Shown here one piece after another: positions 1-46,144 of a DNA stretch of 46,144 nt (positions are counted from its first letter, which is position 1; the number at the start of each line of letters is the position of its first letter). Origin of the DNA: Bacteroidales bacterium (GTDB lineage Bacteria > Bacteroidota > Bacteroidia > Bacteroidales > F082); the NCBI GenBank assembly GCA_017549605.1, contig JAFYUH010000187.1, positions 1 through 46,144 on the forward strand, given 5' to 3'. The notes under the pieces were generated by a model that worked only from the letters and a program-made list of their open reading frames with translations, searched no databases and was not told the DNA's origin. A program made the translations under genes and the position numbers.

Positions 1-594
1 CTGTTGTTGTTGCTGCTGTTCTTGTTGTTGATCCTGCTTTTGATCTTGTTGCTGTTGCTGATCTTGCTGTTGATTTTGCTGTTGTTGCTGCTGATCTTGT
101 TTCTGTTCCTGATCCTGTTTTTGCTGATTGTCTTGCTGTTGATTTTGTTGCTGTTGTTGTTGAATCATTTTCCAGCGAGCATATTCAAGATTGTATCTGG
201 CATCTTCGTTTTTAGGATTTGCTTTCAAGGATTTCTTATAAGAATCAAAGGCTTCAGCGTATTTCTCTTGAGCCATGTATGTGTTTCCGAGATTGTAATA
301 AGCATCGGATTCTATTTCTTTTGAGACCTTGCGTTCTGTGACTTCAGAGAAGTTCTTTTCGGCATCTTCATAGTTTTTTTGTTCATACAAAGCGTCGCCC
401 AAATTAAACTGCGCCTTTGGACTATATTCTTTGTCCAATGATTTTCTGTAGTTTACCTCGGCTTCTGAAAAGTTACCGTTTTTAAACTCGTTGTTGCCGT
501 GTCTAATAAGTCCTTTGTCTGTCTGGGCATTAGTTGCCATACAGATTAACATAATGAATATGCTAATATAAATATGTTTATTCTTCATTTTCAT
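1..594 (-). CDS. batC: TPR protein BatC-like, partial (C-terminus beyond window)
   Basis: The N-terminus reads MKMKNKHIYISIFIMLIC followed by an Ala-Gln cleavage-like site, so it is probably exported or membrane-anchored. Two to three TPR helices follow (for example FNLGDALYEQKNYEDA and YYNLGNTYMAQEKYAEAFDSY). From about base 170 down to base 1 the frame is almost only CAG/CAA, giving a long Gln tract with some Asp, Glu, Lys and Asn. The frame is still open at base 1, so the C-terminus is missing. The start is ATG at 594 or 588 and overlaps the end of batB. TPR proteins of the Bat operon are thought to act with the VWA proteins BatA and BatB at the envelope; the biochemical role is unknown. 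I am confident of the family and less so of the exact Bat letter. Confidence 0.85.
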   Translation of the reverse strand, partial: MKMKNKHIYISIFIMLICMATNAQTDKGLIRHGNNEFKNGNFSEAEVNYRKSLDKEYSPKAQFNLGDALYEQKNYEDAEKNFSEVTERKVSKEIESDAYYNLGNTYMAQEKYAEAFDSYKKSLKANPKNEDARYNLEYARWKMIQQQQQQNQQQDNQQKQDQEQKQDQQQQQQNQQQDQQQQQDQKQDQQQEQQQQQQ

Positions 595-1642
595 CTTTTG
601 GTTCAAAGAATTTGAATTTTGTTTCCCAATCTTTTTTTCCTGAAGAGATTAAGATTTCAATTATTAAAAGAATTATTGCAGCGCCGATAAACCATTGGAA
701 CTGATCTTCATAATCAGTAAACACTTTAGATTCAATTTCGGATTTGCTGCTACTATTGATTTTTTCAAATATTTCATCTAAACCAACGTTGGAATTGCTT
801 GCTCTTCTATAGATTCCATCGCCAATTTCGGCTATCTGACGTAATAGATTGTCGTCTAATTTTGTAATGACGACATTGCCATTAGAGTCTTTTTTATAGC
901 CAACCTGTTTGCCGTATTGGTTGTAGAGTGGGATAGGGGCTCCTTCTTCAAGACCCATGCCTATAGTATAAATCTTGATTCCCAATTTGATGGCGTCTTG
1001 CGCTGCTTTTATTGCATCGCCGTTCTCGTGGTCCTCGCCGTCTGAAATGATAATGATGGCTTTACTGTTTTCATTTGTGCCAAATGATTTGACTGCCAGG
1101 TTGATGGCGGCGCCTATCTCTGTTCCTTGTGAAGGAATCATGCTTGTGTTTATCGTGGAAAGGAACATCTTGGCGGCTGCATAGTCGGTGGTGATAGGTA
1201 GCTGAACATAAGCGTTGCCAGCAAAAATGATGATTCCGATTCTGTCACCGTTGAGTCTGTTGATAATGTTGTTTATCGCTTGTTTTGAACGTTCCAAACG
1301 GTTTGGCGCGATGTCTTCTGCATTCATCGAATTGGAAATGTCGATGCAGAAATATAGGTCGATACCTTCGCGTTTGACTTCCTCCATCTTTGAACCAGTC
1401 TGTAAATTGGCAATGCCAAGGATGCTTAATGCTAGGACAATTAAGAAAATAACAAACTTGGTGTTGCTTCTTGATGTCGATACTAATGGAGTAAGTAATT
1501 CAGCGAATTTTGAATCTGCGAATTTTTGAAATTGTTTCTTATTGATAATACGTATTGTTATGTAAATAGCAATAAGGATTGGTATTATTAAAAGCCAATA
1601 CAGGTATTCAGGATGCTCGAATCTTAAAATATTGGTTTCCAT
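578..1642 (-). CDS. batB: BatB, VWA-domain membrane protein
   Basis: A 354-residue protein with membrane segments near residues 13-32 and 62-80 and another near the C-terminus (about 317-335). A von Willebrand factor A domain lies between them. The metal-ion (MIDAS) motif DISNS is at residues 101-105, followed by the PNRLERSKQ segment typical of Bat proteins and an IISDGEDH segment later in the fold. In Bacteroides the Bat operon was named for aerotolerance; BatA and BatB are paired inner-membrane VWA proteins probably served by the MoxR ATPase. The gene is 10 bp downstream of batA and overlaps the next TPR gene, consistent with one transcript. Confidence 0.92.
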   Translation of the reverse strand: METNILRFEHPEYLYWLLIIPILIAIYITIRIINKKQFQKFADSKFAELLTPLVSTSRSNTKFVIFLIVLALSILGIANLQTGSKMEEVKREGIDLYFCIDISNSMNAEDIAPNRLERSKQAINNIINRLNGDRIGIIIFAGNAYVQLPITTDYAAAKMFLSTINTSMIPSQGTEIGAAINLAVKSFGTNENSKAIIIISDGEDHENGDAIKAAQDAIKLGIKIYTIGMGLEEGAPIPLYNQYGKQVGYKKDSNGNVVITKLDDNLLRQIAEIGDGIYRRASNSNVGLDEIFEKINSSSKSEIESKVFTDYEDQFQWFIGAAIILLIIEILISSGKKDWETKFKFFEPKDENEE

Positions 1643-1652
1643 TGTATTATCT

Positions 1653-2651
1653 TTAATCTGTTATTGATTTGAAAATCGTGTTCTTTAAGATGAATGATAA
1701 GATGAGAAGTGCAAGTCCCCATATTGCAAAAGGATAGAATTCTTCATGAAGTCGTTTGAATTCATTGACTTCTATCTTAGAACGTTCCATTTTGTCAATT
1801 TCATCATATATCTGTTGAAGTTTTTCCTTTGACTCGGCGCGGAAATATTTTCCTCCAGTCTCATTAGCGATGCTTTGCAATAAAGGCTCGTTTATGTTCA
1901 CCTCAACTTGTTGGTATTTGATGCCGCCAAACGGTGTCTGTACTGGATACGGAGCCATTCCTCTTGTTCCGGCACCGATGGTGTAGACTCTGATGCCGAA
2001 TAACTTAGCCATTTCTGCTGCTGTTGAAGGGTCGATGGAACCTGCGTTGTTGTCGCCGTCTGTCAATAAGATCACGACTTTAGAAATAGCCTCGCTGTCT
2101 TTCAGTCTGCTTACTGCAGAGGCAAGTCCGTCACCGATGGCGGTGCCGTCTTCAAGCATGCCGCATTTCATGTCTTTAAGCATGTTTAACATCATGGCGT
2201 GGTCAGTTGTCAATGGCACTTGTGTGAAAGTCTCGCCGCTGAAAACTACCAATCCCATTCTGTCGTCAGGACGTCCAGCGACGAAGTCGGAGGCGACTAT
2301 CTTTGACGCTTCTAATCTGTCTGGTTTTAAGTCGCAGGCTAACATACTGCTAGAGATGTCCATCGCTAAAACGATGTCAATGCCTTCAACGTTGATTTTC
2401 TGGTTTTTGGTGCTGCTTTGTGGACGCGCTAAAGCTATGATAAACAATGCTAATGCAGCAATCTCCAAAATAAAGACAATATGTCTTAGATATGTTCTCC
2501 ACGACTTTGGCAGTTTGTCGAAAAAGCCTGTATCAGAGAAACGTACGTATGCTTGTTGCTTGTTGCAGTTAAATATGTACCATACAACGAAAAGTGGTAT
2601 GATAATCAGTCCCAAAAGGAAGTGCGGAGATGCAAATTCGATAGAACTCAT
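1653..2651 (-). CDS. batA: BatA, VWA-domain membrane protein
   Basis: A 332-residue protein with the same architecture as its neighbour: N-terminal hydrophobic segments at about 10-28 and 55-77, a VWA domain, and a C-terminal transmembrane helix near 310-327. The MIDAS motif DISSS is at residues 98-102, and LLTDGDNNAGSI carries the later metal-site acidic residue. It overlaps the upstream gene by 4 bp (ATGA), so translational coupling is likely. BatA and BatB share clear similarity and probably form a complex in the inner membrane; direct substrates are unknown. Confidence 0.93.
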   Translation of the reverse strand: MSSIEFASPHFLLGLIIIPLFVVWYIFNCNKQQAYVRFSDTGFFDKLPKSWRTYLRHIVFILEIAALALFIIALARPQSSTKNQKINVEGIDIVLAMDISSSMLACDLKPDRLEASKIVASDFVAGRPDDRMGLVVFSGETFTQVPLTTDHAMMLNMLKDMKCGMLEDGTAIGDGLASAVSRLKDSEAISKVVILLTDGDNNAGSIDPSTAAEMAKLFGIRVYTIGAGTRGMAPYPVQTPFGGIKYQQVEVNINEPLLQSIANETGGKYFRAESKEKLQQIYDEIDKMERSKIEVNEFKRLHEEFYPFAIWGLALLILSFILKNTIFKSITD

Positions 2652-3688
2652 TTTGTTTCCTCCATTTCTTGGTTTTTAGTGCTGTCTTCTTCAAAGTCGA
2701 ATTTCTTGGCTTTAGCTTCTTCTATTTTTTTCTTCTCCAACTCTTGGTGGAAAATGAAGCTTTCTTCGATGAATGAGTTGATGTCAGAGAAAGCATTTTC
2801 GTTTTCTGTTGGATTAGGTATAGCTTTGGCAAATTTTACCAAGTCGGCTGTCATGAGTGTGTTTTGTAATTTGCTGAAGAGGTGATTGTCAAGTTTGATT
2901 TTCTTCACTTCGTCAAGTATCTCGTCGGATGTCATCTCGATAGCGTCAATGTCAAATTGACCTTCAAGATATTCTCTTGCGATGCCTGTTAAGTCTGTGT
3001 AGTAGTCTTTATATTTGCCAGATTGCCAGAGGTTTGCGTCTTTTAATTGAGACATTTTCTCTCTTGCAGTAATGATGGCTGGAATCTGTGGCTTTTCTTC
3101 CACTTCTTCAGTGACCACTTTCTTTTTAGAACGTCTTATTATATAAATAAGGAGTAGGACTAATCCTGCTAAAATGATTCCGCCTCCAAGATATGGCGCG
3201 GTTTCTTCAAATGTGATGTTTTGTTTTATTGGCATTTTTATTGGCTTGTATGCCATTGTGGTGTCAATCGCAACAGGCTTGACATATATATCCATATAAT
3301 CTGTATATGATGTATATAATGTTGTGTCTTTTGCTGATTTATAATACTTTATGCCAATGCTTGGTATTTCGATATAACCAGTGTCGAATGATGTGAGCGT
3401 CAGAAGTTGTGTTAATAAGATATCGCTGCTGTTATCAATGGGCTGCTCCTTGACCTCGCTTCTACCAATGACCTCAATGCTTTTGCTCAAGGTGTCTTTG
3501 ATCTCGTTCCAGTTGATCACATAACCCTTAGGCATTCTGATGCCCAAAGTGTAATCAAATGGATGACCGGTAAGAATGCTGTCAACGTCAATTCTTCCAT
3601 TGACAACAACATCTTGTGAATAACAATATTTATAAGGTGTAACTATTGTTATTAAGAATATAAAAAAATGCAATATCTTGTTTTTCAT
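2648..3688 (-). CDS. BatD-like membrane protein of the Bat operon
   Basis: A 346-residue protein with a signal peptide (about residues 1-24, ending YCYSQ). An extracytoplasmic beta-rich region of about 140 residues follows, then one transmembrane helix near 165-185 (GGGIILAGLVLLLIYIIRR) and a cytoplasmic, charged, mostly helical tail. No catalytic motif is visible. It sits between the DUF58 gene and batA with 4-bp overlaps on both sides, a position commonly occupied by a poorly characterised membrane protein in Bacteroidales Bat operons. The role is inferred only from context: probably an envelope component of the MoxR/Bat assembly. Confidence 0.75.
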   Translation of the reverse strand: MKNKILHFFIFLITIVTPYKYCYSQDVVVNGRIDVDSILTGHPFDYTLGIRMPKGYVINWNEIKDTLSKSIEVIGRSEVKEQPIDNSSDILLTQLLTLTSFDTGYIEIPSIGIKYYKSAKDTTLYTSYTDYMDIYVKPVAIDTTMAYKPIKMPIKQNITFEETAPYLGGGIILAGLVLLLIYIIRRSKKKVVTEEVEEKPQIPAIITAREKMSQLKDANLWQSGKYKDYYTDLTGIAREYLEGQFDIDAIEMTSDEILDEVKKIKLDNHLFSKLQNTLMTADLVKFAKAIPNPTENENAFSDINSFIEESFIFHQELEKKKIEEAKAKKFDFEEDSTKNQEMEETK

Positions 3689-4563
3689 CTTCTAGATTCT
3701 CGTTTTTTAAATAACTGCATCAATGGCTTTACATAGTCGACGTCAGTGTAGATCAATGTGTTGTCAATGCCGTTGTTCGCAAATATCTTGTTCAGTTTCG
3801 CAGATTCCTGTTGTAGGTATTTTTGATATGCCTCATTCCAGGAACTCATTGAAGTGTCAATCCATACGTCTTTGTTTGTCTCAGAATCTCTGAATTTTAC
3901 GAGTCCGATTTTTGGTATCAGAAGCTCTCTCTTGTCTGTGATTCTAAGACATACCAAATCGTGTTTGTTGGCTGCTATTCTAATCTGTTGCTCAAAAGAC
4001 TTTTTGGAAACGAAGTCTGATATTAAGAATGCCGTTGTTCGTTTCTTGATAGCGCTGGTTAAAAATCGCAGGCCTTCTCCAATGTCGGTGCCTTTGTGTT
4101 GTGGAGTGAACGTTACTATCTCTCTGATAATACGCAATATATGACTTGATCCTTTTTTAGGAGGGATGAATTTTTCAATCTGGTCGCTGAAAAATATCAC
4201 TCCGACCTTGTCGTTGTTTTGTATTGCGGAGAATGCCAAGACAGCTGCCAATTCCGCAGTGAGGTCTCTTTTTGAAATGTTCACTGAACCAAAATCATTG
4301 GAGCCAGAAACATCAATCAGTAACATCACGGTCATCTCTCGTTCTTCTTCAAAAATCTTGACGAAAGGACGGTTGAATCGTGCTGTTACATTCCAGTCGA
4401 TGTTGCGAATGTCGTCACCATATTGATATTCACGAACTTCACTGAAGGTCATGCCACGACCCTTGAAGGCACTGTGATATTGACCTGAAAAGATATTGTT
4501 GGTCAAGCCACGTGTCTTAATCTCGATTTTTCTAACCTTTTTAAATAGTTCGTTTGTTTCCAT
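3685..4563 (-). CDS. DUF58 family protein (MoxR-associated)
   Basis: A 292-residue soluble protein. The DUF58 hallmark is clear: REYQYGDDIRNIDWNVTARF followed by RPFVKIFEEERE, then a VWA-like strand with LLIDVSGSND, which gives a MIDAS-like DxSxS. The family almost always sits beside a MoxR AAA+ ATPase and VWA proteins, as here. Precise function is unknown; a metal-dependent adaptor or chaperone partner role is generally inferred. The gene starts 15 bp after moxR and its stop overlaps the next gene by 4 bp. Confidence 0.92.
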   Translation of the reverse strand: METNELFKKVRKIEIKTRGLTNNIFSGQYHSAFKGRGMTFSEVREYQYGDDIRNIDWNVTARFNRPFVKIFEEEREMTVMLLIDVSGSNDFGSVNISKRDLTAELAAVLAFSAIQNNDKVGVIFFSDQIEKFIPPKKGSSHILRIIREIVTFTPQHKGTDIGEGLRFLTSAIKKRTTAFLISDFVSKKSFEQQIRIAANKHDLVCLRITDKRELLIPKIGLVKFRDSETNKDVWIDTSMSSWNEAYQKYLQQESAKLNKIFANNGIDNTLIYTDVDYVKPLMQLFKKRESRR

Positions 4564-4578
4564 AATTCAATATTTTGA

Positions 4579-5571
4579 TTACGGCACCTCAACAATATTG
4601 AGTATTTCGTTGATGATTTCTTCTGTTGTGATGTTTTCTGCTTCAGCTTCGTATGTCAAGCCGATACGATGACGCATTACGTCTGGAGCGACAGCGCGTA
4701 CGTCTTCTGGAATTACGTATCCGCGACGTTTGATGAATGCGTATGCCTTGGCAGCCATGGCTAAGTTGATGGTAGCACGTGGAGAACCGCCGTAGCTGAT
4801 CAAGTTAGCAAACTTCTTTAACTTATAGTCGTTAGGATAACGTGATGCGAAAACGATGTCGGTGATGTAGTTCTCAATCTTTTCGTCGAGATAGACTTCA
4901 CGGCATACTTTTCTTGCATTTAAAATTTCCTTTGTTGATGTGACAGGCTTGATTTCAGGATACTCCTTATTAATATTCTGTCTGAGGATGATCTTTTCTT
5001 CTTCTTTTTTAGGATAATCAATGATGACCTTGAGCATGAAACGGTCGACCTGTGCTTCCGGGAGTGGATATGTTCCTTCTTGTTCGATAGGGTTCTGTGT
5101 TGCCATTACCAAGAATGGGTCTGGTAAAGCGAAGGTGCTTTCTCCGATTGTGACTTGATGTTCCTGCATGGCTTCGAGCAAGGCGCTTTGTACCTTTGCA
5201 GGAGAACGGTTGATTTCATCAGCTAAAACGAAATTCGCGAAGACAGGACCTTTTCTTACGATGAACTCTTCGTTCTTTTGGCTGTAGATCATTGTACCGA
5301 TCAAGTCGGCAGGCAAAAGGTCTGGGGTGAACTGTATACGGCTGAAGTCTGCGTCGATGACACTTGATAATGTCTTGATAGCAAGTGTTTTTGCTAATCC
5401 AGGAACACCTTCAAGAAGGATGTGTCCGTTTGATAATAAACCAATAAGCAATCTTTCTGTCATGTGTTTCTGTCCGACAATGACTTTGCTCATTTCAAGA
5501 TTAATGAGGTCAATAAACTGACTTTCTCTCTGTATTCTTTCGTTTAATTCACGAATATCTGTCTCAATCAT
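4579..5571 (-). CDS. MoxR family AAA+ ATPase
   Basis: A 330-residue AAA+ ATPase. The Walker A motif GVPGLAKT is at about residues 55-62, Walker B with FVLADEINR is near 115-123, and the sensor-1 region reads MATQNPIEQEGTYPLPEAQ. The AAA lid continues to the end. MoxR ATPases act as chaperone-like remodelling factors for VWA proteins, several of which follow in this operon. It is the first gene of the Bat block. A TAATTTTG box on the minus strand at 5603-5610 gives it a plausible promoter of its own. Confidence 0.95.
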   Translation of the reverse strand: MIETDIRELNERIQRESQFIDLINLEMSKVIVGQKHMTERLLIGLLSNGHILLEGVPGLAKTLAIKTLSSVIDADFSRIQFTPDLLPADLIGTMIYSQKNEEFIVRKGPVFANFVLADEINRSPAKVQSALLEAMQEHQVTIGESTFALPDPFLVMATQNPIEQEGTYPLPEAQVDRFMLKVIIDYPKKEEEKIILRQNINKEYPEIKPVTSTKEILNARKVCREVYLDEKIENYITDIVFASRYPNDYKLKKFANLISYGGSPRATINLAMAAKAYAFIKRRGYVIPEDVRAVAPDVMRHRIGLTYEAEAENITTEEIINEILNIVEVP

Positions 5572-5602
5572 AATTGATTTTTTTGTTTTATATTAATATG
5601 TG

Positions 5603-5610
5603 CAAAATTA
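5603..5610 (-). promoter_or_regulatory. Probable -7 box for moxR-bat operon
   Basis: Read on the minus strand this is TAATTTTG, matching the Bacteroidota -7 consensus TAnnTTTG, about 30 bp before the moxR ATG. No well-spaced -33 TTTG could be fixed; a TTG lies only 12 bp upstream. Based on the motif only. Confidence 0.45.
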
Positions 5611-5659
5611 ACAACTATTTGTCAATTTTATTGTATTCGTCGGAACTATTTTTTTCTAA

Positions 5660-5696
5660 CTCTCAAAACAAGTCAGGACGCGACTTGTTTTGAGAG
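5660..5696. repeat. Perfect 15-bp inverted repeat between sigma factor and moxR
   Basis: CTCTCAAAACAAGTC at 5660-5674 is the exact reverse complement of 5682-5696, with a 7-nt loop. It lies just after the sigma-factor stop and about 90 bp before moxR. On the minus strand the stem is followed by A-rich rather than T-rich sequence, so it is not a standard terminator. It could end the sigma transcript by another route or act as an operator for moxR. Confidence 0.7.
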
Positions 5697-5708
5697 ATTC
5701 TGTTAAAA

Positions 5709-6218
5709 TTAGTTAGGACAGTATTCGCTTAGTTGGTTCATGAGTTTTTTACGGCTGTAGAAAATTCTGCTCTTAACAGTGCCAATGGTTAGGTGTAAGC
5801 TGTCTGCTATTTCTTTGTATTTGTAACCTTCGTTGTACATGTCAAAAGCACGTCTGAATTCTTCATCCAGATTCTTTATTCCTTTTTCCAATTCGATAGC
5901 GTTGAGTATGCTTTCAGGATCGGTGTCAGTATGTGAGTTGCTTATGTTTAAATAGTAAAGATCTTCGCTCTGGTCGATAATGGTGTTTGCTTTTTTTGTT
6001 CTACGATAATTGTTGATAAAAATGTTTTTCATGATGGTGTAAACCCATGCTTTGAAATTGTTGTGATTGACATATTTCTCGCGGTAAATTAATGCTTTGA
6101 GAAATGTTTCTTGAGTTAAATCCTTGGCATCATCTTCGTTGCCGGTTAATTGTTTCGCAAATGCTTCTAAACTTTTTTGAAGACTTGTGAGGTTGCTGTT
6201 GAACTCAATTGTTGTCAT
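5709..6218 (-). CDS. ECF (extracytoplasmic function) RNA polymerase sigma factor
   Basis: A 169-residue sigma-70 family protein. The region 2 core is at about residues 15-75, with DDAKDLTQETFLKA (2.1/2.2) and FKAWVYTIMKNIFINNYRR (2.3/2.4). Region 4 is at about 115-165, with YKYKEIADSLHLTIGTVKSRI forming the -35-binding helix-turn-helix. No anti-sigma gene follows, which is common in Bacteroidota. It is separated from moxR by about 137 bp containing a strong inverted repeat, so it may be a separate unit. Its promoter is recognised at 6273-6302. Confidence 0.95.
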   Translation of the reverse strand: MTTIEFNSNLTSLQKSLEAFAKQLTGNEDDAKDLTQETFLKALIYREKYVNHNNFKAWVYTIMKNIFINNYRRTKKANTIIDQSEDLYYLNISNSHTDTDPESILNAIELEKGIKNLDEEFRRAFDMYNEGYKYKEIADSLHLTIGTVKSRIFYSRKKLMNQLSEYCPN

Positions 6219-6272
6219 AATAAATGTTGTTTTTTAGTTTAAAAAATCGGTTGTTTTTGTTGTTGTCGGGTG

Positions 6273-6302
6273 CAAAAGTAATCTAGTTATTTTATTTGTC
6301 AA
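6273..6302 (-). promoter_or_regulatory. Bacteroidota-type promoter of the sigma factor gene
   Basis: On the minus strand TTG (6302-6300) is followed after 19 bp by TACTTTTG (6280-6273). This fits a -33 TTG plus -7 TAnnTTTG arrangement. The -7 box lies about 55 bp from the sigma start codon. Confidence 0.65.
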
Positions 6303-6390
6303 TACCCTTTTCGACCCTCTAATGACTACATTTGCGTATGTGATTGATTTTATGATGATTATAAAATGTTAATAAAATGTTAAATTTTAA

Positions 6391-6461
6391 AAGTTAACGG
6401 ATTTTATTAAAAAGTTAACGGAAATTAACAAAAGTTAACGGATTTTAACAGCAGTTAACGG
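6391..6461. repeat. Four phased GTTAACGG direct repeats in a divergent intergenic region
   Basis: The palindrome GTTAAC inside AGTTAACGG occurs at 6393, 6414, 6434 and 6454, that is at 21, 20 and 20 bp spacing (about two helical turns). It lies in the 323-bp gap between the sigma gene (minus) and the DUF2520 gene (plus). The only other element seen in the gap is the sigma promoter. The phasing suggests an operator array for a dimeric regulator, but no regulator is identified. Confidence 0.65.
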
Positions 6462-6541
6462 GATTTGTGCGGACGTTATTCAGGCTTAAATGCACGCTCT
6501 TATTCATTTTTTTCGTAACTTCGTAGAAAAATTATTTTGTG

Positions 6542-7327
6542 ATGATTCCATTTGAAAATATAGCTGTAATCGGTTCGGGTAATGTGGCTTATACTTACTC
6601 GAAAGTATTGAAAGACAATGGAATAAACTTGCAGTATGTTTTTGTAAGAAATCAAAATAAAATTTCTGAAGTAGAGAATTTGTTCGGTGTTAAGGCTGTA
6701 AGCGACTATGAACCTCTCTTTTCTTGCGATTTGATAATAATTGCAGTTAAGGATGATGCCATAGAGGAGGTCGCTGCGAGATTGCAGAATTACAAAGGCG
6801 TCTTGGTTCATACTTCAGGAACGCAGAATTCTACCATATTAAAAACTGTTGAGAATTACGGCATTATATATCCTTTGCAAACGTTGACAAAAGATTATAA
6901 AGTTGATTTTAAATCTGTGCCGGTACTGATAAATGCATCCTCTTCTGAGGTTAAGGATAAGATTAGAGTCGTGGCTCAGAAAATGTCGGATGTAGTTATA
7001 GAATGTTCGGATGAAGATAGACGCTATATTCATATGAATGCTGTATATGTGTCTAATTTTGTTAATGTTATGCTTCAGATAGGAGAGAGGCTGCTGAATA
7101 AAAAGTCTCTGGATATTTCTATTTTGGAACCTCTGGTGAGAGAGACTGTGAACAAGGCTTTCAGCATGGGTGCGGAAAAGGCGTTGACAGGTCCTGCTCG
7201 TAGGGGTGACAAGGAGACCATCAGCAAGCATCTTGAACTTCTGAAAAGTAATGAAGAGGAGAAAGAAATCTATAAATTATTAACGAATTATATAATCAAT
7301 AAATATTTGAAAAATGAAGAACTATAA
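6542..7327 (+). CDS. Rossmann-like / DUF2520 domain protein
   Basis: A roughly 261-residue protein. An N-terminal NAD(P)-binding Rossmann fold is clear from IAVIGSGNVAYTYSKVL (residues about 7-23) and LIIIAVKDDAIEEVA. A C-terminal helical DUF2520 domain contains VYVSNFVNVMLQIGERLL and GPARRGDKETISKHLELL. The family resembles ketopantoate and pyrroline-5-carboxylate reductases, but the substrate is unknown. I prefer ATG at 6542 over the adjoining GTG at 6539. It heads the operon running through lpxB; its end overlaps the next gene by 14 bp. Confidence 0.88.
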   Translation: MIPFENIAVIGSGNVAYTYSKVLKDNGINLQYVFVRNQNKISEVENLFGVKAVSDYEPLFSCDLIIIAVKDDAIEEVAARLQNYKGVLVHTSGTQNSTILKTVENYGIIYPLQTLTKDYKVDFKSVPVLINASSSEVKDKIRVVAQKMSDVVIECSDEDRRYIHMNAVYVSNFVNVMLQIGERLLNKKSLDISILEPLVRETVNKAFSMGAEKALTGPARRGDKETISKHLELLKSNEEEKEIYKLLTNYIINKYLKNEEL

Positions 7328-7838
7328 AGAACAATTAAAAGATATAACTACATTCGTCTTTGATTATGACGGTGTTATGACAAGCGGTGATGTTTTGGTC
7401 GATGGCAATGGCGTGCCTTTGAGAAGCAGTGACGTTAAAGATGGATACGCTCTTCAGCTTGCAGCTCGCCTCGGATATAATATCGCGGTCATAACTGGAG
7501 GTTATTCTATTTCCATCGAAAAGAGAATGCAGATGCTGGGCGTGAAAGATGTCTTCGTACGTTCCGCAAATAAGGTTGAGGTTCTGCAAAAATATATGGA
7601 AACCAATAATTTGAAACCAGAACAGATTATATATATGGGCGACGATTTGCCTGACTATCCTGTTATGAAAATGGTAGGTTTGCCTGTTTGTCCAGCTGAC
7701 GCTGCTTCAGAAATAAAAGACATCAGTTTGTATATAAGTAATCGCAATGGCGGTAAAGGTGCTGTTCGTGACATCATCGAACAGGTCCTTAAAGCGCAGG
7801 ATAAATGGATGAAGGATTTTAGCTGCTATATCTGGTAA
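7314..7838 (+). CDS. kdsC: KDO-8-phosphate phosphatase-like HAD hydrolase
   Basis: A 174-residue HAD-superfamily protein of the KdsC/YrbI type, with no cap domain. Motif I is FVFDYDGVMTSGD (catalytic DxD at about residues 17-19), motif II is ITGG, and motif IV is YMGDDLPDYPVM. KdsC removes phosphate from KDO-8-P in the pathway to the lipid A core sugar KDO and works as a tetramer. lpxB downstream fits a lipopolysaccharide role. The length matches the family. Confidence 0.9.
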   Translation: MKNYKEQLKDITTFVFDYDGVMTSGDVLVDGNGVPLRSSDVKDGYALQLAARLGYNIAVITGGYSISIEKRMQMLGVKDVFVRSANKVEVLQKYMETNNLKPEQIIYMGDDLPDYPVMKMVGLPVCPADAASEIKDISLYISNRNGGKGAVRDIIEQVLKAQDKWMKDFSCYIW

Positions 7839-7847
7839 TTCTTGTTT

Positions 7848-8795
7848 ATGAATAGGATAAGGCCTTTTTTCAAATTGATCCGCTGGACTAATCTGCTGAT
7901 GATAGCGATGATGATGTTGCTTGTCTATCATTGCGTTATGTCTCCTTTGTCATATTTTTCGTCAGTTGAGGTGCTTCCTCCTGTGCATACATTCCATTTG
8001 CTTGCTATGTCGTTGATATTCATAGTGGCAGGTGGTTATGCCATCAATGATTATTTTGATGTCGAGACGGATAGGTTTAACAAACCGGAAAAGACTCTGA
8101 TTCCTGATGTTTTTTCACATAAAGAGGTTAAGCTTTTTTATGTGGTTTTAACATTTATTGGTCTTATGCTTGGACTGGCTTCGAGCATAATGGTCTTAAA
8201 TGTTAAATTTTATATGTTATTCGCTGTACTTCTTCTGATTACATGTCTTTTGTATTCATATTCAGCTACATATAAAAGGAAATTGTTCGTCGGTAATTTT
8301 ATAGTATCCTTGCTGGTGGCAACGGCAGTGTTTTTGCCATACTTATTTGAAATATTATATCTCTCTGAAAATCTGCTGACTTTGTCGGTGTGTAAGGACT
8401 TGGTCGAGAATGTGGCTTATTTTGTGTTGATATATTCTGTATTTGCATTTTTATTGACGCTTATTAGGGAAATTATAAAGGATGCAGAAGATGCAGAAGG
8501 CGATGGAAATACGCATTGTCGTACGATGCCTGTTGTTTTAGGCTTAAATAAAACAAAAACAATACTTTATATACTTGTAATACTTTTGTTATTGCTATTG
8601 TTTGTTTATACCTTTATTCTTATTGAATTGAAATTGTTTGCGGCGTCTGCTTTTATGATATCTGTGGCTTTGTCCTCTGTTTTGTTGATTGTTAAAATTT
8701 ATAAGGCAAATGAATATAAAGACTTTCATAAACTGTCAGTGATGTCTAAAATAATGATGCTCATAGGATTATTGTCAATGTTATTTTTAAGATGA
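7848..8795 (+). CDS. UbiA-family prenyltransferase
   Basis: An integral membrane protein of about 315 residues with many transmembrane helices. The first Asp-rich motif, NDYFDVETDRFNKPEKT, lies near residues 67-83, and the second reads REIIKDAEDAEGD. Both coordinate Mg-diphosphate in UbiA enzymes. The closest subgroup by motif is the geranylgeranylglycerol-phosphate or digeranylgeranyl type, but the acceptor cannot be fixed here. I chose ATG 7848; an in-frame TTG exists at 7842. It follows kdsC by 9 bp and overlaps maf by 4 bp. Confidence 0.88.
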   Translation: MNRIRPFFKLIRWTNLLMIAMMMLLVYHCVMSPLSYFSSVEVLPPVHTFHLLAMSLIFIVAGGYAINDYFDVETDRFNKPEKTLIPDVFSHKEVKLFYVVLTFIGLMLGLASSIMVLNVKFYMLFAVLLLITCLLYSYSATYKRKLFVGNFIVSLLVATAVFLPYLFEILYLSENLLTLSVCKDLVENVAYFVLIYSVFAFLLTLIREIIKDAEDAEGDGNTHCRTMPVVLGLNKTKTILYILVILLLLLLFVYTFILIELKLFAASAFMISVALSSVLLIVKIYKANEYKDFHKLSVMSKIMMLIGLLSMLFLR

Positions 8796-9376
8796 TGTTA
8801 GAGAATTTGAAAAAATATAATATTGTTCTTGCTTCTAAATCTCCTAGAAGACAAGAGCTTATGAAAGGAATAGGACTTGAGTTTTCTGTTATTACCAAGG
8901 ATGTCGATGAGTCTTATCCTTCAAACATGTCGGTTTATGATGTGGCTCCGTTTTTAAGTCTCAAGAAAGCAAAGGCGTTCAATGATGATGAACTTCCTGA
9001 AAATTATATGGTTATAACTGCAGATACTGTGGTTATAGTTGATGATATGATTTTTGGAAAACCTAAAGATGAAGCTGATGCACGTGTAATGTTAGGCAGG
9101 ATTTCTGGCAAGAAACATTCTGTTATTACGGGAGTTACGATTCGAACAAGCGATAAAGTCAAGACGTTTTCCGTTGTGTCAAAAGTCTCGTTTGAAACAC
9201 TTGACCAAGAAGAGATAGATTATTATGTAAATAATTTTAGACCTTACGATAAGGCTGGTGCTTATGGCATCCAGGAGTGGATTGGTTATATTGGCGTTAA
9301 TCATGTCGAGGGTTCGTATTTTAATGTGATGGGCTTGCCTACACAGAAGTTGTACAAGATGTTAAAGACATTTTGA
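8792..9376 (+). CDS. maf: Maf-family nucleotide pyrophosphatase
   Basis: A 194-residue protein with the Maf signature LASKSPRRQELM at about residues 14-25, then ITADTVVIVDDMIFGKPKDEADA and SGKKHSVITGV. Maf proteins hydrolyse dTTP/UTP or modified nucleotides and are also linked to septum control. The motif points to the YhdE-like dTTP/UTP group. The ATG overlaps the ubiA-like stop (ATGATG at 8792), so the two are translationally coupled. Confidence 0.95.
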   Translation: MMLENLKKYNIVLASKSPRRQELMKGIGLEFSVITKDVDESYPSNMSVYDVAPFLSLKKAKAFNDDELPENYMVITADTVVIVDDMIFGKPKDEADARVMLGRISGKKHSVITGVTIRTSDKVKTFSVVSKVSFETLDQEEIDYYVNNFRPYDKAGAYGIQEWIGYIGVNHVEGSYFNVMGLPTQKLYKMLKTF

Positions 9377-9393
9377 TTTTTAAATTTTATTAT

Positions 9394-9660
9394 ATGGAAA
9401 AGAAAGACAATTTTATCATAGGTTTTATAGGTGCGGCGGTAATATTTATTGTCCTTTATTCTATCATAAACCTCTTTACTGGTTTTACTTATTTTTCTAG
9501 AAGCAGTGATTCTCTGTGGGTTTATATGCTTCCTTTGATTGTGGATCTTGTCCTTGCCCGCTTTATGTTGGTTAAATGGAATATGGAAAATACAGGTAGG
9601 GGGATGATGTTCGTGACATTGGTAGGTATTGTTTCAGTAATGTTTTTTGTGTTGAAATGA
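9394..9660 (+). CDS. Small membrane protein of unknown function
   Basis: About 88 residues with three predicted transmembrane stretches: IIGFIGAAVIFIVLYSIINLF, WVYMLPLIVDLVLARFML and MFVTLVGIVSVMFFVL. No family is recognised. ATG at 9394 is preferred to the in-frame TTG at 9373. It lies between maf and lpxB and overlaps lpxB by 4 bp, so it is part of the envelope operon. Confidence 0.7.
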   Translation: MEKKDNFIIGFIGAAVIFIVLYSIINLFTGFTYFSRSSDSLWVYMLPLIVDLVLARFMLVKWNMENTGRGMMFVTLVGIVSVMFFVLK

Positions 9661-10784
9661 AGTATTATATCATAGCTGGCGAGGCTTCCGGTGATTTGCA
9701 CGGAGCCAATTTGATTGCTTCTTTGAGAAAAAAAGATACTCGGGCAAAAATTCGTGCTTGGGGCGGAAATCTTATGAAAAAACAAGGCGCGACTTTGGTG
9801 AAACATTATCGTGATCTTGCTTTTATGGGATTCGTTGAGGTCTTGTTGCATCTTAGAACTATCTTGAAAAACCTCAGCTTCTGCAAGAAAGATATCTTGA
9901 AATTCAAACCGGATGCGATCATACTTATTGATTATCCTGGTTTTAATATGAAAATCGCGAAGTTTGCCCATAAGCATAATATAAAGGTGTATTATTATAT
10001 ATCGCCACAGGTGTGGGCTTGGAAGAAACGTCGCGTTTATACTATAAAAGAGGTGGTGGATAAAATGTTGGTCATCCTGCCTTTTGAAAAAGATTTTTAT
10101 GATGGATATCGTGTTGACGCTCATTATGTTGGTCATCCGCTTCTCGATGAGCTGTCAAGAGTGAAATATATCAACAGAAATAATTTCGCACGTCAGAACA
10201 AACTTAATTCTAAGAAGGAGATAATAGCGCTTCTTCCAGGAAGCCGTAAGCAAGAGGTGACACGAATGCTTGGAATTATGCTGAAAGTGGTGGATAAGTT
10301 TCCTGAATACCAGTTTGTTATAGGTTGTGCGCCATCATTGACAGAAGATTTCTACAAGTCTTTGATAGGAAATGCGAATGTGCAACTTGTCTTTAACAAA
10401 ACGTACCAATTGTTGCAGGTGGCAAGCGCTGCTTTGGTCACATCGGGAACAGCTACTCTTGAAACGGCTTTGCTTTATGTTCCTGAGGTGGTCTGTTATA
10501 AGGGGAACAAGATTTCTTATCTGATAGCAAAGAATCTCGTGAAGGTGAAATATATAAGTCTGGTAAATCTTATTATGGATAAACCGGTTTTAAAGGAACT
10601 GATTCAGAATGACTTGACGTCAGAAAATATTGAGGCGGAATTGAAGCAGTTGCTTACGAATCACAAAAAACAACGCCAGTTGTTAGAGGATTATGAGGAG
10701 TTGAGATATAAACTTGGTAACGCCGGCGCTTCTAATAATGCAGCGACGATCATAGTCGATGATCTGACTAAAAAGAATAAGTAA
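9657..10784 (+). CDS. lpxB: Lipid-A-disaccharide synthase
   Basis: A 375-residue GT19 glycosyltransferase. Hallmarks are GEASGDLHGANL (residues about 7-18), IDYPGFNMKIAKFAHK, YYISPQVWAWKKRRV, LPFEKDFY, YVGHPLLDE and LLPGSRKQEV. LpxB joins UDP-2,3-diacylglucosamine to 2,3-diacylglucosamine-1-phosphate to make the lipid A disaccharide on the cytoplasmic membrane face. ATGA overlap with the preceding gene places it in the same operon as kdsC. Confidence 0.96.
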   Translation: MKYYIIAGEASGDLHGANLIASLRKKDTRAKIRAWGGNLMKKQGATLVKHYRDLAFMGFVEVLLHLRTILKNLSFCKKDILKFKPDAIILIDYPGFNMKIAKFAHKHNIKVYYYISPQVWAWKKRRVYTIKEVVDKMLVILPFEKDFYDGYRVDAHYVGHPLLDELSRVKYINRNNFARQNKLNSKKEIIALLPGSRKQEVTRMLGIMLKVVDKFPEYQFVIGCAPSLTEDFYKSLIGNANVQLVFNKTYQLLQVASAALVTSGTATLETALLYVPEVVCYKGNKISYLIAKNLVKVKYISLVNLIMDKPVLKELIQNDLTSENIEAELKQLLTNHKKQRQLLEDYEELRYKLGNAGASNNAATIIVDDLTKKNK

Positions 10785-10848
10785 TTCTTAATATTTTTTA
10801 ACGTAAAATATTGTAATTCAATATTGAAAGTGTTGAATAAATTCTTAT

Positions 10849-10881
10849 CTTGCATCATGAAAACCAAATTTATGATGCAAG
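10849..10881 (+). promoter_or_regulatory. Hairpin directly before the comEC start codon
   Basis: CTTGCATCAT (10849-10858) is the exact reverse complement of ATGATGCAAG (10872-10881), with a 13-nt loop. The 3' arm ends one base before the comEC ATG at 10882. In mRNA it would cover the ribosome-binding region and might damp translation. Seen directly; the regulatory role is inference. Confidence 0.5.
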
Positions 10882-12999
10882 ATGATTTCTTGGTTTAAAT
10901 ATCCGTTTGTCAGATTGTTAGTTCCTTTTGCAATTGGAATCTATCTTTCTTTTGCCTTCTCTGAAGCTATATTGGAGAAGGATTCCGTCATTTTTTTGTT
11001 AATAATAATTTTGATATTGTTAACGTCATTGGTCTTTACTTCGATATTGGTCAAGAACTATCGCTTCCGATGGGTGTTTTCTGCTTTGTTGTACTTATAC
11101 CTTATATTATTAGGATTTACTTATGTTAAAGTCATTGCTTATAAATTGAGCGTCAATGATATATCGAAGATGGAAAGTATTCCAAAATATTATTGCGCCC
11201 GACTTTGTGAATACCCGACTGTTAAAGATAAATCTATAAAGGTGATTTTAGATGTCTTTGCTTTTGAAGAAGGTGAGGAGATTAAAAGCATTGACTCTAA
11301 AGTCATGGCGTATTTAGAGAAAGAAGAGAAGTCGCTCGGACTTAAATACGGCGATTGTATTTTCTTTTTTACAACTCCGGAACTTGTCGAGAAACCTTTG
11401 AATCCAGAGCAGTTCGATTATAAGGATTACTTATATAAAAGAGGTGTGACGCATCAGGTTTATCTTAAATCAGATGCGTGGATGTATATGAATCGTAACA
11501 AGTCGAATCCTGTATATAGGTTTTCGTATTGGCTTCGTGATTTTCTTCTTGAGACGATGCGAAAACTTGGCGTTGAGGAAGATGAATATGCTGTGGCAGC
11601 TGCCATTTTGCTGGGTTATGATGAGAGTCTGCCGTATGAACTGCGACAAAAATATGTGGCTGCAGGAGCGATGCATATTCTTTGTGTGTCTGGACTCCAT
11701 GTGGGCGTGATATTTATGGTGTTTTCGTATATGCTCTTCTTTCTTGATGACGGAAAGAAAGTGCAGCGCATTGTCAAACAATCTATATTGTTGCTTCTGA
11801 TTTGGTTTTATGCTTTGCTTGCTGGATTGGCTCCTTCGATATTGAGGGCTACTATCATGCTTTCTTTCGTGATAATAGGAAATGTCATAGGTAGGAAAGG
11901 TGTCTTGTTAAACTCTCTGGCGGCTTCGGCTTTTATCCTGTTGTGTGTGAATCCTGCTAATCTTTTTGATATAGGATTCATGTTGTCATACACCGCTGTT
12001 GTTGGAATCGTGATTCTGCAAAGGCCAATATCTAAAATGTTTTATTCCAGATATAAGGTTGTGAATAAGATATGGGAGATAACTTCGGTTACCATAGCGG
12101 CTCAGATTGCAACTGCGCCATTCACGATTTATTATTTTCATCAATTCCCGATATATTTTTGGCTGAGTAACCTTTTCATGACGCCGATTTCTTCTGTCGT
12201 CATTATTGGCGGAATGATAATGCTGCTGGTCTCTTTTATTCCTTATATTAATAATGTAGTGGCTTTTGTCGTTTCAAAGATGATCTTTGTGATGAATTAT
12301 GGAGTGTCGTGGATTGAGAGTCTGCCGCATTCTATTGTTAAAGGTCTTTATATAAACGAAGTGCAGTTCGTTATTCTCTTGTTGATGCTATTATCCTTGT
12401 TATTTATGGTGGAACTTAGAAATAAAAAGATGTTATTTCATATAATGATAATGTCTTGTTGCTTTTTATTTGTCAATATTGATAACCTTATCAGGCAAAA
12501 TAAGCAAAAAGAAATGGTGATTTATTCAATTAATAATGCTACGGTGATCGATTTTATTGAGGGAAGAAGTCATTTTTTGCTTGCGGATAGCATTTTTTTT
12601 AACGATAAATCTTCTTTTTCTTACAATATTGAGAATTTTTTGGTGAAAAAAGGCGTTTTTAATGCTGAAAAAAGGGTGCTTTTTTGTGATAATTTTGATG
12701 GGAATTTTGCGAAAAAACGAAAAAGTGTCGTAATTTTTGGTGAAAATGTCGTCGGATTGTCTGATGGAGGCGATTTTTTTAAGGAAGAGCTTTCATACAA
12801 AATACCCTTAAATTACATGCTTGTCTATGGTTGTAAAAGACAATCCTTGCTTTCTTTGTTTAATGTATATAGTTTTGATAATCTTATAATTAGTTCTGAT
12901 GTTCCGAGGTATTTGGCGGCGGATTTGATAAAAGAAGCAACTGATTTAGGCATAAAATATCATGATATAAGAGAAAAAGGTGCATTTTTTCTAAAATAA
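10882..12999 (+). CDS. comEC: ComEC/Rec2-family competence membrane protein
   Basis: A 705-residue polytopic membrane protein. An N-terminal DUF4131-like region (about 1-200, two to three helices plus a soluble OB-like part) is followed by the competence domain, with HILCVSGLHVGVIF at about residues 264-277 and NVIGRKGVLLNSLAASAFILL later. The last 170 residues are soluble but lack the HxHxDH metallo-beta-lactamase motif of full-length ComEC, as in many Bacteroidota versions. ComEC forms the channel that brings single-stranded DNA into the cytosol. It is 97 bp after lpxB and may be read through or have its own promoter. Confidence 0.9.
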   Translation: MISWFKYPFVRLLVPFAIGIYLSFAFSEAILEKDSVIFLLIIILILLTSLVFTSILVKNYRFRWVFSALLYLYLILLGFTYVKVIAYKLSVNDISKMESIPKYYCARLCEYPTVKDKSIKVILDVFAFEEGEEIKSIDSKVMAYLEKEEKSLGLKYGDCIFFFTTPELVEKPLNPEQFDYKDYLYKRGVTHQVYLKSDAWMYMNRNKSNPVYRFSYWLRDFLLETMRKLGVEEDEYAVAAAILLGYDESLPYELRQKYVAAGAMHILCVSGLHVGVIFMVFSYMLFFLDDGKKVQRIVKQSILLLLIWFYALLAGLAPSILRATIMLSFVIIGNVIGRKGVLLNSLAASAFILLCVNPANLFDIGFMLSYTAVVGIVILQRPISKMFYSRYKVVNKIWEITSVTIAAQIATAPFTIYYFHQFPIYFWLSNLFMTPISSVVIIGGMIMLLVSFIPYINNVVAFVVSKMIFVMNYGVSWIESLPHSIVKGLYINEVQFVILLLMLLSLLFMVELRNKKMLFHIMIMSCCFLFVNIDNLIRQNKQKEMVIYSINNATVIDFIEGRSHFLLADSIFFNDKSSFSYNIENFLVKKGVFNAEKRVLFCDNFDGNFAKKRKSVVIFGENVVGLSDGGDFFKEELSYKIPLNYMLVYGCKRQSLLSLFNVYSFDNLIISSDVPRYLAADLIKEATDLGIKYHDIREKGAFFLK

Positions 13000-13079
13000 T
13001 TTTTTTAAAATTTATTTTGTTGATAATCAGTTAGATGAAAAATAATTTCAAAAAAAGTGAATTTTTTTTGAAAAAATGC

Positions 13080-13109
13080 TTGCAGATATGAAAAAAGGTC
13101 GTATCTTTG
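13080..13109 (+). promoter_or_regulatory. Promoter of tRNA-Asp
   Basis: TTG at 13080-13082, a 19-bp spacer, then TATCTTTG at 13102-13109: a good Bacteroidota -33/-7 pair. The tRNA begins about 48 bp downstream, leaving a short 5' leader. Confidence 0.7.
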
Positions 13110-13157
13110 CACTCGTAATCAACAACAACAAATCAGTTGATAAAACGAAAAAACGCT

Positions 13158-13235
13158 GGTGCTGTAGTTCAGTTTGGTTAGAATGCCTGCCTGTCACGCA
13201 GGAGGTCGCGAGTTCGAGTCTCGTCAGCACCGCCA
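13158..13235 (+). tRNA. tRNA-Asp (GTC)
   Basis: The cloverleaf is readable: acceptor GGTGCTG (13158-13164) pairs with CAGCACC (13225-13231). The anticodon arm is CCTGC-CTGTCAC-GCAGG with anticodon GTC, and the T arm contains the GTTCGAGTC loop. The discriminator base is G and the CCA end is encoded. A terminator follows within 10 bp. Confidence 0.98.
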
Positions 13236-13240
13236 AACAA

Positions 13241-13265
13241 AGCCTCTCAATCGAGAGGCTTTTTC
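13241..13265 (+). terminator. Rho-independent terminator of tRNA-Asp
   Basis: AGCCTCTC (13241-13248), loop AATC, GAGAGGCT (13253-13260), then TTTTCGTTTTT. A compact stem with a T-tract immediately after the tRNA. Confidence 0.92.
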
Positions 13266-13336
13266 GTTTTTAGTCTCCACGAATCTTTTTTTTGAATCTC
13301 CACGTATCACGAGTATCACACGGAACTATTCCAATG

Positions 13337-13418
13337 GTTCAAAGTCCAAAGCTCAAAGTTCAGAGTTCAGAGCTCAAAGTTCAAAAAATAATTCCTAATT
13401 CCTAATTCCTAACTCCTA
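13337..13418. repeat. Heptamer arrays (GTTCAAA-type and ATTCCTA-type)
   Basis: Seven consecutive 7-bp words occupy 13337-13385: GTTCAAA, GTCCAAA, GCTCAAA, GTTCAGA, GTTCAGA, GCTCAAA, GTTCAAA. A second array at 13391-13418 is ATTCCTA three times and ACTCCTA once. A TATTTTTG box for the next gene lies at 13427-13434, just after the array. Confidence 0.9.
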
Positions 13419-13451
13419 ATTATTCTTATTTTTGCATAAACATCTTTCGTT

Positions 13452-14624
13452 ATGATAAATAGGATAAAATCTCTTGCCAAGGAACTTAAAGCTGATATTA
13501 TTGACATGAGACGTCATTTGCATCAGTTTCCGGGCTTGAGCTTTGAGGAATATGAAAGCGCTCAGTATATTCATGCTTTGTTGGACTCTTGGAATGTTGA
13601 GCATGAATTTGTGATTGAAACCGGAATCGTTGCCAGGATTGAAGGCAGAAATCCGGGAAAGAGAACCATAGCTCTTCGCGCCGACATCGACGCGCTTCCT
13701 ATTCAAGAGAAAAACGACTGCCAATATAAGTCTGCCGTAGATGGCGTGATGCATGCCTGCGGCCATGACGCTCATGCTGCGATGTTGCTCGGGGCAGCGA
13801 AGATTCTCGCTCAGCTGAAAGATGAATTTGAAGGAACCATAAAGCTTATCTTCCAGCCGGGGGAGGAGAAACTTCCAGGCGGCGCATCAGTTATGATTGA
13901 AAAGGGCGTGCTTAAAGACGTCGATGTTATCATTGCGCAACATGTTTATCCTGATCTTTCTTGTGGTGAAGTGGGCTTCCATGCCGGAGAATATATGGCT
14001 TCCTGCGATGAGATAAACATCACCGTCAAAGGTAAGGGCGGTCACGCTGCCAAGATAAAAGAGCGCTCCAACACCACAGTGGCTGCCGCGAAACTCTTGT
14101 GCGCCATATCAGAACTTAGTTCTGAGTTCAATAAGGAAGAAAGAAAAAATCCTATCATAATAGCTTTCGGCAACTTTATCGCTGACGGCACATATAACGT
14201 GATTCCTAGCGAAGTGACGCTCAAAGGAACGATGCGTACTTTTGACGAAGCGGAAAGGCAAAACATAAAAGATAAGATAAAGGAAATAAGCGCGGAGATG
14301 GCAGCGGCTTTTGATGTCGAGGTGGATGTGTTTATCGAGGGTGGCTATCCTGTCTTGATAAATGACGTAAGCCTTACGGAGTCGTTGAGGTCTGCGGCTA
14401 AAGATTTCATGGGTGAAGATAATGTCAAGGATATCCCTCAGCTGATGACGGCGGAGGACTTCGCTTGGTATTCGCATAAAACCAAGGCTTGCATGTATCG
14501 TATCGGCACTTCCAACGCCGAAAAAGGCATCGTCTCCAAACAACATACTCCGACTTTCGATATCGACGAAGACGCTCTGGAAATAGGAGCAGGCTTGTTG
14601 GCGTGGTTGGCTGTGGGCATTTAG
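13452..14624 (+). CDS. M20 family amidohydrolase (N-acyl amino acid hydrolase-like)
   Basis: A 390-residue M20D metallopeptidase/amidohydrolase. Metal-binding and catalytic motifs are RRHLHQFPGLSFEE near residue 18, ACGHDAHAAML near 102, and LIFQPGEEKLPGGASVMIEKG with the general-base Glu. The dimerisation domain sits at about 180-290 and the last metal ligand His is in KQHTPTFD. Such enzymes remove acyl groups from amino acids or small peptides in the cytosol. The substrate is not predictable here. Single gene with a -7 box TATTTTTG about 18 bp before the ATG. Confidence 0.92.
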   Translation: MINRIKSLAKELKADIIDMRRHLHQFPGLSFEEYESAQYIHALLDSWNVEHEFVIETGIVARIEGRNPGKRTIALRADIDALPIQEKNDCQYKSAVDGVMHACGHDAHAAMLLGAAKILAQLKDEFEGTIKLIFQPGEEKLPGGASVMIEKGVLKDVDVIIAQHVYPDLSCGEVGFHAGEYMASCDEINITVKGKGGHAAKIKERSNTTVAAAKLLCAISELSSEFNKEERKNPIIIAFGNFIADGTYNVIPSEVTLKGTMRTFDEAERQNIKDKIKEISAEMAAAFDVEVDVFIEGGYPVLINDVSLTESLRSAAKDFMGEDNVKDIPQLMTAEDFAWYSHKTKACMYRIGTSNAEKGIVSKQHTPTFDIDEDALEIGAGLLAWLAVGI

Positions 14625-14641
14625 CCTTTAGTCATTTTTTC

Positions 14642-14649
14642 TATCTTTG
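14642..14649 (+). promoter_or_regulatory. -7 promoter box of the PEGA/FGE gene
   Basis: TATCTTTG matches TAnnTTTG and lies about 24 bp before the start codon. No clear -33 element. Confidence 0.55.
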
Positions 14650-14672
14650 TATTTTCAATATAAAATATGCTT

Positions 14673-16844
14673 ATGAAGAGAATTTTACTATTAATATTTG
14701 CACTAATATCTTTAAATACGTTTGCGCAGCTTCAGGTTAAGGAGGGTTCTTTTAAATATGTTCCTAATGCTGTGATGAATGACAAATATGATCATTTGGA
14801 TGGCAATGACTTGCCGATGGCGTTGATAAAGATTTCTACTGAGAACATTTCGGAGCAGGAGAGATTACGTTTGAAGTTCCAAGGTAACCTCGCCACTCAG
14901 ATAACCAAAACGCCAAAGACAGGGCAGATGTGGATCTATATTTCTGCAGAGAACGCGACCTTCATTAACTTCATGCACCCTGACTATGGAACATGCAAAT
15001 ATTACCTTCCGGAGAAATTGTGTGATTTCTGTACATACGAGATGGTGCTGCAGTATATCCCTATTGCACCAGTTGCTGCAAATGAACCAGCAAAAATACA
15101 AAAGACATATTTTATAGTTCAGTCTGACCAGACTGATGCCTTGGTGTATATTGATGGCGATATGCTAGGCGCTAAGGAGGCTCGTAAACTTGTTGATGTA
15201 GGAACAACGCATACTTATAAAATTGAATGTAAATTATATCACGAAGAAAGCGGAAGCGTTACTGTAAACGACAAGACTGTGGTAAATAAACAGCTGCGTC
15301 CAGCTTTCGGTTATCTTAATATTAGCAGTACTCCAGAACAAGACGCTAATGTTTGGGTTGACGGAGATCTGGTTGGTGTTACGCCGATAAAGACCGACAA
15401 ACTTGCAAGTGGAACGCATACGGTAAGAGTGATGAAGGATATGTATAAGATGAAAGAACAGTCTTTTACCGTTACCGATGGACAAACCACCAACGCTACT
15501 CTTAGCATGAGCGCCAACTTTGTGAATGTGACTGTTAACACAGACACTCAATCTGGCATTTACGTTGACGAAGAGTATAAAGGCAAGGGCAAATGGACAG
15601 GACGTCTTTCTGACGGAGCTCATATCTTTGAGGCAAGAAAAGAAAATCATAGGACGAGTTTGAAAAGTGTGGAATTAGTTTTGGGCGAGACAAAGACAAT
15701 AACACTTGATGCGCCAACGCCTATCAATGGAACTATAGATGTTGACTCATCTCCAATGGGCGCAACAATTTATATTGACGGCAAGCATTACGGTGAAACG
15801 CCAAACTACATCTCCGATATCTTGATTGGGGAACATGAACTTAAACTCACCAAACAAGGCTGCGCTTCAGTGACAAAGACCATAACAATTAAAGAAGGCG
15901 AGACCTTAAGTGTAAATGAGAAACTGCAAACCGGAAAAGAGATAAGCATCTCCACGGGCCAGTCTGGCGACAAGATTTACGTTGACGGAAACTATTTAGG
16001 TATCAGTCCTGTCTCCACATGTTTGTCATACGGAAGCCATGAAATTAAAGCCGAACGTGATGGCAAGACGGTAAGTAAGAATATAGAAGTATCTCAAGTA
16101 GAGACACACGGACGTGTGTCTTCAACAGATAAATGTGAACTGACTTTCTTTGGAAACCAAACCATTACCGTTAACGGCGTTTCCTTTACCATGATAGCCG
16201 TAGAAGGCGGCACTTTCAAAATGGGAGCGACCTCAGAACAAGGCGGCGTTGCTTATGATAGTGAAAAACCCGTACACAATGTAACGCTTTCAGATTATTA
16301 CATTGGCGAGACAGAAGTGACGCAGGAACTCTGGCAGGCGGTTATGGGAACAAACCCAAGCTATTATAAAGGAAACAAAAAACCAGTAGAGCAAGTTTTA
16401 TGGAACGACTGCCAGGAATTTATAAAGAAATTGAATCAGTTGACTGGCAAGAGTTTCAGGCTTCCGACAGAAGCGGAATGGGAATATGCTGCAAGAGGAG
16501 GCAATAAGTCTAAAGGCTACAAATACAGCGGCAGCAATACCATAGACAATGTTGCGTGGTACACAAGTAACAGCGGTTCGAAGACACATGACGTAAAGAC
16601 CAAGCAGGCAAACGAATTAGGCATATACGACATGAGCGGCAATGTTTATGAGTGGTGCCAGGACAGGTATGGCAGTTACAGCAGCGGTTCTCAGACCAAT
16701 CCTACGGGACCGTCATCTGGCTATGGCCGTGTTCTTCGTGGCGGTGGCTGGAGCGGCATCGCGGTGGGCTGCCGAGTGTCATATCGTTTCAACGACTATC
16801 CAGGCTACGGGGACAGCAGCAGCGGTCTGCGCCTTGCCCTTTAG
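14673..16844 (+). CDS. Exported PEGA-repeat protein with C-terminal FGE-sulfatase (SUMF1) domain
   Basis: About 723 residues. A signal peptide (MKRILLLIFALISLNTFAQ) leads to an N-terminal domain of roughly 130 residues, then four or more PEGA-like repeats between about residues 150 and 475 (for example NVWVDGDLVGVTPIKTDKL, ATIYIDGKHYGETPN, KIYVDGNYLGISP). The formylglycine-generating-enzyme-like domain runs from about 500 to the end (GGTFKMGATSEQGG, GETEVTQELWQAVMG, FRLPTEAEWEYAARGG, YDMSGNVYEWCQDRYG, RVLRGGGW). Most bacterial proteins of this type are not true sulfatase modifiers; the fold is C-lectin-like and often binds ligands. Oddities: an interspersed palindrome has been absorbed in frame in the linker (16102-16121), and the last 110 bp are GC-rich and open in all forward frames. 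The start is ATG 14673; 14667 is also possible. Confidence 0.88.
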   Translation: MKRILLLIFALISLNTFAQLQVKEGSFKYVPNAVMNDKYDHLDGNDLPMALIKISTENISEQERLRLKFQGNLATQITKTPKTGQMWIYISAENATFINFMHPDYGTCKYYLPEKLCDFCTYEMVLQYIPIAPVAANEPAKIQKTYFIVQSDQTDALVYIDGDMLGAKEARKLVDVGTTHTYKIECKLYHEESGSVTVNDKTVVNKQLRPAFGYLNISSTPEQDANVWVDGDLVGVTPIKTDKLASGTHTVRVMKDMYKMKEQSFTVTDGQTTNATLSMSANFVNVTVNTDTQSGIYVDEEYKGKGKWTGRLSDGAHIFEARKENHRTSLKSVELVLGETKTITLDAPTPINGTIDVDSSPMGATIYIDGKHYGETPNYISDILIGEHELKLTKQGCASVTKTITIKEGETLSVNEKLQTGKEISISTGQSGDKIYVDGNYLGISPVSTCLSYGSHEIKAERDGKTVSKNIEVSQVETHGRVSSTDKCELTFFGNQTITVNGVSFTMIAVEGGTFKMGATSEQGGVAYDSEKPVHNVTLSDYYIGETEVTQELWQAVMGTNPSYYKGNKKPVEQVLWNDCQEFIKKLNQLTGKSFRLPTEAEWEYAARGGNKSKGYKYSGSNTIDNVAWYTSNSGSKTHDVKTKQANELGIYDMSGNVYEWCQDRYGSYSSGSQTNPTGPSSGYGRVLRGGGWSGIAVGCRVSYRFNDYPGYGDSSSGLRLAL
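16102..16121. repeat. Interspersed palindrome inside a coding sequence
   Basis: AGACACAC-GGAC-GTGTGTCT, an 8-bp stem with a 4-nt loop, preceded by GTAG. The 25-bp string 16098-16122 is identical to 32888-32912 in an intergenic gap. Here it is read in frame as VETHGRVSS between the PEGA and FGE domains. Confidence 0.9.
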
Positions 16845-17102
16845 GAACTACAATTACAATCCATAAATTTGCACTAAGCTAAAAACCGAGATAATGAATG
16901 TAGTGAGCAAGCGAGTGAGGGACGAACGAAGCAAGCGAAACGGAATGAATGACGCGAGGTTTGGAATTGAGGATTTGAGGAATTAAGGATTTGGGGAACT
17001 GAGTTTTTTTTTAAAGTCAGCTCCGTTAGGAGCGACAGACTATAGGCAGGTGATGAAGCACGCAGTGCGGAATCCCTGCAAAGAAGTGTTTTAAAATAAA
17101 TC

Positions 17103-17158
17103 AAAGTGCTGAAGGCACGACAGAGTTTTTTTTTTCTGTCGTGCCTTCAGCACTTTTT
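17103..17158. terminator. Very strong 22-bp hairpin with T-tract
   Basis: 17103-17124 is perfectly complementary to 17135-17156 (AAAGTGCTGAAGGCACGACA on the left arm), with a T-rich loop and TTTTT after the stem. It could terminate transcription from the left. It lies at the centre of a larger imperfect inverted repeat (arms about 17046-17080 and 17178-17212), so it is probably an interspersed repeat element as well. Confidence 0.6.
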
Positions 17159-17266
17159 ATATCAGTCTGGTCATGAATGCAGGGGTTCCGTGCTTCGCAC
17201 TCCACCGCCTGCCTGGGAACTGCCGTCACTGCGTGACTTTTTAAAGATGCCAATCGCTAGGTTCTT

Positions 17267-17325
17267 AGACATACGTCCGTATGTCTCTACGCGAGATTCG
17301 TGTAGAGTCGCACGTCCGTGCGACT
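17267..17325. repeat. Two palindromes of the GTAGAG/GTCC-loop family
   Basis: AGACATAC-GTCC-GTATGTCT at 17267-17286 and AGTCGCAC-GTCC-GTGCGACT at 17306-17325, both 8-bp stems with the same loop. CTCTAC follows the first and GTAG(AG) precedes the second, so they are inverted copies of one family also found at 16098 and 32888. Confidence 0.85.
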
Positions 17326-17510
17326 TGTTGATACAGTGTTTAGGAGTTGAGGAACTGAGGGTATGAGGATTTAAGGAATTGAGTTCAGGGTTCAGAGTTC
17401 AAAGTTCAACAGCCTTAGTTCTTAGTTAATAAACATTAACATCAATTCTTAATAAAATCCAGAAAATCGTTAAAAATGAAAAGATGAGATGAAATTCTCG
17501 TGTTGAAACC

Positions 17511-17541
17511 TTGCCGTTTCATTTTGTTTGCTATAACTTTG
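17511..17541 (+). promoter_or_regulatory. Promoter of the ORF6N gene
   Basis: TTG at 17511-17513, 20-bp spacer, TAACTTTG at 17534-17541; the ATG is 28 bp further on. Confidence 0.65.
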
Positions 17542-17568
17542 TAGGAAGAATCAAACAAAGTTTATGGT

Positions 17569-18180
17569 ATGACAAAAATAGAAGAACAAATCAGTATCAA
17601 AAGTGGAGGTGAACTTGTTGTTCAAAGAGTTGAGTCGATGATATTGGGAATAAGAGGCGTTAATGTTATATTGGATGCCGATGTCGCAGATCTGTATGGC
17701 GTTGAGACGAAGAGAATTAATGAGGCAGTTAAAAACAATCCTGATAAATTTCCAGAGGATTATATGTTTGTGCTTACTGATGAGGAATTGCAGGTTTTGC
17801 GGTCGACCAGTTCGACCTCAAATGTTTTGCGGTCGAAATTTTCGACCAAAAGCAGGACGTTGCCTAAAGCATTTACGGAAAAGGGATTGTATATGCTTGC
17901 AACGATATTGAGAAGTAAAAAATCGATAGAAGTGACGTTTGCAATAATAGAGACATTTGTAAAGGTCAGGAAGATGAAACGTGAGTTGCTTGATTTGCAC
18001 AATGAAACGGATAAAAACATATTGTCCGACAAAATGAATCATTTCAGCGATGTGCTCTCAGATATTGTTATGCCAGATTTGGAAACATCAGAGACAGAGT
18101 CAATATTGGAATTGAATTTTATAATAGGAAAGATAAAACATACTGTTAAAAGAATTAGGAAGAATTCTAATAATGAATGA
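17569..18180 (+). CDS. ORF6N domain protein
   Basis: A 203-residue protein. The ORF6N (KilA-N related) domain covers about residues 20-110: VESMILGIRGVNVILDADVADLYGVETKRINEAVKNN in part, then FPEDYMFVLTDEEL and LPKAFTEKGLYMLATILRSK. The C-terminal third is helical and charged. ORF6N proteins are probably DNA-binding and are common in phages and mobile DNA, but Bacteroidota carry many stand-alone copies of unknown role. No phage genes surround it. It has its own promoter and sits alone between two repeat-rich gaps, which suggests a mobile or accessory gene. Confidence 0.9.
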   Translation: MTKIEEQISIKSGGELVVQRVESMILGIRGVNVILDADVADLYGVETKRINEAVKNNPDKFPEDYMFVLTDEELQVLRSTSSTSNVLRSKFSTKSRTLPKAFTEKGLYMLATILRSKKSIEVTFAIIETFVKVRKMKRELLDLHNETDKNILSDKMNHFSDVLSDIVMPDLETSETESILELNFIIGKIKHTVKRIRKNSNNE

Positions 18181-18220
18181 AGTCAGTCTTCACTACGTGA
18201 CTTTTCGAGGAATTGAGGAA

Positions 18221-18309
18221 CTTTAGTCCTTAGCCTTTAGCCTTTAGCGCCAAAAGATTATGCATTATGAATTAAAAAAATCTTTAGCCGTTAGCCATTA
18301 GCCATTAGT
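18221..18309. repeat. Heptamer arrays (CTTTAGC / CATTAGC type)
   Basis: CTTTAGT, CCTTAGC, CTTTAGC, CTTTAGC at 18221-18248, and CTTTAGC, CGTTAGC, CATTAGC, CATTAGT at 18282-18309. The second array runs to within 10 bp of a TATCTTTG promoter box at 18319-18326. Confidence 0.88.
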
Positions 18310-18340
18310 CATTTTTCCTATCTTTGTAAAAAATATCTCT

Positions 18341-18883
18341 ATGAAAGTTTTGGTGACATACGCTTTTGATGAGGAAATAATTCCTTTTGAAATTCAAGGT
18401 GTTGATATTACATTCCTTAGGGTTGGAATGGGTAAGGTGCTTGCGGCTTTTAACTTGACGAAGGCTCTTTGTAATGATAGTTACGATCTCGTCCTTAATG
18501 TCGGCACTGCCGGCACTCTCAATCATAAGGTGGGTGATATTTTCGTATGTCATCGTTTCGTCGATAGAGACCTTGAGAAGATAGTCTTGCCTCATGTGTG
18601 TTCTGACATTTCATTTCCAGATAAAACAGGCTTGGATTGTGTTGACAAATATGAGAATGTCGGCGTCAGCAACACTGGCGACAGCTTCGTGACAGAAGTG
18701 GGCGACTTTACAGGTGACGTCATCGATATGGAGGCCTTTGCTCAGGCTCAGGTTTGTAAGCTGATGGACGTCAATTTCGTCGCTGTGAAATACGTGACAG
18801 ACATCATCGGTCAGAATTCAAGAGAGGTTTGGTTGGACAAGCTTCGTGATGCTCGCGAGGCCTTAAAAGAATTTTTCGCATGA
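18341..18883 (+). CDS. Nucleoside phosphorylase/nucleosidase-like protein
   Basis: A 180-residue PNP/UDP family protein, shorter than classic MTA/SAH nucleosidase (about 230). LNVGTAGTLNHKVGDIFVC carries the family glycine loop, and VIDMEAFAQAQVCKLMDVNFVAVKYVTD carries the ribose-binding Met-Glu and the catalytic Asp. It probably cleaves a purine nucleoside such as methylthioadenosine, S-adenosylhomocysteine or futalosine. The ATG is 15 bp after a TATCTTTG box (18319-18326). It is coupled to the next gene by a 4-bp overlap. Confidence 0.8.
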   Translation: MKVLVTYAFDEEIIPFEIQGVDITFLRVGMGKVLAAFNLTKALCNDSYDLVLNVGTAGTLNHKVGDIFVCHRFVDRDLEKIVLPHVCSDISFPDKTGLDCVDKYENVGVSNTGDSFVTEVGDFTGDVIDMEAFAQAQVCKLMDVNFVAVKYVTDIIGQNSREVWLDKLRDAREALKEFFA

Positions 18884-20697
18884 ACTTATTAGATTGGCTC
18901 CCGATAACAAAGAAAGAGACCGACTTACGCGGATGGAGCGAAGTCGATGTGGTGATCATCACTGGCGACGCATACGTCGATCATCCAGCCTTCGGCGCTG
19001 CTGTGATAGGCCGCGTCCTTGAACATCATGGCTACAAGGTTGCTCTTATTCCTCAGCCTAACTGGCGCGACGACCTCCGCGACTTCAAGAAATTCGGCAA
19101 GCCTCGTCTTTTCTTCGGCATCTCCGCCGGCGCCATGGACTCGATGGTGAATCATTACACCGCTAACAAGCGCCTGCGCTCCAACGACGCCTACACTCCA
19201 GGCGGCGAAGCGGGCTTCCGTCCCGACTACGCGACTATAACTTATTCCAACATACTTAAGAAATTATATCCAGACACACCTGTCGTCATCGGTGGCATCG
19301 AGGCGTCTCTGCGAAGGGTGACGCATTACGACTACTGGGCTGATGAACTGAAGCCTTCTATCATGCTCGACTCCAAGGCTGACCTCGGCGTCTATGGCAT
19401 GGGCGAACTCGGCATAGTGGAGATCGCCAAGGCTTTGGACGAAGGCAAGAAGATAGAGGAGATAACGAATGTGCCTCAGACTTTCTTCCTTAAGAAGAAG
19501 TCGCATAAAGTTAACAGCGGATGGAACGACTTGCGTCTTGCGTCGCATGAGGAATGTCTCAAAGATAAAAAGACTTACGCGTCTAACTTCAAAGACGTGG
19601 AGATTGAATCGAACAAGAAAAAAGCCAATCGTCTGCTTCAAGATGTTGGCGATTACACCTTATATATCAACCCTCCTTATCCAACGATGACGGAGGCTCA
19701 GATCGACGCATCTTTCGATTTGCCTTACACTCGTCTGCCGCATCCTAAATATGCGAAACGTGGCGTGATACCAGCTTACGAGATGATTCGTCACTCTGTC
19801 AACATCCATCGCGGATGTTTCGGCGGCTGTGCCTTCTGCACCATCTCTGCGCATCAGGGCAAGTTCGTGGCTTCACGCAGCAAGGCGTCTATCATGAAAG
19901 AGGTGAAGCAAGTAACGGAGATGGAAGACTTCAAAGGTTATATCTCCGACCTCGGCGGTCCTTCTGCTAATATGTATCGCATGAAAGGCAAGGACGAGAG
20001 TCTTTGCGAGAAATGCGTGCGTCCTACTTGCATACAGCCTAATATATGTAAGAATTTGGATACCAACCATCACCCTCTTATCGAGCTTTATAAGGAAGTG
20101 GATAAGATTCCAGCGGTGAAGAAAGCGACGATAGGTTCCGGAATACGTTATGACTTGTTCTTGACCAACGAAGATCCTTCGGGCAAATTAGGTTATGACG
20201 AATACTTCGAACAACTGATGAAACGTCATGTGAGCGGTCGTTTGAAAGTCGCTCCAGAACATTCTAGCGATGAGGTCTTGAGACTGATGCGTAAGCCATC
20301 GTTCAATCTTTTCGTCAAGCTTAAGAAGAAATTCGATAAGGTCAATGAGAAACATCATCTCAATCAGCAGCTGATACCTTATTTCATATCAAGTCATCCA
20401 GCGTGTACTTTAGTGGATATGGCTGAGCTTGCGGTCAAGACAAAAGAGTTAGGATATAGACTGGAGCAGGTTCAGGACTTTACGCCTACGCCGATGACAT
20501 TAGCGACTGAGATATATTATTCTGGTTATGATCCATATAGTCTGAAGCCAGTCTTCGTCGCCAAGACAAAACAAGAGAAACTGGATCAGCAGAGATTCTT
20601 CTTCTGGTATAAACCAGAGAACCGTCAGTATGTGAAAAACGCCCTGCGTAAGATAGGCAAGGCGTTATGGATTGATAAACTTTTCAGAAATTCATAA
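18880..20697 (+). CDS. YgiQ-family radical SAM protein
   Basis: A 605-residue protein. The N-terminal B12-binding-like domain begins LLDWLPITKKETDLRGW with DVVIITGDAYVDHPAFG; the radical SAM domain contains the CxxxCxxC cluster motif in HRGCFGGCAFCTISAHQG at about residues 310-327. A further Cys pair group (CEKCVRPTC...C) near 375-390 may hold another cluster. The C-terminal QDFTPTPMTLATEIYYSG is typical. The reaction is unknown. The stop codon TAA (20695-20697) lies inside an AATTCAT heptamer array. Confidence 0.93.
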   Translation: MNLLDWLPITKKETDLRGWSEVDVVIITGDAYVDHPAFGAAVIGRVLEHHGYKVALIPQPNWRDDLRDFKKFGKPRLFFGISAGAMDSMVNHYTANKRLRSNDAYTPGGEAGFRPDYATITYSNILKKLYPDTPVVIGGIEASLRRVTHYDYWADELKPSIMLDSKADLGVYGMGELGIVEIAKALDEGKKIEEITNVPQTFFLKKKSHKVNSGWNDLRLASHEECLKDKKTYASNFKDVEIESNKKKANRLLQDVGDYTLYINPPYPTMTEAQIDASFDLPYTRLPHPKYAKRGVIPAYEMIRHSVNIHRGCFGGCAFCTISAHQGKFVASRSKASIMKEVKQVTEMEDFKGYISDLGGPSANMYRMKGKDESLCEKCVRPTCIQPNICKNLDTNHHPLIELYKEVDKIPAVKKATIGSGIRYDLFLTNEDPSGKLGYDEYFEQLMKRHVSGRLKVAPEHSSDEVLRLMRKPSFNLFVKLKKKFDKVNEKHHLNQQLIPYFISSHPACTLVDMAELAVKTKELGYRLEQVQDFTPTPMTLATEIYYSGYDPYSLKPVFVAKTKQEKLDQQRFFFWYKPENRQYVKNALRKIGKALWIDKLFRNS

Positions 20698-20759
20698 TTC
20701 ATAATGCATAATTCATAATTTTTCGAGATTATGCATTATGAATTGTGAATTATGCATTA
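20689..20759. repeat. Facing heptamer arrays containing two stop codons
   Basis: AATTCAT, AATTCAT, AATGCAT, AATTCAT at 20689-20716, then the inverted set ATTATGC, ATTATGA, ATTGTGA, ATTATGC to 20758. Together they make a long imperfect palindrome between two convergent genes. It holds the stop of the YgiQ gene and the stop of the lipoprotein gene, and may also serve as terminator. Confidence 0.88.
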
Positions 20760-21617
20760 TTCAATTACCAAACGGAATCCGGTGTTGTAGTCGCGGTAGT
20801 GGATACCTTGTTTGTAGCGTGCTGTCGCTCTGGCTGATTGAGCGTTTGTGTTCCAGCTGCCGCCACGGAATACTTTATGTCCTGTGTAAGCTTCGCCTGA
20901 AGTGATGGTGTCGCATACTGAAGAGTAGTCGTAGTACCAGTTGCTGCACATTTCCCAAACGTTGCCGCTCATGTCGTAAAGACCTAAAGCGTTAGGAGCT
21001 TTCTTTCCAACTTCAGAACATTTGTCGCTGTTTTGGTCGATCCAAGCGAATTCTAATACGTTGTCACCGCCAGCGTATAATGTGTATTGTGTGTCTTTAC
21101 CGCCTCTTGCAGCATATTCCCATTGTGCTTCTGTTGGGAGAGCGAAGTTCAAACTTGTGTATTCGTTCAACATGCCGATGAAAAGCTCTACGTCTTTGAA
21201 AGATATTCTGTAAGCAGGATAGTTGTCGCCTTTGCCAAATTCTTCTTCCCATTGATCGAAGTCATCGCTTTTGTCGTTATGTTTGCCCATGACGGCTTTC
21301 CATAGAGCTTGTGTCACTTCGTATTTGTTGATATAGAATTCACCGACAGCAACTTCGTGAACAGGTGATTCCAGGCTTGTAGCGTTTTCGTCGTAGTTGT
21401 AATATACGACAGAATCTTTTTGTGCGCCCATATAGAATGTTCCGGCTTCAACTTTTACCATATTGGAAATCATGTCCTTTATAGCTTGTTGTTCTTTCTG
21501 GTTTAAGTTGCCGCTCCAGTTGATGTCAAAACCGTTGACGGTTTCAGTTCCTGTATTGCCATTGTTGCATGACTGTAATGCTAAAATGCAACATAAAACT
21601 ACTAATAACTTTTTCAT
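20757..21617 (-). CDS. FGE-sulfatase (SUMF1)-domain lipoprotein
   Basis: A 286-residue lipoprotein: MKKLLVVLCCILALQSC has a lipobox ending at Cys17. The FGE-sulfatase domain spans about residues 52-286, with EAGTFYMGAQKDSV, INKYEVTQALWKAVMG, FALPTEAQWEYAARGG, YDMSGNVWEMCSNWYYDY and FRGGSW. The C-terminus ends TGFRLVIE, the usual family ending. It probably acts in the periplasm or on the outer membrane; no catalytic Cys pair typical of true formylglycine enzymes stands out. The upstream gap of 170 bp separates it from a divergent reductase gene. Confidence 0.9.
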   Translation of the reverse strand: MKKLLVVLCCILALQSCNNGNTGTETVNGFDINWSGNLNQKEQQAIKDMISNMVKVEAGTFYMGAQKDSVVYYNYDENATSLESPVHEVAVGEFYINKYEVTQALWKAVMGKHNDKSDDFDQWEEEFGKGDNYPAYRISFKDVELFIGMLNEYTSLNFALPTEAQWEYAARGGKDTQYTLYAGGDNVLEFAWIDQNSDKCSEVGKKAPNALGLYDMSGNVWEMCSNWYYDYSSVCDTITSGEAYTGHKVFRGGSWNTNAQSARATARYKQGIHYRDYNTGFRLVIE

Positions 21618-21790
21618 AATATTATGATAATAAGTGATTTAATTCAGATGTTGAAAGATGTTGCCATAAAGAGAGGACAATATCTTTTCGGTTGTAAAGA
21701 TAATTATTTTTTTAAAGAGTCGGTAATTTATTTTTCTTATATTTGTTTCGCACGATAAAATAAAAATAGGACAGATTAAAGAATATACCG

Positions 21791-22366
21791 ATGAGAAAAA
21801 TTTTTTACGTCGATGCTTGTTTGAGGACGGGTTCTAATACCAAGAAAATAGCCGATGCCATCATCGCAAAGCTTTCTGAACGATATGATATTGAGACGGT
21901 CAGATTGTCTGAACACACATTCCCTGTAGTGAATAATGATATTTTGAATGATAGGGCTAATGGCATTGTTCCAGATGAATATGTGGCGATGGCCAAGAAA
22001 TTGGCGGATGCTGACAGACTTGTCATTGCGGCTCCTTTCTGGGATATGAGTTTTCCTGGTGCGTTGAAGGTTTTCCTTGAGAATATGTCGCTTTTCAATG
22101 TGACATTCGGAAGCAATGAAAAAGAATGTTACGGATTATGCAAGGCTGAAAAGGTTCTTTATATAACCACAAGAGGAATGAATATCAGTACAGGTGACGC
22201 TTTGGAACAGGCTACTCCTTATGTCAAAGCTATCGGAAAGTTGTGGGGATTAGGAGAATTACATGTCATCTCTGCGCAAAATATGGATTACAGCACTGAG
22301 GAGCAGAAGGCTGAGAAAGTTAGAAATGCGATAGAAGAAGGCTTGAAACTTTGCTGTGAATTCTAA
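21791..22366 (+). CDS. Flavodoxin-fold NAD(P)H oxidoreductase (azoreductase/quinone reductase-like)
   Basis: A 191-residue flavodoxin_2 family protein. The FMN phosphate loop is CLRTGSNTKKIADAI near residue 9-23; AAPFWDMSFPGALKVFLENM matches the AzoR active-site segment, and ITTRGMN the next FMN contact. Enzymes of this group reduce quinones or azo compounds with NAD(P)H. A TATATTTG box at 21738-21745 is a plausible -7 element. recX follows 18 bp downstream, so they may share a transcript. Confidence 0.87.
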   Translation: MRKIFYVDACLRTGSNTKKIADAIIAKLSERYDIETVRLSEHTFPVVNNDILNDRANGIVPDEYVAMAKKLADADRLVIAAPFWDMSFPGALKVFLENMSLFNVTFGSNEKECYGLCKAEKVLYITTRGMNISTGDALEQATPYVKAIGKLWGLGELHVISAQNMDYSTEEQKAEKVRNAIEEGLKLCCEF

Positions 22367-22384
22367 ACTTATATAACCAAAACC

Positions 22385-22837
22385 ATGATGGATAAGGAAA
22401 CTGCATTAAAGAAAATGATACATTATTGCGACTATCAGGATCGTTGCAAGAAGGAGATTTTTACAAAATTAAATACTTTAGAACTTGCTGATGACGATAG
22501 GGATTTTATCATTGAATTTCTTAAAGATGAAGGATTTATCAATGATGAGCGTTATTGTCGTTCTTTTGTAAAAGGTAAATTGAATCTCAAGAAATGGGGC
22601 GTCAACAAAATAAAACTTTCGCTTATTGCAAAAGGAGTTGATAGGGAAATCATTGATGAAGTGCTTTCAGAGATAGATCAGGATTCTTATAAGGAAGAGC
22701 TTGTCAATCTTCTTAAAAACAAAAAGATAAACGAGAGTGACCCTTATAAACGCAAGGCGAAGCTTATACGCTACGCCGTCGGGAAAGGATATTCCCTTTC
22801 GATGGTGATGGAAATAGTTAATGGCAATGAGTTGTGA
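22385..22837 (+). CDS. recX: Regulatory protein RecX
   Basis: A 150-residue helical protein with the three-helix RecX repeats: ALKKMIHYCDYQDRCKKEI, IIEFLKDEGFINDERYCRSFV, KGKLNLKKWGVNKIKLSLIAKGV and YAVGKGYSLSMVMEIV. RecX binds RecA filaments and limits recombination. recA is not in the window. The stop TGA (22835-22837) is inside a GTTGTGA heptamer that begins an array with GCAACGA and GCGGCGA. Confidence 0.92.
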   Translation: MMDKETALKKMIHYCDYQDRCKKEIFTKLNTLELADDDRDFIIEFLKDEGFINDERYCRSFVKGKLNLKKWGVNKIKLSLIAKGVDREIIDEVLSEIDQDSYKEELVNLLKNKKINESDPYKRKAKLIRYAVGKGYSLSMVMEIVNGNEL

Positions 22838-22958
22838 GCAACGAGCGGCGAGCTCATTTCTCAATGCTCGTAGCTCGAGGCGTAAAAAAACTCTTGTGCT
22901 TTAAAGGAATAATCTCTAAATTCGCAACTCGTTTTTTTTTATAATAAAATTGTAAATT

Positions 22959-24383
22959 ATGTTAAATAAGCTTTTCGGTTTTGATTCAAAGAAACATAAG
23001 ATTCGTACAGAGATTCTTGCTGGTATAACAACATTTCTCACGATGTCATATATTCTTGCGGTGAATCCTTCGATATTTAAGGATATTAAAGAAAAAGAAA
23101 TTCAGTCTGATAATGTCGCTGTCGTGGAGGAGATGTCTTTTTATGTTCAGGAAGGGACTGTCAATATGCAAGACGTGGTTGTTGGTGAGACTGAAAATAA
23201 TCCTGCTGTAATAAAGAATGCTCGTATGCCAGAGGGCGCTGTCTTTACAGCTACAGCTTTGGCTGCTATAATCGGTACTCTTGCTATGGCTTTCATCGCT
23301 AAGATGCCTTTTGGTCTTGCTCCTGGAATGGGGTTGAATGCATTTTTTGTATATACGGTCTGTAATCTTATGGGGTATTCGTGGCAGTTCGCTCTGACTG
23401 CTGTTTTTATAGAAGGTCTTCTTTTTATTTTGTTGACAATTACCAATGTACGTGAGGCTATAGTAAATGCTATTACTAAGAATTTACGTTATGCCATCGG
23501 TGCGGGTATTGGCTTGTTTATAGCTTTTGTCGGTATGCGTAATGCTGGTATTATTGTCAGCGAAGGCTCAACTCTCGTAGCTCTTGGAGATATTACTTCG
23601 GGTTCCGCACATTTGGCTTTGGTAGGTCTTTTTATCACAGGTACACTCTACGCTTTGAATATCAAAGGCGCGATGTTGATTGGAATTCTTGTCACTACAC
23701 TGATAGGTATTCCAATGGGTATCACTGAGTTTAAAGGTGTTATGTCGGCGCCAGAGTCAATAGAACCTATTTTCTGCAAATTTGAATGGAAGAGTATTTT
23801 TTCTTTTGAGATGCTTATGGTGGTGTTTACATTCCTTTTCATCGATATGTTTGGTACTATTGGAACTTTCATCGGTGTTAGTACTAAAGCCAAAATGGTG
23901 GATGAAAATGGTAATATACCTCGTTTGAAACAAGCTTTTATGGCTGATGCTATTGCCACTACCGCTGGTGCAGTGCTCGGTACTTCAACCACAGCTACAT
24001 ACGTGGAAAGCGCGGCAGGTGTAGTGCAAGGCGGTCGTACAGGTCTCACTGCTTTCGCAATAGCATGTTGTTTCGCAATAGCAATGTTCTTCTCTCCATT
24101 GTTCTTGTCGGTTCCTGCAGCAGCGACGGCGCCGGTACTTATCATCGTTGGTATGCTTATGTTGGAACCAGTTAGAAATATAGACTTCGATGACGCAACA
24201 GAGGCAATTCCAAGTTTTATCACTCTCATTATAATGCCTTTGGCATATTCTGTTGCAGCAGGTGTCATGCTCGGAATGATTTCTTATGTTGTAATCAACT
24301 TGTTCTGCGGCAAGTTCAAGAAACTCACACCTATGATGTACATACTTGCTGTGTTGTTTCTTTTGAAATACATATTTATGTAA
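22959..24383 (+). CDS. NCS2-family (AzgA-like) purine permease with an unusual loop insert
   Basis: A 474-residue membrane transporter of the adenine/guanine/hypoxanthine permease group. Signatures are EILAGITTFLTMSYILAVNPSI at the start, MPFGLAPGMGLNAFFVYTV (TM3 region) and LGTSTTATYVESAAGVVQGGRTGLT (TM8-TM10 substrate site). Proton-coupled purine uptake at the inner membrane is expected. The stretch between TM1 and TM2 (about residues 40-100) is some 50 residues longer than I expect for the family and rich in Glu, Val and Gln. Confidence 0.92.
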   Translation: MLNKLFGFDSKKHKIRTEILAGITTFLTMSYILAVNPSIFKDIKEKEIQSDNVAVVEEMSFYVQEGTVNMQDVVVGETENNPAVIKNARMPEGAVFTATALAAIIGTLAMAFIAKMPFGLAPGMGLNAFFVYTVCNLMGYSWQFALTAVFIEGLLFILLTITNVREAIVNAITKNLRYAIGAGIGLFIAFVGMRNAGIIVSEGSTLVALGDITSGSAHLALVGLFITGTLYALNIKGAMLIGILVTTLIGIPMGITEFKGVMSAPESIEPIFCKFEWKSIFSFEMLMVVFTFLFIDMFGTIGTFIGVSTKAKMVDENGNIPRLKQAFMADAIATTAGAVLGTSTTATYVESAAGVVQGGRTGLTAFAIACCFAIAMFFSPLFLSVPAAATAPVLIIVGMLMLEPVRNIDFDDATEAIPSFITLIIMPLAYSVAAGVMLGMISYVVINLFCGKFKKLTPMMYILAVLFLLKYIFM

Positions 24384-24412
24384 TATAAGGCTAATGGCAA
24401 AAGGCTAAGGTT

Positions 24413-24447
24413 AAGGAGCTGCTAAATCATAGCAGCTCCTTGCTTTA
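24413..24447 (+). terminator. Terminator after the purine permease
   Basis: AAGGAGCTGCT (24413-24423), loop AAATCAT, AGCAGCTCCTT (24431-24441): a perfect 11-bp stem followed by GCTTTATAT. The T-tract is modest. The left arm follows heptamer words of the AAGGCTA kind. Confidence 0.7.
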
Positions 24448-24542
24448 TATATAAACCCTATTTTGAATTTCTTGACTTATGAGTTTCTGAATTTCTAACA
24501 AAAAAATCTCTCGTCCCTTGTCTGTAGTCCGTTGACTTTTAT

Positions 24543-24550
24543 TATCTTTG
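24543..24550 (+). promoter_or_regulatory. -7 promoter box of prfB
   Basis: TATCTTTG followed by C, 27 bp before the prfB ATG. A TTG at 24518-24520 is a possible -33 element with a 22-bp spacer. Confidence 0.6.
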
Positions 24551-24576
24551 CATACTCAATAATTTTTAATTTCATT

Positions 24577-25690
24577 ATGGTAACAATAGAAAACTGCAAA
24601 GAGTTAAGTAAGAGGATTGAATCCTTGAGGAGGTATCTTTGACATCGACAGTAAGTTGATGCAAATTAAAGAATTAGATGAACAAACCAATGCCGATGGT
24701 TTCTGGGATGACCCTAAAAACGGTAAGATTATCATGCGTAAGATGCGCGACGTTAAAAGTTGGGTTACAGCTTACGATGATATCGTGAAAGCAAATGAAG
24801 ACCTTGGCGTTTTGTTCGAATTCGCTAAAGAAGGCGAAGCAGAAGAGGAAGAAGTAGATAAACAATATGAAGAGACAATACGTCTCGTTGAGGAACTCGA
24901 GTTCAGAAATATGCTTCACGAAGAAGCTGACCAGATGAGCTGCGTGCTTAAGATCAACTCGGGTGCTGGCGGTACAGAGTCACAAGACTGGGCACAGATG
25001 CTCATGCGTATGTATCTCCGCTATGCAGAATCTCACGGCTATAAGGTAAGAATAAGCAACTTGCTCGAAGGTGATGAGGCTGGTATCAAGACTGTCACAA
25101 TGGAAATCGACGGTGACTATGCTTACGGTTATCTTAAAGGTGAAAACGGCGTGCACCGTCTCGTCCGCGTCTCTCCTTACAACGCACAAGGCAAGCGTAT
25201 GACATCATTCAGTTCTGTATTCGTGACACCTCTCGTCGACGATTCTATCGAAGTCGTCATCGACCCTTCAAAGATTTCTTGGGATACATTCCGTAGCGGT
25301 GGTGCCGGCGGACAAAACGTTAACAAGGTTGAGTCTGGCGTTCGTCTCCGTTACCAATATAAAGACCCTTATACAGGCGAAGAAGAGGAAATCCTCATCG
25401 AAAATACAGAGAGCCGCGACCAGCCTAAGAACAGAGAAAACGCTCTCCGTCTCTTGAAATCTCAACTCTATGATAAAGAGCTTCAACATCGTATGGAAGA
25501 GAAAAACAAGATTGAGGCTGGCAAGAAAAAAATCGAATGGGGTTCACAAATCAGAAGCTATGTCTTCGATGACCGCCGCGTGAAAGACCACAGAACAAAC
25601 TATCAGTCAAGTAACGTACAAGGCGTGATGGACGGCAAGATTGATGAGTTCATCAAGGCTTATCTGATGGAATACGGACAACAAAGTTGA
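24577..25690 (+). CDS. prfB: Peptide chain release factor 2, with programmed +1 frameshift
   Basis: The gene starts at ATG 24577 and reads 21 codons to CTT (24637-24639), then an in-frame TGA (24640-24642). The slip site is AGGAGG (24628-24633), TAT, CTT TGA C. Skipping T24640 continues as DIDSKLMQIKELDEQ to the stop at 25688-25690, giving about 370 residues. RF2 reads UGA and UAA stops; the internal UGA is a feedback sensor of RF2 level. The GGQ motif is in RSGGAGGQNVNKVES and the family continues normally. The body of the gene alone, from near 24656, would lack the N-terminus. Confidence 0.97.
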
Positions 25691-25693
25691 TTT

Positions 25694-25756
25694 AATTCAT
25701 AATTCATAATGCAAAATGCATAATTAGCTATGAGCCGTGAGCGGTGAGTTGTGAGC
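25694..25756. repeat. Nine-unit heptamer array after prfB
   Basis: AATTCAT, AATTCAT, AATGCAA, AATGCAT, AATTAGC, TATGAGC, CGTGAGC, GGTGAGT, TGTGAGC. The word changes from one type to another without a break in the 7-bp phase. Confidence 0.9.
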
Positions 25757-25838
25757 GTTTGCTCAAAGCTCGATGCCCATGGCTCATTGCTTTTAAATCA
25801 GATACTTTCAAAACAATTTTCAATTTTCAATTTAAAAT

Positions 25839-27254
25839 ATGGTCACCTTTTCAATAGCATTAGTCATCCTCGTATTAGGATATTTCATCTACGGAAGATA
25901 TATCAGCCGTATGTTCGGCATTGACGAGAAACGTGCCACTCCGGCAGTGACAAAAAACGATGGCGTCGACTATATAGAGATGCCGACATGGAAGATATTC
26001 ATGATACAGTTTCTTAACATCGCGGGACTCGGTCCTATCTTCGGTGCTATCATGGGCGCGAAGTTCGGAACCTCATCGTATCTGTGGATCGTATTCGGAA
26101 CTATATTCGCTGGTGCCGTGCATGATTACCTTTCTGGCATGGTGTCGCTGCGTAATGACGGCGCGAGTCTTCCTCAAATCGTCGGCAAATATCTAGGAAA
26201 GAGAACCGAGAAGGTGATGATTGTTTTTACATTATTATTAATGGTGCTCGTTGTGGCGGTGTTTGTGCTTCAGCCTGCACAGCTTATCGCTGGCATGACG
26301 CCTACAAATCTAAACGTGTATTTCTGGGTCGTGGTGATATTCGCTTATTATCTCATCGCTACGATATTGCCTATAGATAAAGTCATTGGAAATGTCTATC
26401 CTCTCTTCGGCGGAGCCTTGATGTTCATGGCGATAGGAATTCTCGTCGTGCTTTTCGTCAAGCAGCCTGAACTCCCAGAGATGTGGAACGGCTTCGGAAC
26501 CAAATATGAATCCGGACCGATATTCCCGATGATGTTCATCTCGATAGCCTGTGGCGCCATCAGCGGATTTCATGCCACACAGTCGCCTCTTATGGCTCGC
26601 TGCCTCAAAAACGAAAGACACGGTTGCCCAGTGTTCTACGGCGCCATGGTGGTGGAAGGCATCGTCGCTTTGATATGGGCAGCGGCTGCCACATCATTTT
26701 TCCAAGAACACGGAAGCAGCTTCACTGCAGCGCAGGTCGTTGACTTTATCTGTAAGGACTGGCTCGGAATATTAGGCGGGATACTCGCGATACTCGGAGT
26801 CATAGCAGCTCCTATAACATCAGGTGACACCGCGATGCGTTCGGCGCGACTCATACTCGCCGATATGCTGCACATGGAACAAAAGAGCATCTCTAAGAGA
26901 TTGCTACTCTGTGCTCCATTGTTCGCTGTGTCTTTGGGTTTGTTGATATTCAGTATTATAAATGCCAACGGTTTCACTATAATATGGCGTTATTTCTCAT
27001 GGTGTAACCAGACGCTTTCGGTCTTTACACTCTGGGCGTTGACGGTGTATCTCGTCCTTGAAAGGAAAAATTATTTTGTGACGTATGTGCCAGCGCTCTT
27101 CATGACATACGTCGTCACTACATATATCTGTATCGCTCCGGAAGGATTCAGCTTGCCACAGTCTTTGTCTTATGCGATAGGAACTTTCTTTACGATAATA
27201 GCCGTCGCATGGTTTAATATGTGGAGGAGTAGTCAGTTAGGAGTTAGGAGTTAG
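25839..27254 (+). CDS. cstA: Carbon starvation protein CstA-like peptide/pyruvate transporter
   Basis: A 471-residue polytopic membrane protein. CstA signatures are GRYISRMFGIDEKRATP near the start, QFLNIAGLGPIFGAIMGAKFG, HDYLSGMVSLRNDGASLP, SGFHATQSPLMARCL and ITSGDTAMRSARLILAD. CstA proteins take up peptides or pyruvate. It is shorter than the E. coli protein (about 700), which is normal for Bacteroidota. The last nine codons (SSQLGVRS then TAG) are encoded by an AGTCAGT/TAGGAGT heptamer array, so the C-terminal tail is repeat-derived. Confidence 0.92.
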   Translation: MVTFSIALVILVLGYFIYGRYISRMFGIDEKRATPAVTKNDGVDYIEMPTWKIFMIQFLNIAGLGPIFGAIMGAKFGTSSYLWIVFGTIFAGAVHDYLSGMVSLRNDGASLPQIVGKYLGKRTEKVMIVFTLLLMVLVVAVFVLQPAQLIAGMTPTNLNVYFWVVVIFAYYLIATILPIDKVIGNVYPLFGGALMFMAIGILVVLFVKQPELPEMWNGFGTKYESGPIFPMMFISIACGAISGFHATQSPLMARCLKNERHGCPVFYGAMVVEGIVALIWAAAATSFFQEHGSSFTAAQVVDFICKDWLGILGGILAILGVIAAPITSGDTAMRSARLILADMLHMEQKSISKRLLLCAPLFAVSLGLLIFSIINANGFTIIWRYFSWCNQTLSVFTLWALTVYLVLERKNYFVTYVPALFMTYVVTTYICIAPEGFSLPQSLSYAIGTFFTIIAVAWFNMWRSSQLGVRS

Positions 27255-27258
27255 GAGT
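27231..27258. repeat. Heptamer array forming the end of cstA
   Basis: AGTCAGT, TAGGAGT, TAGGAGT, TAGGAGT. The third TAGGAGT opens with the stop codon TAG of cstA (27252-27254). Confidence 0.9.
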
Positions 27259-27262
27259 AGAT

Positions 27263-27318
27263 GTAGAGACGCGTCGATCACACCCATGGAAATAAACAAT
27301 AATGTGATTGACACGTCT
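27263..27318. repeat. Hairpin of the GTAGAG palindrome family
   Basis: GTAG followed by AGACGCGTCGATCACA (27267-27282), which pairs with 27303-27318 (TGTGATTGACACGTCT) with two G-T pairs, around a 20-nt loop. The GTAGAGAC start matches the palindromes at 16098, 17267 and 32888. It lies between cstA and the methyltransferase gene. Confidence 0.65.
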
Positions 27319-27349
27319 GATTAATTAGGAATTAAAATAATTATGCATT

Positions 27350-28774
27350 ATGAATTGTGAATTATGCATTAATGACAAAGATTTTATAAAGAAGCATCTA
27401 AAAGATGATGTCAACAAATTGGCGTTGTCTAAGTTTCCAGAAGGTATTGACAAGCAGTTTGTCATCAGGCAGATACAGGCTCGTCAGGTCTTGGGCAAGA
27501 AACTCCCGTCATGGGCGGAAAACGACAAACTCATATTCCCTAAGAAACTGTCGTTAGAACAATGCTCTTCAGAGCTTGCCGCTAAATATAAAGCATCTTT
27601 ATCCACGAAAATGCACGAGACCATTAGTGCCGATTCGTGTGGATTAGTGGAAGAAAAAAGATTTAGTGCCGATTCGTGTGAATTAGTGGAAGAAAAAGAA
27701 TTTAGTGTCGATTCGTGTGGATTAGTGGAAGAAAAAAGATTTAGTGCCGATTCGTGTGGATTAGTGGAAGAAAAAGAATTTAGTGTCGATTCGTGTGAAT
27801 TAGTGGATAAAGAAAGAGTCTTAGTGGACCTTACAGGCGGCATGGGCGTCGACACGGCTTTTCTTTCTGATAATTTTGACAAGACATTCTACGTGGAGAT
27901 GCAAGAGGAATTATGCGAAATTGCAAAGCATAACTTCAAGATATTGAATAAGAATATAGAGGTCGTTAACGATAACGCTGAGCATTTCCTGACAATATGC
28001 GATGAGGTCGACTGCATCTATCTCGACCCGGCACGTCGCGATGAATACGGTCGCAAGATGGTCTCTCTTCACGACTGCTCTCCTGATGTCGTGGAACTGC
28101 ACGATTTGTTACTGGGAAAAGCAAAACGTGTTTTGATAAAAGTCTCGCCGATGCTCGACATCGAGATGGTGAAAAAAGAGCTTAAAGACATATCAGCAAT
28201 ACATGTCGTTGCAGTTAGAAACGAATGCAAGGAAATCCTGATATGTCTACAGACAACAGACAACAGCTCACAGCTCACAGCTCACAGCTCACAGCTTGTG
28301 GCGACAGACTTAAGAGAAGGCTGGAATTTCACTTTCTTTGAAGAAGAGGAACTTAACGCACAGTGGACTTTAGCTGATAAGGTCGGAAAATATCTTTACG
28401 AGCCAGGTGTGGCATGTATGAAAGCAGGATGTTTTAAGCTGCTGTCACAGCGTTATGGTCTGGACAAACTTCATAGAAACAGTCATCTGTATACCTCTGA
28501 TGAATTGGTCTCCGATTTCCCGGGAAGAGTCTTTGAGGTCTTAGAAGTATTTCCTTTTGACAAAAAAACCAAAAAAGAAATAACATCGCTTTTAAGCCAA
28601 CAGCCAACAGCCAACAGCCAACAGCCAAAAGCTAGTGTAGCAACGCGAAATTTTCCGCTTTCTGCAGACGAGTTGAGAAAGAATTTAGGGCTGCAAGACG
28701 GCAGTGAATTCTATATTTTTGGTACAACGATGAAAGGCGAGAAGAAAATAGTGATTTTGACGAAGAAGATTTGA
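27350..28774 (+). CDS. THUMP-like class I SAM-dependent methyltransferase with repeat insertions
   Basis: A 474-residue protein. An N-terminal helical domain (about 1-90) is followed by the SAM-binding motif I VLVDLTGGMGVDTAFLS (about 159-175) and the catalytic-type YLDPARRDEYGRKM (about 224-237). A C-terminal THUMP-like domain (about 330-474) contains YEPGVACMKAGCFKLLSQRYGL, HLYTSDELVSDFPGR and a final FYIFGTTMKGEKKIVILTKK. It probably methylates RNA. Three low-complexity inserts are visible: five 13-residue repeats (SADSCGLVEEKRF type, 27632-27826), SSQLTAHSSQL from ACAGCTC heptamers, and QQPTANSQQP from AGCCAAC heptamers. They sit between domains and lengthen the protein by roughly 80 residues. 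The start ATG itself lies in an ATTATGCATTATGAATTGTG word array. Confidence 0.82.
   Translation: MNCELCINDKDFIKKHLKDDVNKLALSKFPEGIDKQFVIRQIQARQVLGKKLPSWAENDKLIFPKKLSLEQCSSELAAKYKASLSTKMHETISADSCGLVEEKRFSADSCELVEEKEFSVDSCGLVEEKRFSADSCGLVEEKEFSVDSCELVDKERVLVDLTGGMGVDTAFLSDNFDKTFYVEMQEELCEIAKHNFKILNKNIEVVNDNAEHFLTICDEVDCIYLDPARRDEYGRKMVSLHDCSPDVVELHDLLLGKAKRVLIKVSPMLDIEMVKKELKDISAIHVVAVRNECKEILICLQTTDNSSQLTAHSSQLVATDLREGWNFTFFEEEELNAQWTLADKVGKYLYEPGVACMKAGCFKLLSQRYGLDKLHRNSHLYTSDELVSDFPGRVFEVLEVFPFDKKTKKEITSLLSQQPTANSQQPKASVATRNFPLSADELRKNLGLQDGSEFYIFGTTMKGEKKIVILTKKI
27632..27826. repeat. Five 39-bp tandem repeats inside the methyltransferase gene
   Basis: GATTCGTGTG recurs at 27632, 27671, 27710, 27749 and 27788, exactly 39 bp apart, giving 13-residue units that alternate between KRF-SAD and KEF-SVD versions. 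Multiples of 39 bp keep the reading frame, so copy number can change freely. Confidence 0.95.
28249..28297. repeat. Seven heptamers (ACAGACA/ACAGCTC) inside the methyltransferase gene
   Basis: ACAGACA twice, ACAGCTC four times, then ACAGCTT. They are translated as TTDNSSQLTAHSSQL. A change of one unit would shift the frame; three units would not. Confidence 0.93.
28595..28629. repeat. Five AGCCAAC heptamers inside the methyltransferase gene
   Basis: AGCCAAC four times and AGCCAAA once, read as SQQPTANSQQPK between the methyltransferase core and the C-terminal strands. Confidence 0.93.
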
Positions 28775-28820
28775 GTTTGATGGTAAGTGTTATTTGATTG
28801 ATAACCAATGTTTTTAATAA

Positions 28821-28829
28821 GGGGGGGGG
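28821..28829 (+). repeat. G9 homopolymer in a 258-bp gap
   Basis: Nine G followed by CGGTGGG in otherwise AT-rich DNA. It is 47 bp after the methyltransferase stop and about 200 bp before the next gene. A TATATTTG box at 28896-28903 may start transcription of the small exported protein gene. No convincing gene spans it. Confidence 0.7.
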
Positions 28830-29032
28830 CGGTGGGTTTTATCGTCTCTTTTTTATTGATAATTATGTAAAAAAAAGTAAAAAAGTGTTGCTTTTTATAT
28901 TTGATTTTTTTTGTAATTTAGCACCGCTAAATGTGGCGTATTGTAATGGATCTTTGTGTGTAAAAAAAGGAATCTTTACGATACTTATTTTGAGGAAAAT
29001 TAAATGACTAATAGATACTAAAGAGTATAAAA

Positions 29033-29272
29033 ATGAAAAAGAATTTTATTTTAATGTTAATGTTGTGTTTTACGACATTTTCAGCCTTGGAATTGAAAGC
29101 TCAGACAGATGCTTTTTTTACTAATGAAACAGAAGTAAGGGTCGACCAACATTCTGATAATGGATTGTATTTTAATGATTTTACAGGTGTTCCTAATTGC
29201 TTTTTAGGAAACGGTATGCTTGTAATGGCAGCAACTGGTGCTTTGTATTTGATTAACAAAAAAAGAAAATAA
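29033..29272 (+). CDS. Small exported protein with C-terminal membrane anchor
   Basis: 79 residues: a signal peptide (MKKNFILMLMLCFTTFSALELKAQ), about 30 polar residues with FNDFTGVPNCFLGNG, then a hydrophobic stretch GMLVMAATGALYLI and a basic tail NKKRK. This layout (signal, short linker, hydrophobic segment, basic end) resembles small Bacteroidota surface or sorting-signal proteins of unknown role. It ends 3 bp before the next gene, so the two form an operon. Confidence 0.75.
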   Translation: MKKNFILMLMLCFTTFSALELKAQTDAFFTNETEVRVDQHSDNGLYFNDFTGVPNCFLGNGMLVMAATGALYLINKKRK

Positions 29273-29275
29273 ATA

Positions 29276-30868
29276 ATGAAAAAGTACTTTGCAATTGTAA
29301 TTGCATTGATGGCTTTAAGTTTTACCCAATGCAAGCCAGCTCCAACTCCTGAAGGAAATGATGGAGGTGAGACAAGAAAAGTTAAGGTAACATGTGAAAT
29401 ACCTATTAATAATACCCGTTCTGATTTTTCTAATTTACTTAAAGATGGAAAAGTTTATTGGAGCAATGGTACAGAATATGTTTATCTTGCAGTACATGGT
29501 GACACCCCTCAGTTGATAGAATTGAAACATGAAGGTGTTGAAGGCAACCCTAATGTTTTGTCTTTTGAAGGCGAAGTCAAAGCAGGTCTTATAAAAGAAG
29601 GTGAGACATACGATGTATGGTATTTCGGACACTCACATCAAAACACTGAAACTGAAAAAACTACATACACATTTGGAGAAAATAAAATAAAAGGTAGTAT
29701 AAAGAACCAAAGCGGACGTCTTGGAACTTTTGGTTACAATCATATTGCAAAAACAAGCGTGTATCCAACATTGACAAGTAGTGGTGAAAATGTTATATTA
29801 AGTCTTGCTGGAAAATTTGAACACCAGATAGCTATAGTATTAATGGATCTGGAAAATGTTAAAGAGTTATATGGCGATGCTATTATCGGTACAGATTATG
29901 TTTTAGCATATAATGATGGTAGTGATAAATTTGAATTAAATGTTACAAAAGATGAACATGCTAAGATAACAGTTGAACCAGCCCCAGGTACATCATATAT
30001 AGCATTGTTCCCTAATGCTATAGTGGATTCAGAAATGAGATATAGGGAAAACAAGAGTGAGAATGATGTCGATTATACAGTTTATGAGTGTATAATTTAT
30101 GATGAAATAAGAGCAAGTAACTTATATTATCACCCTGCTAAAGATGGTAGCAAACAACCTTTGCCATGGGCTGTTATTTCAAGCGGTGACGTAGGACATA
30201 AAGATGAAAATGGTAAGCTCCTTCACTACCATCACTATGTTGATTTAGGTTTGCCTTCTGGTACTTTATGGGCAACTAAAAATATTGGTGCAGATACAAT
30301 GTATGCTTATGGAGATTATTTCTCATGGGGTGAAATAGAGACAAAAGAAACTTATACTAGAGAAAATTATGCTTATTGTGAATATGACTATTATGATGAA
30401 GAATATGGTGATGTTTATAAATACGAATCATTAGGTGATATCTCTGGTAATTCAGAATATGATGCAGCTACAGCAATTTGGGGAGAAGAGTGGAGAATGC
30501 CTACTCATGTAGAAATGGAAGAGTTATATAAGTGTTGTAATTTCACCCCAATGAAGAGTTTAAATGGAACTAATGGATATATGTTTACAGGACCTAATGG
30601 CAACTATATTTTTATGCCAGCCGCTGGCTATCGTGATAATGAGTTTCAAGGTCATCAAGCTGGTAATTATTATGGTCATTATTGGAGTTCTTCACCTGCA
30701 GAATGGGGTGCAGAGGCAAAATTGTTCCATTTTGACAAAGGTTATACATTGTGCCCATGGTACGCTCGCCGCTATTACGGTTGTACAATACGTCCGGTGT
30801 TGGTGAAGAAGAGAGCTAATCTTGAAAATGGACAAAATCAAAATGGTTCAAATCAAGGCGGAAGATGA
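29276..30868 (+). CDS. Lipoprotein with Fib_succ_major-like C-terminal domain
   Basis: A 530-residue lipoprotein: MKKYFAIVIALMALSFTQC gives a lipobox Cys at residue 19, then a Pro/Gly-rich linker. The middle region (about 35-300) looks like a fimbrillin or BACON-type beta domain and is not assigned. From about 320, YVDLGLPSGTLWATKNIG, YGDYFSWGEIETKETY, WRMPTHVEMEELYKCC and YWSSSPAEWGAEAKL match the Fibrobacter-type paralogous domain common on Bacteroidota surfaces, ending CTIRPVLV. Ligand unknown. The upstream small exported protein is probably co-transcribed. Confidence 0.8.
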   Translation: MKKYFAIVIALMALSFTQCKPAPTPEGNDGGETRKVKVTCEIPINNTRSDFSNLLKDGKVYWSNGTEYVYLAVHGDTPQLIELKHEGVEGNPNVLSFEGEVKAGLIKEGETYDVWYFGHSHQNTETEKTTYTFGENKIKGSIKNQSGRLGTFGYNHIAKTSVYPTLTSSGENVILSLAGKFEHQIAIVLMDLENVKELYGDAIIGTDYVLAYNDGSDKFELNVTKDEHAKITVEPAPGTSYIALFPNAIVDSEMRYRENKSENDVDYTVYECIIYDEIRASNLYYHPAKDGSKQPLPWAVISSGDVGHKDENGKLLHYHHYVDLGLPSGTLWATKNIGADTMYAYGDYFSWGEIETKETYTRENYAYCEYDYYDEEYGDVYKYESLGDISGNSEYDAATAIWGEEWRMPTHVEMEELYKCCNFTPMKSLNGTNGYMFTGPNGNYIFMPAAGYRDNEFQGHQAGNYYGHYWSSSPAEWGAEAKLFHFDKGYTLCPWYARRYYGCTIRPVLVKKRANLENGQNQNGSNQGGR

Positions 30869-30887
30869 TAGTTTGATATAGATAAAG

Positions 30888-30917
30888 AAGACGCGGTTTA
30901 AAGCCGCGTCTTTTTTT
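30888..30917 (+). terminator. Rho-independent terminator
   Basis: AAGACGCGG (30888-30896), loop TTTAAAG, CCGCGTCTT (30904-30912), continuing into a seven-T run. It ends the lipoprotein operon. Confidence 0.95.
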
Positions 30918-30940
30918 GTTGTCGAAGTTTAAAAATATCT

Positions 30941-31201
30941 TTATTTGCTTTTGGGACGTACGTATATAAGAACAGAATTGACATCCTTGCTGTCGGCGAT
31001 GCATATGGCATTATCATAAATAAGGGCCACAGATACTGCCCAAAATAACTTCATCTTGTCATGGTCGTATTTGTCGTTGCATATATGCTCAAATAAGTTG
31101 TATCGGCTGAAACCGTCAGCGAGAGTGTCGGCAAAACGTTCAATGTCTTCGTGTTGCATTATGTAGCATTTGCTAAAAGCTGAGGAGTGTTTGATGTTCA
31201 T
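30941..31201 (-). CDS. Short GNAT-like N-terminal fragment
   Basis: 86 residues. The part MQHEDIERFADTLADGF, then YNLFEHICNDKYDHDKMKLFWAVSVALIYD and SVLIYVRP, resembles the first 80 or so residues of Bacteroidota GNAT acetyltransferases, which are usually about 200 residues long. The acetyl-CoA binding motif is missing because the frame stops at 30941. It is probably a truncated gene. A TAATTTTG box on the minus strand (31229-31222) could still drive it. The family call is by pattern memory only. Confidence 0.5.
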   Translation of the reverse strand: MNIKHSSAFSKCYIMQHEDIERFADTLADGFSRYNLFEHICNDKYDHDKMKLFWAVSVALIYDNAICIADSKDVNSVLIYVRPKSK

Positions 31202-31517
31202 AGTTTGTTTTTTATTTTTTGCAAAATTAATTTTTTTAGAACAACTAGGATATATTTTTTAAATTCTCAAAAATTGTCAATTACTTTGGGCGTTCGGCTA
31301 CGCCGCCGGGCTTTCCGCTCTATCTTTGCTCGCTTCATTTCCGCCTCGCTCAAAAAAATCTCACCCAATTCCCCGTTCCCGAATCCCGTTCCCGAAAAGC
31401 TCACTGTTCATAGTTCATAGTTCATAGTTCATAGTCAGTGTCAAAAAAAATCTGTTGTCTGTTGTCTGTTGTCTGTTGTCTTTTATTATCTTTGTACGTT
31501 TTAATAAAAATTAACAA
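31202..31517. other. 316-bp gap with GC-rich repeat, heptamers and the hisS promoter
   Basis: No gene seen. 31283-31350 is a GC-rich interspersed-looking segment (GGGCGTTCGGCTACGCCG then GGGCTTTCCGCTC). 31405-31436 is a TTCATAG heptamer array and 31451-31480 a CTGTTGT heptamer array. TATCTTTG at 31487-31494 is the hisS -7 box; TTG at 31462-31464 in the CTGTTGT array is a possible -33 element with a 22-bp spacer. Confidence 0.7.
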
Positions 31518-32879
31518 ATGGCTCAGAAACCTTCAATACCGAAAGGAACTCGTGACTTCTTGCCTGAAGTCATGGTTCGTCGTAATTATATTTTCGATAC
31601 TATAAAAGGCGTTTTTAAACGTTTTGGCTTTCAGCCTATTGAGACTCCTTCTATGGAGAACCTCTCAACTCTCCTCGGCAAATATGGAGAAGAAGGCGAC
31701 AAGCTCTTGTTCCGTATCCTCAACTCCGGCGATTTCATGTCGGGCGTTCAACAGAATGGCGAGCCTCTCCAAGCAGAGAAGATTGCAGGCAAGATCTGTG
31801 AAAAAGGTCTCCGTTATGACCTCACAGTGCCTTTCGCTCGTTTCGTGGTTCAATATCGCGACCAGATAGCATTCCCATTCCGCCGTTATCAGATTCAGCC
31901 TGTATGGCGTGCCGACCGTCCTCAGAAAGGTCGTTACCGTGAGTTCTATCAATGCGACGTCGATATCGTCGGCAGCAACTCAATCCTCAACGAGGCTGAG
32001 CTCGTACAGATCGTCGATGAGGTTTTCAACGCATTGAAGATTAACGTAGTCTTAAAGATAAACAATAGAAAAGTCCTCGCTGGTATCGCAGAATATATAG
32101 GCAAACCAGACGCTCTCGTTGACATCACAGTCGCTATCGACAAACTCGATAAGATCGGCATCGATGCTGTCAACGCAGAACTCGCACAAAAAGGCCTCGA
32201 CGCAACAGCGATAGAAAAACTTCAGCCTATACTCTTCATGAAAGGCGACGCACGCGAGAAATTCGCTCAGCTTAAGTCATTGATGAGCGGCATCGAAGTG
32301 GGAGAGAAAGGTATCGAAGAACTCGAGACACTCTTCGATTATATCGACGATATGAACGTCGGCATCGAATATGAACTCGACCTCACTCTCGCTCGTGGCT
32401 TGAATTATTACACAGGCGCTATCTTCGAAGTCAAGGCAAAAGACGTGGCGATGGGCAGCATCTCAGGCGGCGGCCGCTACGACAACCTCACAGGTATCTT
32501 CGGATTGCAAGGCGTCTCTGGCGTCGGCATCAGCTTCGGCGCAGATAGAATCTACGATGTTCTCACAGAGTTGAATCTCTTCCCAGAAAAGAACGGCGAC
32601 ATCACTGAAGTTATCTTCCTTAACTTCGGTCCAAAAGAAGAACGTTACTGCTTGCCATATCTCCAACAGCTTAGAAGAAACGGCGTCAACGCAGAGATAT
32701 ATCCTGACTCAGCGAAACTTCAGAAACAGATGAAATACGCTGACCAACGCGGAATCCCTGTTGTAGTCATGGCTGGCGAAGACGAAATGAACAACAAATG
32801 CTTCACCGTCAAATTCATGAAAGAAGGCCGTCAGGAAAAAGTGGCAGCAGACGAATTGTTAAATATAGTTAGAAATTAA
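31518..32879 (+). CDS. hisS: Histidyl-tRNA synthetase
   Basis: A 453-residue class II synthetase. The N-terminus has KGTRDFLPE, motif 1/2 includes [14 protein letters not shown] and [32 protein letters not shown] (class II motif 2 with the catalytic Arg), and [13 protein letters not shown] and [13 protein letters not shown] followed by [11 protein letters not shown] form the His-A and motif 3 regions. The C-terminal anticodon-binding domain is present. It charges tRNA-His. hutH follows after 67 bp, an apparent histidine pairing. Confidence 0.97.
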
Positions 32880-32887
32880 AATATCGC

Positions 32888-32912
32888 GTAGAGACACACG
32901 GACGTGTGTCTT
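32888..32912. repeat. Palindrome identical to the one inside the PEGA/FGE gene
   Basis: GTAG followed by AGACACAC-GGAC-GTGTGTCT and T. The 25 bp are identical to 16098-16122. It lies 9 bp after the hisS stop and may act as a transcript-end hairpin. Confidence 0.92.
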
Positions 32913-32946
32913 ATGAAAATAAAAATAATCAAATAAAATTTTAAAT

Positions 32947-34440
32947 ATGAACACACATTATATTTCAGCAGAAACATTAACATTTGCAAGAGTTAATGAA
33001 ATCATCACAAAAGGTTATAAACTTGCTTTGTCAGAAGACGCAAAGGCTCGCATTCAAAAATGCCGTGACTATTTAGACAAGAAGATGGAGACACAGACAA
33101 CTCCAATCTACGGTATCACAACAGGTTTCGGTTCATTGTGCAACCACAGCATCTCAAAAGAAGACCTCAGCACTCTTCAAAAGAACCTCGTGATGTCACA
33201 TGCTTGCGGTACTGGCGAATTCGTGCCAAAAGAAATCATCCGTATCATGATCTTATTGAAAGTCCAAAGCTTGTCATACGGTAACTCTGGCGTTCAAGTC
33301 GTTACAGTACAACGTCTTATCGATTTCTTCAACAACGACGTTCTTCCAGTAGTTTACAACCAAGGTTCACTCGGCGCATCAGGCGACTTGGCTCCATTGG
33401 CAAACTTGATGTTACCTTTACTCGGTTTAGGTGAAGTACATTACAAAGGCGAAGTAGTTCCTGCTGAAGTAGTCATGAAAGAATTCGGTTGGGAACCTAT
33501 CACACTCCAATCAAAAGAAGGTTTGGCTCTCCTCAACGGTACACAGTTCATGAGCTCATACGGTACTTACGTATTGCTCAAGGCTTTCCGTCTTTCATAT
33601 CTCGCTGACCTCATCGGCGCTGTTTCATTAGACGCTTTCGACGGTCGTATCGAGCCATTCTATGATCAAGTACATCAAATCCGTCATCACGAAGGACAAA
33701 TCAAGACAGCTGAAAGATTCCGTAACTTGTTAAAAGGCAGTGAATTGATCGCTCGTGAAAAGAAACACGTACAAGACCCATATTCATTCCGTTGCATCCC
33801 ACAAGTACACGGTGCTTCAAAAGACGCTATCAAATATGTTGCATCAGTATTCATGAATGAAATTAATGCTGTTACTGACAACCCAACAATTTTCCCAGAT
33901 GAAGACTTAGTTATCTCAGCAGGTAACTTCCACGGTCAGCCTCTCGCTATTACATTGGATTTCTTAGCAATAGCAATGGCAGAACTCGGTAACATCAGTG
34001 AAAGAAGAGTTTACCAACTCATCGGCGGCAAACGTGAACTTCCTTCATTCTTGGTTGCAGAACCAGGTCTCAACTCAGGTTTCATGATTCCACAATACGC
34101 AGCAGCTTCAATCGTAAGCCAAAGCAAACAACTCTGCGCTCCAGCATCAGTCGACAGCATCGAATCATCACAAGGTCAAGAAGACCACGTAAGTATGGGT
34201 GCTAACGCAGCAACAAAAGCATTACGCGTAGCTGACAATTTGGAAAGAGTACTCGCTATCGAGTTGTTCAACGCAGCACAAGCTTTAGACTTCAGAAGAC
34301 CATTGAAATCATCAGAAGCTATCGAATCATTCGTAGCACAATATCGTGAAAAAGTTGAATTCGTCAAGACTGACAAAGTTATGTACACAGAAATCGCTAA
34401 GTCAGTTGAATTCTTACAACAATACGAAGTCAATATTTAA
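32947..34440 (+). CDS. hutH: Histidine ammonia-lyase
   Basis: A 497-residue MIO-type lyase. The autocatalytic Ala-Ser-Gly triad is at residues 144-146 in NQGSLGASGDLAPLAN. YGITTGFGSLCN carries the catalytic Tyr, and QDPYSFRCIPQVHGA and GQPLAITLDFLAIAMAE carry later active-site residues. It converts L-histidine to urocanate, the first step of histidine breakdown. The other hut genes are not in the window. Codon use is very biased (Ser almost always TCA or TCT-poor, Thr ACA), which suggests high expression. Confidence 0.97.
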   Translation: MNTHYISAETLTFARVNEIITKGYKLALSEDAKARIQKCRDYLDKKMETQTTPIYGITTGFGSLCNHSISKEDLSTLQKNLVMSHACGTGEFVPKEIIRIMILLKVQSLSYGNSGVQVVTVQRLIDFFNNDVLPVVYNQGSLGASGDLAPLANLMLPLLGLGEVHYKGEVVPAEVVMKEFGWEPITLQSKEGLALLNGTQFMSSYGTYVLLKAFRLSYLADLIGAVSLDAFDGRIEPFYDQVHQIRHHEGQIKTAERFRNLLKGSELIAREKKHVQDPYSFRCIPQVHGASKDAIKYVASVFMNEINAVTDNPTIFPDEDLVISAGNFHGQPLAITLDFLAIAMAELGNISERRVYQLIGGKRELPSFLVAEPGLNSGFMIPQYAAASIVSQSKQLCAPASVDSIESSQGQEDHVSMGANAATKALRVADNLERVLAIELFNAAQALDFRRPLKSSEAIESFVAQYREKVEFVKTDKVMYTEIAKSVEFLQQYEVNI

Positions 34441-34528
34441 GACACCAAGTCACCAAGTCACCAAGACACCGAGACTCCAAGTTCAGATCTTTCTTAGAGA
34501 CTCGGTGACTTGGCGTCTTAGTGACTTA
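34441..34528. repeat. Octamer array with inverted arm after hutH
   Basis: 8-bp words GACACCAA, GTCACCAA, GTCACCAA, GACACCGA, GACTCCAA fill 34441-34480. A second, complementary set (GACTCGGT, GACTTGGC, GTCTTAGT) follows near 34499-34522. The two sets can form a long imperfect hairpin that may end the hutH transcript. Confidence 0.8.
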
Positions 34529-34540
34529 AAATAAAGAAAC

Positions 34541-35038
34541 ATGGAATATCAAGAAGATTACAACATAGAACAAGAAGAACCTAAGAGACCTGAGATGCTG
34601 ACGGTCATATGTGTCTTGTCGTTCATCAATGCTGTTTATAATGGCATTTCCAACTTTGTCTCTTTTGCGTTTTATGATTCCTTTCAAAAGGTTTTCGCAC
34701 AGATGAGAAATGGCGAAGGCATGTTTGCCGATATGGCTGAACAGCTAGGCGACAACTGGGAGATGTTTGCACAGGCGTCATCTCTGGCGTTTTCTGTCGG
34801 TAGAGGATACTATTTCTTGGAGACATTATTATATGTGGCTTCATTCATAGGAGTCTTGATGATGTGGAGATTACAGAAGAAAGGCTTCCATGTCTACACC
34901 ATCGCTCAATGTTTGATGATCATCATGACATCAATATTCGTGACAAACAAGATCGGAGGATTCCCATTCGGTCCTATATTCTGGACAGCAGCGTTTGTGT
35001 TTATGTATGCCTCACATTATAAAAACGTAATGAAATAA
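34541..35038 (+). CDS. Four-helix membrane protein, unknown function
   Basis: 165 residues: an acidic N-terminus (EYQEDYNIEQEEPKRPEML) followed by about four transmembrane segments (LTVICVLSFINAVYNGISNFV, YYFLETLLYVASFIGVLMMW, YTIAQCLMIIMTSIFV, FGPIFWTAAFVFMYA). No family recognised. Its stop overlaps the next start (TAATG), so the two membrane proteins are coupled and followed at 18 bp by the kinase-like gene. Confidence 0.75.
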   Translation: MEYQEDYNIEQEEPKRPEMLTVICVLSFINAVYNGISNFVSFAFYDSFQKVFAQMRNGEGMFADMAEQLGDNWEMFAQASSLAFSVGRGYYFLETLLYVASFIGVLMMWRLQKKGFHVYTIAQCLMIIMTSIFVTNKIGGFPFGPIFWTAAFVFMYASHYKNVMK

Positions 35039-35499
35039 TGAGAACGAAGAAACAGGATATAACAGATATCTTCCTTAAGCGAAGGAAACTTACCTTGGGT
35101 ATGAAACTCGTTGGTACGTTTGCCTTTACGTATTATCTGTTATATTTCCTTCTTCTTACGATTTTCGGCATCTATTACAGAAACGTTTACGATCCGGCTT
35201 ATTCTGGCGAGACATTATTCCAGACCGTATTGACATCAGCGATATTATGGTTTATTGTTGGAGTCATAGTAGTGAGTCTGGTGCTCTTGTTCAGAAGACG
35301 ACGTTACGGCAAGTTCCTGTTTATGATCTTTACAGTGATACTTCTTATATATCAGTTTATTACGGCAGAGAATCATATATGGTCCATTTATTTCATTGAA
35401 CTTATGATGGTGCTCGTAATGGCACCTTTGAAAGTGTTTGTCACTATCAATAAGACTATCAACAAGAAGATGACAGACATAAGTCATGTAGAAGAATAA
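35038..35499 (+). CDS. Membrane protein, unknown function
   Basis: 153 residues with about four hydrophobic helices (LVGTFAFTYYLLYFLLLTIF, ILWFIVGVIVVSLVLLF, FLFMIFTVILLIYQFI, FIELMMVLVMAPLKVFV) and basic ends. It shares size and arrangement with the preceding protein and may work with it. No family recognised. Confidence 0.75.
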   Translation: MRTKKQDITDIFLKRRKLTLGMKLVGTFAFTYYLLYFLLLTIFGIYYRNVYDPAYSGETLFQTVLTSAILWFIVGVIVVSLVLLFRRRRYGKFLFMIFTVILLIYQFITAENHIWSIYFIELMMVLVMAPLKVFVTINKTINKKMTDISHVEE

Positions 35500-35517
35500 T
35501 TAAAAAACAAATAGAAG

Positions 35518-36252
35518 ATGATAAATATTACAATAGCTGGCGATCTTGGTAGCGGTAAGAGCACTGTCGCCAATCATTTGATAAACAATATTAATTACAG
35601 AATAGAATCAGCTGGATTGATATTCAGAAGATTGGCAGAGCAACACGGAATGACTGCTAAGGAATTTAACCAGTTCATTGAAAGCAATCCTAAGTACGAC
35701 AATATGGTTGACGACACCATCAAAGAGATGGGTGAGAAGGAGGAGAATATCATCTTCGATTCACGTCTCGCTTGGTATTTCGTTCCTAAGTCATTCAAGA
35801 TCTATATGTATGTGGATGTTGACACAGCTACAGAACGTATCTTCAACGACAGAGACCGTATCAGCGAGTCATATTCAGATATGGCTACAGCCAAGAAGGA
35901 AATTATCGAGAGAAGACAAAGCGAGGTGTTGAGATACAAGACATTCTATAATGTCGATATCAACAATTACAGCAATTACGATTTCATCATTGACACCAGC
36001 CATGCTGCTAAGGAAGAAGTCAATGAGTTGGTATTAGGCAGCTTCAGAGCATTCGAACAAGGCAAGGAATATAATAAGATATGGCTTTCACCAAAGAACC
36101 TTATCATGGAAAATGAAGTGGAAGATGCTTCAGAAGACATTGAAATAGAAAAGAGAGACAGCAAGTTCTATGTTGTCAAAGGCTTCGCTAAGGTGAGAGC
36201 AGCTTTGGAAGAAGGAAAGAGCTTGGTTGCTATTAAGAAGATGATTGAATAA
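35518..36252 (+). CDS. Cytidylate kinase-like P-loop protein
   Basis: 244 residues. The P-loop GDLGSGKST is at residues 8-16, followed by the CMP-kinase-like segments AGLIFRRLAEQHGMTAKEFNQF and IIFDSRLAWYFV, then a lid-type DRDRISESY. The last 70 residues are a charged extension (EVEDASEDIEIEKRDSKF, then YVVKGFAKVRAALEEGKSL) not typical of plain CMP kinase. Bacteroidota carry several such cytidylate kinase-like proteins whose substrates are uncertain. It ends the three-gene group and is followed by a terminator. Confidence 0.82.
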   Translation: MINITIAGDLGSGKSTVANHLINNINYRIESAGLIFRRLAEQHGMTAKEFNQFIESNPKYDNMVDDTIKEMGEKEENIIFDSRLAWYFVPKSFKIYMYVDVDTATERIFNDRDRISESYSDMATAKKEIIERRQSEVLRYKTFYNVDINNYSNYDFIIDTSHAAKEEVNELVLGSFRAFEQGKEYNKIWLSPKNLIMENEVEDASEDIEIEKRDSKFYVVKGFAKVRAALEEGKSLVAIKKMIE

Positions 36253-36294
36253 AATTCAGAATCTCAGAAATTCAAAACTTCAAAAAGTTAAATT

Positions 36295-36339
36295 AAAACC
36301 TCAGAACTTCAAAGTTATTTTGAGATTCTGAGGTTTTTT
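36295..36339 (+). terminator. Terminator after the kinase-like gene
   Basis: AAAACCTCAGAA (36295-36306) pairs perfectly with 36326-36337 (TTCTGAGGTTTT), ending in a T6 run. 8-bp words of the TTCAGAAT/CTCAGAAA type lie just upstream (36255-36290). Confidence 0.85.
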
Positions 36340-36367
36340 GTATGTGGAAGTTTATATTGTATTTAGA

Positions 36368-37024
36368 TCATACATTTTTTAAAATCTCTGGATGTAATTC
36401 TAAATACATATCGCGTAGTGGGATGCTTAAAATAAAGCATACATTCATTAAACTGAGATTATATGTTATGTCACGGCCGTTTTTATCTTTCACTTTATAT
36501 TCAGGTGAGTTGTAAATGAAATTTTTGATTCCATCGAACTTTTCGCTATTGCAGAAATTGACAAAAACTATAAGAGCTGAATTTTCAACATCCAATGCTG
36601 TCCTTGGTCGTTCTTCATCTAATCTTGAGATAAGTTGTTCTTTATTTTCGTTGATAAAATTGATACCATTTATTTCCTTTAAAATTTGATTGCCAAAATC
36701 AGTGAGTTTTGTAGGACTATTTTTTAACCCTACTAGATCTATATCCTCATTGTATTTTGTGGATAAAAATGATTTTATTGATGATACATCTCTTGTAAGA
36801 TTTTTGATGTTCATATCAACATCGGAGAATCTTTTGTCAACATCAGTGAAACGTTTGTCAATATCATCGAATTTTTTATCAATCTTTTCAAAGTATTTTT
36901 CATGCCTTTTAAGAGAAGCGTTTATGCTTTTTATACAATGTTTAATGCTATTAAACGTGATTTCATGTTGTCGTATGAGATCTTTGATTGATATGCAGTC
37001 GGCATGAGCAACCTTTTTTTTCAA
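36368..37024 (-). CDS. C-terminal part of a frameshifted coiled-coil membrane protein
   Basis: Read from TTG at 37024 this gives 218 residues. The first residues (KKKVAHADCISIKD) continue the 31-residue repeat of the upstream frame, so this is almost certainly the rest of the gene starting at 37433 and not an independent gene. A heptad-rich coiled coil follows (FEKIDKKFDDIDKRFTDVDKRF, VDMNIKNLTRDVSSIKSFL). The last 115 residues form an unrecognised globular domain (VGLKNSPTKLTDFGNQIL, RPRTALDVENSALIVFVNF, IPLRDMYLELHPEI). The two frames are offset by one base at an A8 tract (37014-37021). Confidence 0.65.
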   Translation of the reverse strand: MKKKVAHADCISIKDLIRQHEITFNSIKHCIKSINASLKRHEKYFEKIDKKFDDIDKRFTDVDKRFSDVDMNIKNLTRDVSSIKSFLSTKYNEDIDLVGLKNSPTKLTDFGNQILKEINGINFINENKEQLISRLDEERPRTALDVENSALIVFVNFCNSEKFDGIKNFIYNSPEYKVKDKNGRDITYNLSLMNVCFILSIPLRDMYLELHPEILKNV

Positions 37025-37433
37025 TTTGTTCTACGCGCTGAGGGAGACGTTCTTCTTTGATTTCCTTAATGATGTTATTGTTGATTTCACAGTCGGCATG
37101 AGCAACCTTCTTCTCAATTTGTTCTACGCGCTGAGGGAGACGTTCTTCTTTGATTTCCTTAATGATGTTATTGTTGATTTCACAGTCGGCATGAGCAACC
37201 TTCTTCTCAATTTGTTCTATTCGTTGAGGGAGACGTTCTTCTTTGATTTTCTCAATATTTTCTTTATGAACTTTACAGTCAGCATTAGAAGTCTTCTTCT
37301 CGATTTCTTCCATGCGATGAGAAACTTTACCTAAATTAAATGCTTTGTAAAGCATAAACCAAACTCCACCGAGAATTGTCGCAATGCTTCCGACAATAAT
37401 TCCTAACAACTCTATATTGTATTCCATATGCAT
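36963..37433 (-). CDS. N-terminal part of a frameshifted coiled-coil membrane protein with 31-residue repeats
   Basis: 156 residues as read. A transmembrane helix is near residues 8-32 (LLGIIVGSIATILGGVWFMLY), then a charged coiled coil with a 31-residue unit (IEQIEKKVAHADC, then EINNNIIKEIKEERLPQRV) repeated nearly perfectly. In the last unit an extra A in the coding-strand A8 tract turns the normal IEKKVAHAD into IEKKGCSCRLH and a stop. Removing one A would join it to the downstream frame for a protein of about 350 residues. The start is ATG 37433 or 37427. A TATCTTTG box lies right upstream, adjoining the transposon. Confidence 0.65.
   Translation of the reverse strand: MHMEYNIELLGIIVGSIATILGGVWFMLYKAFNLGKVSHRMEEIEKKTSNADCKVHKENIEKIKEERLPQRIEQIEKKVAHADCEINNNIIKEIKEERLPQRVEQIEKKVAHADCEINNNIIKEIKEERLPQRVEQIEKKGCSCRLHINQRSHTTT
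37022..37300. repeat. Three 93-bp tandem repeats in the coiled-coil gene
   Basis: Units start at 37022, 37115 and 37208, exactly 93 bp apart. The first two are essentially identical in DNA; the third has drifted. The sequence at 36990-37021 is the diverged edge copy that carries the T8/A8 tract. Confidence 0.93.
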
Positions 37434-37464
37434 TAAAGTTTCTGGTTAACGTTGCAAAGATATA

Positions 37465-37490
37465 GGTGACTTTATACGACAATACCCTAA
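37465..37490 (+). repeat. Left terminal inverted repeat (26 bp)
   Basis: Starts GGTGACTTTATACGAC and ends CCCTAA; exact reverse complement of 43570-43595. Preceded by the target duplication AAGATATA. Confidence 0.97.
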
Positions 37491-37592
37491 TTTTACATCA
37501 TACAATTAGTCACATATAGTTATACATTTATAATTTCTACAAAGAACTTTTTTTACCAAAGTTAATAATACCAATCAAATAGCGATTGGCTT

Positions 37593-38522
37593 ATGAAAGA
37601 AATTAACTTTGGACAATTTAACACGCTCTACGATTTCTGTTCGGCATTCCCAAACGAAAAGACATGTATTGATTACCTTGAAAAGTTATTATGGCCAAAT
37701 GGAGTCGTATCGCCATACGATAAAAACTCTAAAGTATATCGTAGAGGTGACGGATTGTATCGTTGTAAAAATACTGGTAAAAACTTCAATGTTCGTATAG
37801 GAACTATTTTTGAGAGTACAAAACTTCCTTTACGCAAATGGTTTCTTGCTATCTATTTCATTGGTAATTATAAGAAAGGAATATCGGCGACCCAGCTATC
37901 AAAAGATATTGACGTAACACTAAAAACCGCTTGGTTTCTTTTGCAAAAGGTTCGTAGAACATTCCACGATAATATACATAGTATTAAACTTCATGGTGAA
38001 GTTGAACTAGATGAGACTTTTGTTGGCGGGAAGAATAAGAATCGCCATGCTAACAAGAAAGTTAAGAATAGTCAAGGAAGAAGTTTTAAGGATAAGGTTC
38101 CTGTTATGGGCATGATGGAACGTAACGGAAATGTGGTTTGTAAGGTCGTTAAAGATACTTCTGTTAAATCCCTAACGGCACCTATATTAAGAACTGTAAA
38201 ATTATCTGCAACGCTTTATACTGATGAGTGGTGCGGTTATGATAAAGTTCGTAGATTCTATCATACAGAAATGGTTGACCACGGCAAAGGTATGTACGTG
38301 AACGGCAATGCTTATACTAATAGCATTGAGGGATTTTGGGGTAATTACTGCAAACGTCCAATCAATTGTACATACAATCACCTCAGCCGTAAATATATGC
38401 AAGGATACTTTGACGAGTTTTGTTTCCGCTATAACTTCCGCAAAGTTAGTAATTTGGAAAGGTTTAAGAAAATGATAACAAATGTTAAGATTCGTGTAAC
38501 CCAAATACAAATTGCTGCATGA
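37593..38522 (+). CDS. IS1595-family (ISXO2-like) transposase
   Basis: A 309-residue DDE transposase. The N-terminal part has a degenerate zinc-finger-like region (KVYRRGDGLYRCKNTGKNF), then FESTKLPLRKWFLAIYF typical of the family. The ISXO2 catalytic domain has ELDETFVGGKNKNRHANKK (first Asp), LYTDEWCGYDKV (second Asp) and YTNSIEGFWGNYCKR, where IS1595 members carry the HxxxN/E region. It starts 103 bp inside the left inverted repeat; a CCAATC/GATTGG hairpin (37571-37589) lies just before the ATG and may limit translation. Its stop overlaps the next ORF by 4 bp. Confidence 0.95.
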   Translation: MKEINFGQFNTLYDFCSAFPNEKTCIDYLEKLLWPNGVVSPYDKNSKVYRRGDGLYRCKNTGKNFNVRIGTIFESTKLPLRKWFLAIYFIGNYKKGISATQLSKDIDVTLKTAWFLLQKVRRTFHDNIHSIKLHGEVELDETFVGGKNKNRHANKKVKNSQGRSFKDKVPVMGMMERNGNVVCKVVKDTSVKSLTAPILRTVKLSATLYTDEWCGYDKVRRFYHTEMVDHGKGMYVNGNAYTNSIEGFWGNYCKRPINCTYNHLSRKYMQGYFDEFCFRYNFRKVSNLERFKKMITNVKIRVTQIQIAA

Positions 38523-38665
38523 TGAATGTAAAAAAGAAAGACAGAAACTATATACCAGTCCTTGATCAACCGATAGAAAAATTAAAAGAGATTGGTAAAC
38601 CAGTTAATTTTAACGCTTTAATGAAACAAGTCTTATCATATAAAATTATGAAAAAGAAAGAGTAA
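38519..38665 (+). CDS. 48-residue ORF coupled to the transposase
   Basis: ATG at 38519 overlaps the transposase TGA (ATGA). The peptide starts MMNVKKKDRNYIPVLDQP, continues with LKEIGKPVNFNALMKQVL and ends KKKE; it is very basic with no membrane segment. The overlap suggests coupled translation and a transposition-related role (accessory or DNA-binding), but no family is recognised. The stop TAA lies inside the following bidirectional terminator. Confidence 0.6.
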   Translation: MMNVKKKDRNYIPVLDQPIEKLKEIGKPVNFNALMKQVLSYKIMKKKE

Positions 38666-38682
38666 TCTCCAAAGATTACTCT
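38659..38682. terminator. Bidirectional terminator between the 48-residue ORF and the protease gene
   Basis: AGAGTAATCT (38659-38668), loop CCAA, AGATTACTCT (38673-38682). T-rich sequence follows on both strands (ATTTTCC on plus, TTCTTTTTC on minus). Stop codons of both convergent genes fall in or at its edge. Confidence 0.8.
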
Positions 38683-39241
38683 ATTTTCCACAACAATGTT
38701 TATACTTTTTACCACTGCCACAAGGACATAAGTTATTTCTCCCTACTTTTTTAGGTACAACAATAGGTTTAGATGAAGGTGTGTTTTCTATATAATCAAT
38801 TGTTTCAAGCGATGGTGCTCGAAATGAAAAGGTTGTTTTACCATTTACATTTGTAATAGAAAAATCTCCCTTACAAATAACATCCATACCTATTAAAACA
38901 TCAAGATTACCTAAATCACTACTTGTAACCATTAAAGACGGGAATCCGACACCACATGGTAACAAAATATTTATCAAATACATTTTTGTAGGTACAACTC
39001 CTGCTGCCGTATGATTTATTCCTTGTCCAACAGGTATTAAACCTAAATCATTTACCACCCTTTGAGATATAGATGATTTTGTTGCTCCTGTATCCCAAAG
39101 AGCTTTGTATTTTAAAACTTTTGGATGCTCTTTCCCTTTTTGTAATTCTTCAGCACTAATAGCTTCACTTACACCACATTCCAAATAAAGAGAATCGGCT
39201 AAAGTATCAAATTTGATAGTAAATGCGCGACTATTATTCAT
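38681..39241 (-). CDS. Retropepsin-like aspartyl protease with C-terminal SEC-C motif
   Basis: 186 residues. The aspartyl protease active site is [13 protein letters not shown] with D50-T51-G52, and VLIGMDVI near 114-121 is the second conserved strand of the pepsin-like clan AA fold; one such domain would act as a dimer. The C-terminus [18 protein letters not shown] is a SEC-C zinc motif (Cys172, 174, 183, 184), which usually targets proteins to nucleic acid or ribosome/SecA-type partners. The combination in one small protein is uncommon. It is coupled to the DUF5678-like gene by an 8-bp overlap, suggesting a pair. Confidence 0.85.
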
Positions 39242-39479
39242 AAACCATTCTAACTCTTGAAGTATATGTAGCTTCGTAACCTTTCTCGTTTTCTGTACAT
39301 TTTTGTATTAGAAAATTTCCTAATCCATATTTATCTTTTGAAGCAAAATAAGCTTGTTCTTCGTTATCATAATCTCCTACAACATTTTGATTAACAATAA
39401 CAAGGACTCTATTATTATACTTTTTAACCAATTCTTTTTGATTATCAATATAATATTTATACTCTTTATTTATGTCCAT
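39234..39479 (-). CDS. DUF5678-like small protein, partner of the protease
   Basis: About 81 residues from ATG 39479 (an upstream in-frame ATG at 39506 is less likely). The sequence [29 protein letters not shown], then [23 protein letters not shown], resembles the DUF5678 family, short proteins often found next to clan AA proteases. It overlaps the protease start by 8 bp. It may be a substrate, inhibitor or antitoxin-like partner; nothing in the sequence decides this. Confidence 0.65.
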
Positions 39480-39684
39480 CGTACAACTAATTATTATAAT
39501 CTGCAAATATATATACTTTTATTCAATCTAACAAATATAATGTTTATATTTAACAAGTTATTACATTAAATGAATGTTTTCTAAATTTTATTTTGTGTTA
39601 TATGTTTTTATAATAATTGTAGATCATCTAAAAAAATAGTGAGAGCTATCCGTGAAGACGTTCTCATTACTTTTTTAATAATTT

Positions 39685-39879
39685 TTAGTTATTCTTTTTA
39701 TCTTTGTTTTTACGTTCTATTTCTTTAGAACGAAGAAATGCTATAAAAGGTGTAAAAACTATTGCAAAACCAACATAATACAATATAGGCAACTTTATTC
39801 CTTGTAAGTCTGTAACAACATATATTCCTAATGTGCTTATTATCGCCCAAATAAATCCGTATAATAAATATTTACTCAT
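39685..39879 (-). CDS. Small membrane protein (64 residues)
   Basis: Two transmembrane segments (LLYGFIWAIISTLGIYVV and ILYYVGFAIVFTPFIAFL) and a lysine-rich tail RSKEIERKNKDKKNN. No family recognised. It follows the next membrane protein gene by 8 bp on the minus strand, so the two are probably co-transcribed. Confidence 0.6.
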   Translation of the reverse strand: MSKYLLYGFIWAIISTLGIYVVTDLQGIKLPILYYVGFAIVFTPFIAFLRSKEIERKNKDKKNN

Positions 39880-39887
39880 AACTATTC

Positions 39888-40244
39888 TTATAAACTAAAG
39901 TGAAAATCCCAAAACATTTGATTGTAACGAGCGTTAGCCATTTCATAACCATACCATATCTGAAGTGCAAAAACAATCAAACCTATGACAAGAATGACCC
40001 AACCTAATACATCATTCTCTACAACTTCTTCATCAGGACGATTAGTTATAGGATGTGCAATAACTTCTTTCTTGAGATGTCCAGAAACAGCTAATATCAG
40101 AATACCAAATAATCCAATAAACCAACAATTGATAAACCATAACCAATCCTTTCGGTTTCGCTTCTTTGCCATACTACAACCTGCTATGGCAAATAGAATC
40201 GGAAATATAATTCCAATCAAAAACGTAATTAAACTTGTATTCAT
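39888..40244 (-). CDS. Membrane protein (about 118 residues)
   Basis: From ATG 40244: MNTSLITFLIGIIFPILFAI, then CSMAKKRNRKDWLWFINCW, a second helix FIGLFGILILAVSGHL, and a third VLGWVILVIGLIVFALQIWY. The CysxMxKKxxR...WxWFINCWFxG layout is typical of small superinfection or phospholipase-D-nuclease-like N-terminal membrane modules, but the match is weak. The roughly 150-nt self-complementary segment at 40311-40463 would be its 5' leader. Confidence 0.65.
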   Translation of the reverse strand: MNTSLITFLIGIIFPILFAIAGCSMAKKRNRKDWLWFINCWFIGLFGILILAVSGHLKKEVIAHPITNRPDEEVVENDVLGWVILVIGLIVFALQIWYGYEMANARYNQMFWDFHFSL

Positions 40245-40785
40245 AATGGCGAATTTTACAGGTTTCTCCGTAGGCAGACAATGGGAGAAGTTTAACAATG
40301 TTTATTAAAAAGAAAGTGGACTGCCGTCCTGCCACCTTGTAGGTATCGCCAAACACCTGAATACACGCACGGACAAGCAGTCCACGTATATTCAAGTGAA
40401 CTACTCCGTACCCCGTGTATTCTTTGTTTAATTTGGCGATTTCACAAGAAAGAGGCACTTTCTATATTATTTCAAACTTTGTCCCGAAAGACAATGCAAA
40501 TATAAAAAGAAAATGTACAACTCTACTTCTATAAGCAAAATTATATATTTTAAAGAACAGCTATTAGTAATTATTAAATTTATTTGTAAAAAATAGGACG
40601 AAATTAGCTTGCCTTGCCTTATTTTTTTACGAGGAAATTTATAGTTAATTTTATGGTTTAGAAAGTAATAAGTATGATGGTTTGCTTTAAAGTGAAATAA
40701 ATAGTGGAGATGATAGTTGTTTTTGAAAAATAAATATTATTTTTGCAAGACTAAAGTGGTTTTTAGAGTAAGATGTGATAGATGT
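40245..40785. other. 541-bp gap inside the transposon
   Basis: Apart from the candidate RNA at 40311-40463 I see no gene. 40265-40293 contains TTTCTCC...GGGAGAAG, a small extra hairpin between the RNA and the membrane protein start. 40470-40785 is AT-rich with no feature that I can support. Confidence 0.55.
40311..40463 (-). ncRNA. Candidate structured RNA or leader element
   Basis: Nested perfect stems are visible: 40311-40318 with 40456-40463 (8 bp), 40336-40340 plus 40345-40352 with 40444-40448 plus 40433-40440 (5 + 8 bp), 40359-40367 with 40414-40422 (9 bp) and 40369-40373 with 40405-40409 (5 bp). In addition 40316-40324 pairs perfectly with 40377-40385 (9 bp) plus GTCC/GGAC (40326-40329, 40371-40374), which would be a pseudoknot or an alternative fold. 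On the minus strand the outer arm runs into CTTTTTAATAA, and the next gene starts at 40244. The segment is more GC-rich than its surroundings. An open frame also crosses it on the minus strand but shows no protein family. Confidence 0.5.
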
Positions 40786-41268
40786 ATGGAATTAGGTTTA
40801 ATAAGTAAATGCTTGAATTGGGTTAGTAACAAAATGAGCAAAATAAAGTACACAATAAAGAATATTGTATATATATTATTGTGGGCTATAGTTTCTTTGG
40901 TTTCTTCGTTCAATCAAATAATTCCATCTATTAAGGATTTATGTAAGGGTGATTTTTCTTGTATAATTGATGGAGATTTTTATACAGAAGTTATTGCCCC
41001 ATTATTGATTTGGATTATAGCATTCTTTATAGATTATTTATACCAATTGTGGACTATTGGAAATAATGAAAGAATGAATGAGTTTTGGGTTAAATTGTCA
41101 AATTTTGTGATTTGCATGGTATTTGTGGTATTGGTGATTAGTTTCTTCAATCACAGCACTGTTATGCAACAAACAATAAGTGTTATATGTTTGTTTGTAA
41201 GTATGATATTATTGAAAATATCAGCTTTGTATGTTGTTAGTCCTTCTTATGAGGTGGAAAAAAGATAG
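40786..41268 (+). CDS. Membrane protein of unknown function (about 160 residues)
   Basis: Four transmembrane helices: IVYILLWAIVSLVSSF, VIAPLLIWIIAFFIDYLY, FVICMVFVVLVISFF and ISVICLFVSMILLKISALYVV, with a loop containing IIPSIKDLCKGDFSCIIDGDFYT. No family recognised. I chose ATG 40786; ATG 40834 is also possible and the in-frame TTG at 40717 less likely. It is 8 bp before the next gene, suggesting an operon. Confidence 0.65.
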   Translation: MELGLISKCLNWVSNKMSKIKYTIKNIVYILLWAIVSLVSSFNQIIPSIKDLCKGDFSCIIDGDFYTEVIAPLLIWIIAFFIDYLYQLWTIGNNERMNEFWVKLSNFVICMVFVVLVISFFNHSTVMQQTISVICLFVSMILLKISALYVVSPSYEVEKR

Positions 41269-41276
41269 GAATAGAA

Positions 41277-41963
41277 ATGGGATTTATGAATATAATTATC
41301 ATTACATTGGCTGTTTGTGCCTATATAGCTTTAAGGATTGTTGCAAAAAAAATGACAGTAAAACGTAAAATCGTATATGCCGGGCATCCTTCTTCTGGTG
41401 ATATCCCTAATATTGATATATCACCACTCCCTCAAAATGACCCCAAATATACGATAGGGAATGATGTCGTAAATATGTATGGATTAGAACAAATGGTGGT
41501 TAAAGGGAAATCTCTTGAACATTTTGGTATTAAAGATGGTGCAATTGTGTTTGTACGTAAACTCAATCCAGATGAAGAGTTGAATAAATTGATTGGACGA
41601 TTTATTGTTTTTAAGATAGACAACGAGCGTACTCTTCGGGAATATCCATTAAAGAATATAATCGTTGCAGAAGATGGACTTAAATTAAGAAAAGTCGTAA
41701 AACTCCTATCTATAGAAGAGGCAAATGTCGAATCACAAATAAAGAATTTTTTATTGGAGAATGATAATGAATTTGTAAAAAAGACTGATGAAGAAAGAGA
41801 AAAAGAATATGAAAGATATATAAAGAAATATAGATTCGCTTCAGATTATTATAAAAATACCACAATAATTATGTCTATTACTTATAGGAATGGTTTGTGT
41901 AAAGATTATTCATTCCATTCTCCAGAGTGGTTGTATGGTGTGGTAGAATATAATACTAAATAA
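41277..41963 (+). CDS. Membrane-anchored protein with S24/S26-like fold
   Basis: 228 residues. One N-terminal transmembrane helix (IIIITLAVCAYIALRIV) is followed by a soluble domain. VVKGKSLEHFGIKDGAIVFVRKL resembles the LexA/signal-peptidase fold segment (GxSM...xxGDxVxVxK), with Ser79 at the catalytic position. I cannot place the catalytic Lys securely, so activity is doubtful. The last 80 residues are charged and unassigned. The paired membrane gene before it may be its partner. Confidence 0.55.
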   Translation: MGFMNIIIITLAVCAYIALRIVAKKMTVKRKIVYAGHPSSGDIPNIDISPLPQNDPKYTIGNDVVNMYGLEQMVVKGKSLEHFGIKDGAIVFVRKLNPDEELNKLIGRFIVFKIDNERTLREYPLKNIIVAEDGLKLRKVVKLLSIEEANVESQIKNFLLENDNEFVKKTDEEREKEYERYIKKYRFASDYYKNTTIIMSITYRNGLCKDYSFHSPEWLYGVVEYNTK

Positions 41964-42113
41964 AACATATAATGTAATAGATGGTTGTCTTTTCTTAGTT
42001 CTTGATATATTTTGTGATATACATATTGTATGTGTTATTTAAGATGATTGGTAATTAAGCAGAAATGACATATACAACTTTTGTTTAAGGTTGTTACATT
42101 AATAGTTAGTATA

Positions 42114-42527
42114 CTAAAGACTTTTAATCCACTTTTTAAAATATTCTTGAAACTCTTTACGATTTTTAAATTTACTTTCAGCAAACTTAACACCCGCAAT
42201 TTCAGCAAATCTTTGTATGGTATAAAGCTCCTTGAACTCAAACAACGAATCAATTTCCTTGTCGGTAAAAATTCTATTTTCGGTTTTCATACTTTTACCG
42301 ACAACCTCATTTATATGCTTTAGAATTTTTACGGACGCTGATTTTTCGGCACTCTCGCCATTGATTTCTTTTTCTTCAATAAGACGTATTGGCATAGGAG
42401 CGTCTACTGATACGAATGCTTCTCTGAATTTAGTTCTGTAATCCTTTTCGTATGTTATATCTACGTTATAACCGCCATCCTTTTCTTCACATGTTATTGT
42501 TAGTCTTGTATTATTCATGATTTTCAT
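42114..42527 (-). CDS. Hypothetical protein
   Basis: About 137 residues from ATG 42527 (ATG 42518 also possible). No membrane segment. The N-terminal half (MNNTRLTITCEEKDGGYNVDITYEKDY in part) looks like a small beta domain, and the C-terminal half is helical with FTDKEIDSLFEFKELYTIQRFAEI and FQEYFKKWIK. No family recognised. It is alone on the minus strand, converging with the S24-like gene. Confidence 0.55.
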   Translation of the reverse strand: MKIMNNTRLTITCEEKDGGYNVDITYEKDYRTKFREAFVSVDAPMPIRLIEEKEINGESAEKSASVKILKHINEVVGKSMKTENRIFTDKEIDSLFEFKELYTIQRFAEIAGVKFAESKFKNRKEFQEYFKKWIKSL

Positions 42528-42772
42528 TAGTTTATATTTATAATTCAACTAGAATATTAACTTTGTCAGTCTGAATTAACATTTTATTGTCAAAATGACA
42601 GATTTAAGGTTTGGTGCATAGTTTGCTAATAAAGTAGTAGTGCCATTGGCATCCGTTATGCTGAAAGTCCTTTGGATATGACGGCAGTTTTCAACCAATC
42701 TTCCTGCAATTAAGATGGCGGAGTTCCTTCCGTATAAAAGGATTTAAATAATGTATAATTAAATATTTTTTT

Positions 42773-43024
42773 ATGGCAAAAAGAGATACTTATAAGTATG
42801 AACTTACCAAAGGAAATAAAGTGGTGTATGTTGGAATAACCAATAACCCAGAAAGAAGGGAAAAAGAACACCATCAAGATAAAGATTTCGACAAAATGAA
42901 AATAGTTGGAAATATCTCTACTCTTGATGGTGCTTCTAAGTGGGAGTCAGATAGGATAAAAACCTATATGAATAACCACAATGGCAACACTCCATTATAT
43001 AACCAAAATGAACATGGTAAATAA
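42773..43024 (+). CDS. Small GIY-YIG-like protein
   Basis: 83 residues. KYELTKGNKVVYVGITNNPERREKEHH matches the start of a GIY-YIG nuclease domain (the YEL...VVYVGIT strand pair and Arg in PERREKEH). The family's later Glu could be in KWESDRIK. At 83 residues this is a minimal domain. It may nick or bind DNA. The 200 bp upstream has no gene; it includes CCGTTATGC...GACGG and other small inverted words. Confidence 0.65.
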   Translation: MAKRDTYKYELTKGNKVVYVGITNNPERREKEHHQDKDFDKMKIVGNISTLDGASKWESDRIKTYMNNHNGNTPLYNQNEHGK

Positions 43025-43086
43025 TAGAATCTGATAAACTTCCTAACTCTAACCTTATGCAGCAAGGTTATGAGTACTCTTCAATA

Positions 43087-43119
43087 CACCGTCAGTTTGG
43101 CACTCTGGCGGTGGTTTTT
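43087..43119 (+). terminator. Terminator-like hairpin before the KTSC gene
   Basis: CACCGTCAG (43087-43095) pairs with CTGGCGGTG (43105-43113) with one G-T pair, then GTTTTTG. A second hairpin AACCTT/AAGGTT lies at 43051-43069. Confidence 0.65.
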
Positions 43120-43168
43120 GTTTATTATTGTACAACGACAACTTGAAATATGTTGCCATTAAAGCAGA

Positions 43169-43176
43169 AAGGAGGT
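43169..43176 (+). promoter_or_regulatory. Strong Shine-Dalgarno sequence of the KTSC gene
   Basis: AAGGAGGT ends 4 bp before the ATG at 43181. Bacteroidota genes rarely use such strong sites, and no other gene start in this window shows one. Confidence 0.8.
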
Positions 43177-43180
43177 AATT

Positions 43181-43396
43181 ATGATTCCTTACGCAAATGT
43201 GAGAGGTAACTCTCCTGTTATTGGCTATGAGATTGAACCTTATAGAATAATCGTTTGGTTCAAAGGCAGCAAACCATATTCTTATAGTTATAACAGAGCA
43301 GGAGTAAGAAACGTTGAAGAAATGAAACGTCTTGCACAACGTGGAGCGGGATTAAGCGCATTCATTACACGCAACGTTCGATATCTTTACGATTAA
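43181..43396 (+). CDS. KTSC domain protein
   Basis: 71 residues. VIGYEIEPYRIIVWFKGSKPYSYSYNRAG and GAGLSAFITRNVRYLYD match the KTSC fold, in which a beta sheet precedes a final NxRxxY. KTSC domains are found alone or fused to nucleases and other proteins; their function is unknown. It has a strong ribosome-binding site and its own terminator, and is the last gene before the right end of the transposon. Confidence 0.75.
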   Translation: MIPYANVRGNSPVIGYEIEPYRIIVWFKGSKPYSYSYNRAGVRNVEEMKRLAQRGAGLSAFITRNVRYLYD

Positions 43397-43409
43397 CACC
43401 TTTCGTACT

Positions 43410-43440
43410 AGTCCTATGAGTTAATTCATAGGACTTTTTA
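43410..43440 (+). terminator. Rho-independent terminator of the KTSC gene
   Basis: AGTCCTATGA (43410-43419), loop GTTAAT, TCATAGGACT (43426-43435), then a T run. Confidence 0.93.
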
Positions 43441-43569
43441 TTTATAACTTTGTTAATTAAATAGGTTAAATTATCTTTATTATTCAAGTTAACAAAATCT
43501 CTGCAAATATAACATATATTTAAGTCCAAAGTTAAACAATAAACAAACAAATATTATGGCAATATCTTT

Positions 43570-43595
43570 TTAGGGTATTGTCGTATAAAGTCACC
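43570..43595 (-). repeat. Right terminal inverted repeat (26 bp)
   Basis: On the minus strand it starts GGTGACTTTATACGAC; exact reverse complement of 37465-37490. Followed by the target duplication AAGATATA (43596-43603). The part 43441-43569 is AT-rich with nothing else I can support. Confidence 0.97.
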
Positions 43596-43603
43596 AAGAT
43601 ATA

Positions 43604-43903
43604 AATATTTTTCAATACAAAGGTGTTGTTTTACAATATTTTAAGGTTAAAAATTATTAACAATGGAATACATTAGTAGCTCTATTAATATTAATTATTA
43701 ATTAATGTTTTTTTTATTTTTTATCAAAAAAAATATCGTTGAATTATAAAAATAGCATATATGAAAAGGGTGTTTTAATTTTTTTTGGGGGTATTGTCGG
43801 TGGTGATGCATCCTCTTGTAAAGACGATGCGATAATGGTTAAGAACGGAGAGTTGGTGTTTGAATTATGGAGACACCAAAGTTCAGAACTCAAAGCTCAA
43901 AGC
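43604..43903. other. 300-bp gene-free host flank of the transposon
   Basis: AT-rich. CAAA at 43618-43621 (TTTG on the minus strand) may be the displaced -33 element of the coiled-coil gene. GGGTATTGTCG at 43789-43799 repeats 11 bp of the transposon end. Heptamers AGTTCAG, AACTCAA, AGCTCAA, AGCTCAA, AGTTCAA, AGTTCTT run from 43878 into the M23 gene end. A small open frame with MVKNGELVFELW shows no family and is not annotated. Confidence 0.6.
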
Positions 43904-45151
43904 TCAAAGTTCAAAGTTCTTTCTCGCTTCCTCAAACGCTGCCTTGTTCTCAGCGCTCACTGGATCTGCTGATGGTGACTCGAATGTCAATGGGTTGATG
44001 TATTTGCCGTTCTTGCATAGTCTGAAGTCGAGGTGAGGACCAGTCGATGTTCCTGTGTTTCCTACGTAAGCGATGAGCTGTCCTTGTTTGACCTTGCTGC
44101 CTTTTTGTATTCCTTTGGCAAAGCCGTTGAGGTGCATATAGGTTGTTGTATATGTGCTGTTATGTTTTATCTTAAGGTAATTGCCGCCGCCTTTGCTATC
44201 CCAGCCTTTTTCTATTACGGTGCCGTCGGCTATTGTGACGACAGGTGTGCCTGTGGCTGCTGCATAGTCGACTCCGTGGTGAGGGCGTACGACTTTTGTT
44301 ACAGGATGTTTTCTTGCGTTGCTGAATGTAGAGCTGATACGACGGTAGTTCAACGGTGCTTTCAGGAATGCTTTGCGGAGGTTGTCGCCGTTTTCGTCGA
44401 AGTATTCGCCTTTGCCGTTTTGTACGAAATAATATGCGTAGTGTTCAGAGCCTGCGTTGTTGAGATATGAGGCGAGAATCTTGCCCATACCGATGCATTC
44501 GTCGTTTATATATTTGTTTTCATATACCACTTTGAAGGCGTCGCCAGGCTGTATGCCGAAAAAGTCGACGGTCCATTGGTATATGTCAGATAATTCCATG
44601 GTTATGTTTTGGTTGCCGCCTGTTGCTGCTACGGCGTTCCATAATGAAGACTCGATGACGCCTTCTATGGTTTCTATTTTGGTTGTCACTTCCTTATGTC
44701 CGATCCAAGCGTTGAGCGAGTCGGTGAGGCTGAAGACAGCGTAGTCTATTTTGTTTATCTCGTAGATCCAGAAGACAGGGCGCACTATGCTGTCGCGGCT
44801 TATTAAAAATGTATGCTTCTGTCCTGGCTTTATCTTTCTGATGTCGAAGACACTTCTGTGTTTCTTCTCTATATGAGTGATGGTGTTGTAGTCGATGTTT
44901 TGCTTGAGCATGATGTTAGAAAGAAACTGGTTCTTTCTGATGGTGTCGACAACTACGTCATAGTCGTCGATACAGATGCCGTAGAGAAATTCCGGTTCCT
45001 TAGGTTCTATGATTTCTTGTTGCTCGATCTTGTCGTTATTGCCAGATAACACCAAAGCGATGACGATAAAAAGAAATATGCCACCCAAGGCACATGAATA
45101 TGTGCGGAGGTGAGCTTTGATGCTTTTCTTTAAGAAATCAATGATATTCAT
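43904..45151 (-). CDS. M23 family (LytM) metallopeptidase
   Basis: A 415-residue protein with one N-terminal transmembrane helix (YSCALGGIFLFIVIALVLSG) and a long linker with an OapA/LysM-like region (FLSNIMLKQNIDYNTITHIEKK, then KPGQKHTFLISRDSI in sense). The C-terminal LytM domain (about 285-395) has HHGVDYAAATGTPV with the metal ligands His and Asp, and GPHLDFRL with the second His motif. Such enzymes cut peptidoglycan cross-links or regulate amidases in the periplasm. The end (NFEL and stop TGA) is encoded by AGTTCAA/AGCTCAA heptamers. Confidence 0.92.
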   Translation of the reverse strand: MNIIDFLKKSIKAHLRTYSCALGGIFLFIVIALVLSGNNDKIEQQEIIEPKEPEFLYGICIDDYDVVVDTIRKNQFLSNIMLKQNIDYNTITHIEKKHRSVFDIRKIKPGQKHTFLISRDSIVRPVFWIYEINKIDYAVFSLTDSLNAWIGHKEVTTKIETIEGVIESSLWNAVAATGGNQNITMELSDIYQWTVDFFGIQPGDAFKVVYENKYINDECIGMGKILASYLNNAGSEHYAYYFVQNGKGEYFDENGDNLRKAFLKAPLNYRRISSTFSNARKHPVTKVVRPHHGVDYAAATGTPVVTIADGTVIEKGWDSKGGGNYLKIKHNSTYTTTYMHLNGFAKGIQKGSKVKQGQLIAYVGNTGTSTGPHLDFRLCKNGKYINPLTFESPSADPVSAENKAAFEEARKNFEL

Positions 45152-45160
45152 GCTTATAAA

Positions 45161-45266
45161 GTTTATAGTTTATGGTTAATAGTTTATAGTAGTGTGGGAG
45201 TGGTTGGAGATAAGTTGATAGTGTAAAATTGTAGAAATCTGTTGACTGTTGACAGTTGTCTGTAGT
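45161..45266. repeat. Heptamer arrays between the M23 gene and iorB
   Basis: GTTTATA, GTTTATG, GTTAATA, GTTTATA at 45161-45188 and CTGTTGA, CTGTTGA, CAGTTGT, CTGTAGT at 45239-45266. Two word families in one gap. Confidence 0.85.
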
Positions 45267-45270
45267 CATT

Positions 45271-45304
45271 AAAAAAACAAGAGACGGAATTACTCCATCT
45301 CTTG
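45271..45304 (-). terminator. Rho-independent terminator of the ior operon
   Basis: CAAGAGACGGA (45278-45288) pairs with TCCATCTCTTG (45294-45304), one mismatch, and on the minus strand is followed by seven T (45277-45271). Confidence 0.9.
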
Positions 45305-45323
45305 TCTTGATAAGAATTTTACA

Positions 45324-45899
45324 TTATTTATTTAATGCTTGTTTGTAGCCTGCTTCAACAGCTTTGAGGTTGAGGTTAACAACTTCTTCGCCTTTTCTTC
45401 CGAATTGTTCGCGGATACTGTTTTCTATTGTTTCCATTTCGAAGCCGAGGAATGGAACAGCAGCGCCGAAGATAACCATGTTAGCTGCGCGTACGTTACC
45501 GCATTCTTTAGCGATGTTGTCAGCGTCGATGATGATAGCGTTGTGCTTCTTCAATTCAGCGTAGACTTCTTCAACTTCTGGATAGTTGTTGATGTTGATG
45601 AAAGGTTCGCTTGCAGTGATGATGACGCCGTCTTTAGCGAGCATTGGCAAGTAACGGAGAGCTTCCATTGGTTCAACAGAGATGATGAGGTCAGCTTTGC
45701 CTTCTGGGATTAAGTCTGATGCGATCTCGTTGTCTGAAAGACGGAGGTGTGACTGTACGTCGCCGCCTCTTTGGCTCATGCCGTGAACCTCAGCTTGTTT
45801 GAGATACATGTTTTTTTCTACAGCAGCGATGCCTATACAAGAAGCGATACTAAGGATACCTTGACCGCCGACACCAGCTAATATAATATCTTTTTTCAT
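45324..45899 (-). CDS. iorB: Indolepyruvate ferredoxin oxidoreductase, beta subunit
   Basis: 191 residues of the gamma-domain type found in 2-oxoacid:ferredoxin oxidoreductases. GVGGQGILSIA is at residues about 9-19, then QAEVHGMSQRGGDVQSHLRL, SVEPMEALRYLPML and DADNIAKECGNVRAANMVIFGA. With IorA it oxidises aryl pyruvates (from Trp, Phe, Tyr) to aryl-acetyl-CoA and reduces ferredoxin. It starts 23 bp after iorA ends. Confidence 0.93.
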   Translation of the reverse strand: MKKDIILAGVGGQGILSIASCIGIAAVEKNMYLKQAEVHGMSQRGGDVQSHLRLSDNEIASDLIPEGKADLIISVEPMEALRYLPMLAKDGVIITASEPFININNYPEVEEVYAELKKHNAIIIDADNIAKECGNVRAANMVIFGAAVPFLGFEMETIENSIREQFGRKGEEVVNLNLKAVEAGYKQALNK

Positions 45900-45922
45900 G
45901 ATAGTCTTTTATTTAATGTTAA

Positions 45923-46144
45923 TTATGCTTTTTTTGCACGCATCTTTCTGCTTAAAGTTTGGATACATTCACGACGTGGGATGATGACAGATACGCCTTC
46001 GTAAGCCAACTCTTCTTTGATGATTTGAACGTTGATTTCGTGTTGGTTTGGAAGTGGTTTGATAACTCTTACGTGATCTGGGTCAACGCCTAAGCCTTTA
46101 CAGATGCTTTCGAGGCGACCTTCTGCTGAAGATTTCTGACCGCC
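45923..46144 (-). CDS. iorA: Indolepyruvate ferredoxin oxidoreductase, alpha subunit, C-terminal end (partial)
   Basis: The frame is open from the window edge to TAA at 45923-45925, encoding 73 residues. GLGVDPDHVRVIKPLPNQHEINVQIIKEEL in part, then EGVSVIIPRRECIQTLSRKMRAKKA, match the end of IorA, where a ferredoxin-like end is expected. The domain that binds thiamine diphosphate lies outside the window. Position directly before iorB supports the call. Confidence 0.9.
   Translation of the reverse strand, partial: GGQKSSAEGRLESICKGLGVDPDHVRVIKPLPNQHEINVQIIKEELAYEGVSVIIPRRECIQTLSRKMRAKKA

What the first reader, a model, noticed from the sequence alone, without database searches (positions are those of the whole stretch)
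37457..43603. Intact 6.1-kb IS1595-family transposon carrying about ten passenger genes
The 26-bp inverted ends (37465-37490, 43570-43595) are perfect, and both sides carry AAGATATA, the 8-bp duplication expected for IS1595-family transposases. Between them lie a transposase and an unusual passenger set: retropepsin with SEC-C tail, DUF5678-like partner, small membrane proteins, an S24/S26-like anchored protein, GIY-YIG-like and KTSC proteins, and a candidate RNA. IS1595 elements with passenger genes are known, but I do not recognise this cargo. Protease, membrane and nuclease-like modules together hint at a defence, toxin or signalling role.
Basis: partly seen in the sequence, partly recalled or inferred. 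Interest (0 to 1): 0.88.

Follow-up and report, generated by a model that had tools for sequence, protein, structure and literature searches.

The report
Cargo transposon with portable leader RNA
A Bacteroidales bacterium carries an intact jumping element with nine or ten small accessory genes, two of which sit behind a switch-like RNA leader that also turns up in phages and in other accessory genes of the same bacterial order.

Summary
The transposon is real: window 37465-43595 has perfect 26-bp inverted ends, an 8-bp AAGATATA duplication and an open IS1595 transposase frame, and two relatives keep the empty site. Its transposase lies in a supported 14-member clade. Thirteen of 21 transposase loci examined have both ends with an exact 8-bp duplication. 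Cargo differs between copies, some families recur, and at least one block has moved between elements. This is a new lineage of a known kind, the IS1595 "tIS" such as tISCpe8 and MTnSag1.

The unexpected part is the "candidate RNA": a ~155-nt leader (40306-40463, minus) present in 10 of 10 complete elements of the clade. Two mutually exclusive folds both carry compensatory changes. It also occurs without IS1595: 18 of 60 genomes (own included), a Bacteroides phage, IMG/VR contigs. It precedes unrelated genes: 34 of 39 copies against 201 of 780 random stretches. No Rfam match was found. I read it as a portable promoter-plus-attenuator; no RNA was measured and the signal is unknown. A joint defence role of the cargo is not supported.

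The parts
37457..37464 (.). left copy of the 8-bp target duplication AAGATATA
   Evidence: empty site
37465..37490 (+). left terminal inverted repeat, 26 bp
37593..38522 (+). IS1595-family transposase, 309 aa
   Evidence: PF12762 1.3e-39; NF033547 3e-55
38519..38665 (+). small basic ORF (48 aa) overlapping the transposase stop by 4 nt; a comparable ORF in 12 of 14 clade members (not L018, L020)
   Evidence: partial clustering
38681..39241 (-). retropepsin-like aspartic protease with SEC-C tail, 186 aa
39234..39479 (-). DUF5678-like partner, 81 aa, overlapping the protease start
   Evidence: PF18929 0.0045, below cut-off; paired in 5 of 13 related loci
39685..39879 (-). 64-aa predicted membrane protein, second gene behind the RNA leader
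   Evidence: also in L012
39888..40244 (-). 118-aa predicted membrane protein, first gene behind the RNA leader; family in four elements
40306..40463 (-). structured leader RNA (two alternative folds)
40497..40504 (-). TAnnTTTG box (Bacteroides -7 motif, recalled) 42 nt before the RNA model start
   Evidence: sequence
40786..41268 (+). 160-aa predicted membrane protein
   Evidence: ORF
41277..41963 (+). 228-aa protein with a weak S24-like stretch
   Evidence: PF00717 8.8e-4, below cut-off
42114..42527 (-). 137-aa protein of a family shared with L013, L015, L016
42773..43024 (+). 83-aa GIY-YIG-like protein (partial domain)
   Evidence: PF01541 1.1e-5
43181..43396 (+). 71-aa KTSC-like protein; 82% identical copy in the IS1595 contig MT839549.1
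43570..43595 (-). right terminal inverted repeat, 26 bp
43596..43603 (.). right copy of the 8-bp target duplication

Best explanation
The stretch is an intact IS1595-family transposon of the tIS type. Shown by sequence: one transposase between perfect 26-bp ends inserted between two host genes and duplicated 8 bp, in a clade of related elements that carry differing sets of small accessory genes. Inferred: the transposase (perhaps helped by the coupled small basic protein) moves the whole unit. Two cargo genes (118-aa and 64-aa membrane proteins) are read from a TAnnTTTG-type promoter through a ~155-nt leader RNA. Shown by comparison: the leader has two mutually exclusive, covarying folds, and it is a portable unit found before unrelated genes in transposons, phages and chromosomal accessory loci. 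Inferred: the early fold (a:a') forms first; the RNA then either refolds into a long rod, leaving the 3' strand free (read-through), or pairs its 3' strand (f:f') in a terminator-like stem (stop). So it works as an attenuator that keeps newly arrived cargo under control. The signal is unknown.
For: Transposon; empty sites; kin. Cargo shuffling: L012 shares 944 bp (91%) and 98 bp of right end (94%) with this element although their transposases are only 68-70% alike in DNA pieces. RNA: rod fold 95.9% of cells paired, 8 pairs changed on both sides; terminator-state fold 100% paired, 6 pairs (sliding controls 28-54% paired). Leader position: 34 of 39 copies followed by a same-strand ORF of at least 80 aa within 130 nt, against 201 of 780 random intergenic stretches and 2 of 39 on the opposite side. 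TAnnTTTG box upstream in 11 of 11 element copies and in L061-L064. Portability: L010 and L061/L062 are 91-92% alike from promoter to start codon and the genes behind differ. Nascent columns 1-100 fold a:a' in 11 of 11 (read by eye).
Against: No expression, termination or transposition was measured. Helix f has no two-sided change among the 11 element copies (only one-sided); its wider covariation I judged by eye. A T-run of 5 or more after f' is present in only 3 of 11 element copies and 3 of 9 virus copies, against 22 of 24 others (4 of 28 dropped there, core not found). a:a' alone passes a shuffle test in only 5 of 11, 5 of 9 and 12 of 24. The rod is the energy minimum in 9 of 11; in L025 the terminator state is lower. 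RNA presence does not cluster significantly on the transposase tree (94 of 500 shuffles as low). L020 shows no RNA in about 10 kb downstream of its transposase, its right end was not found. The TAnnTTTG box was seen in only 1 of the 26 remaining copies.
Confidence: 0.55

Rival explanations
1. The RNA is a stand-alone small RNA with its own promoter and terminator, and the gene behind it is a neighbour only.
For: U-rich 3' end after stem f in most non-element copies (22 of 24); no Rfam leader class matches.
Against: A same-strand ORF follows in 34 of 39 copies against 26% of random stretches; homology runs through to the start codon in L010 against L061/L062.
Confidence: 0.2
2. The leader is a processive antitermination or RNA-stabilising element (working like the put or EAR RNAs, recalled) and not a stop/go attenuator.
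For: Compact, largely pseudoknot-compatible fold, found before many unrelated genes, which suits a general expression aid; weak U-run in element copies.
Against: Mutually exclusive covarying helices (a' with a or e'; d' with d or f') suit a switch.
Confidence: 0.2
3. The conserved stretch acts as DNA, a folded recombination or cargo-capture site (attC-like), and the RNA-like pattern reflects hairpin DNA.
For: Cargo around it changes between elements and homology ends sharply at its edge.
Against: One copy per element, fixed orientation to the gene behind, a promoter box in front; G-U pairs are among the kept pair types, which suits RNA.
Confidence: 0.05
4. The cargo is one defence or toxin system whose parts act together.
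For: Protease, membrane and nuclease-like parts side by side; some other copies of the leader lie near toxin, restriction or helicase genes.
Against: Sister elements share only parts of the set; cargo genes point both ways; PADLOC hits partial and weak. The neighbour genes were picked by eye.
Confidence: 0.1

Closest known systems
tISCpe8 and MTnSag1 (IS1595-family elements with passengers)
   Same: IS1595-family transposase, ~25-bp inverted ends, 8-bp duplication, passenger genes (PMC5704250, passages seen).
   Different: Those are described as mobilizable; tISCpe8 is a lincomycin resistance element (title). Here I found no resistance, relaxase or mobilization hit in the proteins scanned; the clade is Bacteroidales, mostly with a leader RNA and a small basic ORF after the transposase.
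IS1595 family as defined by Siguier et al. 2009 (title and citation seen only)
   Same: Transposase domain, ends, 8-bp duplication.
   Different: About 1 kb and one ORF in the plant-pathogen genomes of PMC11092175 (passage), against 3-8 kb here.
Attenuator leaders and riboswitches (general; e.g. T-box, abstract seen)
   Same: Two mutually exclusive folds upstream of a gene, one ending in a U-rich stem.
   Different: No ligand, no shared gene function downstream, found in transposons and phages; no Rfam 15 match.
Known Bacteroidetes RNA motifs (Bacteroidales-1, Bacteroides-1, Bacteroid-trp, Flavo-1; table in PMC2864571, passages)
   Same: Structured RNAs of the same bacterial groups.
   Different: Those with Rfam models did not match; Bacteroides-2 and GUCCY-hairpin have no Rfam number in that table and were not compared.

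Membership tests
IS1595 family | ISXO2-like transposase domain | tested here: met
   PF12762 1-153/153, 1.3e-39; NF033547
IS1595 family | terminal inverted repeats of about 25 bp | tested here: met
   26 of 26
IS1595 family | 8-bp target duplication | tested here: met
   AAGATATA both sides; single copy at empty sites; exact in 13 of 21 loci examined
tIS (IS with passenger genes) | passenger genes unrelated to transposition inside the same two ends | tested here: met
tIS (IS with passenger genes) | transposes as one unit, circular intermediate | not testable with these tools
   sequence alone
Mobilizable IS1595 element (MTnSag1-like) | mobilization functions | tested here: not met
   no relaxase or mobilization family among proteins scanned; an oriT alone was not searched for
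Rfam RNA families | match to a curated model | tested here: not met
   no match over the RNA in the window or in 10 further loci
Transcription attenuator | two mutually exclusive helices, both conserved | tested here: met
   helix f only by one-sided changes in the 11 copies
Transcription attenuator | stem followed by a U-run | tested here: inconclusive
   T-run of 5 or more: 3 of 11 element, 3 of 9 virus, 22 of 24 other copies
Transcription attenuator | regulated termination, known signal | not testable with these tools
   needs RNA work
Known defence system | full-length match to a PADLOC model | tested here: not met
   only partial or weak matches (transposase, 48-aa and 64-aa ORFs not given)

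The most novel reading that the evidence does not exclude
A portable promoter-plus-switch RNA, so far not in Rfam, is shared by Bacteroidales transposons, phages and accessory (restriction, toxin, helicase) loci: a common regulatory plug that lets newly acquired genes be held silent or released by one cell-wide signal. The transposon clade carries one copy per complete element, so mobile elements would spread gene and switch together.
Probability: 0.4. Interest if true: 0.85.

Novelty: new variant of a known kind. Interest (0 to 1): 0.62.

Why it matters
The transposon itself adds a Bacteroidales lineage of IS1595 cargo elements in which cargo exchange can be followed with exact ends. If the RNA reading holds, an RNA class used across unrelated mobile elements of a major gut order has been missing from the main RNA library, and the way such bacteria control horizontally acquired genes becomes testable with simple reporters.

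Tried and rejected
Rejected: assembly artefact (empty sites, perfect ends, kin with their own duplications). Rejected: RNA as a transposon-only part (28 fetched loci with RNA have no IS1595 transposase; no element end in 10 loci tested). Rejected: the S24-like protein as kin of an L028 protein (28% identity, gappy). Rejected: DNA-level presence on plasmids (no match). Two cargo proteins of L010 gave no phage hit, so a general phage origin of the cargo is not shown; the KTSC-like one did hit. The guess that one L065 neighbour is a RelE toxin found no Pfam support. Circular form of the fecal contigs L137 and L138: no terminal overlap. Structure predictions: tickets never finished, so no fold evidence. 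Literature: listings; I saw titles and abstract starts only, plus passages of PMC5704250, PMC7986276, PMC11092175 and PMC2864571. In these searches I saw no description of this clade or RNA; subscription papers are mostly not held.
Full report
1. The observation. The two ends are complementary at 26 of 26 positions and both are followed by AAGATATA. In the host genome, a 2.53-Mb assembly of 205 contigs (about 85% complete), the ends occur only here and the transposase only once. The window is contig 184.

2. Empty site. I joined the two flanks with one copy of the duplication and compared them with ten same-genus loci that hold the right-hand neighbour gene. Two, L097 and L098, align through the junction (69% and 72%); eight do not. 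The duplication overlaps a TAnnTTTG-like box upstream of the left-hand gene (sequence; motif recalled).

3. Kin. The end pattern (up to 3 mismatches) is in 4 of 173 genomes of the family, the own one included. Two of these hold complete elements of 8,097 and 5,480 bp with their own duplications AAACTATA and ATTTGTAA (L010, L011); the third (L012) is a relic with one end and a broken transposase. Of 21 transposase loci examined (window, L010-L020 without gaps, L023-L025, L027-L030, L137, L138), 13 show both ends with an exact 8-bp duplication; several of the others are cut by contig ends. The search demanded at most one mismatch in the duplication; the one in L029 (TAAAAAAA) is of low complexity. 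The tree gives a 14-member clade (100/99) with the window sister to L013 (98/96). The transposase is rare: 3 of 119 relatives at E <= 1e-70. On plasmids, 428 records match, all under 60% identity.

4. Cargo. Nine passenger ORFs lie in the window element besides the transposase and a 48-aa basic ORF. A comparable ORF overlaps or abuts the transposase end in 12 of 14 clade members (not all cluster by sequence). Cargo families recur: the 118-aa membrane protein in 4 elements, the 137-aa protein in 4, two further small families in 4 each. Others are private to the window element: retropepsin, DUF5678-like, 160-aa, GIY-YIG-like, and KTSC-like proteins, though L137, not in that comparison, has an 82% identical KTSC-like protein. 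Other elements carry Bro-N, P63C with PemK, KilA-N and DUF2971 proteins, and two long ORFs with an Mtd_N tail-fibre domain. L012 shares 944 bp at 91% with the window element but transposase DNA at only 68-70%, so blocks move between elements.

5. Retropepsin pair. Relatives are in 8 of 119 genomes (own included) and in viral contigs (most of the 54 viral hits match only the SEC-C tail). Of 13 loci looked at, 5 have a DUF5678-like gene upstream; 6 others have a different ORF of about 60 aa, seen by eye. So this pair is a module with a life outside the transposon.

6. The RNA. The minus-strand stretch 40306-40463 folds far better than shuffles (z -5.9). Copies are in 10 of 10 complete elements of the clade (window, L010, L011, L013, L015, L016, L019, L023, L025, L027), in the relic L012 and in L137, whose transposase is outside the clade. 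None was found in L014, L017, L018, L020, L024 (all cut by contig ends on one side) or in L028, L029, L030, L138.

7. Two folds. Rod fold: 95.9% of cells paired, 8 pairs changed on both sides; 0 of 500 shuffles reach it on four of five measures, 55 of 500 on the fifth. Terminator-state fold: 100% paired, 6 pairs changed on both sides (1 of 500), 251 of 500 on further pair types. Sliding the partners drops pairing to 28-54%. The helices exclude each other: a' pairs with a or e', d' with d or f', and g overlaps the core helix. Helix f varies on one side only in this set. In energy terms the rod is the minimum in 9 of 11 copies; the terminator state lies 1.7-12.7 kcal/mol above it in 10 and below it in L025; the first 100 columns fold a:a' in all 11, read by eye.

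8. Beyond the transposon. Model R1 hits 18 of 60 genomes (own included; 30 places). I fetched the 29 other places as 28 loci: no IS1595 transposase in any. Model R2 hits 2 of 149 genomes drawn across the class, both of the window's order, under stricter filters. A core pattern hits 11 IMG/VR contigs, one of them that of L027; R1 confirms all 11. Bacteroides phage BS-TP1 holds a copy 33 nt before gp102. The phage search gave one record; plasmids none.

9. It is a leader. 34 of 39 copies (11 of 11 element, 23 of 28 other) have a same-strand ORF of at least 80 aa within 130 nt, against 201 of 780 random intergenic stretches of the same loci, and 2 of 39 on the opposite side. All 11 element copies and L061-L064 have a TAnnTTTG box about 15 or 43 nt upstream; of the 26 remaining copies only one does. 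Genes behind it are unrelated: membrane and secreted proteins, a PLD-SNF2 helicase (two scanned, PADLOC HKD+Snf2 1e-45 and 3e-39), an MCP, a DUF4352 protein, HSDR_N, and, second in line, a GmrSD_N protein. Ten neighbours were picked by eye as toxin-, defence- or integrase-like; nine matched (Zeta, nucleotidyltransferase, HicA, integrase, RhuM, YhcG, M78, HSDR_N, GmrSD_N), one did not. This is no test of enrichment.

10. Portability. L010 and L061/L062 are 91-92% alike over about 215 bp from promoter to start codon, and then carry different genes. L063 shares leader and gene with L010 at 87% without element ends.

11. Reading. The transposon is a tIS of the IS1595 family. The leader is most likely an attenuator that travels with its promoter; the stop state rests on a U-rich end that is strong in chromosomal copies and weak in element and virus copies. 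What it senses is open.

12. Novelty. For the transposon: new lineage of a known kind. For the RNA: no Rfam 15 match in the window and 10 further loci, and no description seen in searches, which cover open-licence papers only; two older Bacteroidetes motifs without Rfam number were not compared.

Noticed in passing
window 36963-37433 and 36368-37024: The left-hand neighbour gene holds 93-nt tandem repeats and two overlapping frames at a run of T, which suggests a frameshift or slippage site; not examined further.
   Followed up: no
L010 6004-8823 and L020 1793-5293: Long ORFs with an Mtd_N (major tropism determinant) domain, the first inside a complete transposon: a phage tail-fibre-like gene as transposon cargo.
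   Followed up: partly
L028-L030: In a second transposase group the ORF coupled to, or near, the transposase is a phage-type Bro-N, P63C or KilA-N protein.
   Followed up: no
L131, L134, L133: On viral contigs the leader RNA follows amidase- and lysis-like ORFs (read by eye) and precedes an HSDR_N gene (L133 scanned), as phage cargo genes often lie.
   Followed up: partly
L072 3005-3067: Fluoride riboswitch (RF01734, 60 bits) about 2 kb from a leader RNA copy.
   Followed up: no
L133 4174-4282: RT-17 RNA (RF03020, 43.6 bits against a cut-off of 40.4) on the same viral contig as a leader RNA copy.
   Followed up: no
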